A DNA stretch of 42,903 nucleotides from an uncultured Desulfobulbaceae bacterium (GTDB lineage: Bacteria > Desulfobacterota > Desulfobulbia > Desulfobulbales > CALZHT01): positions 1 through 42,903 of the forward strand of contig CALZHT010000030.1 in assembly GCA_945787445.1 (NCBI GenBank), given 5' to 3'. A model generated the notes under the pieces. That model was not told the DNA's origin. It made no database searches and was given only the letters and a program-made list of their open reading frames with translations. The position numbers were made by a program, and so were the translations under genes. The first letter of the stretch is position 1, and each line of letters begins with the position of its first letter. This document shows, in pieces, positions 1 through 42,903 of the stretch.

Positions 1-42
1 ACTGTTTTTTTTGAGATTGCATTCTGGAAATAGCTCACAAAA

Positions 43-79
43 ATGGCAGCGCTCTTTTTTAGAGAATACGTCCTGCCAT
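43..79 (+). other. Inverted repeat upstream of the first gene
   Basis: ATGGCAG at 43-49 pairs with CTGCCAT at 73-79, and inside it CTCT (52-55) pairs with AGAG (61-64). It lies about 90 bases before the secreted-protein start. It could be an operator, a leader hairpin or the terminator of a gene outside the window; no consensus family was recognised. Confidence 0.3.
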
Positions 80-164
80 AGGCAGTTTTACCGATGTGAT
101 ATATTGTCAAAGGATTATTGATCGTAGTTTTTACTAATACCATGCTTATCAGGAGAGGTGCCCA

Positions 165-1862
165 ATGAAACATGCTGGAATTAGATGGATCGTGTTAATT
201 GCATTGTCTTTATTTATTGGTTTGGCATTCATCAACTGCAGCAGCAGTGATGACCCGCTGCCGGATGGTGACGGTGATGGTATTCCGAACGCCACCGACA
301 ATTGTCCCACCGTGGCCAATGCCGACCAGGTCGATAGCAATAATGATGGCGTGGGTGATGCCTGTTCAATAGATACGGACGGCGACGGAATTTTTGATTT
401 TCAGGATAACTGCCCCGCTAATGACAATCCCAACCAGGAAGACGGAGATGGCGACGGCGTCGGCGATGTCTGTGATAACTGTCCCACTGTCAGTAATGCC
501 GACCAGGCTGACACTGACAATGACACCATAGGCGATGCCTGTGAAACATTGGTTACGGCCACCAACGACACCTTCATTTGGATCGGCAATACGCCGATGC
601 CAATCCCGGTGGGTCTCAGTGTGCTCAGCAATGACGCTAATGCCACTACAGTATCTGCATTTGACACCACGACAACCCAGGGTGCGGTAGCTGGTAATGC
701 GGACGGCAGCTTTACCTATACACCGCCACCTCCCCCGATTACAGTTCCATTTACCGATACCTTTTCATATACGGCTGCCAATGCCAATGGTTCGGACACG
801 GCTACGGTTACCATTACTATCAACACCAATGCTTGGTACGTAAAAAATGATGTGGCGGCAGGAGGCACGGGAACCAAAGATGATCCTTTTAACACGTTAG
901 CAACTGCGGTAGGCAGTGCAGCAGATGGTGACACTATATTCGTCTTTAGAGGAGACGGCACAGACACAGGACAAGACGCCGGGATTACTTTAACTAACAA
1001 TCAAAACCTAATAGGCGAGGGAACTTTTTTTCGTTTTGATGTCATACCTGGAGTAGATATTGGATTTATTGAAATTGTTCCACTCGGGATTCCACCGATA
1101 TTAGCCAATAATGGCGGGATAGCAGGACAGATCCTGCCGATCGTTACACTTAATGGCTCCGGCATTATTGTGGCGGGAGTCGAGATTAACGGCACCGACA
1201 GAGTTGCCGATGTTAGCGGAATTTCCGGGACCAACAACAATGGATTCACAATCTTTACTAATATTTTTACAAATCTTATCAATGAAGGCATTGTCCTGAC
1301 CAATGCATCTGGCGACGGGACAATTGCAAATAACACACTGAGCAACATAGTGGAAACAGGCATCTTAATTCAGTATAGTGGCAGCGGTACTGTTGACATT
1401 GATACCAACATCCTGACCTCCGAAGTCGGTACAGATATTGGTTCCAGGGGAATCGATGTGGATGCAGTAGGCGCCCTTAATATCACCAGCACTATCCGCA
1501 ACAACCAGGTTGGTAGTGCGGCAGGTACCCAAATCGGGCGGTCCGGCATTCAGGTGCAGGCATCAGGCAGTGGTCAGCACACAGCTTCTGTACAGAACAA
1601 TACGGTCAGGAATACCGGCGCTGACGGCAGCAGCGGGATTGAGGTTCAAAGTTCGCTCGCCACCTCTTCAATCTGCTTACGGATGACAGGAAACGATAGC
1701 GACAACGGCTTTACTCTTGATAATAATGCGTTTGCCGCAGTAAATTTGCAAGCGGAAGGTCCCTTGCAAGCCGACCTTGAAGCTGCCAATACCGGCGTAT
1801 TTACCTATCTCGATGCTGTGGCAAATATCTCCTTTGTAGCAGTCGGCACCTGTTTCCCATAA
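165..1862 (+). CDS. Secreted protein with thrombospondin type 3 repeats and a right-handed beta-helix
   Basis: The 565-residue protein starts with a basic N-terminus and hydrophobic segment (residues 7-23) ending at Cys25. This could be a lipoprotein signal, although Asn at -1 is a poor lipobox residue. Residues about 33-127 hold three calcium-binding type 3 repeats of the [17 protein letters not shown] kind. Residues about 130-222 look like a cadherin/Ig-like beta domain preceded by a proline run. The rest, rich in GI, N and T and with recurring N-N-T turns, fits a parallel beta-helix (PbH1-type). ATG165 has a strong AGGAGAGG ribosome site. Such proteins are typically surface or periplasmic adhesins or polysaccharide-binding proteins; the ligand cannot be read from sequence. 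It stands alone, with a terminator 35 bases after its stop. Confidence 0.85.
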
Positions 1863-1895
1863 AAGGATTGGCAAGTCTGGTGAAATAGCATAAAT

Positions 1896-1931
1896 AAAAC
1901 AGCCGGGGTAATTAAAGCCCCGGCTGTTTTT
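1896..1931. terminator. Bidirectional rho-independent terminator
   Basis: A perfect 13-bp stem, AAAACAGCCGGGG (1896-1908) with CCCCGGCTGTTTT (1918-1930), has a 9-base loop and A/T runs on both sides. It separates the convergent secreted-protein gene and the cutA/zinc-ribbon pair, so it can serve both strands. Confidence 0.9.
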
Positions 1932-1968
1932 CATTTCAGAATAAACTTTCCCTTTTCCGTTTTTACAA

Positions 1969-2175
1969 TCAATACGTCATCCTGACCCGGCCGCAGTCTG
2001 GACAGACCCAGGTTGGGCCGTTGGTTATGCCCCATTTGTTTTCCTGAAAGCATTGCTCGCAGATCTGGAAACCGCACAGGCAGTTGAAACAGAAAGGCAG
2101 TTTCTTTCGGCAGCAATGGCATTCAAATTCCTTCTTTTTCCGTCTGGGGCGACGCGTGGTTTTTTCTTTGCTCAT
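1969..2175 (-). CDS. Small cysteine-rich zinc-ribbon protein
   Basis: The 68-residue protein has a strongly basic N-terminus (residues 1-15, Lys/Arg-rich) followed by cysteine pairs: CHCC, CFNC, CGFQIC, CEQC and finally CPDC. These are consistent with two small zinc-binding knuckles. No enzymatic domain is visible. It starts 9 bases after the cutA stop on the same strand, so the two genes are probably co-transcribed and end at the shared terminator. Its function is unknown; a nucleic-acid or protein-binding adaptor is possible because of the basic tail. The cysteine spacing and operon position make it more likely real than a chance ORF, although the ribosome site is weak. Confidence 0.65.
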   Translation of the reverse strand: MSKEKTTRRPRRKKKEFECHCCRKKLPFCFNCLCGFQICEQCFQENKWGITNGPTWVCPDCGRVRMTY

Positions 2176-2184
2176 TTTCGTTGA

Positions 2185-2505
2185 TCACTGCTTTAGCTCT
2201 TTGGTCAGCCAGTCAAGATAATCAGGATTGCCTTCTTGCACCGGTACAGCTAGGATTTCAGGAACATCGTAGGGATGATTCTTTTTGATCATGGCTTCCA
2301 GCTCGAGATAGAGGTCCTGCCTGCTTTTCAGGATGCAGAGATATTCCTCTGCCTCTTCAATTTTTCCTTCCCACCAGTATGAACTGGAGATGGGGCCGAC
2401 AACCTGGGCGCAGCCGCATAATCTGGCCTCGAGCGCCCCGGTGATTATCGTTTTGGCCTCAGCCCTTTTTTCAACGGTGGTAAAAACCTGAATATATTCC
2501 GACAT
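2185..2505 (-). CDS. cutA: CutA-type divalent cation tolerance protein
   Basis: The 106-residue protein matches the CutA1 family over its full length. It has the N-terminal beta strand with VFTTV, the ARLCGCAQVVGPISSSYWWEG core including the WW-x-GKI segment, the ILKSRQDL strand and the HPYDVPEI motif near the C-terminus. CutA1 proteins form very stable trimers linked to copper and other divalent-metal tolerance; the molecular function is not settled. It is cytoplasmic, with no signal peptide. The small zinc-ribbon gene follows after 9 bases. The start is well placed after a purine-rich GGAGGG site just upstream on the minus strand. Confidence 0.92.
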   Translation of the reverse strand: MSEYIQVFTTVEKRAEAKTIITGALEARLCGCAQVVGPISSSYWWEGKIEEAEEYLCILKSRQDLYLELEAMIKKNHPYDVPEILAVPVQEGNPDYLDWLTKELKQ

Positions 2506-2530
2506 TATTCCCTCCTGTTATAACTCAATA

Positions 2531-2760
2531 ACCTCCGTCTAAAGACGGTGGGTTTTGAATGAAAAGGACTGAAAGTCCGGATACAGGTCAAATTGACCCG
2601 TTTGTATCGTGCTCGTGCTCGTGCTCGTAATCGATTTTCCTTGTGTTCATAATCAAAACACGTAAGTAATGCTTCCTTTTCGATTACGATTACGCGCACG
2701 AGCACGAAAATAACAAATACGAGCTAAAGCTGCCTGCCTGAAAGGCAGGGGTATTAACCT
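2531..2760. mobile_element. Hairpin-rich element resembling a non-autonomous IS200/IS605-type derivative
   Basis: Several small hairpins are packed together: CCGTCT/AGACGG (2535-2548), GGACT/AGTCC (2566-2578), GGTCAA/TTGACC (2586-2598) and, at the far end, CCTGCCT/AGGCAGG (2733-2749). Between them two 28-base arms (2607-2634 and 2680-2707) form an inverted repeat with 25 of 28 matches; the left arm carries three TCGTGC units. Subterminal hairpins near both ends are typical of IS200/IS605 single-strand transposons and their short derivatives, but no transposase is present. This is an interpretation of structure, not a match to a named element. Confidence 0.4.
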
Positions 2761-3023
2761 TAACTGATACAAATAAAAAACTGCATTTGCTCTTTTTTCT
2801 GACTTTCACATAATGAAATATAATCATCAAAGATCCCCTGTCCGTAATATATTGAAATAGAGTTGCCATATAATATTGGACCACTAAAAACAGGCACCGG
2901 AGGCGCAGCCGACAAAGTTTGCGCATGCAACACGACTTCCTATTAGACAAAATTTCATGAAATCTGTTACAGTAGTCACATAATTTTACATGGAAAGTCA
3001 TCAATTTCACGAAAAATAATACA

Positions 3024-3797
3024 ATGTTATTGGCAATCGATGTAGGCAACACCCACATGGTGATAGGATTGTTCAAAGGCGATGAAGTACTTCATCAGTG
3101 GCGGGTCAAGACGGATCAAGACTCCACGGTAGATGAAATCGCCTCCCTGTTTCACGGCCTTTTTTCCATGCAGGGCGTGACCTTCACTGACATTACTGCG
3201 GTGATTATATCCTCGGTGGTGCCACCCATGCAGCTTGCCTGGACAGTCTTCTCGCAAAAGCACCTGTCACTTTCCCCCTTTCTGGTGAAAGACCTTGATC
3301 CCGGCATAAAAATATGCATCGACAACCCTGAAGAAGTTGGTGCGGACCGTGTAGTCAATACGGTTGCCGGTTTTGAAAAATACAAAACCGATCTGATTAT
3401 TGTCGATTTCGGCACTGCCATCACCTTTGATTGTGTGTCAAAAAAAGGCGAATATATAGGCGGCATCATTACGCCGGGCCTGGCTATCTCGCTTGATGCC
3501 CTGGCAACCCGGACTGCCAAGCTTCCCCGGGTGGATATTTCCAGACCGCCCAAATCCCCGATCGGCAAAAACACGGTCGAGGCTATCAGGTCCGGTATCC
3601 TGTATGGCTATGGAGGCTTGGTCGACGGAATTGTTCGGAGAGTAAAGGAGCAATTTGCTCCGGATATCCCAAAAGTAGTGGCCACCGGCGGCATGGCAAG
3701 CCTTATTGCACCGTATACTGAATCCATCGAAAACATTGAGCCTATGCTCACCTTACAAGGATTGCGCATTCTTTATGAAAAAAACAGATACTCCTGA
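3024..3797 (+). CDS. coaX: Type III pantothenate kinase
   Basis: The 257-residue protein phosphorylates pantothenate, the first step of coenzyme A synthesis. The ASKHA-fold signatures of the CoaX family are clear: the N-terminal phosphate loop LLAIDVGNTHMVIGLF (residues 2-17), the pantothenate/monovalent-cation region with EEVGADRV near residue 105, IVDFGTAIT (about 125-133) and the C-terminal VVATGGMA. Length is normal for the family. ATG3024 opens directly with the D-x-GNT loop at the usual distance, so it is the right start despite a weak ribosome site. The last 23 bases overlap the following LD-carboxypeptidase gene, implying translational coupling. Confidence 0.95.
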   Translation: MLLAIDVGNTHMVIGLFKGDEVLHQWRVKTDQDSTVDEIASLFHGLFSMQGVTFTDITAVIISSVVPPMQLAWTVFSQKHLSLSPFLVKDLDPGIKICIDNPEEVGADRVVNTVAGFEKYKTDLIIVDFGTAITFDCVSKKGEYIGGIITPGLAISLDALATRTAKLPRVDISRPPKSPIGKNTVEAIRSGILYGYGGLVDGIVRRVKEQFAPDIPKVVATGGMASLIAPYTESIENIEPMLTLQGLRILYEKNRYS

Positions 3798-4704
3798 AAT
3801 ACTGCTGCCGCCCAGACTGAAAAGAGGGGATACCTTCGGCCTGGTAGCACCGGCCGGCCCGGTGGAGAATAAAGAGGGTTTCACGGCCGGGGTGAAACTG
3901 CTCCGTGATATGGGCTTTAGGGTAATGTATTCCAATGAAATTCTGGAAAAGGATGGCTATCTGGCCGGCCCTGACCACCATCGCGCCGAACAGTTCATGA
4001 ATGTATGGCTAAACCCTGATGTCAAGGCTGTGATGGCATTGCGGGGCGGATATGGCTCACTCAGACTCGTCCCCCACCTGGATATGGAGATGGTCCGCAG
4101 GTTCCCTAAAATTTTCATAGGATTCAGTGATATCACCGTGCTGCACACTGCGATCCTGAAACATACCGGACTTGTTACCTTCCACGGCCCCGTAGCGACC
4201 ACTGTTGCCAAAGGTGACAGGGAGATGGTCGAATACTTTTTCAATACCTTGACAGATTCAAAAGCTGAATCCATCAAACCTGCCGGCCTTGAGGTGCTCA
4301 CTTCCGGCAATGCTAAGGGCAGGCTGTTGGGCGGCAATCTGACCAACCTCGCCCACCTTATCGCCACACCCTATGAAATTTCCTGGGAAAATGCCATTCT
4401 CTTTCTGGAAGATGTGAACGAACCACCCTACCGGATCGATCGGATGTTCACCCATTTGCAGGAAGCAGGACGATTGCAAGGGATTGCCGGTCTTATTTTA
4501 GGAAATTTCAAAGATTGTGAAGATGTGGAAAAAATCTGGCAAAGGGTGCTGGAACTTGTTAGCGGGCAAGGCATCCCTGTGTGGTCCAATTTCCCGGTGG
4601 GTCATGGTCAGGGTAACTACCTCCTTCCCATGGGAGTGGAAGTGGAAATGGATTCACACGGAGGAGTTCTTCGGTTTCTTGAGCCCTGTACTCGGGATAT
4701 ATAA
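3775..4704 (+). CDS. LD-carboxypeptidase (peptidase family S66)
   Basis: The 309-residue serine peptidase probably removes the terminal D-Ala from muropeptide tetrapeptides during cytoplasmic murein recycling. The Ser-Glu-His triad of family S66 can be placed: nucleophile Ser95 in ALRGGYGSLR, Glu212 in LFLEDVNEPPYRIDRM, and His277 in FPVGHGQG. The GFSDIT and GGNLTNL motifs are also present. An in-frame upstream start at 3706 would add 23 residues lying inside coaX and matching nothing; ATG3775 gives the normal family N-terminus (MKKTDTPEILLPPRLKRGD). The gene overlaps coaX and is convergent with plsC. Confidence 0.93.
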   Translation: MKKTDTPEILLPPRLKRGDTFGLVAPAGPVENKEGFTAGVKLLRDMGFRVMYSNEILEKDGYLAGPDHHRAEQFMNVWLNPDVKAVMALRGGYGSLRLVPHLDMEMVRRFPKIFIGFSDITVLHTAILKHTGLVTFHGPVATTVAKGDREMVEYFFNTLTDSKAESIKPAGLEVLTSGNAKGRLLGGNLTNLAHLIATPYEISWENAILFLEDVNEPPYRIDRMFTHLQEAGRLQGIAGLILGNFKDCEDVEKIWQRVLELVSGQGIPVWSNFPVGHGQGNYLLPMGVEVEMDSHGGVLRFLEPCTRDI

Positions 4705-4709
4705 AAAGT

Positions 4710-5483
4710 TCAAGCGGGAAGGTTGCTTGGGTCTTTTCCCATCAACTTAACGATTTCTTGCCGCAGCCGGCCGGCAAGTTCTTTTTTTTGTTTTGTCCCG
4801 TAGCCCTTTGTTTCAAAAGGATCTCCCACTTGGATCATAACTTTGCCTGACTTTGCCAGAAGCTTGCCTTTTGGCAGAATCTCATGGGTACCTGATATTG
4901 CCACCGGCACCAGCGGCACCCCGGATTTAATAGCAAGGATCATGGCGCCGCTTTTAAATGGTTGGAGGGTGCCGTCTTTGCTCCTGGTACCCTCCGGGAA
5001 AATTACCACCGAGGTACCGTCGGCAATACGTTGTGCAGCATGATCAAGGCTTTTCACGGCCTGACGGCTATGGGTCCGGTCCACCGAGATATAGCCGGCG
5101 AACTGCATGGCTTTGCCGAAAACCGGCACAGTAAAAAGTTCCTTTTTAGCCAGCCAACGGAAATCATGGCCAAAATAGCCCTGGAGAGCGAAAATATCAA
5201 ACTGGCTCTGATGATTGGCCGCAAAAATATAAGGTTTTGATGGATCGAGCTTTTCACCACCTTTGACCTGCACGGCAACATTGCTCACCCGGCAGATAAT
5301 CTTTCCCCACATGCGGGGCAGCGCCTGGATCTGCCGGGATGATTTGCGCAACACCAATCCATAAAAAATCCCTAATATGCTGACAGTCAAGGTTAATAGT
5401 GGGGCCAGAATAAGCAATGAAATCGCCCGAAAAAATTGCACTTTGCTATGTATCCTCTTAAATAGTTTCCGAATTGGAAACAA
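4710..5483 (-). CDS. plsC: 1-acyl-sn-glycerol-3-phosphate acyltransferase
   Basis: The enzyme acylates lysophosphatidic acid to phosphatidic acid in the inner membrane. The acyltransferase motifs are present: NHQSQFD with the H-x4-D catalytic pair (His91, Asp96), the KKELFTVPVFG block, and FPEGTRSKDG (about 162-172). Two hydrophobic segments near residues 20-45 provide membrane anchoring. The longest reading frame begins at a TTG (5483); a GTG at 5441, with an AGAGGA site about 11 bases upstream, is an equally good start and would give a 243-residue protein. The stop lies 5 bases from the convergent LD-carboxypeptidase stop. Confidence 0.9.
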   Translation of the reverse strand: MFPIRKLFKRIHSKVQFFRAISLLILAPLLTLTVSILGIFYGLVLRKSSRQIQALPRMWGKIICRVSNVAVQVKGGEKLDPSKPYIFAANHQSQFDIFALQGYFGHDFRWLAKKELFTVPVFGKAMQFAGYISVDRTHSRQAVKSLDHAAQRIADGTSVVIFPEGTRSKDGTLQPFKSGAMILAIKSGVPLVPVAISGTHEILPKGKLLAKSGKVMIQVGDPFETKGYGTKQKKELAGRLRQEIVKLMGKDPSNLPA

Positions 5484-5734
5484 CTTGTTCCAGCATCCGT
5501 AAAGTCTGCGCCTATTCGGATGGGAACAAAAAAGTAAATTCCGAATAACTTTTGAATGGAGGTTGCCGCAAAAACTTTGTACTGCCCCTTTTACTTTACC
5601 GCGCCAATGTAGTAAATTAAAAAATCCTTTACCTGAGCAAATCCGGGAAAAAGGCTCTATAACTTTTAACTAAAAGCGAAACACTGAAATCTTACCTGAA
5701 AAAATCGTGTAGAGATTTTTTACGATAATAAAAT
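5484..5734. other. Divergent intergenic region
   Basis: This region lies between plsC and the divergent DUF748 gene. An A-run/T-run hairpin, AAAAAATC (5699-5706) with GATTTTTT (5714-5721), lies 13 bases before the DUF748 start and could attenuate or occlude initiation. TTCGGA (5516-5521) and TCCGAA (5539-5544) form a weaker pair. No clear promoter or riboswitch was recognised. Confidence 0.35.
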
Positions 5735-8700
5735 ATGGCAGAGAAACCCCGAGAAGACGATCTATTCGGCTCGATTCCCATTAATTCTGATATACCGGAG
5801 CAAACAGAGGAACCGAAAGACGACTCCCATGCCGTGCAGGAAGAAAAGACCGTCCAGGAAACGGTCCAACCGCAACCAAAATCACCGCACCGTCGTATCC
5901 GCCGGAAGAGAAAAAGCCCTTACCGCTTCGTGAAATGGCTCTTCGCCATCCCTGTTCTGGCATCTGCACTTTACATTGCCGCAGGATATTTCCTGGTTCC
6001 CTATCTGGTCAAAACCGTAGTTGCCAAAAAATTCGGTAAAAGAGTTGAACGTTCTGTTACCTTTGGAGCCGCGGAATTTGATCCGTTCTCCCTCATTCTC
6101 ACCCTGCACAACGGTATAATCGGCTCCAGGCAAACCAATCCGGAAGATACTATAGATCCAATCCTATCTTTCAGTAAATTGACGATTGATTTCGCTGCCA
6201 TTTCCATGGCGAAACAAGGTGTTGTCTGCCAGGAAGCTGATATTGAGAAATTGTTCCTCCATATTGTAAGAAGGAAAGACTCATCATATAACATTTTCGA
6301 ACTTTTTCCCTCTACAATGCAAGCAGCCAAGGAAGGCAAAACTGAATCGGTGTTCGAAGCGCTGCAGCTCGACTTCCCTTTTTCGCTCAACAATATTTCA
6401 GTACATGACAGCAGTCTTATCTTTGAGGACCGGCCTGCCGGCAAAACTCACAACTTGAAAAATGTTAGTTTGGCCCTGCCCACGTTATCAAATTTTTCCT
6501 ACCAGACTGTGCAGTTCATTCAGCCGAAGTTTTCTGCAACAATTAACGACAGCCCTGTTGAGTTGACCGGCGAGACAAAAATCATCGGCTCCCAGGTTGA
6601 AGCTCGCCTCAAACTTCATTTTAAAACAGACGACCTCCCAACCTATCTGGGGTATCTGCCCCTACAATTCAACTTCATGACCAGCAGGGGCAAGACCGAT
6701 CTTCACCTGAACCTGGTCTTCAATTCAGGTGGTCCGCCGGAAACCAGGTTGAGCATCGAAGGGACAGGAGATTTCATAGACGTTTGGCTCCTTGCTCCAA
6801 ATGGAAAAGAGCTGGCACGTTTGCCTTCGGTAAAGGTTATCGGCATGTTTTCTCCCCTTGCCAATAACTACAAAATCGAGGAGTTACAGTTCATAGAACC
6901 CAGATTCAACCTGGAAAAGATGGCGGATGGCCAATATATTTTCCCGTGGCGCAAGCCGGAGACTTTGGGCCAGGAACAATCACCCAAAGAATTACCTTCT
7001 AAAAGCCGGAAAAAAGAAGCAGCAGCGCGGATCGCCATTAATCATTTTCTGATCAAAGATGGCAAGCTTTCATATGTAGATCAAGCGGTCAAAGGGGGAT
7101 TTGCCGATACCTGGGAAGATATCCAGCTTACTGTTACCTCCTACACTAACCTTGGCAAAGAACCGGCAACATTTGCCATCAGCGCGATCAACAAGGGAAA
7201 TACCCGAATATCCTGCCAAGGAAACATATCCTCCCAGCCCCTTAAAATCCAAGGGCTTGTTGTTGCCGACCAAGTGGACCTGTCTAAACTGGCACCTTTC
7301 TTGTACACCGGTCAGCAGCAACATTTCAAAAGCGGCTTGGCAAAAAAGATTAACACCCAATTTACCCTGCTCACGGAAGGAAAAACGCATAATTTGCGCC
7401 TCCATGAGTTGGACACCCTCCTCACTTCGGTCAGCATTACGGAAAACGGTCGGGATGTTCTTGTCTTCCCCAAGCTCACTATAAAACATGGTGCTTTGAA
7501 TTTTGGCAAGAAAATCATTGACTTTGGCGAATTGGCAACAGAGAGTGGCTATCTCTTCCTCTCAAGTGACCAATCCCGGCAAACGAACTGGGATAACTTT
7601 GCAATTTCTTCCGGTTCACAGAAAAAGAATGCAGGGTGGAGCATCAACTTCAAATCATTGGCAGTAAAAAATGGGAGCATCGACTATGTAAACCAAACCT
7701 TTTCCGAGCCGCTTGCCCTTAAATTTGAAAAAGTTGCGATCTTGACGGAAACGCTCCAGGATCAAACCGGCTCTCAAAACATTGCTCTGTCTTCCACAGT
7801 GAATACAAAGGGTCATGTCCAATGTTCCGGAGCATTGGTTGCCTCGCCCCTGGCCACTGATATGCAATGCACCTTGGAAAATCTCGAAATTACAAGTGTG
7901 CAACCACTCTTTAGCGAGTGGCTCATGCCCAACATCACACATGGTACTCTCCAGGCAGCAGGAGAAGTTCATTATCCCAAGGCGACCTTTACCGGTGATG
8001 CGGAAATCAGCAATTTTGCAGCGGCAGCTAATAATGAAATCATACTGCGATGCGAGAAAGCCCAATTGGAGGGCATTGACTTCACCTCAAGCCCCTTTGA
8101 ACTGAAAACTTTCACTGTTGCTTTGCACAAACCTTTTTTCAATTACACCATTTGGGATACCAACCGCTCTACCTATTCGTACCTTTTTAGGAAAAAGGTT
8201 TCCGACCAAACCACCAAACCAACCGATACCACCATCCAGATCCGACAGGTCAGCATTTCTGATGGCATAATCAACTTCACCGATAATTCCACCGCTCCTC
8301 CTTATACTGCGCCACTTTCTGAAATTAACGGTGAAATTATGGATTATGAAAACAGTCCAGCTAAACACAGTCGCCTTTCCCTTACAGGGAACCTACAGGG
8401 AAAAGCTGCAGCTTCTCTGGTCGGGACTATGAGTCTTTTTGATGACGATGCCTTTGCAGACCTTGAAGTCAAAGTATCCAATCTGGATGTACCCCCCCTT
8501 GCCCTTTATCTTAAGAGCAATCTCAGCGCTCCTATTGATAAAGGCCAGCTTGACATCAAGGCAAAAATGAGACTTGAGAAAGGTTTTCTAGACACTTCCA
8601 ACAGTTTCCGCTTCTTTGGTTTGCAACTGGGTTCCCCGCTGAGTCCTAAAAGCCAGCTCCCTCTCGCTGTCGCGCTTTTTTCAGATCCAAAGGGGAACAT

Positions 8701-9349
8701 TGCTGTTGATATTCCAGTGTCGGGCCAAATGAATGATCCTTCCTTCTCCTATCGGGGCCATATATTACGGGGCTTTCGCAATATCCTTCTGAAAACAGCT
8801 GTTTCTCCCTTCAGCTACCTCACATCTTTTGCAGGGGATGCGGCTCCGCTGGATCACATGTTTTTCCCGGCAGGAAGTGCCCACTTAAATGATGAGGGCA
8901 AGGAACATTTAGACACTCTGGCGCAGATACTATTACAACGTCCCTTGCTGAACCTGAGAATCCAAGGCTTTGCGGATAATAAAAAAGACCGTCAGGCTTT
9001 GCTCGATAAAATTCGGACAAGGATCAGCCAAGCACGGATTGAAAAAGAGAAAGACATTTCCATGAAATTGACCAATGTATACGGCAAGGAAGAAGTTGTT
9101 ATCCCCGAACTTCCTGCTTCAAAAAATGAATCCTTGTCCGCTAACGCCTCTGACAGAAAGATAACCGAAGAAACACTGGTTCGCCTTGCCTCAAGACGGA
9201 GTCATGCTGTTCAGCAATATCTGACGGAAAAAGGGGGCCTGAGTATAAACCGGGTGAAAGCGGAGAAGACAGGCTCTTTGATTATTGACGAATCCATGGG
9301 CAAAGCTGGGAACAGGGTTGATTTCATTCTTTCAACAGCCTGGAGGTAA
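5735..9349 (+). CDS. DUF748 (AsmA-like) envelope protein with C-terminal OmpA-like domain
   Basis: The 1204-residue protein has a charged, disordered cytoplasmic N-terminus (1-62, with a basic RRIRRKRK stretch), one transmembrane helix (about 67-90) and a very long periplasmic part of repeated beta-rich AsmA/DUF748 type. Phrases such as HLKNVSLALP-like strands and LKDGKLSYVD-type repeats (FLIKDGKLSYVDQAV, AVKNGSIDYVNQTF, SISDGIINFTDNST) recur every 200-300 residues. The last 200 residues resemble an OmpA-type peptidoglycan-binding fold (FPAGSAHLNDEGKEHLDTLA, then IQGFADN and NRVDFIL). Family members are thought to form hydrophobic grooves for lipid transfer across the periplasm; the role here is inferred. 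No ribosome site is evident before ATG5735. A nitroreductase gene follows after 5 bases. Confidence 0.85.
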   Translation: MAEKPREDDLFGSIPINSDIPEQTEEPKDDSHAVQEEKTVQETVQPQPKSPHRRIRRKRKSPYRFVKWLFAIPVLASALYIAAGYFLVPYLVKTVVAKKFGKRVERSVTFGAAEFDPFSLILTLHNGIIGSRQTNPEDTIDPILSFSKLTIDFAAISMAKQGVVCQEADIEKLFLHIVRRKDSSYNIFELFPSTMQAAKEGKTESVFEALQLDFPFSLNNISVHDSSLIFEDRPAGKTHNLKNVSLALPTLSNFSYQTVQFIQPKFSATINDSPVELTGETKIIGSQVEARLKLHFKTDDLPTYLGYLPLQFNFMTSRGKTDLHLNLVFNSGGPPETRLSIEGTGDFIDVWLLAPNGKELARLPSVKVIGMFSPLANNYKIEELQFIEPRFNLEKMADGQYIFPWRKPETLGQEQSPKELPSKSRKKEAAARIAINHFLIKDGKLSYVDQAVKGGFADTWEDIQLTVTSYTNLGKEPATFAISAINKGNTRISCQGNISSQPLKIQGLVVADQVDLSKLAPFLYTGQQQHFKSGLAKKINTQFTLLTEGKTHNLRLHELDTLLTSVSITENGRDVLVFPKLTIKHGALNFGKKIIDFGELATESGYLFLSSDQSRQTNWDNFAISSGSQKKNAGWSINFKSLAVKNGSIDYVNQTFSEPLALKFEKVAILTETLQDQTGSQNIALSSTVNTKGHVQCSGALVASPLATDMQCTLENLEITSVQPLFSEWLMPNITHGTLQAAGEVHYPKATFTGDAEISNFAAAANNEIILRCEKAQLEGIDFTSSPFELKTFTVALHKPFFNYTIWDTNRSTYSYLFRKKVSDQTTKPTDTTIQIRQVSISDGIINFTDNSTAPPYTAPLSEINGEIMDYENSPAKHSRLSLTGNLQGKAAASLVGTMSLFDDDAFADLEVKVSNLDVPPLALYLKSNLSAPIDKGQLDIKAKMRLEKGFLDTSNSFRFFGLQLGSPLSPKSQLPLAVALFSDPKGNIAVDIPVSGQMNDPSFSYRGHILRGFRNILLKTAVSPFSYLTSFAGDAAPLDHMFFPAGSAHLNDEGKEHLDTLAQILLQRPLLNLRIQGFADNKKDRQALLDKIRTRISQARIEKEKDISMKLTNVYGKEEVVIPELPASKNESLSANASDRKITEETLVRLASRRSHAVQQYLTEKGGLSINRVKAEKTGSLIIDESMGKAGNRVDFILSTAWR

Positions 9350-9354
9350 GGAAT

Positions 9355-9939
9355 ATGCTGGATGATCTTGAGCGATTGGTGAAGAAGACAAGATCTTTTC
9401 GCAGGTTTTGCCAGAATGAATCCATTGACAAGGCAATCCTCAAACGGTTGGTAAACTTGGCAAGGCTGGCCGGGTCTGCGCGCAATGTCCAGCCTTTGAA
9501 ATATATGCTTATCAACGAGCCGGACCAAGCTGCCCAAGTATTCTCCCATCTTGCTTGGGCGGGTTATCTTCATGACTGGCCTGGTCCTCAGGATGGCGAA
9601 AGACCATCGGCCTATATAATATGTTTACTTGACAGCCTTATCAGTGCTGAAGCAGATTGTGATCTGGGCATTGCCACGCAAAATATTCTTCTTGGGGCAA
9701 CTGCCATGGGTCTGGGAGGATGTCGAATCGGCTCAATATCCCCAAAGCTTAAGGGCATCCTTGGCATCGCAGATCATTTAAAAATTATTCTGGTTCTCGC
9801 AATTGGCAAACCGAAAGAAACCGTCTTGTTGGAAGATTTAGGCCCTGAAAATGACATCAAATACTGGCGCGATGGAGCAGACCAGCATCACGTCCCTAAA
9901 AGATCCCTCACTGAAATCATAGTTGAAAACTCCAAGTGA
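9355..9939 (+). CDS. Nitroreductase-family FMN protein
   Basis: The 194-residue protein has the nitroreductase layout. An N-terminal R-S-F-R-R-F segment (about 13-18) and SARNVQPLKYMLIN (about 41-54) are expected to contact FMN. DCDLGIATQNILLGATAMGLGGCRIGSI forms the central helix and second FMN-binding segment, and ILVLAIGKPKE lies near the C-terminus. Such enzymes use NAD(P)H to reduce nitro-compounds, quinones or flavins; the natural substrate is not evident. It sits 5 bases after the DUF748 stop with AAGGA immediately before ATG, so it is in the same operon, followed by prmA. Confidence 0.88.
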   Translation: MLDDLERLVKKTRSFRRFCQNESIDKAILKRLVNLARLAGSARNVQPLKYMLINEPDQAAQVFSHLAWAGYLHDWPGPQDGERPSAYIICLLDSLISAEADCDLGIATQNILLGATAMGLGGCRIGSISPKLKGILGIADHLKIILVLAIGKPKETVLLEDLGPENDIKYWRDGADQHHVPKRSLTEIIVENSK

Positions 9940-9956
9940 CATTATGGATGTGATTG

Positions 9957-10772
9957 ATGCTCCGCTCTCCTTACACAAAATATGACCAGATCCATATGTA
10001 CCATCTCGATCTGCCTGAACTTCCGGCACTTAATGACCCGGATCTCATCGGGGCATGGATAGAAGACCGTACTGCCGTAATCTTTTACCACCGGAACAAG
10101 GAAAAATTCATCCAGGAGTTATGCAACCAATCAGGGTGTTCCATTATATATCAGGCGCAAATTGGCTACGATGAATGGGAAACCGGCCAGGAAATATCCA
10201 CCTTCAACGTTGGTGATCTGACCATATCCCCTATTTGGGAAAAAACCACCGCGGATATAAAGTTGGATCCGAGTATTATCTTTGGAAGCGGATTCCATCC
10301 CTCAACCCGGCTGTGCCTTGAAACTGTATCGCACTATTTTGCCTTGCCAGAGGGACCTCCAACTACAGTTATGGATCTTGGCACCGGAACCGGCCTTCTT
10401 GCCATCACTGCGGCAAAACTTGGCGCTCATCGAATAGTGGCAGTGGATAATAATTCGCTTGCCTACGAGGTTGCCCGCAAAAATGCTTCCTTAAACAATG
10501 TTGAGGAAAAAATAACCGTAAAACTGCTTGATCTCAGAAAAGAGTACCCAGATGACAACGTCGACCTTGTAATTGCCAACCTCTATCATGGCCTGCTCGC
10601 AGATCTATTCAACAACCCAGTTTTCTGGCGGGCGGATCTCCACATAATTGCGGGCTTTATTCCAGCAATGGAGCCTGAACTTCTCAGCGCCCTGCCCTCA
10701 ATCCCTCTGAAATTGTTAGAAAGAAAACAATCCGATCGCTGGTGCCTCTGGGTTTTGAAAAAGAGTGCGTAA
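9957..10772 (+). CDS. prmA: Ribosomal protein L11 methyltransferase (PrmA-like)
   Basis: The 271-residue SAM-dependent methyltransferase is expected to trimethylate ribosomal protein L11. The PrmA signature is clear: LDPSIIFGSGFHPSTRLCLE before the SAM fold, then motif I VMDLGTGTGLLAITAAKLGA, the acidic strand VAVDNNSLA, and VIANLYHGLLADL in the catalytic loop region. The N-terminal 90 residues form the less conserved L11-recognition part and are somewhat short for the family. A TTG lies directly before the ATG at 9957; the ATG is preferred. It is third in the DUF748-nitroreductase-prmA run and is followed by a convergent MerR regulator. Confidence 0.88.
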   Translation: MLRSPYTKYDQIHMYHLDLPELPALNDPDLIGAWIEDRTAVIFYHRNKEKFIQELCNQSGCSIIYQAQIGYDEWETGQEISTFNVGDLTISPIWEKTTADIKLDPSIIFGSGFHPSTRLCLETVSHYFALPEGPPTTVMDLGTGTGLLAITAAKLGAHRIVAVDNNSLAYEVARKNASLNNVEEKITVKLLDLRKEYPDDNVDLVIANLYHGLLADLFNNPVFWRADLHIIAGFIPAMEPELLSALPSIPLKLLERKQSDRWCLWVLKKSA

Positions 10773-10802
10773 GATCCTAAAAAAACGCCCAGCCTTTACT
10801 CC

Positions 10803-11120
10803 CTATTCCCATCTGCGACACAAACTGCTTGCCCGATGTGCCGTACATTGCTTCCTTTTTTCAAGTGGACAGTCAATAATGTTCCAGCAGGGCATATGTT
10901 TGAGCAGAGTTTTGATCGCTGAGGTATTTATGCCGCGTTCATGGATCATCATCCGTACACATTTTATCCAGTTAAGATCATCCATGCTGTAATACCGCCA
11001 TGCACCTTTACGCTCTGGTGAGGATAATCCTTCTCTTTCATAAATCCGAAGGGTCCTTGGGTGTACATTTAAGATGTTTGATGCTGTTCCAATGCTGAAA
11101 ATAGGTTTATCAGTGTTCAT
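10803..11120 (-). CDS. MerR-family transcriptional regulator
   Basis: The 105-residue protein carries an N-terminal winged-helix MerR DNA-binding domain (IFSIGTASNILNVHPRTLRIYEREGL, then the wing KGAWRYYSMDDLNWIKCVRMM). It has a short effector tail holding PCWNIIDCPLEKRKQC and a further Cys near the end (LCRRWE). The spaced cysteines suggest a thiol or metal-dependent sensor; short members of this kind in deltaproteobacteria resemble HspR-like regulators. ATG11120 has an AGGGGA site. It is divergent from nothing obvious and lies directly downstream of the histidine-kinase gene on the same strand, so it may be read through from that transcript. Its target is unknown. Confidence 0.82.
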   Translation of the reverse strand: MNTDKPIFSIGTASNILNVHPRTLRIYEREGLSSPERKGAWRYYSMDDLNWIKCVRMMIHERGINTSAIKTLLKHMPCWNIIDCPLEKRKQCTAHRASSLCRRWE

Positions 11121-11160
11121 TGTATCCCCTCCCCATTAATTACGTGTTCTTCAGTAGTTT

Positions 11161-13560
11161 TCAACTTACTGGCAATTCAACAGTAACAGTAGTGTGATCC
11201 CCAAATTGACTACCGATTTCTATATGCCCTCCGTGGTCCATAAGAATATTCCGGCTGATGGTCAAACCCATTCCCGTACCCTCGCCAGGAGGTTTAGTGG
11301 TAAAACCTGGGTTAAAAACTTGGGCCAAATCTTGTGAATTAATTCCTTCACCCCAGTCAGTTATCGATATTCGTATCCAGTTTCTGTCCTGTTTGGTAAT
11401 CATATCCCCCTTGATTTCCAAACGTTTATTCTCATTTTTCATCGGGTATCTATTATTCAAAGCCCGCCGGGCATTGTGCAGGATATTCAGAAAAATCTGC
11501 TGCAACTGCTGGATATGAATTGATATTGCAGGCAGATCGTCCGGATAAAAGGTGTTCACCTTAATGCCATCGTTCTTGAGATGATGTTTTATCAACATAA
11601 GCGAATCGGTTATAATATCACTCAATTTAACGAGCGCTTTACCATCCCCTTGTTCTCTACTATAAAATAGAAGCTTTTGCGCGATTTCAGCAATCCGCTC
11701 TCCTTCCTTTATAACATTGTCTAAGATGTTGAGCTGGCCATTGTCCAAAACAGTTTCACCGGTTTCATCGGACAAAAGCTGAGCATAATTAATAATGCCG
11801 TTGCTCAAATTATTAATCTCATGAGCCACGCCTGTTGCCAGTTCTCCTAAAGACTCAAGCCGAGAGGACCGAATCGTTTCTAACTTTCTGGTTTTCTCTG
11901 TGTTGAGCCTGCTTGTCATATCGAGCATAACTTTTTTATGGTCTGTATTATCCTGCGCGATGCAAAGAACATCATCTTCCTCTGCATACTTATTCAGACA
12001 TTTCACAAAACGGCACTTTAATATTCGTTTCTCACCTCCTTTGCTGATGATATTCATTTCATAACATTTGTTAGTAATTAACCCCGGCAAATTATAGGTG
12101 CCATTCTCATTTATTGGTACTATTTTTTCATCATCCGGTTGAAAAAAATCCAACCAGGATTTAGTCAGCATATCATCTGAACTGCAGGCAAAAACCTTTT
12201 CCGCCTCGTTATTCATGGAGATAATCGAACCATCTGATGATATTGCCACCAACACGGCATCAACCGCATCCACAATCTGCCTATTCGCCCCCTCTTGAAG
12301 GGTGAGATCCTCTTTTATTTCAAGGGTATTTAAGGCCAAGGCCAACTCACCCGACACCATGCTCAACAGATCTACTTCCTCCTCATCAAAGGTGTTTTGG
12401 GAAGAGCCGTAAACAGTTAACACTCCATAAATATTTCCCCGCACAGAAATGGGCAATACCACGCAACTGAGAGATAAGCCTTCAAATGGAGTATTGCTAA
12501 ATAATCCCTTTGGAATGCCTTCTAGAATATCACGCTTAATAATGGGGTTGCCAGTTTGATAGGCTTTGACCTCGGGGTTGTTTTCTGAACCTTTTCCTTC
12601 CAGGGCTTTTCGTAAAACCTTTAAAGACTCCTCGCTCCCGCTCTTGTTAGTAAAAAAAGGCGATTCTTGTACAGCAGGAACAAGATTCTGGTTCTCGTCC
12701 GGAACAGATATGGTAACCACGCAGTAAAGATCATTGACAAATAATGATCGACAAACTTCCTTAAACAGTTCTTGTCTGTTCTGGGCATGGGCAATGCTGT
12801 AAATTATCCTTTGCACCGCTTGAATTGTTTTGTGTTTCTTTATTAACCCTTCAGAAGTTTCCTTTCGCATTATGAGCAAATTATTAAATGAATTAGCCAA
12901 CTGATTAATCTCATAAGATTTTTTACTCAATTGAAACGATAGATTTTCACGTTTCCCCTCCCCGACCTCTTTTACCTGCTGATCAAGGATAAGCAGCGGC
13001 CCCGCAATTCTCCTATGAAAAAGGAATAAAATGTTAACAATGATAAATATTACAATGGCCAAAGCGCCAATAACTACACTCTGGAAACTTATCAGCTGCC
13101 GTTTAGCATGATTGACAATAACCCTGTCAAAAAGCATAAGGCGGTCGCCTAGAATCCGCACTTCTCGGTTTAACTCCCGTAGCTTTGCCATATCTAGGGA
13201 AGATCCGTCCAATTTCCTTAAAAGCAAGACAATGCCGGGTAGATCAACTTGATTGATAAATGTAAGTTTGTATTCATCAGGTATATTCTTGTTAGACAGG
13301 ATAAAAGATAAATCGGCATGGAGGTCCTCAATCTCTTCGGTAACGTTCGAAAAGGCAGAATATTCGCCTTCCACTAACAATTCGTTAATGTGTTCACGAA
13401 TTATTGCGAACTGGAAAATGAGTTTTTCGCTTTGTTCTGTGACTTTGCCGAAATTCTTGAGATGTTGATATTGTCTAAAGCCGAGAGTAAGAACCCCGAG
13501 TAATATGATGAATATGCATATCCCTACGAAATAAATGGTTCGTCTCAGTGGAAAATTCAT
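11161..13560 (-). CDS. Membrane sensor histidine kinase (HAMP-GAF-PAS-HisKA-HATPase)
   Basis: The 799-residue sensor has TM1 (about 8-28), a helical periplasmic domain of about 130 residues, TM2 (160-181) and HAMP (182-235). A GAF domain (about 245-415) and a PAS domain (about 425-545) follow. The kinase core has phospho-acceptor His580 in LATGVAHEINNLSNG, an N box with NILHNARRAL, and the G boxes DWGEGI and GEGTGMGLTI. This NtrB/ZraS-like core usually pairs with sigma-54 response regulators, and one with matching context lies at 26820-28613. A sigma-54-type promoter at 13669-13684 and shared palindromes further upstream imply autoregulation. The signal is unknown; the large periplasmic part suggests an envelope or redox cue. 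Confidence 0.93.
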   Translation of the reverse strand: MNFPLRRTIYFVGICIFIILLGVLTLGFRQYQHLKNFGKVTEQSEKLIFQFAIIREHINELLVEGEYSAFSNVTEEIEDLHADLSFILSNKNIPDEYKLTFINQVDLPGIVLLLRKLDGSSLDMAKLRELNREVRILGDRLMLFDRVIVNHAKRQLISFQSVVIGALAIVIFIIVNILFLFHRRIAGPLLILDQQVKEVGEGKRENLSFQLSKKSYEINQLANSFNNLLIMRKETSEGLIKKHKTIQAVQRIIYSIAHAQNRQELFKEVCRSLFVNDLYCVVTISVPDENQNLVPAVQESPFFTNKSGSEESLKVLRKALEGKGSENNPEVKAYQTGNPIIKRDILEGIPKGLFSNTPFEGLSLSCVVLPISVRGNIYGVLTVYGSSQNTFDEEEVDLLSMVSGELALALNTLEIKEDLTLQEGANRQIVDAVDAVLVAISSDGSIISMNNEAEKVFACSSDDMLTKSWLDFFQPDDEKIVPINENGTYNLPGLITNKCYEMNIISKGGEKRILKCRFVKCLNKYAEEDDVLCIAQDNTDHKKVMLDMTSRLNTEKTRKLETIRSSRLESLGELATGVAHEINNLSNGIINYAQLLSDETGETVLDNGQLNILDNVIKEGERIAEIAQKLLFYSREQGDGKALVKLSDIITDSLMLIKHHLKNDGIKVNTFYPDDLPAISIHIQQLQQIFLNILHNARRALNNRYPMKNENKRLEIKGDMITKQDRNWIRISITDWGEGINSQDLAQVFNPGFTTKPPGEGTGMGLTISRNILMDHGGHIEIGSQFGDHTTVTVELPVS

Positions 13561-13571
13561 AGACAGCCCCG

Positions 13572-13605
13572 ATAGCTTAAAGCAAAACCAGAGACTTTAA
13601 GCTAT
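13572..13605 (-). other. Leader hairpin of the kinase mRNA
   Basis: ATAGCTTAAAG (13572-13582) is perfectly complementary to CTTTAAGCTAT (13595-13605), with a 12-base loop, between the predicted sigma-54 start point and the kinase start codon. It would form a stable hairpin close to the ribosome site. Confidence 0.45.
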
Positions 13606-13668
13606 TAATAAAGCTTTACACCTAAAAAGGATCTTAAAAGACAGTTTTTTTATTGCTAATTTCTAGAT

Positions 13669-13684
13669 TGCAAGTTTAGTGCCC
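13669..13684 (-). promoter_or_regulatory. Sigma-54 promoter of the histidine kinase
   Basis: Read on the minus strand: GGGCACTAAACTTGCA. It keeps the GG of the -24 element and the GC of the -12 element with the obligatory spacing, and TTGCA is a perfect -12. The expected start lies about 97 bases before the kinase ATG. Palindromes at 13958-14007 lie about 275-340 bases upstream, a normal enhancer distance. Confidence 0.75.
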
Positions 13685-13957
13685 ATGCTGAATAATGTTG
13701 ACAAATATAAATTCCCATTATTCTCGCAGTCTAATTTTATAAAAAATGATTATTAATTTTTATAGAATAAAAGAATAATTTTAGTCAATTTTTTATACCA
13801 ATTATTTCATTTTTGTCGCATTTAAGGCCAATTAAGATCAACAGAACAAATTAGGCCTTCTTACTCAATGGAGAATGACTTCAGGAAATAATTGGAAAAA
13901 ATAATCCACCAATAACTGACTTAACGATAGTTCTTTTATATCAGGCAGTTCAAATAT

Positions 13958-14007
13958 GCAACACTTCTGCCGCAACACATATGCTGCTCAGTGTTGCAGG
14001 GCAACAC
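13958..14007. promoter_or_regulatory. GTGTTGC/GCAACAC enhancer sites, cluster A1
   Basis: Two direct GCAACAC half-sites (13958-13964 and 13972-13978) are followed by a perfect palindrome GTGTTGC-AGG-GCAACAC (13991-14007). They lie between the divergent sigma-54 promoters of the kinase and the heptaheme operon. The same motif recurs upstream of the two other sigma-54 promoters in this window, so it is the best candidate binding site for the NtrC-type regulator. Confidence 0.7.
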
Positions 14008-14346
14008 ATTTTGCTTATCTATATGATTTTTATATTAATTTTCTTAATTCTTCTTTCTGATTGATGAAAACGAATCTACTAACAAAATATTTAAGTACCA
14101 CCATGTTCCCTTTTGAGTTATTTCACCAGCCTTTTTTCCTCCAAACAAGTGACGGATCGCACTGCATGAAGTAATTATTGTCTTCACGCACCATTAATAA
14201 TAAACTAAAATCACTACAAATTTAAATTAAACCCTTGTCAGACAACTCTGCTGATTTCCCAAAATTTCGCTTCCTGAGCATTTCGGAAGATGAATTAATC
14301 CTCTGCATGAACATTCTCCTCCAAATTATATTTTGAAACACCATAT

Positions 14347-14396
14347 GCAACAAATAATCTACAATACTGTCGCTACAAACATGTAGAGAGCAACAC
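14347..14396. promoter_or_regulatory. GCAACA half-sites, cluster A2
   Basis: GCAACA at 14347-14352 and GCAACAC at 14390-14396 flank a CTAC/GTAG palindrome. They are weaker, half-site versions of the cluster A1 motif, 215-265 bases before the heptaheme-operon sigma-54 promoter. They may be auxiliary regulator sites. Confidence 0.45.
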
Positions 14397-14609
14397 GTTA
14401 TACAACGGTTTAATAATACAAATCCGACCATAAATTAAAAATTTCGGAATTATTTTATAAATTTTTTTTATGCAATTCTTTTTAAGTAGTACCTTTTTAT
14501 ATCATATTATTTATGCGCAAAATCAATAATTTTAATATTCTATTTTTTTTAACATTTCCACATCCAATAATCTTCTTCTCCTTCTAATCCTGTATTCTAT
14601 TTCGTGGAG

Positions 14610-14625
14610 TGGCATGACAAATGCA
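14610..14625 (+). promoter_or_regulatory. Sigma-54 promoter of the heptaheme cytochrome operon
   Basis: TGGCATGACAAATGCA matches the sigma-54 consensus at nearly every fixed position (TGGCA-x-G, 4 bases, then TGCA), with correct GG-to-GC spacing. The start point would be about 14636, giving an unusually long leader of about 285 bases before the cytochrome start codon. No terminator-like hairpin was seen in the leader. Confidence 0.8.
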
Positions 14626-14920
14626 CCCATTTTCTACCCAGGAATATGCTACACCTTGGGGGTTGACCTAATCTTCTATGAACAAAAATGTATCTGCACC
14701 TGATCATGTATAAGTTGCACAGCAATGAATGACTATTCACTCATGCTTATTGTTTGTTATATCAAACAATTAAAATGCACATGGAAAGGATAAGATAAAA
14801 TTTATTACATTCATAATAACATACTATCTGGAGGAATCTTGAACGCAGTTGGCTTGCATTCAAATTTAATCATATTTATAGGCTAACTATTATCAAACCT
14901 TTTACGGGAGGATGTGCCCC

Positions 14921-16030
14921 ATGAAGAAAAAAAAATATACAAGCTTGGTCTTGGGAATTTTTTCTCTGCTGATTGCTCCGCTCATCTTCCCCTCCCTATG
15001 CCCCGCCGTCGAAAATGAAGAGTGCATGGAGTGCCACGCTGACGACACTCTAGCCCGCACAAAATCCGAAGGCATGAAGGAAAACCTCTTCGTTAACCAG
15101 GAGAATTTCGAAAACTCCGTACACCATGCCAACGACATTACCTGTGTTGATTGTCACTCGGACATTGAGAAACTAGACTGGGATAACGAAATACCGCACA
15201 GTGAAAGACTTGCCGCTGTTTTTTGCGATAAGTGCCACGAAGAAGAAGCTGAAGCATATGTCGACTCCGTACACAAAAAAGCCGGCGGCAAAGGCATTAC
15301 CATCCCATGCTATGCATGTCACGGCTACCATTATGTGACCCACCTGGAAGCCGAATCAGTCCTTGAAAGGGAAAACGGCTTCTGCCTGAAATGCCACAAT
15401 CCAAACAAATTTCATGAGTGGCTTCCGCAAATGGAAACCCATTTCGCCTATGTTGAATGCACGGTTTGCCATGCCCCTGAGGTTCCACGATATATCAATT
15501 TACGGTTCTTTGATCTTGCTAAGCAGAAATTTCTGGACGGCAATGAATTATTGACAGCGATGGGTACTGATTATGATGGATTCATGCCGCTTGTCGACAC
15601 TGACAGTAGCGGCATCATTGATATAAAGGAATTTGAAAATTTTACCTATATGCTGTTAGCTAAAGACCTCAGGGGAACCTTCCACGCAGAGTTAGTGGTT
15701 GCCATTGAACCTGTTGTTCACCATGTGAACAGAGGTGCAGCTAATCGTGAATGCGAAATGTGTCATATACCAACCTCTCTATTCTTTGAAAACGTGCGCT
15801 TCGCATTGAATAAGGAAGATGGCACAACGGAACACCACCAGGTTGATCGAAAAGTGCTGGAAACGTATTACCTTAAACATTTTTATGCATTAGGCGGGAC
15901 AAGGATCCGGTTGCTCGACCAAATTGGCCTGGCAATGATTGCTGCGGGTGCGGGAGTTGTACTTGCTCATTTATTCATGAGAATACTTACCATACCAACA
16001 CGTAAAAAGAAAATGGACCACAAAATATAA
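14921..16030 (+). CDS. Membrane-anchored heptaheme c-type cytochrome with an EF-hand loop
   Basis: The 369-residue protein has a signal peptide (about 1-29), seven CxxCH haem sites (Cys35, 75, 102, 130, 155, 180, 278) and a C-terminal transmembrane helix (about 333-357) followed by a basic tail. Between haems 6 and 7, residues 226-237 (DTDSSGIIDIKE) form a canonical EF-hand calcium loop. It is expected to carry electrons in the periplasm while tethered to the inner membrane. The next gene is a cytochrome b, so together they probably link the quinone pool to periplasmic acceptors. ATG14912 lies one base after GGGAGG and is too close; ATG14921 has proper spacing and gives the better signal peptide. 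The partner enzyme is not known. Confidence 0.88.
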   Translation: MKKKKYTSLVLGIFSLLIAPLIFPSLCPAVENEECMECHADDTLARTKSEGMKENLFVNQENFENSVHHANDITCVDCHSDIEKLDWDNEIPHSERLAAVFCDKCHEEEAEAYVDSVHKKAGGKGITIPCYACHGYHYVTHLEAESVLERENGFCLKCHNPNKFHEWLPQMETHFAYVECTVCHAPEVPRYINLRFFDLAKQKFLDGNELLTAMGTDYDGFMPLVDTDSSGIIDIKEFENFTYMLLAKDLRGTFHAELVVAIEPVVHHVNRGAANRECEMCHIPTSLFFENVRFALNKEDGTTEHHQVDRKVLETYYLKHFYALGGTRIRLLDQIGLAMIAAGAGVVLAHLFMRILTIPTRKKKMDHKI

Positions 16031-16049
16031 ACTCAATGGAGGTAGAAAG

Positions 16050-16670
16050 ATGGATAATAAGAAACTTATTTATATTCATCCCCTTCCAGTAAGAATCTGG
16101 CACTGGATCAATGCTGTTGGCATGGTTATGCTGGTCGTGACCGGTTTACAAATCCGATTTGCGGACATCGTAAGCCTTTTTACCCTTGAAGAGGCTATAA
16201 CTCTCCATAATTATATTGGTTTTGTCGTAATAGGCAACTATGGCCTTTGGGTGGCATTTTATTTTGGCACCGGAAAAATTAAGATTTATTTTCCTACCCC
16301 AAAAACCTTTTTGCCAAACACCATTAAACAGATGAAATACTATGGGGTCGATATCTTTAAAGGGGACCCTAATCCACATCATATGACCCCGGATAACAAA
16401 TTCAATTCTTTACAACAGCAGGCTTACGTTGGCTTGATGTTTATCTTCATGCCTCTGCAGATGATTACCGGTCTTTTACTTTGGCGGGTTAATGATTTTG
16501 AAAAATATATCAACATGCTTGGTGGAATCAAGATCGTAGATACAATTCATGTCCTGCTCTTCTTCTTTTTCTCAATCTTCATAGTAGTGCATTCTTATCT
16601 AGCGACTCTCGGTCATACACCATTGGCACATTTCAAAGCAATGTTCACAGGATTTGAAGAATCTCATTGA
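16050..16670 (+). CDS. Di-haem cytochrome b561-type membrane subunit
   Basis: The 206-residue integral membrane protein has about four transmembrane helices. Histidines are placed as in thiosulfate reductase, formate dehydrogenase gamma or hydrogenase b-type subunits: PVRIWHWINA in helix 1, LHNYIGF in helix 2, and DTIHVLLFFFF plus IVVHSYLATLGH in the last helices. It should exchange electrons between menaquinone and the heptaheme cytochrome encoded 19 bases upstream. A GGAGG site precedes ATG16050. A strong terminator follows directly, so the operon appears to have just these two genes; the catalytic subunit, if any, is encoded elsewhere. Confidence 0.88.
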   Translation: MDNKKLIYIHPLPVRIWHWINAVGMVMLVVTGLQIRFADIVSLFTLEEAITLHNYIGFVVIGNYGLWVAFYFGTGKIKIYFPTPKTFLPNTIKQMKYYGVDIFKGDPNPHHMTPDNKFNSLQQQAYVGLMFIFMPLQMITGLLLWRVNDFEKYINMLGGIKIVDTIHVLLFFFFSIFIVVHSYLATLGHTPLAHFKAMFTGFEESH

Positions 16671-16676
16671 ATATAC

Positions 16677-16730
16677 TGGCTCGTCAATAATGTTCACAGT
16701 TTTTAATTATTATTGACGGGCCATTTTTTT
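16677..16730 (+). terminator. Rho-independent terminator of the heptaheme/cytochrome b operon
   Basis: TGGC-t-CGTCAATAAT (16677-16691) pairs with ATTATTGACG-g-GCCA (16709-16723), with one mismatch, followed by seven Ts. It begins 6 bases after the cytochrome b stop. Confidence 0.9.
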
Positions 16731-16849
16731 GTCTAATTACACAAAAAAATTTGCTTTTTTATGTTTTTTTATTGATAACATAGAGACACTATTACCTTGG
16801 AATGGATTAACTTCAATGTCTAACGTTCCACTACTATAAGGAGTCCGCT

Positions 16850-17608
16850 ATGATCTATTGGGCATTATTTCTAGTTCCAATAATTCTGATGTTTTTCATC
16901 GCAATTATTAAGGTGGTCACCCAATACGAACGAGGTGTTCTTTTCAGGCTAGGAAAAGTTGTAAAAATCAAGGAAGAGGGTGTTGCAATAGTATTTCCGC
17001 TTATTGATAAAATAGAAAAAATTGATACCAGGACTATAACCCATGACATACCGGCCCAAGACATTATCACTAAAGACAATGTGTCTGTGCGGGTGAGTGC
17101 CGTCGTCTATTTCCGGGTTGTTGATCCCGTCAAGGCGCTCACCGAGGTCGAAGATTATAAGGTTGCCACCTCCCAGCTTGCCCAGACAACCCTCCGAAGC
17201 ATCTGTGGACAGGATGATCTTGACCATATCCTGTCGGAACGTGATGCAGTAAATCATAAGATGCAGGAAATACTGGATCATGAGACAGAACCTTGGGGAG
17301 TAAAGGTCAGTAAAGTTGAAATTAAAGACATTGACCTGCCTGACTCCATGCAGAGGGCCATGGCAAAACAGGCTGAAGCCGAACGAGAGCGACGTGCATC
17401 AATTATCAACGCGGAAGGAGAGCTACAGGCAGCTGAAAAATTATGTGAAGCGGCAGCGCTAATAGATCAACATCCTGCCGCTATTCAAATCAGGTATTTG
17501 CAGACTATTCGTGAGATCGGTGTCTCTGAAAACAATACAACCCTCATTCCGGTGCCTGTTAATTTATTCAATGAATTGCTCAAAATTCAGCCACCAAAAA
17601 TAACGTAA
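16850..17608 (+). CDS. Slipin / stomatin-like SPFH-domain membrane protein
   Basis: The 252-residue protein has one N-terminal membrane segment (about 3-22) followed by an SPFH/Band 7 domain: YERGVLFRLGKVV, VFPLIDKIEKIDTRT, TKDNVSVRVSAVVYFRVVDPVKA. A helical C-terminal part follows with AMAKQAEAERERRASIINAEGE, the typical stomatin/slipin coiled-coil, and PVPVNL near the end. Such proteins form ring-shaped membrane microdomain scaffolds and often modulate membrane proteases such as FtsH, whose gene lies 6 kb away in this window. ATG16850 has an AAGGAG site. It is separated from the cytochrome operon by a terminator, so it has its own promoter, which was not recognised. No NfeD-type partner gene is adjacent. 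Confidence 0.92.
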   Translation: MIYWALFLVPIILMFFIAIIKVVTQYERGVLFRLGKVVKIKEEGVAIVFPLIDKIEKIDTRTITHDIPAQDIITKDNVSVRVSAVVYFRVVDPVKALTEVEDYKVATSQLAQTTLRSICGQDDLDHILSERDAVNHKMQEILDHETEPWGVKVSKVEIKDIDLPDSMQRAMAKQAEAERERRASIINAEGELQAAEKLCEAAALIDQHPAAIQIRYLQTIREIGVSENNTTLIPVPVNLFNELLKIQPPKIT

Positions 17609-18376
17609 TTTGTATTTTCTCCTGGGAAAACGAATAAGCTTTCTGCACCCAGATTTCCTAAGGTTTTTGTATGACCAAGCGTAACGCCTAAAGAATGATG
17701 TGAAAAAATAACTACTTGATTATCACTAAAACCCATCTTTTTTTTAATCTCGCTTTAGATCCCCTTGTCATTTCGAGCACATAGAGAAATCTCATTGCCC
17801 CAGAAAAAGATTTCTCACATTCGTTCGAAATGACAGACATGCCAAAAGTCAACAAATTGTGCTTCGTAACACGTTAAGGCAGCTGAGAATTGATGGTAAG
17901 AAAAAAAAACTATGACGGGAATTTCAAGTAAACAGACATGATTGCAAAATGCGTCAAAACTTCGAGCCGTCGGCTTCTCCAACCAATCGCGCCGGGGCTG
18001 CGAAGGGTAGATATATTACTATTTTTCTATGTATAGCGATCGTTATGCCCCTCCTCTAGGGGATACAAGTGCCTTTATACACACCCCCCCTAACGCGGTA
18101 TTTTAAGGTTCATGTCCCGCATCTTGTCGAAGCTAAGTGGGGATTCCCTGCAGAGCGGGATGCCGTGGGCTTTTAATTTTCAAAAAAAAATAATTTCTGG
18201 GCCATTAATGAAAATATAACGATTGCCTCTATGTTTCGTCCTGTACTCCCTTGAAGTCGTGCGGCACAGGGACATCGTTTCCTCCTTTTTGAAGGATTGT
18301 CTTGCCTATATAGTCTTTCTTTTTTTAATCCTCCTTCTCAACATCTCTTAAAAATAAACTACCCCTAACCCATAAA
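17609..18376. other. Long non-coding stretch with repeat-like pieces
   Basis: No convincing gene is seen here. Besides the palindrome at 17766-17835, it contains CCCCT/AGGGG near 18048-18062 and TCCCGC/GCGGGA (about 18115-18160) framing a GGGGATTCCCTGCAGAG segment, which look like decayed interspersed repeats. No riboswitch or RNA gene was recognised. Confidence 0.4.
17766..17835. repeat. REP/MITE-like palindromic element
   Basis: TGTCATTTCGA at 17766-17776 and TCGAAATGACA at 17825-17835 are inverted, and further inside GAGAAATCT and AGATTTCTC are also inverted. This forms an approximately 70-base imperfect hairpin. The shape and the CATTTCGA-type ends fit a dispersed palindromic repeat; only one copy is in this window. 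Confidence 0.55.
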
Positions 18377-18408
18377 AAAAAACCCTCTCGGGTGAGAGGG
18401 TTTTTTTT
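18377..18408. terminator. Bidirectional rho-independent terminator
   Basis: CCCTCTC (18383-18389) pairs with GAGAGGG (18394-18400) across a GGGT loop, with an A-run before and eight Ts after. It lies about 190 bases beyond the octaheme-cytochrome stop on the minus strand and probably ends that operon. Confidence 0.85.
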
Positions 18409-18564
18409 CATCCTATGGTGCATATTGAAGCCCCCTGTATGTAAGGAACTTTTTTTTATTTTATATGCACTCGTTGATCATGTTCAATTATTGATGGTCC
18501 CGCAAAAAGTCGGGAAAGCGGTTAACGTGCCATGTAATTTCAAGGATTTACACCGCAATACAAC

Positions 18565-18593
18565 GATGAATTCGTAATTTTTACGAATTCATC
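18565..18593 (-). other. Perfect 13-bp hairpin right after the octaheme gene
   Basis: GATGAATTCGTAA (18565-18577) and TTACGAATTCATC (18581-18593) pair perfectly with a 3-base loop, ending 3 bases from the stop codon. No U-run follows, so it is less likely a terminator than an mRNA 3-prime stabiliser or processing signal. Confidence 0.5.
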
Positions 18594-18595
18594 AA

Positions 18596-20029
18596 TTATT
18601 GGAATTCATGCTTGCTTCTGGACAATCCTGGAATCTGCCAGGGATCACCCTTATAGCCAAGCTCCTTCCAGTTCATCCTGCTGTTGCTGCCATGACACTC
18701 AAGACAATCAAGAGCTTTCTTCGCAGAAACAACACCATGATTAATCCGCCAGTACATCATGGTTTCAGTGAAATCATATTCACCACTGTAAGGCAATCCG
18801 GTAAATGCCATTCCCTTACGGGCGGCCAAATCCCAATCATAGGTTTTCCAGAAGGCTGTCTCACCTTTTCCGGTAATATACGGGGAAATGAGATAGTCAT
18901 ATTTTTTGTCATAAATCTGCTTTGCGGTGTGAACCCGGAAAGGAAATATTTTGGAATGCTTGTCCTTTATGCTTCCCTCTGGATTATTGAGAAATGTTAT
19001 ACCGTTGGGATCAAGCTTATCACCTCTTGTATAGGCGCTTTCTTTTCCGTTATACCACTCATACACCGGAAGGACGTTCTTGTTCCAGGTAAAAGCCCCT
19101 AAGCCTTTTACCGGTTGGGTAGTGCCGTATTTCTCTGGAGACCATTCAATAACAAAACACTGGGTTGTACACCAATCCCAATGTGTCTTTGTAGCATATT
19201 GCCTTGCATAGGTAGGAATATGACAGGTCTGGCAAGATACCGCTTCATAATGAGTATTGAGAATCTTCATCTTGTGAGGAGTGTCAGTGTGGCACTCAAT
19301 ACAGCCGGATTGGTAAGTACCCTTGGGAGACGGCACCATGTAATGGCCCATAATATTATGCCTTTCCTGAGGATAATGGCATTTCTGGCAGTCAAAATCC
19401 TGGCCGTCGGCTGCCATGTGGATATCAATGTCCATGGATGGACCGGCAAATGACGAATCAAGATCGCCGTGTTTCACCTTAGCAGCACCACAGCCGCCAA
19501 AATGGCAGGTTCCACAGGTCTTTTTTGTTGGTTTACCAACATTTTGTGCGACATGCAGCAAATCGACCGGGGCACCGCGCTCCTTGGATTCTGCATAAAA
19601 TCCTTTCGGCATGCCGGCGCCCATTTTGGCTTTTTTATAGGTGCCTGTAGTGTCGTGGCAGACGAGACAATCAACCTTTGATTTATCCTGAAAATCAAAG
19701 CTCGCATCCTGCCAACCAAATCCGATATGACAACTTGTACAGCGCGGCCAGTTGCCGTCTACGGCAATGGCAAAATTAGTCATTGCCACCTTCTTGCCGT
19801 ACATCTGCTCCTTGCCGTTGATTATCTGCATCTGTTCCCAATTCCAATGCTGGGTCTTCATGATGTCCACCGCAGCATCATTGTGGCATTCAATACATTT
19901 ATCTGAAACCTCAGAGGGACTTTCAAATGGTCCCTTGATTTCCTCATGAACTTTTGCTGCCATTGCACTGCTCGAGGCAAAAAAGACAGCTAGGATCGTC
20001 AAAAATGATATCATCCTAAATTTTTGCAT
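18596..20029 (-). CDS. Octaheme c-type cytochrome, tetrathionate reductase (OTR) family
   Basis: The 477-residue periplasmic protein has a Sec signal (1-25, ending AMAA) and eight CxxCH sites (Cys45, 97, 121, 172, 214, 243, 266, 442). The long haem-free stretch between haems 7 and 8 is typical of the OTR family, as are THWDWCTTQCF, KHSKIFPFRVH and the conserved DYDF-like YSGEYDFTETMMYWRINHG. Shewanella OTR reduces tetrathionate, nitrite and hydroxylamine in vitro, but the physiological substrate of the family is uncertain. Here it is the last gene of an operon with NrfD, Fe-S and pentaheme subunits, so it is probably the periplasmic catalytic end of a quinone-linked complex. Confidence 0.92.
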   Translation of the reverse strand: MQKFRMISFLTILAVFFASSSAMAAKVHEEIKGPFESPSEVSDKCIECHNDAAVDIMKTQHWNWEQMQIINGKEQMYGKKVAMTNFAIAVDGNWPRCTSCHIGFGWQDASFDFQDKSKVDCLVCHDTTGTYKKAKMGAGMPKGFYAESKERGAPVDLLHVAQNVGKPTKKTCGTCHFGGCGAAKVKHGDLDSSFAGPSMDIDIHMAADGQDFDCQKCHYPQERHNIMGHYMVPSPKGTYQSGCIECHTDTPHKMKILNTHYEAVSCQTCHIPTYARQYATKTHWDWCTTQCFVIEWSPEKYGTTQPVKGLGAFTWNKNVLPVYEWYNGKESAYTRGDKLDPNGITFLNNPEGSIKDKHSKIFPFRVHTAKQIYDKKYDYLISPYITGKGETAFWKTYDWDLAARKGMAFTGLPYSGEYDFTETMMYWRINHGVVSAKKALDCLECHGSNSRMNWKELGYKGDPWQIPGLSRSKHEFQ

Positions 20030-20078
20030 AATGTATACCCTTCTCCCAATAATTTTTTTAACGGACCAGATCCTCGCG

Positions 20079-21338
20079 TTATTTATCTCCCTTCCAGGTA
20101 TATAAAATCGGAAGCCGATACAGGATGAATCGATACGTCACGATATAGGTGGCATAAACTGTGAATACGATAACCAATTCACGCCAGTGTGGAATTTCCT
20201 GATAGAGCTGCCAGTTAAACGTGATTAATGCGGTGTTTAAACGGTTTAAGGCAATTCCCATTACCGCAATAAAGGCACTGAAACGGGCAAGAGAAGCATT
20301 CTGATTGCGAACGGCCATTGTGTAAAGCACCAGGGGCACAATGGTGCCGGCAACAATTTCAAATGTGAACCAGAGTCCCCAGTCCGTGAAAAGATACTTC
20401 CAGTCATTGTCATGAGCAACAGCCAAGATTTTAATTATGAAGTATGTGATCAGGGCAAGGGCACACCCCTTTGCCAGGCCTAAGGTTTGCCGGTCAAGAT
20501 TATCCAGGAAGTTCCTATCACAACGCCAAGACATGAACTTTTTGCAAAGTGTGGAGACCACAATAAGCATGCTCAGGCCTGCAAATATCGAGGAACAGAA
20601 AAAATGGAACCATTGAAATGGCGACGAGTACCACAAAGGATGCACCTTGCCGGGAGCATAGGTAAAAAGTGCTCCAAGGGCTCCCTGGTGGAGGGTTGAA
20701 AGAATGATACCCGCAATGGTGAGACCTAGAACCATACTCTTGATATACTTTTTCGCAGACGGCCAGTTGAGCCATTCAGCAAGCGCAGGGACGAGTTCGG
20801 CGACCTGCACGGAAAGATATGTGGCAACATGCCAGGCAACCAGAAATAGAACAGCGGCAGGGCCCAAGGAGACAAACATCGGATAGATGAGGCGCCAAGG
20901 CTGCCCAAGGTCAACCTGCAAAAATATAACTGCAAAGAAATAGCCCAACAATCCGTTTAAAAGGGCCAATCTCTCGATCGGCTTGAAATCCTTGCGTCCG
21001 AATACTTCCACAGTTGTTCCTAGCATGAAACCTGAGGCAGACAATGGAACCATGACAAAAAGACCCCAGCCCAGGAAAAGACCCCAGGGATAATCATAGG
21101 AAGAGTGGGTTACCCAACCGAGACCGAATAGAAACCTGCCAACTGTTACAGGTATTCCAACAGAATAAATTGCAATGAGAATCCAGTTAAAGGGATTCCT
21201 GAAAAATTGAGTAAAATATTGTTTTGGCGTTAACCCAAGCCAGAGCTTTTCTTTCACCAGCCACTGGGTTTGCGTTTCATCCTTATAATATGAAGCAATG
21301 GGAACATGCCCATCTGCAATTAATCTTTTCATGGCCAT
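20079..21338 (-). CDS. NrfD/PsrC-family quinone-interacting membrane subunit
   Basis: The 419-residue integral membrane protein has about nine to ten helices and matches the NrfD/HybB superfamily: FNWILIAIYSVG, LSASGFMLGTTVEVFGRKDFKPIERLALLNG, VLFLVAWHVATY, LSTLHQGALGALF and the late ALNRLNTALITFNW. It has no haem sites. It should oxidise or reduce menaquinol and pass electrons to the Fe-S subunit encoded 11 bases upstream. Glu/Asp residues of the quinone-site helix bundle are present (TVEVFGRKDF). A short basic C-terminus (LYTWKGDK) ends the protein. It is the third gene of the pentaheme-FeS-NrfD-octaheme operon. Confidence 0.93.
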   Translation of the reverse strand: MAMKRLIADGHVPIASYYKDETQTQWLVKEKLWLGLTPKQYFTQFFRNPFNWILIAIYSVGIPVTVGRFLFGLGWVTHSSYDYPWGLFLGWGLFVMVPLSASGFMLGTTVEVFGRKDFKPIERLALLNGLLGYFFAVIFLQVDLGQPWRLIYPMFVSLGPAAVLFLVAWHVATYLSVQVAELVPALAEWLNWPSAKKYIKSMVLGLTIAGIILSTLHQGALGALFTYAPGKVHPLWYSSPFQWFHFFCSSIFAGLSMLIVVSTLCKKFMSWRCDRNFLDNLDRQTLGLAKGCALALITYFIIKILAVAHDNDWKYLFTDWGLWFTFEIVAGTIVPLVLYTMAVRNQNASLARFSAFIAVMGIALNRLNTALITFNWQLYQEIPHWRELVIVFTVYATYIVTYRFILYRLPILYTWKGDK

Positions 21339-21349
21339 ATCAACTCCTA

Positions 21350-22270
21350 TTATTTTTGGGATTCGCTTTCTTTATTTTTGTTTTCTTTTCTCGTTGCCAG
21401 CAGATGGAAACCGGCAAACAAAGCAGGCCAGATCGTCAGAACCATGGGCACTATGGTCAAGAATTCCTTGACATAGTTCAGTATCGGTTGATTACCGAGG
21501 TGGGTGTCAAAACCAACCTCTTCAAATGGAACTCCTGATAAATACAACCACGATGTTCCACCGACCTCTTTTTCCCCATAGATATGATTTACATATTTTC
21601 CAGGATTGAGTTTTATCCGCTGGCGGGCATAGTAGATAAGGTCCTCCCTTTTCCCGAACGTAAGGGTTTCTCGTGGGCATGCTTCAGCGCAGGCGGGGCG
21701 GCGTCCGAATTTGAGTCTTGTGTCGTAGCACATGATGCATTTTTTCACCACCGGGTTAAGCACACTGGAATAACTGTAGGCCGGGACATAAAAGGGACAG
21801 GCAATCATACATGTTCTGCATCCGACGCAGACCTTAGGATCATACATTACCGCGCCTTCAGGTGTCTTGGTGTAAGCGTTCACAAAACATGAACTGAGAC
21901 ACGCCGGCTCGTTGCAATGATTACACTGTATTTTTCGATAAACCGGTTTGTCCTGGCCTTCAACATCGTAACGGTTTACAATAGTATACGCTTTTTCCGT
22001 AGGGCGGCGTTTTTGACCAAGGTGAATTTCATCGAACACGGAAAAATCGTCAAACGGCTTATCAGGCGCCGGTAATTTTTGTTCTTTGTTGCAAGCAGCC
22101 TCACAACTCCTACACCCTATACATCTGGTCAAATCAACCAGAACCCCCATTCTATCCGGATAGCCCTCAAAGGTCCCTGCAGCCTCGGCCTTCTTCCCTA
22201 AACCAAGTGCACCGATGACACCTCCTGCAAGCCCCCCTTTCAGCAATGATCTTCGGTTCATTTTCTTCAT
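21350..22270 (-). CDS. Tat-exported four-cluster ferredoxin-like subunit with C-terminal membrane anchor
   Basis: The 306-residue protein begins with a twin-arginine signal (NRRSLLKGG, then AGGVIGALGLGKKAEA). Four groups of four cysteines (50/53/56/60, 116/119/124/128, 148/151/154/158, 178/181/194/198) should bind four [4Fe-4S] clusters as in PsrB, NrfC, HybA and DsrO. A hydrophobic segment at about 270-291 followed by a charged tail suggests a HybA-like C-terminal anchor. It bridges the NrfD quinone subunit and periplasmic cytochromes. ATG22270 has an AAGAGG site with good spacing. A downstream in-frame ATG (22261) would shorten the basic n-region. Confidence 0.93.
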   Translation of the reverse strand: MKKMNRRSLLKGGLAGGVIGALGLGKKAEAAGTFEGYPDRMGVLVDLTRCIGCRSCEAACNKEQKLPAPDKPFDDFSVFDEIHLGQKRRPTEKAYTIVNRYDVEGQDKPVYRKIQCNHCNEPACLSSCFVNAYTKTPEGAVMYDPKVCVGCRTCMIACPFYVPAYSYSSVLNPVVKKCIMCYDTRLKFGRRPACAEACPRETLTFGKREDLIYYARQRIKLNPGKYVNHIYGEKEVGGTSWLYLSGVPFEEVGFDTHLGNQPILNYVKEFLTIVPMVLTIWPALFAGFHLLATRKENKNKESESQK

Positions 22271-22330
22271 TCAAATACCTCTTCAATTAAAGGATTAAAC
22301 CATTCCTTTTTAGTTTCTCTTCGAATTTGA

Positions 22331-22879
22331 TTAATGATGCCCACCTGCATTATCGCTCGGCTTGGGGGCATATTGACCTGAGTAGAAAAACTTGTCGCCC
22401 TTCTCAGTTCTTGGGTGACAACCATCGCAGGTGTATGGGCCATCTACTTCTTCATGGCAGGAAATACAAAATTGATGATAGGCCCCTTTTAAACTTGGTT
22501 TATCCTTGTGATATACTTCCCCGCGTTCTTTGCGAATCTTTTTCCCCTCCTCTGAATATGGATCGGAAAGGTGGCATCCACGGCATGCAACAATCTTGGT
22601 TGAAGCTTCATATTTATGGCAAAGATTGCAGTTTCCTGTTCCTGTGCTAGGTGTACCGATTGTATGGTGATGACACTTTGCACAATCGTTTTCTGCAAAT
22701 TCGATGTGACTTGCATGATCAAAATTTACCGGCTCGTAATACTCAGCAATACTGTCTAAAATGATTGTTGCAGGCCCTGCTGCTATTTCTTCTTCTTGGG
22801 CAAAACAATTCCCTGCAAAGAAAAATGCCGCAATGGGCACTAAAACCATCAGCATCAAAATTTTCTTTATTTTCAACAT
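22331..22879 (-). CDS. Pentaheme class III-type c cytochrome
   Basis: The 182-residue periplasmic protein has a clear signal peptide (1-27) and five CxxCH sites (Cys66, 84, 99, 138, 151). The arrangement HASHIEF-x-CAKCHHH is typical of cytochrome c3/c7-like domains, in which extra histidines supply the sixth ligands. Five sites is one more than classical tetrahaem c3. As the first main gene of the operon, it probably passes electrons between the Fe-S/NrfD module and the octaheme protein or soluble carriers. The tail (PSDNAGGHH) carries two terminal histidines. The gene is preceded by a long leader containing a 22-codon ORF and a sigma-54 promoter. Confidence 0.9.
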   Translation of the reverse strand: MLKIKKILMLMVLVPIAAFFFAGNCFAQEEEIAAGPATIILDSIAEYYEPVNFDHASHIEFAENDCAKCHHHTIGTPSTGTGNCNLCHKYEASTKIVACRGCHLSDPYSEEGKKIRKERGEVYHKDKPSLKGAYHQFCISCHEEVDGPYTCDGCHPRTEKGDKFFYSGQYAPKPSDNAGGHH

Positions 22880-22969
22880 ACTCTTATCACTCCTAACTCA
22901 CCTTTTAATGAGCACATTGGGTCTCATAGTTTATCGAAAACCAAAACGTCAACCTCCCCTGGTTTGTGG

Positions 22970-23038
22970 TCACTCATGAAACCAAGGATTTAATTTCTCG
23001 AAGGCATTAATCTTGAACCCTAGCCACAAGTTTTTCAT
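22970..23038 (-). CDS. 22-codon small ORF in the pentaheme operon leader
   Basis: ATG23038 follows a perfect AGGAGG at near-optimal distance (AGGAGGAAAGGGACATG) and opens a 22-residue peptide, MKNLWLG...NPWFHE, ending in TGA. It is rich in aromatic residues (three Phe, two Trp), with no membrane segment. It lies between the sigma-54 promoter (23135-23150) and the pentaheme gene. It could be a small accessory subunit or a leader peptide. The LWLG-then-NP spacing faintly recalls the N-terminal region of the NrfD subunit of the same operon (KLWLGLTPKQYFTQFFRNP); this is a weak similarity only. Confidence 0.5.
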   Translation of the reverse strand: MKNLWLGFKINAFEKLNPWFHE

Positions 23039-23134
23039 GTCCCTTTCCTCCTATTTTTTAGTAATTTTATGGAGTTATATCGCCATTATATATTTCTTTT
23101 GTACTTCTTTCCCCTGAGGCACACTCCCCTCGTA

Positions 23135-23150
23135 TGCATTTTCCATACCA
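23135..23150 (-). promoter_or_regulatory. Sigma-54 promoter of the pentaheme-FeS-NrfD-octaheme operon
   Basis: Read on the minus strand: TGGTATGGAAAATGCA. The -24 GG and -12 GC are correctly spaced and TGCA is retained; C to T at the fourth position is the main deviation. The predicted start (about 23124) is about 245 bases before the pentaheme ATG and 86 bases before the small ORF. A palindrome cluster lies 375-445 bases upstream. Confidence 0.72.
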
Positions 23151-23522
23151 AAATTCATAATCAATTTCTTATCTGCACAGCTTTTTCAAAATAGCTTGGT
23201 GCGTGTCCTGATCTGATCATGAAGTACAATGGAATTGCCAGGCAACTGCCAGACAATTACCCGACTCTATCGTCTGATCTAAAGCAAAAAGGCAGCGGAT
23301 GATGGGGGCAGCAGGTATGAAAAAGGAATATAATTTCGCAATCTGAAAAAAATGCCCAAGAGCAAATCAGAAGAAAAGGTAAAAAAATCACAGTGGACAG
23401 GAAGCAGATAGTATAGAGGGAAATTGCCTTCCCTAATTTGGGAGGCAGAAAAAGAAAAAATTTACTGTAGTTAAGTTGAAATTAATCTTTGCCAAATTAT
23501 TTACCCTGAAAATTAAACCACA

Positions 23523-23596
23523 ATAAGTGTTGCATGCAACACTTATGTTGCAACACTTATGTTGCATACAACACTTATTGCCCGATTGTTGCACTA
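23523..23596. promoter_or_regulatory. GTGTTGC/GCAACAC enhancer array, cluster B
   Basis: A perfect 24-base palindrome (23523-23546, core GTGTTGCATGCAACAC at 23527-23542) is followed without gap by TGTTGCAACA (23546-23555), by TGTTGCATACAACA (23560-23573), each flanked by CTTAT, and by a TTGTTGCAC half-site near 23587. It is the strongest copy of the motif in the window. It lies upstream of the pentaheme operon and just past the ftsH stop. Confidence 0.75.
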
Positions 23597-23678
23597 GAAA
23601 TATTGGCCATGTTGCTCCTTCACTATCACATCCATGAAAATATATTTGTAACATCCTGAAATAAAAGAAATATTAACA

Positions 23679-25499
23679 TTAAGCCTGCTGAGTGTTCATA
23701 TCCGTCTCTGTTGTCTCCAACTTGGAACAGCCGACCAACTGTTCAACTTCCTCGGCTCCGATTGTTTCTTTTTCCAACAGTAGTTCAGCCAATTGGTGTA
23801 GTATATCGATTTTGCCTTCAAGGATAATCATTGCTTCCTGGTAGCAGTCTTCTATGAGTGCATTTATCTCCCGGTCTATAGCGCGAGCAGTATCTTCACT
23901 GTAAATCCTTTGGGTCGAACTTCCTCCCAAGAATCCTTCATCAGGCTTCACATAAGCTCTGGGTCCCAGTTGTTCCGTCATACCCCACTCGCACACCATT
24001 TTCGAAGCTATTTCCGTTGCAGTCTGCAGGTCATTGCTTGCCCCGGTCGTATACTGATTAAAGACGATTTCTTCAGCAGTTCTGCCGCCAAGAAGTATCT
24101 TAATGCGGTTGGTCAGAAATTCCTTTGAATATGCATGGCGGTCATCAAGAGGCATCTGTTGCGTAACTCCCATGGCTCTTCCCCGGGGGATAATAGTTAT
24201 TTTATGAACAGGATCAGTATTAGGAAGAAGACATGCAAGGACAGCGTGGCCTGCTTCGTGAAAGGCTGTTGTTTTCTTTTCCTTGTCGCTGATCACCATA
24301 CCTTTGCGTTCTGCACCCATCAAGATCTTGTCCTTGGCCTCTTCAATATCAATCAATTCGATGGACTCTTTGCCTTTTCTGGCAGCCATCAAGGCCGACT
24401 CATTCATTAAGTTAGCCAATTCTGCACCGGTAAATCCGGGAGAACTCCTGGCAACTTCATTAAGCACCACATCAGGTGACAGGACAACTATTTTTGCATA
24501 CACTTGCAGTATTTCCTCACGCCCCTTGACATCAGGGGGTAATATCGTAACCTGTCGATCAAAACGGCCTGGCCGCAGCAGCGCCTTGTCTAAAACGTCC
24601 GGTCTGTTTGTGGCAGCAACAATAATGACATTATCACCCGATTCAAATCCATCCATCTCAACCAGGAGAGCATTGAGGGTTTGTTCCCTTTCATCCTGCC
24701 CTCCCTGTGATCCGGCACCCGCCCCACGATGACGCCCAACCGCATCAATCTCATCAATAAACACAATACATGGCGCATTTTTTTTAGCCTGGCTGAAAAG
24801 GTCCCGCACTCTTGATGCACCCACGCCAACGAACATTTCCACAAAATCGGAGCCGCTGATACTGAAAAACGGCACACCTGCCTCACCGGCTATAGCCTTT
24901 GCCAACAATGTTTTACCGGTCCCTGGCGGGCCCTGTAATAAAACGCCTTTAGGAATGCGCCCGCCGAGACGGGTATATTTTTTGGGATCCCTTAAAAACT
25001 CTATGACTTCAATGAGTTCTTCTTTTGCCTCCGGAACACCTGCCACATCATGGAAAGTTACCTTTTGCGCCCTTTCGGCTGATATCAAGGCCTTGCTTCT
25101 AGTAAATCCTGAGGATCCTCCACCCCGTTGTTGTCTGACCATGAAAAACATCCAGGCGCCGACAATAAGCAAGGCGGGAAATACTGAAGTCCAAAATGTT
25201 GAAGTTGAAGATGGTCGATCCGAACTCGCTGAAATAATTACGTCTTTTTCTTGCAGTTTTGGTATTAAATTCACCACATCAGGCGCAAAGGACATAAATG
25301 GATTGCCATACGCATCCTCGCCTCTGATTTCCCCACCACGCAAATGGACTTTGCGGATCTCATCATTTGTTAGACTTGTCAGAAAAGCGGTGTAATCAAT
25401 AAATGGCGGTTTATTCTCAATATTCCATACATTATACAATATGACTGCAACAATAGTGATCAGCACGACAATCAAATAATTTCGAACATACTTGGCCAC
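23679..25499 (-). CDS. ftsH: ATP-dependent zinc metalloprotease FtsH
   Basis: The 606-residue membrane protease degrades misfolded or regulatory membrane proteins. Domains in order are TM1 (about 8-25), a periplasmic domain (26-100), TM2 (about 105-121) and an AAA+ domain with Walker A GPPGTGKT (190-197). The pore motif [13 protein letters not shown], Walker [15 protein letters not shown] and the [23 protein letters not shown] follow. The zinc site is HEAGHAVLA, with the third ligand Asp in [10 protein letters not shown]. Length is normal. The start is a GTG (25499) with a GAGG site. The gene stands alone between the regulator block and the respiratory operon; a second genomic copy is possible, as its position is not next to tilS or hpt. 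Confidence 0.96.
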
Positions 25500-25750
25500 T
25501 GCAATACCTCGCCTGTTTACGCTTTATAAAAGACCTGTTGCATACGATAAGCGAACTAAAATAATAATATTTTCCACACATTGTACTTACTATGAATTGG
25601 AAAAAAAAGTAACAAGAATCATCAGCCTACCTGAGAACAGCATTTCCTAAAGGTGCATAGATCAGGAGAGCGGTTGTGAAACCAGGCAACAGAAATGTTC
25701 ATCGTAAGCAGGAAAATGTAGCCGTTATTCGAACATTTGAAGGAAATGAA

Positions 25751-25782
25751 AAAACCCGGAGATCTTAGGATCTCCGGGTTTT
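25751..25782. terminator. Terminator after the small-membrane-protein operon
   Basis: AAAACCCGGAGATC (25751-25764) and GATCTCCGGGTTTT (25769-25782) form a perfect 14-bp stem with a TTAG loop, with further Ts on the minus strand. It is placed 38 bases after the stop of the 104-residue protein gene. Confidence 0.9.
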
Positions 25783-25819
25783 GATATCGGGTGGCGGGCC
25801 GGCTCAGCAATGGCTGAGA

Positions 25820-26134
25820 TTATTCACTGATAGTAGCTTTTGTCCGGCTAACATATTTGTAGAACAAAGGAAAGGTGCTCAGAAATCCTACTGCCAAAAT
25901 ATACTCAATGCCCTTAATGTGGGTATAGAAATCAACCAGGGTTTCAAATTCTCTGATTACACCAACTGCCACGAGATATTGTCTGAACATCTCTGAAACC
26001 TGCCAGTCAGCCCTGCCAAGACCAACCATCAGAGCAACAACCGCCCACAATCCAATGGCTGCGCCAATACCCATCATAGCAGTAAGTACCCAAGGAATCT
26101 GTTTCTTTTTTTCCATAACCAATTCTTTTTCCAT
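25820..26134 (-). CDS. Small membrane protein (paralogue of the preceding gene)
   Basis: The 104-residue protein has two predicted membrane segments: about 15-38 (VLTAMMGIGAAIGLWAVVALMVG) and about 76-92 (YILAVGFLSTFPLFYKY). The stretch AIGLWAVVALMVG...EMFRQYLVAVGVI aligns with LIGVWGVACLIGG...DLVRGYFTAVMGM of the neighbouring 76-residue protein, so the two are paralogues; this one has an added C-terminal helix. No known family was recognised. ATG26134 has an AAGGAG site. It is in an operon behind a sigma-54 promoter, which places it in the same putative regulon as the cytochromes. It may be a small subunit of, or stress factor for, a membrane complex. Confidence 0.8.
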   Translation of the reverse strand: MEKELVMEKKKQIPWVLTAMMGIGAAIGLWAVVALMVGLGRADWQVSEMFRQYLVAVGVIREFETLVDFYTHIKGIEYILAVGFLSTFPLFYKYVSRTKATISE

Positions 26135-26184
26135 TACCGTTTCTCCTTTTTAATATACGTGTTATGTGACAAATCCTTTTATCG

Positions 26185-26415
26185 TTACATTCCCATCACA
26201 GCAGTGAAATACCCTCGTACCAGATCAAGAATGCCTTCACACTTTGCTATTCCACCGATCAGACAAGCAACCCCCCAAACACCTATCAATGCCGCCAGAG
26301 TCATGATCAAGCCGAGACCAAACTGGGAAGTGCCCTGCGACAGGCTATCCATACCTGTACTTTCCATATCGCCAACATGTGTTCCAGACTCATCAATCTT
26401 CATTGTCTTAGCCAT
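26185..26415 (-). CDS. Small single-span membrane protein (first gene of the sigma-54 operon)
   Basis: The 76-residue protein has a hydrophilic N-terminus (1-30, with ESGTHVGDMESTGMD), one membrane segment (about 33-56, GLGLIMTLAALIGVWGVACLIGG) and a short amphipathic tail (ILDLVRGYFTAVMGM). GGAGG lies 6 bases before ATG26415. The membrane segment and tail resemble the 104-residue protein encoded 50 bases downstream, so the pair arose by duplication. The family was not recognised. The sigma-54 promoter at 26486-26501 and the enhancer cluster at 26741-26820 indicate conditional expression under the adjacent regulator. Confidence 0.8.
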   Translation of the reverse strand: MAKTMKIDESGTHVGDMESTGMDSLSQGTSQFGLGLIMTLAALIGVWGVACLIGGIAKCEGILDLVRGYFTAVMGM

Positions 26416-26485
26416 GGCTTTCCTCCCTTTCTTATTGTTTTATCGTCCTTATTTTGTACTCTGTTTCAATTTGATTAGTTAAATT

Positions 26486-26501
26486 TGCATATGCCATGCC
26501 A
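26486..26501 (-). promoter_or_regulatory. Sigma-54 promoter of the small-membrane-protein operon
   Basis: Read on the minus strand: TGGCATGGCATATGCA, with GG and GC in exact register and a nearly ideal -24 element. The predicted start lies about 60 bases before ATG26415. Enhancer palindromes lie 240-320 bases upstream. Confidence 0.82.
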
Positions 26502-26740
26502 CTAACCGTTGCAAAAATATTTGATTAGACAAGTATTGTTGTTAACCAGCTGATATTAAATGAAATAAAAATTTCTTTCCCATCTATTATTTTTAACATC
26601 TTTTGTTTTGCGAAAATTTTCTTGGAAGAGTGGCAAGGTGGCGGGATGAAAGAATTATTTTATAAAAACAAATAGTTATAGAGTATTGGCACGCAAAAAA
26701 AGTCAACGAAGGGGGAGGAAATGGGAGTGCAAACAAAAAA

Positions 26741-26820
26741 GTGTTGCATGGTGTAGCGAGCAACACTTTATGCAACACTTTTGGCGGCAAAACTGTTGCA
26801 TCGATGACGATGCAACAGTT
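26741..26820. promoter_or_regulatory. GTGTTGC/GCAACAC enhancer array, cluster C
   Basis: GTGTTGC (26741-26747), GCAACAC (26760-26766) and GCAACAC (26772-26778) are followed by a perfect 13-bp inverted repeat, AACTGTTGCATCG (26791-26803) and CGATGCAACAGTT (26808-26820), which touches the regulator stop codon. Read on the minus strand the latter is a hairpin followed by four Ts, so it may double as the terminator of the regulator gene. Confidence 0.7.
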
Positions 26821-28613
26821 TATGCAACGGTGGGTTCAATATTATGGAGACGGAGTTTCCGATAGAGGGTGCTTCTGTCAATTCCTAAGAGCCTGGCCGC
26901 TTTAGCCTTGTTGCCATCCACCATTTTCAAGGTGCGGATAATACGGTCATGCTCATTCGCCTCAACCGAATCATTGAGAACAGGCTCAAGCCCCCCGGAG
27001 GGACCTGGGGCGGCTGTTTTTTGGGCGGCATCACGAGACGTATAGTTCATGATGATCTCATCTGAGATATGTTCTGTGGCTATGGTTGTGCCATTGCAGA
27101 GAATTGCGGCACGTTCCATAATATGTTCAAGCTCCCGGACATTTCCGGGCCAATCATAGTTATTCAATATTTGCAGAGCCTGATCTGAAATCCCGGTAAT
27201 GTCTTTATCAAGTCGTTTACTGAAACGCTCAAGGAAAAATTGTACTAATAACTCCAGATCTTCATCCCGGTCACGCAGAGGTGGAAGATGAATATCAACC
27301 ACCCGTAGTCTGAAATAGAGGTCCTCACGGAACTGACCATCATTAACTTTCTGCCTGAGATCTGCATTTGTGGCAGCGATTACCCGAACATCAACTTTTA
27401 TGTGGCTATCCTGTCCAACAGGATAAAATGTTCTTTCCTGGAGGAATCGGAGCAACCTCAGCTGCATGATAGGTGAGATGTCGCCGATCTCATCAAGAAA
27501 AAGGGTGCCGCCATCCGCATGCAGAATCCTGCCTTTCCGGTCTCGGTCTGCTCCGGTGAACGATCCTCTCTTATGGCCGAAAAGCTCGCTTTCGAGCAAT
27601 GTTTCAGGTATTGCCGTACAATCAACCTTTACCAGCGGCATATCCCTTCTTGGACTCTCCCCATGCAAGGCCTCAGCAACAAGTTCTTTACCGGTTCCAC
27701 TCTCACCTGTGATGAGAACGCTGGTGTCAACATGCCCCACATTCTCAATCATTGTGTACACCGCCTGCATCACCCGGCTACTCCCGACAAGGCGGTGAAA
27801 ATGATTTTTCTTGCCCATCTTCTCAAGAGCTTCCAGCTGACTCACATCACGCGCCAAGAACACAACACCAAGAACATTACCGTTTTTTGTTTCCAATGGA
27901 GCAGCACTGATACGGAAAATAGACATCTCACCGGCCAGCATACATTCCACCCGGTGCTCGCTGACTTCATTCTTTGTGCGGAGAACCTCTTCCGCATCTT
28001 CAATAAAAAATTGCCCAAGCTGACTTGGTAATTCATTTAATGAATCCCCCACAGCAAGATCTGATTTCAACAGCCTCAAAACGTTTTTGGCCCTATTGTT
28101 CATATCCACTATCTGCATTTGAGGATCGACAGTAATTATAAGGTCTCGAACGCTTCTAAAAACTGTCTCGAGATGCCGCCGATACCCTTCCTTCTCTTCC
28201 CGAAGTTTTTCCTTTTCCTTCCACAGATTATACTGCTGCAGCGCCAGCCTCGCCACTCGAAGCAAATTGTCTTTCTTTACTGGTTTTGGCAAATAATCAA
28301 AGGCGCCAAGCCTAACCGCTTCAGCTGCCGAGTTGATATTTGGATAGCCCGTGACCATGACAACAGGGCAATGGAGCCCTCTATCCTTAATATGACGGAG
28401 CAAATCGATTCCCGAGGCGCCTTCAAGCACTATATCACTGATGACAAGGTCGAACGTTTGCTTGTTGAGAATATCAATCGCCTCTTCATAAGTAGCAACA
28501 ATCTGAACCGGTCCATAACCTTCACGGGCCAGGAACGTCTTAAAAGTCAGCCTGAGACTTTCTTCATCGTCGATTACCAAAATACGGCTTTCCGTCTGGT
28601 TAATGTCATTCAT
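26820..28613 (-). CDS. NtrC-type sigma-54 response regulator with a PAS domain
   Basis: The 597-residue regulator has a receiver domain (1-125; acidic pocket Asp15/Asp16, phospho-acceptor Asp60 in DLVISDIVLEG, Lys110) and a linker helix. A PAS domain (about 145-260) is followed by the AAA+ domain (about 275-505; Walker A GESGTGKE 303-310, sigma-54 loop GSFTGA 350-355, Walker B LFLDEIGD 371-378). A Fis-type helix-turn-helix (KAKAARLLGIDRSTLYRKL) lies near the C-terminus. The GSFTGA loop has Ser for the usual Ala. PAS between receiver and AAA+ is uncommon and may bind a second signal. It probably pairs with the kinase at 11161-13560 and binds the GTGTTGC palindromes, one cluster of which abuts its stop. 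Confidence 0.94.
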   Translation of the reverse strand: MNDINQTESRILVIDDEESLRLTFKTFLAREGYGPVQIVATYEEAIDILNKQTFDLVISDIVLEGASGIDLLRHIKDRGLHCPVVMVTGYPNINSAAEAVRLGAFDYLPKPVKKDNLLRVARLALQQYNLWKEKEKLREEKEGYRRHLETVFRSVRDLIITVDPQMQIVDMNNRAKNVLRLLKSDLAVGDSLNELPSQLGQFFIEDAEEVLRTKNEVSEHRVECMLAGEMSIFRISAAPLETKNGNVLGVVFLARDVSQLEALEKMGKKNHFHRLVGSSRVMQAVYTMIENVGHVDTSVLITGESGTGKELVAEALHGESPRRDMPLVKVDCTAIPETLLESELFGHKRGSFTGADRDRKGRILHADGGTLFLDEIGDISPIMQLRLLRFLQERTFYPVGQDSHIKVDVRVIAATNADLRQKVNDGQFREDLYFRLRVVDIHLPPLRDRDEDLELLVQFFLERFSKRLDKDITGISDQALQILNNYDWPGNVRELEHIMERAAILCNGTTIATEHISDEIIMNYTSRDAAQKTAAPGPSGGLEPVLNDSVEANEHDRIIRTLKMVDGNKAKAARLLGIDRSTLYRKLRLHNIEPTVA

Positions 28614-29127
28614 TAGAAATATTACCCCAAGTCTTTATTGAAAATTGGCAATTTGGCTGTTTATGGCAGATAAACTCAGTATACCCTATCATGCTGGTAA
28701 AGAAGGTATCATAACGTGAATCCAAAATTGATGCTCTGCACTTGGTCCATAGATAATCCAGCACCCCAATGATTCCCAAAGGATACGAACCTTCATGGCG
28801 ACAGAGGGCTTTTTTGAAGCCGGCAATACCTACTCTTAATGCAACCAAACGATTTCTTACTTTATGACCAAACAAAGGTTTATCCTTTATTCGGCCTCCA
28901 TTGCAAAAAAAATCGTCTCAATCGCGGGCTTTTCAATTTTCAGGACGCTCTCGCTTCCTATTACCAATTTGCCAAAAAAAAGCACACCAGTCCATCTTTA
29001 ACCGGTTTAATGCAAATTTCAAGCCGTTGTTAACAATTTTTTCTGAAGTCATTTAGCAACTGACTTGGGGGAGGCAATGAAATTAATGCCCTTTTTACAA
29101 TTGCTGGACAAAAAACTCTCTCAGGAA
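28614..29127. other. Intergenic region upstream of the regulator
   Basis: No supported gene was found. A TTG-initiated frame of 89 codons runs on the minus strand into the regulator start (overlap ATGAATGA), but its composition is atypical and no domain is visible. No sigma-54 promoter or GCAACAC palindrome was found here, so the regulator is probably expressed constitutively or from elsewhere. Confidence 0.4.
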
Positions 29128-29196
29128 TTGAAGCTCCCCGCGGCTTGTTGGAACGAAGCGGAAATCCCGTTTCAACGGTGCCGCAGGGAGCTTCAA
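29128..29196. repeat. Palindromic repeat unit, left copy
   Basis: TTGAAGCTCCCCGCGGCTTG (29128-29147) and GCCGCAGGGAGCTTCAA (29180-29196) form an imperfect palindrome. The first arm is the exact reverse complement of 29786-29805, so this is one of two opposite copies of a repeat. Confidence 0.65.
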
Positions 29197-29481
29197 CCTC
29201 AAGTTCTTCTTGACAATTAGCGTTTATCGCTTATTATAAATAACTGTAAAGTAAAGGGCATATATAGAAAAGGTTCCTATCAGACTTGTTGCCCTTTGAC
29301 TGTCCTTACGACAACCGTCATTCATATAGTAATGATTAAGCCGTCTCCTTCTCATTATTCTCGGGCGAGCAACCTTCGTATTATGCGCTGCTTTACACTT
29401 GGTCTCTATGTTCAGGAGAGGAATTGGGAGCATATTTTCTGAGCTATATTGGATGGAAAATCTCTACAGGAGGACAACGAG

Positions 29482-29664
29482 ATGAGCAAAAGCGGGATTA
29501 CAGAGAGCATCATTATCAGAGTCGGCCAAGGGATATTATCCATACCTCGCAAATTGCACAACAAAGCGACAGCCAAAAAAGATACACATAACATCCATTC
29601 AGACCTTCCGCAGAAAAACAGCTCTGCGGATCATTCTGAACAATCTCAAACGGAGAAAAATTAG
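29482..29664 (+). CDS. Hypothetical 60-residue hydrophilic protein
   Basis: ATG29482 is preceded by a perfect AGGAGG at 8 bases spacing, which is the main reason to accept the gene. Residues 5-25 form a likely amphipathic helix (GITESIIIRVGQGILSIPRK). The rest is polar and rich in Lys, His, Ser and Asn, ending SEQSQTEKN, and probably disordered. No family was recognised. It lies alone between two opposite copies of a GC-rich palindromic repeat, so it could be cargo of a small mobile cassette. An in-frame start at 29449 has no ribosome site. Confidence 0.55.
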   Translation: MSKSGITESIIIRVGQGILSIPRKLHNKATAKKDTHNIHSDLPQKNSSADHSEQSQTEKN

Positions 29665-29770
29665 ACTTTTTACAATCCGCAAATTTTCCTGAACACGATC
29701 AGCGAGCGCATTCACCGAAGCTTGCTGCGGCATTAGCGAGCGCTTGTAAAATATAAAATACCTTACATAC

Positions 29771-29805
29771 GGAGATTCCCTGCGGCAAGCCGCGGGGAGC
29801 TTCAA
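29771..29805. repeat. Palindromic repeat unit, right copy
   Basis: GATTCCCTGCGGC-AA-GCCGCGGGGAGCTTC forms a hairpin, and 29786-29805 is the exact 20-base reverse complement of 29128-29147. Just to its left, two copies of AGCGAGCGC (about 29700-29743) flank a related CGAAGCTTGCTGCGG. Confidence 0.65.
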
Positions 29806-29893
29806 TCAACTCGCCGGTCCGACGGGAATCAACCTCGAACCGGCGTTTCTTTTTTTAGAATCCGCCTGAAAACCTCGGAAAACAAGGTACCAC

Positions 29894-30379
29894 TCACTCT
29901 CCTTTCCTCCTCCACTCCCAAGGCGGAACAGGGTCAGAATCACTCCACAGGCCAATTCCGGCCGTTCTAGCATGCACTTCCAGCGCCGGCCATGTTGAGC
30001 AGGACAATAAACTGCAACTTACTTTTAGTGCCCAGGCACAACCTGCTCGCAACAACTCTTCATTGAGGCATTTGCCACCTGCCTCCACAATGCCCACAAT
30101 CTGCGCAAAGCTGTCCTGTTTGACTTCCTTAACCTCAACATTCCTACCTGCCACCATATCATTGGTGAATTGTTTCGCCCTCTTCCCATAAGGCTGTTTT
30201 TTCTCAGGACAATCAATCCCATATAAACGGATTTTGACGTGCTGCTCATTGCGCAGAACTATGATCTTGTCACCATCAATAACGGAAACTACTTTGCCGG
30301 ACCAAGCCGAAGCTGATGATAACCAGAGCAAGAGTATTGGCAGGGCAATTAATCCATGGAATAATTTTCGGGTAGGCAT
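29894..30379 (-). CDS. Secreted staphylococcal-nuclease-like protein with an altered active site
   Basis: The 161-residue protein has a signal peptide (1-25, ending ASA) and an SNase/TNase fold: VVSVIDGDKIIVL, VKIRLYGIDCPEKKQPYG, LNEELLRAGCAW, a late ARTAGIGLW and PPWEWRRKG. Arg51, Asp56 and Glu59 of the active site are present. The usual YGR motif carrying the second catalytic arginine is replaced by FAQIVG (Gln93), and DGDT is DGDK. Catalysis may therefore be lost or changed; a binding role is possible. The gene is monocistronic, with weak ribosome-site signals. Confidence 0.85.
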   Translation of the reverse strand: MPTRKLFHGLIALPILLLWLSSASAWSGKVVSVIDGDKIIVLRNEQHVKIRLYGIDCPEKKQPYGKRAKQFTNDMVAGRNVEVKEVKQDSFAQIVGIVEAGGKCLNEELLRAGCAWALKVSCSLLSCSTWPALEVHARTAGIGLWSDSDPVPPWEWRRKGE

Positions 30380-30564
30380 GTATCAAAGATTCCCACCATA
30401 TTATGAAATGTCAATAATTTAGTGTGAGCACGATATTGAAAGTGGAAATCTTTAGCTCGTGATCAGGTAACTTCCGAACGACTTAGACCAGCAGTAATTA
30501 ATCTGGTTTTTTTATTCCGATAAAAATTTTTTAATTCTGCCCTTTATCCTTATATTAATTCTAA

Positions 30565-30599
30565 AATGAAGGGATAGGCTTTGTAGCCCATCCCTTCAT
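30565..30599 (-). terminator. Terminator of the riboswitch-controlled secreted-protein operon
   Basis: ATGAAGGGAT...AGGCT and AGCCC-ATCCCTTCAT (30565-30599) form a long stem with one mismatch, followed by TTTTAG on the minus strand. It lies 44 bases after the 781-residue gene stop. Confidence 0.7.
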
Positions 30600-30642
30600 G
30601 CTTTCCGCCCCCATAACCCTGCAAGTAGCCAACCTTTAGCAA

Positions 30643-32988
30643 TCAAGGACATTGCGGCGGTTGGCCCCAAAGATAAGAGGAAGGTGATCTTAGCCTAATC
30701 CCTACCCGAGTAGCTTGCTCCCAAAAAGGTGGGGGACGACCGGCCAATACAGGTATGGAAACCACCAATCCAACACCCGGATGATAATACTCATAAATTA
30801 TATCCCAACCGGTATTTTGGTTCATGTAAACCCGGAAGGTGCTCCCCATTAAGGTAGTTAGACTAGGGGCTAAAATAGACGCAAACTGACCGTAGTCGGT
30901 TAAATAGCCTGCCATTACAAGGATTTGGGGGAATTGGTACCTGTCCTCAAAGATGTGTGGCAGGTATAGTTCACAGCAATACCCCAGCACAACGTTTACA
31001 TCAAGGGGATAGTAGTTGCCCATTTGGTCTTTGCGCATAAATACCATGAGCAGATCCAGATCACACATATTGCCGCTCAGATCGATGGTGTTTGGATCCC
31101 CCGCAGGAGGTCCGATGGTAATGTCAAATTCCTCAACAAGATTGTAGTCGTCACCGGACTGGAGTGAAGATGAGTAGGCCTCCACTCTCACCGTGTGTAA
31201 ACCTTCATCTATATCAAAATCTAGAAAACCGAGCGTGGCACTGTAACAGCCGGGGAACGTAGAAGTGCCAATCTCAAGGCTTCTGGAAGTTACCATAATG
31301 CCATCCAGATACAATCTGAAGTCAGCAAATCCTCCACCTGAATAGACAGTAGGCTCAGGGCCATTAGCTACTTCCACCTGCACTGTGACGGCTTGATTTT
31401 TAGCAAAATTCGCACCACTAACCGGAGGGCTGTGAATAATCAAATACGGATCTGTCCCAGCTCCAATAAACATGACATCTACTGAAGCATCAAGCATCTG
31501 TCCGTTGATAAGCAACTCCACCCTTAAAGTATGAGAGCCCTCTGCCATGCCTTCTGTATTATATGAAAAGCTGAAAGTGGCTGAAGTGACTTGCATTTGG
31601 TCAACCTGAATACCATCAACATAGAGTGTTGCCTGGCTAGTTGGGAAAGGATCTGGCGGATCAATTACTTCTGCGGTTATGTCTATCATGCCGCTGACTG
31701 TGGCACCGTCGCTGGGGGAAGTAATGGTGAGAGTGGAAGGAAGAGGTTCCGTAAAGTCAACGTCCCAATTACTGCATAAAACAGCAGGTTCCCCTATAGA
31801 TGACGAACTCCTTGTGCAGACCATGACCGGCCCGCTGGTAAACTCTTCCGGCACTATCACTTCCATGTGTTCTTCATCAACCACCTCAACAATCTGGGCT
31901 TCAGCTGATGGTACCGGCGTACCTTGTGGATTTAATTTGCTGAAATAGACTGTGTTGTTTTCAGGCTCATAGGGGTCAAAACCTGCGCCGTTGATGACTA
32001 TAGTATCACCAACATTTCCTGCACTGGGAACCAGTTCATCGACTCGGGGCACAACGAACCAAACGTTATACTCCTCATACCATCTTGGGCCAAGCAGTTG
32101 TAATAAGGTGTTCGATAAATCTGCTATACCCATTGGGGATAGGATAAAATTCTGAATGGCATTTAGAGCACTTGCAGAATTTTCCATACCAAAAGCTTCT
32201 AAACCTTTTACTACGGCTTCGCTTTCAGCGAGAAAAAGAAAGATTACACGTCCTATGGCAAAGTAATCACCATCGATAAGGGCATTAACGTAAGCAGGTT
32301 CTGAACTAATAAACCTAGAAAAATCTGTAGCTATATCTTGTAACAATTCAGACTCAATTCCTTCTGGTAGAACAGCACCGGTCAACGTGCTGATCATTGG
32401 CAAGATTAATAACTCCATGGTGGTCAACACTGTTGCATCGATAAGGAGCCTTGCCTCTGGAGGGGGGTCTTCAAACAAGGGAAAAGGTAGCTGACCCAAT
32501 ATAGCTGGCCCCATGGCTTTGATCCTGAAACGTACCTGGGTGCCGGGATTCAATTCATCAGGCAATGGAAGGATATAGGTCCTGCTAGCAGGTGGTGGGA
32601 TACAGTCAACATTACCATAAACAGCACAAGCCCATAATTGGGCCAACGTCTCGTAGACAAAAATTTCAGAAGCTGGTCCAATAACTTCATCGTTCCGTCC
32701 GTTATCAATAACTGTTGTTCCTTGTCCCAGTATAATTCTATCGATGTAAACACCCAAATGTCTCCGTAATCCATTGTCAATTTGCAGATATTTTAGCTCG
32801 GTTTCCTGAAAGGATTGGTCATTGTCATTTGGATCATCCTGATCAGTAAGCTTAAGGATTATGTTGCTTGCACCGTTCTGCTCACCTTCTATCATGATCA
32901 GCCCTTTAGAGGTCTCAATCCACAGACAGGAGAGAATAATAAGGCCTGTCAAGAACACTATACTGAATTTCCTTATGCTCTTAATCAT
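30643..32988 (-). CDS. Large secreted lipoprotein-like protein with IPT/TIG and Ig-like domains
   Basis: The 781-residue protein has an N-terminal hydrophobic segment ending IILSC (Cys21), a plausible lipobox. The first 300 residues are unrecognised and contain an alpha-helical part. An IPT/TIG domain follows (about 313-400, VDELVPSAGNVGDTIVINGAGFDP). Two Ig-like repeats come next (ITSPSDGATVSGMIDITAEV..., then YLIIHSPPVSGANF...). The C-terminal 120 residues have no clear family. AGGAGG precedes ATG32988, 15 bases after the upstream gene stop, so both share the c-di-GMP riboswitch. It is probably a surface-exposed adhesin or matrix protein. Confidence 0.82.
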   Translation of the reverse strand: MIKSIRKFSIVFLTGLIILSCLWIETSKGLIMIEGEQNGASNIILKLTDQDDPNDNDQSFQETELKYLQIDNGLRRHLGVYIDRIILGQGTTVIDNGRNDEVIGPASEIFVYETLAQLWACAVYGNVDCIPPPASRTYILPLPDELNPGTQVRFRIKAMGPAILGQLPFPLFEDPPPEARLLIDATVLTTMELLILPMISTLTGAVLPEGIESELLQDIATDFSRFISSEPAYVNALIDGDYFAIGRVIFLFLAESEAVVKGLEAFGMENSASALNAIQNFILSPMGIADLSNTLLQLLGPRWYEEYNVWFVVPRVDELVPSAGNVGDTIVINGAGFDPYEPENNTVYFSKLNPQGTPVPSAEAQIVEVVDEEHMEVIVPEEFTSGPVMVCTRSSSSIGEPAVLCSNWDVDFTEPLPSTLTITSPSDGATVSGMIDITAEVIDPPDPFPTSQATLYVDGIQVDQMQVTSATFSFSYNTEGMAEGSHTLRVELLINGQMLDASVDVMFIGAGTDPYLIIHSPPVSGANFAKNQAVTVQVEVANGPEPTVYSGGGFADFRLYLDGIMVTSRSLEIGTSTFPGCYSATLGFLDFDIDEGLHTVRVEAYSSSLQSGDDYNLVEEFDITIGPPAGDPNTIDLSGNMCDLDLLMVFMRKDQMGNYYPLDVNVVLGYCCELYLPHIFEDRYQFPQILVMAGYLTDYGQFASILAPSLTTLMGSTFRVYMNQNTGWDIIYEYYHPGVGLVVSIPVLAGRPPPFWEQATRVGIRLRSPSSYLWGQPPQCP

Positions 32989-33003
32989 GTCCGTTCCTCC
33001 TTT

Positions 33004-33903
33004 CTATGGGATGTTTGGTACATATTGATCAGGCAATGTGATTAAAACATCGTTAACTGCTATTGATGCATCCTCGAGTTTTTCTGCAAGCGCAAGAGAG
33101 GGGGTTACCATGGCGTCCGGACTTAGAGCCAACTCCTGGCAAAGGTGGTTTGCTAATATCCCCACTTCGGGAACTTCCCTCACGAGCTGCAAAGCTTCAG
33201 AGATAAGATGCATAGGAACAGCAAATAAAAACGTATTGAATGTCACAACTGACACAGCTGTTTCCATACATGAGATGGAATTACTATCTTTACCGGGTTC
33301 AAAGAACGTCAACGCAATTGGATAGCCGTTTATTGTAGCGATCACGAGAAATGGATTCACCGGATGATCAACAAGTGTTAGAGAACCGTTGTTACTTAAA
33401 TTAAATTCTCTTGCAGCTGATTGGATTGTCACATCCCGCGGTTTGATACCAGCAGGAAAGTCTGCCACGGCCTGAAGTTTCAAATAGTTAATGGCATTTA
33501 TAGTATCAGTCCCGCTAAACGATGCGAGATTACATACACCTCCAATCGTTACTTTTACCTCTCCCGGATCACCAATGGCCAACTGTAAAGCATCCCTCGG
33601 GAATTTAACCATTAATTCCGGTACAGAATCACTATTGTAATCTGCAATTCCAACAGGCGATGATCGTGCAGGAATATTCACCGTGGCAATATCTTGTCCA
33701 ATTTGGATTTCAGTAATCGCCACAGTGTTTATAATTATTTCTTCAGGCGTACAACCTTCTGGTGCTGTTATGTAGCCGGTTACGTTATTTCCTTTTGAAG
33801 AAAGATTTAACGTATCCGGATCGATGTCAACGAGAGCAGTCCCTGCAGCAGCAATTCCAGACCAACCTACTAGAACCGCCATAATAAGTATAAATTTCTT
33901 CAT
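33004..33903 (-). CDS. Secreted protein with a DPDTLNLSSKG beta domain
   Basis: The 299-residue protein has a signal peptide (1-20, IAAAG). It carries the VDIDPDTLNLSSKGNNVTGYI...DYNSDSVPELMVKFPRDALQ...GEVKVTIGG pattern (about 22-125), a beta-sandwich repeat frequent in secreted proteins of deltaproteobacteria and archaea. The remaining half is not recognised. The frame stays open to 33969, but ATG33903 with AGGAGGGG at good spacing starts the signal peptide. It is the first gene behind the c-di-GMP-I riboswitch. It is likely a surface or matrix component co-produced with the lipoprotein downstream. Confidence 0.82.
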   Translation of the reverse strand: MKKFILIMAVLVGWSGIAAAGTALVDIDPDTLNLSSKGNNVTGYITAPEGCTPEEIIINTVAITEIQIGQDIATVNIPARSSPVGIADYNSDSVPELMVKFPRDALQLAIGDPGEVKVTIGGVCNLASFSGTDTINAINYLKLQAVADFPAGIKPRDVTIQSAAREFNLSNNGSLTLVDHPVNPFLVIATINGYPIALTFFEPGKDSNSISCMETAVSVVTFNTFLFAVPMHLISEALQLVREVPEVGILANHLCQELALSPDAMVTPSLALAEKLEDASIAVNDVLITLPDQYVPNIP

Positions 33904-33983
33904 TTTTCCCCTCCTTTCAGTAAGATAAGAATTTTTGAAAACAATTATCGACACACACCTTCTTGCCAAAATCTCAAGGCAAT

Positions 33984-34019
33984 AAAAAAGCCGAACTAAC
34001 CAAAGGTTTATCCTTCGGC
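33984..34019 (-). terminator. Riboswitch expression-platform terminator
   Basis: On the minus strand GCCGAA (34019-34014) pairs with TTCGGC (33995-33990), enclosing AAACC/GGTT, followed by six Ts. Its 5-prime side overlaps the last bases (GCTGCCG) of the riboswitch, giving mutually exclusive structures. Confidence 0.8.
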
Positions 34020-34095
34020 AGCTCGGCCATCTTGCTTTAAAGACCCGCCGCTTTCCGTCCCCTCCTTACAGAAGGTTTGGCTTTATCGGGTTAAT
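34014..34095 (-). ncRNA. Cyclic di-GMP-I (GEMM-I) riboswitch
   Basis: The minus strand shows the conserved GEMM-I skeleton: AAAGCCAAACC, a short stem TTCTGTAAGGA, the GGGACGGAAAGC block, a variable GGCGGGTC...GATGGCC arm and the closing GAGCTGCCG. It is followed by a terminator and then by two secreted-protein genes. GEMM-I riboswitches bind c-di-GMP and commonly control motility, adhesion and surface proteins. ON versus OFF cannot be decided by eye. Boundaries are approximate. Confidence 0.85.
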
Positions 34096-34333
34096 CTTCT
34101 CTTATACTTTTCTTGAATCAAGAGCGATATCAAATGTCAAGTCTTTTTTGCTTAAAAAATTAGCTAGGAAATGATAAGTATACTTTAAATATATATCTAT
34201 AGATTTATGTTTAAATTTTGAGATTAGTTGTAAATTTCAGGGGGAGGGTGTCTGTTCTAGAAGGTTATAACTGATGCCAATAACCTAGCAACTTTATTCC
34301 CTGTTAGCAAGCTTTGATTAGATATGGAAAGGA

Positions 34334-34364
34334 AAAGCCCCGGTTATGAAAAAACTGGGGCTTT
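34334..34364 (-). terminator. Hairpin terminator downstream of the omptin-like gene
   Basis: AAAGCCCCGGTT (34334-34345) and AACTGGGGCTTT (34353-34364) form a 12-bp stem with one mismatch, and the minus strand continues TTTCC. It is 140 bases beyond the stop. The same flank, ATATGGAAAGGAAA, recurs at a second hairpin (36123-36163). Confidence 0.6.
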
Positions 34365-34504
34365 ATAGAGGCTGAATGAATTCAATTCATTCTCGTGAGT
34401 ATTGACAATTTAAATGCATCAATTTGTCAATTATGAAAATGACTGGCAGGCCGGTAGAAATCTTGGGCTGATCATGCTGTCAAAGCCAATATATATTAAA
34501 CTTT

Positions 34505-35767
34505 CTAGAATTTGTATCCTACGCTAAGAGCAAAGTAATTCTGTTGACTTGTAATCTCTTCATCAGTGACCCAATTTTCAGCATTCCATGCAATCCCATT
34601 CAGACTCCCGGCATTTATATAATTTGCCTGCGTTCCGGAAGTTTTTATTGTTTTATAATCATACTGGAAGGATAAAAACCAATGATTTATAAAGTTGTAA
34701 TATCCCTTTAGCGAGAACAAAAAAGCATCTCCGTCACAATCTCCATCAGCATAGATAGGACCTGGAGTTCGCAGAAGATGCACATCTTTATCTTTTGCTT
34801 TGACAAGGGGTGAATAGCCAATGCTTATTTCAACGGTTGCATTGTTTTTGACCTCCATAACAACGAGTTCAACATATGGGATAGAATACGTAACATCATA
34901 TGTTAATCCTACCTCGCCGTTACCAGTGAAATCATATCCGTCAAGGCCTGAAGGAGACCATTGCCTGATAAGCCTGCTTTCAAAGCTGAAATCGCTTCGA
35001 ATATAGCCGAGTCCGATCAAAGAGATCCATTCGCTATGCTCAGATTTATCACCAAATTTTGAATTAAATGAATTTTTAAATATCTGGTACCGGAGGTTGA
35101 TATCCATCTCCAAAGCGTCAAGATCAGTCTGGCTATTTGAATAAATATCCAGGAGATAATTATCATTGCTATCAACCCAGACATACCATCCTGGACCCTC
35201 GGGTCCAGTGTCATCCCAAAAAGGAACTCCCCAGTCTGAATCTTTCATTTCTCCGGCATCTTTATTGATATTTTTTTTCAAGCCCGCACTTAACGACCAC
35301 CTTTCGGTAGAATATCCGAAATCAAGCGAAGCCATTGTAACATTTAAAGGGAATTCTAACCTGCTAATCGGGAAATAAGGATTTCTGCCCCATGGATCTT
35401 CATTAATTGGTATATTCCCGATTTCATAAGTTGTATCGCCGTCTAATCTGCCTACATCTATTGAAATATCAAACTCAGACTGCGATTTCACGGACGGAGG
35501 CCGATCTGATTTTTCAGGAATATCATTTATATCATTAATACCCTCACCGGCAGCAGGGACTTTTTTTCCGGCCCATTGTTGTGCCTGATCAAAATTCTTT
35601 GCAATATCAAAAGGAGTTTCAAGAATATCTTGCCAACCAGCATAAGCAAATGATGGATTTAAGTTGAAGGCTACAACTGACAAGATGAAAAAAGGTCTAA
35701 TTTCCTTAAAAACTTCTAAAATAATTAATTTAACAAAATTTGTGGGAATAATAATGGGTCGGGGCAT
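34505..35767 (-). CDS. Omptin-family outer-membrane protease
   Basis: The 420-residue protein has a signal segment (about 11-43, ending AYA), a linker rich in charged residues (44-130) and a beta-barrel with alternating aromatic strands ending in ...LSVGYKF, with a C-terminal Phe. Omptin catalytic pairs can be placed: Asp176-Ser-Asp178-Trp (compare DQDW in OmpT) and Asp328-Val-His330 in KDKDVHLLR (compare DEH). DALEMDINLRYQIF and SIPYVELVV match conserved omptin strands. Such proteases cleave surface peptides, often between basic residues. The start at 35767 has an AGG site; the longer frame (35851) lacks a signal-like start. An insertion-rich extracellular part (180-215) is unusual. Confidence 0.72.
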   Translation of the reverse strand: MPRPIIIPTNFVKLIILEVFKEIRPFFILSVVAFNLNPSFAYAGWQDILETPFDIAKNFDQAQQWAGKKVPAAGEGINDINDIPEKSDRPPSVKSQSEFDISIDVGRLDGDTTYEIGNIPINEDPWGRNPYFPISRLEFPLNVTMASLDFGYSTERWSLSAGLKKNINKDAGEMKDSDWGVPFWDDTGPEGPGWYVWVDSNDNYLLDIYSNSQTDLDALEMDINLRYQIFKNSFNSKFGDKSEHSEWISLIGLGYIRSDFSFESRLIRQWSPSGLDGYDFTGNGEVGLTYDVTYSIPYVELVVMEVKNNATVEISIGYSPLVKAKDKDVHLLRTPGPIYADGDCDGDAFLFSLKGYYNFINHWFLSFQYDYKTIKTSGTQANYINAGSLNGIAWNAENWVTDEEITSQQNYFALSVGYKF

Positions 35768-36181
35768 CAATACCTCATTCCTACAGCGGTTCATAATCAT
35801 GGCACTGCTTGGAAACCTTATAAGCCCGCCTGAAGATCTTTGCCGGAACATATTCTATGGCTTCTTGGGAAACGCCAGTCCATATGATTTCTATGAAGTC
35901 GCTGAAAACTATCAGATCGTCATGATCCACGTTCGGACAAGGGTTTGTATACGAAATTAAACTCTCCCTGCTTTTATCATTTTCCTAACCAAAATTATCT
36001 CAAAATGGCTTGTCAAAATCAAGAAAAAGGTAAATGATTTTGTATACTTTTTGGGGCTGCATAAGTGAAAATTTTCAGACAAGTTTTTGCCGTCAAGGGA
36101 TGCAGAAGAAGTTACAGACTATATATGGAAAGGAAATAGCCCTGGTGGGTGCCAGGACTATTTTAAGGATAGCAGAAACTA
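35768..36181. other. Non-coding region upstream of the omptin-like gene
   Basis: Only a hairpin was found, AAATAGCCCTGG/CCAGGACTATTT (36134-36163), sharing its flank with the hairpin at 34334. It probably terminates the 85-residue protein gene on the minus strand. No promoter was recognised with confidence. Confidence 0.4.
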
Positions 36182-36439
36182 TTAAATAACAAGGAGATTC
36201 AGGAAAAAAATAACCACAAAATGTATAACTAAGAGAAATCCACCTATAAGAAAATATCTTTCAAGCAGCTCCCTAAGGCGCTCCCCGACTTTTTCATACT
36301 TTTTTATTTCATAGAAGCTATGTGCTGATGCTGCTCCAAATAAGAATATCATTGCTAGAGGGAATCCTACCGGATAATTAGATATACAATATTCATATAT
36401 TACCATTATTTGCTCTACATAATCTTCAGACAAATCCAT
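36182..36439 (-). CDS. Small two-span membrane protein
   Basis: The 85-residue protein has two membrane segments (about 22-40, PVGFPLAMIFLFGAASAHS, and about 66-84, FLIGGFLLVIHFVVIFFLN) separated by a charged loop (YEIKKYEKVGERLRELLERY). No known family was recognised. An AGGT site lies 7 bases before ATG36439. It stands at the edge of the cassette-like run and, like cassette genes, has no strong promoter nearby; it may be part of that array. A hairpin follows its stop. Confidence 0.6.
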   Translation of the reverse strand: MDLSEDYVEQIMVIYEYCISNYPVGFPLAMIFLFGAASAHSFYEIKKYEKVGERLRELLERYFLIGGFLLVIHFVVIFFLNLLVI

Positions 36440-36639
36440 AAAAATTACCTATGAAACTATAAATAAGCTAACTTATTAATTATGGAGCAGCATTATTTGC
36501 TGAAAAATTGTGTCATTTATTTGTTAAAAAAGCAAGAAGTCGGGGTTAATGAAAACGCAAGGCAAGCTTTGATTAAACCTGAAAAGGGAAAGGCCCAGGT
36601 GAAAACCAAAGCATTTGAATGATAGCAGAAGGTTAAATA

Positions 36640-36729
36640 TTGAACAGCTGGAAGTGAGGGGCGCGTCCAAAACCTTGCCCGACAAGGCCGCAGCGCTTCT
36701 CGCGGTCAAGTGCAGTAGCATGGTTATGT
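36640..36729 (-). other. Degenerate attC-like remnant after the WapI-type gene
   Basis: ACATAAC (minus strand, 36729-36723) matches the R'' box and overlaps the gene's TAA stop. It is followed by GC-rich palindromic sequence (CTTGACCGC...GCGGCCTTG). The matching R' GTTATGT end is not found, so the site appears decayed or truncated. Confidence 0.35.
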
Positions 36730-37191
36730 TCCAGATATTTCATTAGATCCTCTGACTGGATACCTTTGCAATATTGCTTGGCAACTTTTTATTAACTCGG
36801 ACAAATAGCTCTGATCTATCTCAAAATGATATTTATGATCTTGCGATAAATGGTCAGGGGTAATATTGACTTCCATATTTATATGGCCAAGACCTTCAGC
36901 CTTTAGGGAAACCGATAATTCTGGCTCCATACAATCCAAGTTTGCCTCTCCTTTAAGACTTTCATTCATTGCTTGAGTCGAAACCAACCAGCCATGCAAT
37001 TCGGATAAATGAATTATAGGACCACTAACCCAGACGCTCGACCCCTTTGCCTTACAATGGACTGTTGCTCGTAACCAATTACCGTCCCAATAGTCATTCA
37101 AATCAGGAAATTGACGGCCATGTATCCAGATTTGTAACCCAGATACTTGAACGTCAGGCTTTCCCAGCTGTTTAATATGATTTTCATTCAT
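36724..37191 (-). CDS. WapI-family immunity-like protein
   Basis: The 155-residue cytoplasmic protein has the features I associate with WapI-type immunity proteins: GRQFPDLNDYWDGNWL (about 26-41), WVSGPIIHLSELHGWL, CMEPELSVSL and the C-terminal FEIDQSYLSELIKSCQAILQRYPVRG. Relatives neutralise polymorphic contact-dependent toxins; no toxin gene is next to it. The gene begins 11 bases after the attC site, lacks a ribosome site, and its TAA stop lies inside an attC-like R'' box. All of this is typical of an integron gene cassette. Confidence 0.75.
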   Translation of the reverse strand: MNENHIKQLGKPDVQVSGLQIWIHGRQFPDLNDYWDGNWLRATVHCKAKGSSVWVSGPIIHLSELHGWLVSTQAMNESLKGEANLDCMEPELSVSLKAEGLGHINMEVNITPDHLSQDHKYHFEIDQSYLSELIKSCQAILQRYPVRGSNEISGT

Positions 37192-37201
37192 GATTTGAGA
37201 A

Positions 37202-37290
37202 ACATAACAAAAAAAGTAAGGCGCGGGCCAAGAAGCCTGCCGCGAAGCGCCGTAGCGCTACTTCCCGTCGCCTTGACTGAGTGGTTATGC
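37202..37290 (-). other. Integron attC site
   Basis: On the minus strand the outer boxes GCATAAC (37290-37284) and GTTATGT (37208-37202) are inverted. Inner boxes TCAAGGCG and CGCCTTA are also inverted, with one base missing on the right side, the extrahelical-base hallmark of attC. The central GC-rich arm includes GGCGCTTCGCGGC. At 89 bases it is a normal attC size. The gene stop TAA sits in the left box, as in many cassettes. Confidence 0.8.
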
Positions 37291-37674
37291 CAAACGGCAT
37301 ATTTTAAGTTCTTCCCCAGCCTCGATATATTTAAGGTCAAGAGGTTCCTTTTTGTGCATAATCCACCGATCAGTAAGAATAGAGTTTAAATACTGGTTCA
37401 CTATGAGCAGTTCACCACTTACAAGACCAATAATGATATCAAGTTCATCACATTCTATGGATGTATTTGGTCCAGTCATAAATTCCACTGTGCCGTGGTC
37501 ATGCCATGGTGTTCCATCAAAACCGACGAGTGTGTCATTTTCGTCAACGAGATTTAGGAATGACAAAACACAATCTTCACGAATTGTAACATCAATTCGG
37601 TTCTTATCTGGCATATCCGTTTTAAAACCATGCTCTGAGCAAAGTTCAGCTATTTTGTTAAGACGATATTCCAT
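37285..37674 (-). CDS. Hypothetical cassette protein
   Basis: The 129-residue cytoplasmic protein has no recognised family. It is acidic (NLVDENDTLVGFDGTPWHDHGTVEF, SIECDELDIIIGLVSGELLIVNQYL) and ends WIMHKKEPLDLKYIEAGEELKICRLA. Size, composition and a DELDIIxGL-type helix are reminiscent of small immunity or antitoxin-like proteins, but this is only an impression. Its TAA stop is embedded in the attC at 37202-37290, and a GCATAAC box (37687-37693) lies 12 bases before its start, so the gene is bounded by recombination-site boxes on both sides. Confidence 0.7.
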   Translation of the reverse strand: MEYRLNKIAELCSEHGFKTDMPDKNRIDVTIREDCVLSFLNLVDENDTLVGFDGTPWHDHGTVEFMTGPNTSIECDELDIIIGLVSGELLIVNQYLNSILTDRWIMHKKEPLDLKYIEAGEELKICRLA

Positions 37675-38074
37675 AGTTTTTTAAGGGCATAACAAGTTAT
37701 TCTACAAATCTGTATATCAAATATTTTTTTATGATATACAGAAAATCTACCGGGCTCTTTGGCTTACATATACGTCCTTGCAAGTTTTAACTGATGCCAA
37801 ATCTCTTTAATTACCGGGAACCATAACATGCTAAAGGTTCACATTGCCAGTTATAACTACGTCTAAGGAATAAGAGAATATGGAAGGATCATAGCTCATG
37901 ATGGACTGGCACTTTCTGAGAGTATAGTGGCCCAAGGAAAATGAAATGCAGCGATGCTATTTTCCCTTTCCATCCAATATCTGTAAAAAAAGCTTTGCTT
38001 TTTCCTGAATATATATTATTTATCAGCTTCATTTGTTTGTGCAGTACCTGCTTGTAGTCAAAAAATACAAAAAT
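37675..38074. other. Non-coding region before the cold-shock gene
   Basis: GCATAAC (37687-37693) is the right-hand box of an upstream attC whose other half is not obvious. TTTTAACTGATGCCAA near 37784-37799 matches a piece near 34268-34282. No gene was accepted. Confidence 0.35.
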
Positions 38075-38110
38075 AAAAACCGCACAATCCACAAAGGGTA
38101 TGCGGTTTTT
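38075..38110. terminator. Hairpin terminator upstream of the cold-shock gene
   Basis: AAAAACCGCA (38075-38084) pairs with TGCGGTTTTT (38101-38110), followed by TT and G. The loop is 16 bases. It has A and T runs on both sides, so it could act in either direction. Confidence 0.65.
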
Positions 38111-38144
38111 TTGTTTTTAGGGCTTTGTGCAGTCAGACTGCCAA

Positions 38145-38201
38145 CCCGGTCTATCAATGGATAACCGGGCCCTATTATCAAGTGGTTCCCAGAAGGAACC
38201 A
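38145..38201 (+). other. Structured 5-prime leader of the cold-shock gene
   Basis: Two hairpins lie just before the ribosome site: CCCGGT/ACCGGG (38145-38150 with 38164-38169) and TGGTTCC/GGAACCA (38183-38189 with 38195-38201). Structured leaders are usual for cold-shock mRNAs and can act as temperature switches; that role is inferred here. Confidence 0.5.
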
Positions 38202-38222
38202 AGTACAAAGGAGTAGTTAGAA

Positions 38223-38423
38223 GTGAATAAAGGAACAGTAAAATGGTTTAATGAATCCAAAGGTTTCGGTTTTATTGAGCAGGATAGCGGCAATGATGTA
38301 TTTGTTCATTACTCTGCTATCAAGAGCGATGGTTTCAAGACTCTCAATGAGGGAGCACGAGTTCAGTTTGATGTTGTCGACGGTCCCAAAGGCCCGGCTG
38401 CAGACAATGTAACCGTGCTGTAA
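38223..38423 (+). CDS. CspA-family cold-shock protein
   Basis: The 66-residue single cold-shock domain protein binds single-stranded nucleic acid and acts as an RNA chaperone. The RNP-1-like KGFGFIEQ and RNP-2-like DVFVHYSAI motifs are both present, as are the N-terminal [11 protein letters not shown] and the closing VTVL. The start is a GTG (38223) with AAAGGAG nine bases upstream. The gene is flanked by terminators on both sides and is monocistronic, with a structured leader. Confidence 0.96.
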
Positions 38424-38449
38424 AAGCGGTCATTAGCTGAGATGATTGT

Positions 38450-38476
38450 GCCCCGCACCTTGCGGGGCTTTTTTTT
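38450..38476 (+). terminator. Terminator of the cold-shock gene
   Basis: GCCCCGCA (38450-38457) and TGCGGGGC (38461-38468) form an 8-bp stem with a 3-base loop, followed by eight Ts. Confidence 0.93.
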
Positions 38477-38831
38477 GCCTGGAATCTATCCTCGGAAAGC
38501 ATCCAGGGAACATAAAATCATAACGGGATCATATAATTCCGTCACGTTTCTTCTTCACCCGCCGTACCTGACTGCGCAAGGGCTTTGTTAAACGCCCTCC
38601 TTTTCTTAGAGTTCTTTGTTGCCGCAGTTTGGCTTTCCTTTTAAAGTCACCATATTTTCCAAATCTGCCGGCCATGTCCTTTATACCATGCTCTGGGCTG
38701 AAACATCATGCCCTGAACCTATTGTATTATTCCGCTGCATAGAATTGATGGAAAAATTGTCACATTTTATTCTTGATTCACTCACAATAAGTATTGGGAG
38801 GCTAAGCATAAAAGTTCGAAATACGCCCAAC

Positions 38832-38943
38832 GGAAGTGCCCTTGGGGTGCAAGGCGTAGTGGTGTCGAGGAAGCGGAGACATACATAAGGTATGTTGAGC
38901 ATTCCGAGAACCCGCTACGCCCCGCAGGAAGTGCCCTTGGGGT
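38832..38943. repeat. Complex interspersed repeat with direct and inverted parts
   Basis: GGAAGTGCCCTTGGGGT occurs twice exactly (38832-38848 and 38927-38943). Between the copies GGCGTAG/CTACGCC (38853-38859 with 38915-38921) and ACATAC/GTATGT (38879-38884 with 38890-38895) are inverted, forming a cruciform. The rest of 38477-38976 holds no supported gene. Confidence 0.65.
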
Positions 38944-38976
38944 ACAACGCAGGAGATCGGACTTTTTGCAACGCCA

Positions 38977-40785
38977 TCATTCTTTTAATTTCATCATGAT
39001 AACACTCCACTTCGGGAGATTGATGAATATCTTCCCAGCATCGTTTGTCCACGGCTCATAATAAGCATTGCCTGCGTCATCCCAACCGCCGTATTGACCA
39101 TCCTGACTGCAAAATATTTGCACCCACTGGCCCATCTGTCCCCCGGTTTCAACACCATAGCAATGATTACCAAAATTGTTGTCGCCCATATTAACGATAA
39201 CCAACACTACATTATTGCCACCAGGCGTCCATCTTTTAAAGGCAAGAATATTATCATGGTAATTTTCATGGGTAATATGAAGCGTTTCGCTTCTGAGGGC
39301 AGGATTATTCCGTCTTACCATGTTGGCATCTTTTACCATGCGCCGCATAGGCATGCCCGTAGGATCATCGGCAAGGGCCCAGTTGATTCGATGATCACCA
39401 TATTGATCAGGAGTATCGTGCCAGTATCCCCAGTGATGGCATTCTTCCCCCATAAACATCATGGGAGTTCCCAAAATAGCCACATTCAAGGCCCAACCTA
39501 CTCTGGCCTTTGCTCGGGCATACCAGTTATCACGCCCGCCAAAGAACTCAACAAAATATCTATGTTGCTCCCAATCGGCTTTATTTATTGTTTCGCCGTT
39601 TTTATCATCACCACAGTCATCATGGGAACCAAGAAGATATTTCACCAGGTTCCATTGCTGGTGATAGCTGCGCCTGTCGCCGAAATATTTCCCGATTATG
39701 TTTTTTAACTTATTCAGTGGATCATGGCCGCTTGCCGCCCTTTGGAATTCATGGTGCGAATCCACAAACCATGTGGCGTTAAATCCGGCATTATTGATAA
39801 TGGAATCATGATCAGGAAGATGTTCAGCAATAAGATATTTATCTGGACAGGATTGTTTGAGCTGATGGGTTAGATATTGCATGAATTGCCAACCGTCATT
39901 GTGCCACCCTCTATTATATTCAATGTATCTGGTTGCATCGAATCTGAGGCCGTCAGCATTATAATCCTCAAAATACATCCTGGCGTTTGCCAGAAAAAAA
40001 TCTTTGACCTGCTGTTTCCAAAAGGCGGGAGACAATCCCCACGGGGTTTCATAATGTGACAGGTAAATTCCTTTTTCAACGGCGGAATCCACGTCAAACT
40101 TCCACATTGGATTGTCTATATTGCTCGCATGATTAAAAACAACGTCAAAAATAACAGCCAGCCCATGCTTATGCGCTTTATTGACAAATCTCTGATAATC
40201 CTCGGGGGCTCCATACGCCGATTCCGGGGCAAAAAAGAAGGAAGGATTATATCCCCAGGATCTGTCTCCCCTGAATTCCTGAATTGGCAGCAACTCAATT
40301 GCATTAAAACCAAGTTCCTTGATATAATTCAGTTTGGTTTCGATATCTTGGATTGTTGCGGTATGATTTCCAACAGCAATTCCGTCATTAAATCCTGCGA
40401 ATGATCCTATATGGAGCTGATAAATTATAAAATCTTCAAAATATGGGGTGGTAAAAGATTGCCAGTCATAGGAAGGATCCAAAATTATCCCCGCGTTTGA
40501 GCCGGGATCTTGCAAATCATGCAGCCCTGAATGCAAGGTGTCTTTTGCCGCCAGATCTATTTTGTAATACTCTTTATTGTCAGGAGAGATAATAAGATAT
40601 TTATATTTTTGGTTGCTTTGCACATTGGTTACCATACCCTGCCAATAGCCATCTTCCGCCTTTGTTAACTTATTTTCGCCCTTTTCCCAGTTATTAAATT
40701 CCCCTATGACATGAACTTCTTTAGCGTTCGGGGACCATACCGTAAACCGACATCCACCATTGACCAACTTTGCTCCGATATCCAT
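38977..40785 (-). CDS. GH13 alpha-glucan enzyme (branching-enzyme/alpha-amylase type)
   Basis: The 602-residue cytoplasmic enzyme has an N-terminal CBM48-like beta domain (1-95, CRFTVWSPNAKEVHVIGEFNNW) and a GH13 barrel: YQLHIGSF, AIELLPIQEF, VIFDVVFNHAS, nucleophile Asp in DGLRFDATRYIE, acid/base Glu in YLIAEHLPD, and LLGSHDD. A small C-terminal beta domain follows. The domain order and WGYNP-type motif resemble 1,4-alpha-glucan branching enzymes (glgB-like) and related hydrolases; without a search I cannot separate branching from hydrolysis. No other glycogen gene is adjacent. ATG40785 has a GAGGA site. The gene ends next to the repeat at 38832-38943. Confidence 0.85.
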   Translation of the reverse strand: MDIGAKLVNGGCRFTVWSPNAKEVHVIGEFNNWEKGENKLTKAEDGYWQGMVTNVQSNQKYKYLIISPDNKEYYKIDLAAKDTLHSGLHDLQDPGSNAGIILDPSYDWQSFTTPYFEDFIIYQLHIGSFAGFNDGIAVGNHTATIQDIETKLNYIKELGFNAIELLPIQEFRGDRSWGYNPSFFFAPESAYGAPEDYQRFVNKAHKHGLAVIFDVVFNHASNIDNPMWKFDVDSAVEKGIYLSHYETPWGLSPAFWKQQVKDFFLANARMYFEDYNADGLRFDATRYIEYNRGWHNDGWQFMQYLTHQLKQSCPDKYLIAEHLPDHDSIINNAGFNATWFVDSHHEFQRAASGHDPLNKLKNIIGKYFGDRRSYHQQWNLVKYLLGSHDDCGDDKNGETINKADWEQHRYFVEFFGGRDNWYARAKARVGWALNVAILGTPMMFMGEECHHWGYWHDTPDQYGDHRINWALADDPTGMPMRRMVKDANMVRRNNPALRSETLHITHENYHDNILAFKRWTPGGNNVVLVIVNMGDNNFGNHCYGVETGGQMGQWVQIFCSQDGQYGGWDDAGNAYYEPWTNDAGKIFINLPKWSVIMMKLKE

Positions 40786-41035
40786 TGTGCTTTCCTCCTG
40801 GTAAAGAGAGAAAAATGAATTATTCCGCGGCCCCGTTTAGATGGGATTTCCACTTCGCTGCAACAAATCAACGGGAGTTTCAATACATAAATGCCATCTT
40901 GTTTTGGTGGATGTTGTCAAGAATATTTTTATAAAGGTACTACTTCGGTGGGGGCTTTAGTCTTTAGCAGCAGGTTTTAACGTTTGATACGGTTGCCGGC
41001 AACAGGAAGGCTAATACGAACACCTCACAAAGCTA

Positions 41036-42025
41036 TCAGTGCAATGGAACAGTACTTACACTGACAAGATAGAGCAAATAGATGATATAACAACTTAAGA
41101 GGAGCATTCCCCCACCGCGCGAAACCGTGGCTTTTTTGCGCATCATAATCCAGAGAAAAAAACTGATAAAAAGCATGACACCATAGTCGATAATCAGTCC
41201 GCTTGTTAAAAAGCCGTCGGAAATAGGAATAGGCCTGACAAGAGAAGAGACTCCCAGGACGCTCATAATATTAAAAATGTTGCTGCCCACAAGGATGCCG
41301 ATACTGATATCCAGTTCTTTACGTAAGGCAGCGATAACTGATGTGGCTAACTCAGGAAACGAGGTTCCCAGGGCTACCATGGTGAGGCCGATGAACTTTT
41401 CATCCACCCCAAGATACTGCATAATCCAGACCGCTGAACCTACTACGAGCTTTGCCCCGCCAACCACACAAACGATGCCGATGACAATAAGAGCAATCTG
41501 CCTGGTTCTGGATGAGATAAAACCGATCTCTGGGAGATCGTTTGTGCAGGCAGCCGATTCATCTTCTGATACTCCTTCCCTTTTTGCCATATAGTAATTG
41601 AAAAAAGTGTACGCAATAATTCCGGCCACCAGGATTATACCCTCCAGCCTTGAAATCCGGTTATCCAAGAAAAGAAAAAAGAGATAAAGGGAGACCGCCA
41701 GCATAATAGGGATATCCCGCTTCACCACCGACTCATGACTGGTTATTGGGTGAAAAAGTGCAGACAGGCCGAGAACAAGGGCAATATTGCAGATGTTGCT
41801 TCCCACCACGTTGCCAACCGCTAGCATGTTTTTTCCTTGGATGGTCGAAACAACATTCACTACCAGCTCGGGAGCCGATGTGCCAAAGGCGACAACAGTT
41901 AGACTGATAACAAGAGGAAGGACCCCCAGACTCCGGGCCAGACAGGCGGCGCCAATCACCAGCCACTCGGCACCATAATACAGCAGTATAAAACCGATTA
42001 TGCAGAGAACAACGTAAAGTACCAT
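41036..42025 (-). CDS. Calcium/sodium antiporter (CaCA family, YrbG-like)
   Basis: The 329-residue inner-membrane protein has about ten helices and the two alpha repeats of the cation/Ca2+ exchanger family: VVAFGTSAPELVVNV...VGNVVGSNICNI and MVALGTSFPELATSV...IGILVGSNIFNI. A hydrophilic loop (about 150-170, MAKREGVSEDESAACTNDLPE) separates the halves. It exports Ca2+ in exchange for Na+ or H+. The open frame extends to a GTG at 42100, adding 25 hydrophilic residues; ATG42025 (MVLYVVLCIIGF) begins directly with the first helix, though its GAGG lies close. It is monocistronic. Confidence 0.9.
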   Translation of the reverse strand: MVLYVVLCIIGFILLYYGAEWLVIGAACLARSLGVLPLVISLTVVAFGTSAPELVVNVVSTIQGKNMLAVGNVVGSNICNIALVLGLSALFHPITSHESVVKRDIPIMLAVSLYLFFLFLDNRISRLEGIILVAGIIAYTFFNYYMAKREGVSEDESAACTNDLPEIGFISSRTRQIALIVIGIVCVVGGAKLVVGSAVWIMQYLGVDEKFIGLTMVALGTSFPELATSVIAALRKELDISIGILVGSNIFNIMSVLGVSSLVRPIPISDGFLTSGLIIDYGVMLFISFFLWIMMRKKATVSRGGGMLLLSCYIIYLLYLVSVSTVPLH

Positions 42026-42371
42026 GCCCTCAGTGCTTCTCTGATCCAGGAACCTGCTGATTATCTCTTTGCAAACTTCCCCCCTTCTGTCGCCATGCAC
42101 ATCATTGGTGAATACAATAAAGTTGCCCTGATGGCCACGTTAGCCGCGGCCCAGGCAATAACTCGACAATATAATACAAAAAAAACAGGAAGATAAATGT
42201 ATTTTTTGATTTTTTGTCTACCAAATCCACTGGAGGCTTGTATTCTGTGTTTAGCATAAAGCCTTCCGCAATCAGACGGCAAATTACTGCATTCCGGAGG
42301 CGGGGGACGCCACTGTGATTAGTTCGCTCGGCCAGGCTCCCGAATCATTTAACGCCTTGATCCATTTCCGG

Positions 42372-42400
42372 TTGACACTGCCACGCAATTTCACTATTCT
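42372..42400 (+). promoter_or_regulatory. Sigma-70 promoter of the AP2-domain gene
   Basis: TTGACA (42372-42377) and TATTCT (42395-42400) are separated by exactly 17 bases. The predicted start is about 40 bases before ATG42447. The rest of 42026-42446 shows no gene. Confidence 0.75.
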
Positions 42401-42446
42401 CCCTTAAAAGGGCAACAGGGCCGGATTTCAAAGAGAGGAGCTTTCG

Positions 42447-42878
42447 ATGGGTAACACAAAAATATCGCAGAAAAAACACAAAGACATCTCCAGAATTGAC
42501 CAGGAATCGAAACATACGCATGGCTGGTATGTGCGCGTCCGTCACAACCAGAAAACCACCTCGAAGTTTTTCTCAGACAGGAAAAACGGCGGGCAGAAGT
42601 CCGCTCTACGGGCCGCCATAGCTTGGAGGAATGCAACCGAAAAAAAACTCGGCAAGGTGCGCACGGACAAAAAGATACGAACCGTGAGCAACACCAATAC
42701 AGGCGTCGTCGGAGTCCGGTTAAATGAAAAGTACAATAGATACGAAGTCAGCTATGTCAACCCTACCGGAAAACCGAATAGGACATCTGTTTCCATCAGA
42801 AAACATGGCAAGGGGAAAGCCTTTAAGATTGCCTGTGATATCAGAAAAAAGAAAGAAAAGGAACGCCTCAGCGCCTGA
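42447..42878 (+). CDS. Bacterial AP2/ERF-like DNA-binding protein
   Basis: The 143-residue, very basic protein has an AP2-like domain at about 25-70 (HGWYVRVRHNQKTTSKFFSDRK...GGQKSALRAAIAWRNATEKKLG), with three beta strands then a helix. A second, weaker repeat lies at about 85-140 (TGVVGVRLNEKYNRYEVSYVNPTGKP...KAFKIACDIRKKK). Bacterial AP2 domains occur in homing endonucleases, integrases and stand-alone proteins; no nuclease motif is visible here. GAGGAG lies six bases before ATG42447. The gene is complete, with 25 bases of window left. Its targets are unknown. Confidence 0.78.
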   Translation: MGNTKISQKKHKDISRIDQESKHTHGWYVRVRHNQKTTSKFFSDRKNGGQKSALRAAIAWRNATEKKLGKVRTDKKIRTVSNTNTGVVGVRLNEKYNRYEVSYVNPTGKPNRTSVSIRKHGKGKAFKIACDIRKKKEKERLSA

Positions 42879-42903
42879 TTTAATCGCCCTTATCAACAGT
42901 TTT

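Follow-up and report, generated by a model that had tools for sequence, protein, structure and literature searches.

An OTR-family octahaem cytochrome with a remodelled pocket in an Hmc-like NrfD operon of an uncultured Desulfobulbaceae bacterium

The operon, its products and its neighbours

The locus lies in a window of 42,903 nucleotides (the whole stretch of DNA analysed, contig CALZHT010000030.1), where four genes on the minus strand, separated by 60, 11 and 49 nt, form a tight operon. The first (22331–22879) encodes a c3-type cytochrome with five CxxCH motifs and a Sec signal peptide, a minimal HmcA-like module. It is followed by the gene for an HmcB/HybA-like Fe-S protein (21350–22270), Tat-exported and bearing four 4Fe-4S clusters and a C-terminal membrane anchor, by that for a putatively quinone-linked, NrfD-family membrane subunit of the HmcC/HybB-like kind (20079–21338), and by that for an OTR-family octahaem cytochrome (18596–20029). 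Downstream of the OTR gene, a bidirectional, terminator-like stem-loop with T runs (18383–18400) closes the operon; it is the strongest site of its kind, the ones inside the operon being weak. The preliminary description of this DNA had listed the same four products, and the open reading frames, motifs and model matches confirm them.

The pentahaem is a class III cytochrome with a single c3 module (PF02085), akin to the C-terminal HmcA domain (PDB 1GWS/1H29). It also matches the nine-haem cytochrome in PDB, although with its five CxxCH motifs it scores 27 bits against the nine-haem cytochrome model NF045784, for which the cut-off is 640. The Fe-S protein has a Tat-like signal, 16 cluster cysteines and a hydrophobic C-terminal anchor; it reaches 406 bits against the HmcB model NF045715 (just below the cut-off of 420) and 210 bits against the HybA model, and matches PF13247 and other domains. 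The NrfD protein scores 357 bits against the HmcC model NF045714, below the cut-off of 550, and 55.6 bits against PF03916, over the cut-off. The octahaem carries eight CxxCH motifs, scores 525 bits against TIGR04315 (cut-off 375) and aligns over its full length with the Shewanella OTR 1SP3 (E=2e-139). No 16-haem HmcA was found over the cut-off in the genome, the operon having the pentahaem only, and among the open reading frames of the window none stood out as HmcE or HmcF. All haem motifs of the operon are CxxCH, with none of the CxxCK type found in NrfA.

Several known systems resemble this arrangement in part. The Hmc complex of Desulfovibrio (HmcABCDEF) shares with it the HmcB-like Fe-S protein, the HmcC-like NrfD, perhaps an HmcD-like small protein, and the kinship of the pentahaem to the HmcA C-terminal domain; unlike Hmc, the window has no 16-haem HmcA, its proteins fall below the curated HmcB, HmcC and HmcD cut-offs, an OTR is added and the regulators are others. 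NhcABCD likewise combines a multihaem c3-type cytochrome, matched in PDB by the pentahaem, with Fe-S and NrfD proteins, whereas here there are five haems and a separate OTR octahaem. In E. coli NrfABCD, a pentahaem, a four-cluster Fe-S protein and NrfD also have a multihaem partner, but the fourth subunit here is of the OTR family and without CxxCK, and the Fe-S and NrfD subunits are of the Hmc type. Ohc of Desulfovibrio vulgaris (OhcBAC) couples an octahaem cytochrome to an Fe-S protein under sigma-54 control (PMC4641369). We considered whether the window operon is an Ohc and ruled this out, since the Ohc membrane subunit, OhcC, is a haem b protein (PMC4641369) and Ohc has neither NrfD nor a pentahaem, while the window has an NrfD/HmcC-type subunit.

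Upstream of the operon on the same strand lie genes for an FtsH protease (23679–25499), a conserved neighbour by synteny, for a small HmcD-like membrane protein (25820–26134; 24 bits against NF045712, cut-off 34), which has homologues in most relative loci, and for an orthologous sigma-54-dependent response regulator of receiver-PAS-AAA-Fis HTH architecture (26820–28613), also conserved at the locus. On the other side, there is a minus-strand sensor histidine kinase gene (GAF-PAS-HisKA-HATPase; 11161–13560), whose product is homologous to the kinase encoded immediately after NrfD in relatives. Between it and the OTR gene, a convergent plus-strand set (14912–17608) encodes a 7-haem cytochrome, a b561-type cytochrome and an SPFH/stomatin-like protein, and is present at the related loci L073 and L074 too. 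Within 14912–16670, the 7-haem cytochrome contains an EF-hand-like stretch, DTDSSGIIDIKEF, and a C-terminal anchor, and its pairing with the b561 cytochrome that follows is syntenic at both loci.

Distribution of the NrfD module and of the octahaem gene

With 535 bits as the minimum score, and counted by hand from the listing, NrfD of the window type occurs in 129 of 253 genomes of the order. At 20 relative loci inspected, the order is nearly always FtsH, pentahaem, Fe-S protein, NrfD and histidine kinase, often with the sigma-54 response regulator upstream, and an OTR gene was found at none of the 20. Among the 30 closest NrfD loci, the gene directly downstream is a kinase in 26 and an OTR in three (the window, G001 and G002), one locus ending with its contig; across the order, the locus has also kept the small HmcD-like gene. 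At loci L191–L210, FtsH, pentahaem, HmcB-like and HmcC-like genes are followed by one for a histidine kinase and accompanied by one for a sigma-54 response regulator; quinone module and two-component system are encoded together there. What emerges is a putative Hmc-like complex that spans the order and is linked with a kinase/sigma-54 pair.

The window retains the regulator, the HmcD-like gene, FtsH and the kinase, with the OTR gene and the convergent set separating NrfD from the kinase. Because the module mostly lacks an OTR, which here sits between NrfD and the kinase, the octahaem gene is an addition to it: by its gene contexts it is a lineage-specific insertion, and the locus represents a recruited cytochrome joined to an order-wide Hmc-like module and not an ancient four-gene system. 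Operon structure was compared across relatives, as the preliminary description had proposed. The four-gene order recurs at L073, L074 and L075, and in part at L071, but most copies of the NrfD module have no OTR.

Octahaem proteins of the window type are found in five of 258 genomes of the order, namely the window's own, G001 (RIFOXYD12_FULL_50_9), G002, G005 and G420 (MB4D_Bin_23, with two tandem copies), giving six proteins in all. In a tree of 110 OTRs these six fall into a single clade (support 1.0), placed among the Shewanella-like OTRs, and each of their genes lies directly downstream of a window-type NrfD gene or of the first OTR copy. The preliminary description had held that octahaem genes in relatives without the NrfD module would refute such a complex; such genes are the rule for the OTR family at large, most of whose members lack NrfD, whereas the window's clade is found only beside the module. 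In the tandem case (L071:1273-4259), both copies follow NrfD and both have remodelled pockets, the first, with Arg153, grouping with the G005 protein and the second with that of the window.

The pocket of the octahaem protein

In metagenomes, tetrathionate or nitrite reduction is routinely deduced from OTR genes. In 1SP3, whose numbering is used throughout, Cys64 and Asp150 presumably line the active-site pocket, and we take Lys153 to be the lysine ligand of the active-site haem. For OTR, lysine ligation of the active-site haem from outside its haem motif has been described (PMC12285233). At the pocket positions the window protein has Thr61, Ala64, Cys147, Ala150 and Lys153.

To place these residues, we surveyed 77 other OTRs, with 14 distant homologues excluded and selenocysteine counted as cysteine, and obtained 82 alignment columns that are at least 95% conserved. 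Only eight of them are mostly changed in the window's clade. Four of the changes fall at positions that are 100% conserved in the 77 proteins: Asn61 is replaced by Thr, Cys64 by Ala or Gly and Gly147 by Cys, while Lys153 is Lys, Gln or Arg, being kept in the window protein and substituted in three of the six clade members. Further changes affect Lys275 (Leu, Ile or Val) and, in part, Ser253, Ala255 and Lys330. Position 150 is Ala in the clade and Asp, Asn or Glu in nearly all other OTRs. All eight CxxCH motifs and the other conserved histidines are retained. An AlphaFold model of the window OTR was of low quality (mean pLDDT 42). In sum, the protein agrees with the OTR of Shewanella oneidensis in sequence family, haem motifs and full-length alignment and differs from it by the replacement of Cys64, Asn61, Gly147 and Asp150, and also in setting, as it lies within an NrfD operon instead of standing alone or next to a cytochrome b.

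In many other Desulfobacterota OTRs the column of Cys64 holds an in-frame TGA, read as selenocysteine, and Sec-containing TIGR04315 proteins have already been listed as GenBank-annotated selenoproteins (PMC13188914). The TGA falls exactly at this column at L042, L046, L047, L058, L060 and L069, as well as at L108, L120, L121, L128, L130 and others. With Cys or Sec at position 64 nearly everywhere else, the view that its loss in the window's clade matters is strengthened. Separately, an OTR at L020 (G031, about 1501–2724), which is not beside NrfD and belongs to the 14 excluded distant homologues, has Ala at position 64 and a deleted active-site loop; here the pocket was lost independently.

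Since residues present without exception in the 77 other OTRs are gone from this clade, the classical activities on tetrathionate, nitrite and hydroxylamine are unlikely for the window protein, and we infer that they were lost. The preliminary description had tentatively pointed to the reduction or disproportionation of sulfur oxyanions as the electron route; for the octahaem protein, the replacement of Cys64, Asn61 and Gly147, together with a Lys153 that is not kept throughout the clade, speaks against such a role. A quinol-linked, NrfABCD-like reductase of sulfur oxyanions (tetrathionate) or of nitrite and hydroxylamine, in which the octahaem subunit did the catalysis, would fit the family membership, a composition that parallels NrfB-NrfC-NrfD-NrfA, the Lys153 of the window protein and the catalytic residues kept in 12 of 13 OTRs of a separate, NrfD-linked fusion lineage (see below); set against the four replaced residues, Asp150 among them, and the loss of Lys153 from sister proteins, we regard it as very improbable.

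The main rival to our own reading is a different enzyme, in which the pocket has been rebuilt around Cys147, with a Cys-ligated or open haem whose substrate might be a different small molecule, possibly some sulfur species. All six proteins of the clade have Cys147, which the 77 other OTRs lack; it lies in the same loop as Lys153, six residues before it; the haem scaffold is intact, and the source genome carries dsrA. A new conserved site would, however, predict less variation than is seen, Asp150, Asn61 and Cys64 being gone and Lys153 being Gln or Arg in half of the clade, and we hold this explanation to be unlikely, if worth serious weight. Some chemistry may nevertheless persist, given that Lys153 is kept here and that the new invariant cysteine shares its loop. 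What the pocket does suggest for annotation is that a high-scoring OTR can be without the catalytic residues and may belong to an electron-transfer complex.

Partnership, electron route and regulation

Fusion genes found elsewhere in the phylum bear on whether the octahaem is a physical partner of the NrfD module. Thirteen genomes there combine an HmcB/HybA-like Fe-S gene and NrfD with an OTR of 12–13 haems. In four OTRs tested with a profile of the pentahaem family, the extra N-terminal haems are a c3 module (E values of about 1e-14 to 1e-17); the same profile matches most of the remaining ones. In five of the 13 genomes, NrfD, c3 and OTR are a single polypeptide of 1068–1105 residues; these genes (L116, L129, L211, L212 and L213) adjoin the HmcB/HybA-like Fe-S gene. 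The 12–13-haem OTRs form a clade of their own (0.999), far from that of the window, and the NrfD that goes with them resembles, by score, other NrfD types of the source genome more than the one in the window. Separate OTR clades together with a different NrfD type indicate that OTRs were captured by NrfD modules at least twice. As the NrfD of the fusion lineage comes from another subfamily, and 12 of its 13 OTRs have retained Cys64 (all 13 Lys153), this lineage supports physical contact and not the same function. An AlphaFold model of the fusion (mean pLDDT 32) was too poor for contacts. With two independent captures, one of them fused, the modular evolution of respiratory complexes becomes directly testable.

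The pentahaem provides a second line of evidence. In the OTR-bearing operons it is monophyletic (support 100) on a stem of about 0.75–0.79 substitutions per site and has 39% identity to other pentahaems, whereas the Fe-S protein and NrfD stay at about 70% throughout. Divergence of the pentahaem in OTR-bearing operons only is as expected if it contacts the octahaem; alternatively, joint transfer of pentahaem and octahaem would explain it. Separate histories of the Fe-S–NrfD and pentahaem/OTR pairs through gene exchange were also considered and not claimed, the tree support values being too weak.

A partnership is therefore supported by the independent NrfD-c3-OTR fusions and by a pentahaem divergence seen only with OTR, and from gene order and gene fusion we infer a four-subunit physical complex. 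The specific, membrane-linked complex envisaged in the preliminary description is upheld to this extent, with the conserved gene order as a further indication. By contrast, an octahaem that is merely co-transcribed and works as a free periplasmic carrier apart from the NrfD complex would sit well with the absence of OTR from the module in most relatives and of NrfD from beside most OTRs, but the fusions and the confinement of pentahaem divergence to OTR-bearing operons make it improbable. In the freely available papers searched, no account of an OTR-NrfD complex turned up.

We consider it somewhat likely, then, that the operon encodes an Hmc/Nhc-like complex for electron transfer between menaquinone and periplasm, extended by a retired or retooled OTR. 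Electrons would pass between NrfD and the menaquinone pool and be relayed by the anchored four-cluster Fe-S protein, and the pentahaem c3 module would carry them to or from the periplasm. The octahaem, recruited as a further subunit, would dock on the pentahaem and serve as an electron conduit, or as a docking or relay extension to other periplasmic or outer cytochromes; flow along menaquinone, Fe-S protein, pentahaem and octahaem could run in either direction. A conduit or relay is the most likely role of the octahaem, and a reductase is not, because the pocket has been rewritten while the eight haems are kept. A broader formulation, which we put forward only tentatively, has an octahaem reductase captured by a quinone complex of Hmc type and made non-classical, its Cys64/Lys153 site replaced by one based on Cys147, so that it is now either purely a relay or the bearer of a Cys-ligated haem capable of new chemistry; a separate lineage would have made its own capture by fusing NrfD, c3 and a catalytic OTR into one chain.

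The histidine kinase and sigma-54 regulator encoded nearby probably turn on expression of the complex. In the window alone, a plain search for the sigma-54 consensus performed at chance level (27 sites against 26 expected). By a rough scoring matrix, about half of 22 loci in relatives have a good TGGCAY...TGCW site some 60–180 bp before the pentahaem gene. The candidate promoter of the window, TGGTATGGAAAATGCA (23135–23150, minus strand), lies upstream of the pentahaem gene and aligns with TGGTATGAAATGTGCA, which precedes the operon at L074; the genes for the HmcD-like protein, the 7-haem cytochrome and the kinase have sites of this kind in front of them as well. Unlike the single-window scan, this conservation, together with the regulator at the locus, supports the sigma-54 control that had been predicted from the window.

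The close association of kinase and module could also mean that the NrfD complex is chiefly a redox-signalling device informing the kinase and the sigma-54 regulator, with the octahaem shifting its set point. The kinase directly after NrfD at 26 of the 30 closest loci and the conserved regulator would agree with this; it is common, however, for kinases and regulators just to be encoded alongside the operon under their control, and in the window the kinase is detached from the operon, and we find such a role hardly probable. Finally, between FtsH and the operon (23521–23580) lies a 60-base array of inverted and direct repeats of ATAAGTGTTGCA/TGCAACACTTAT, possibly a regulator-binding site or a terminator.
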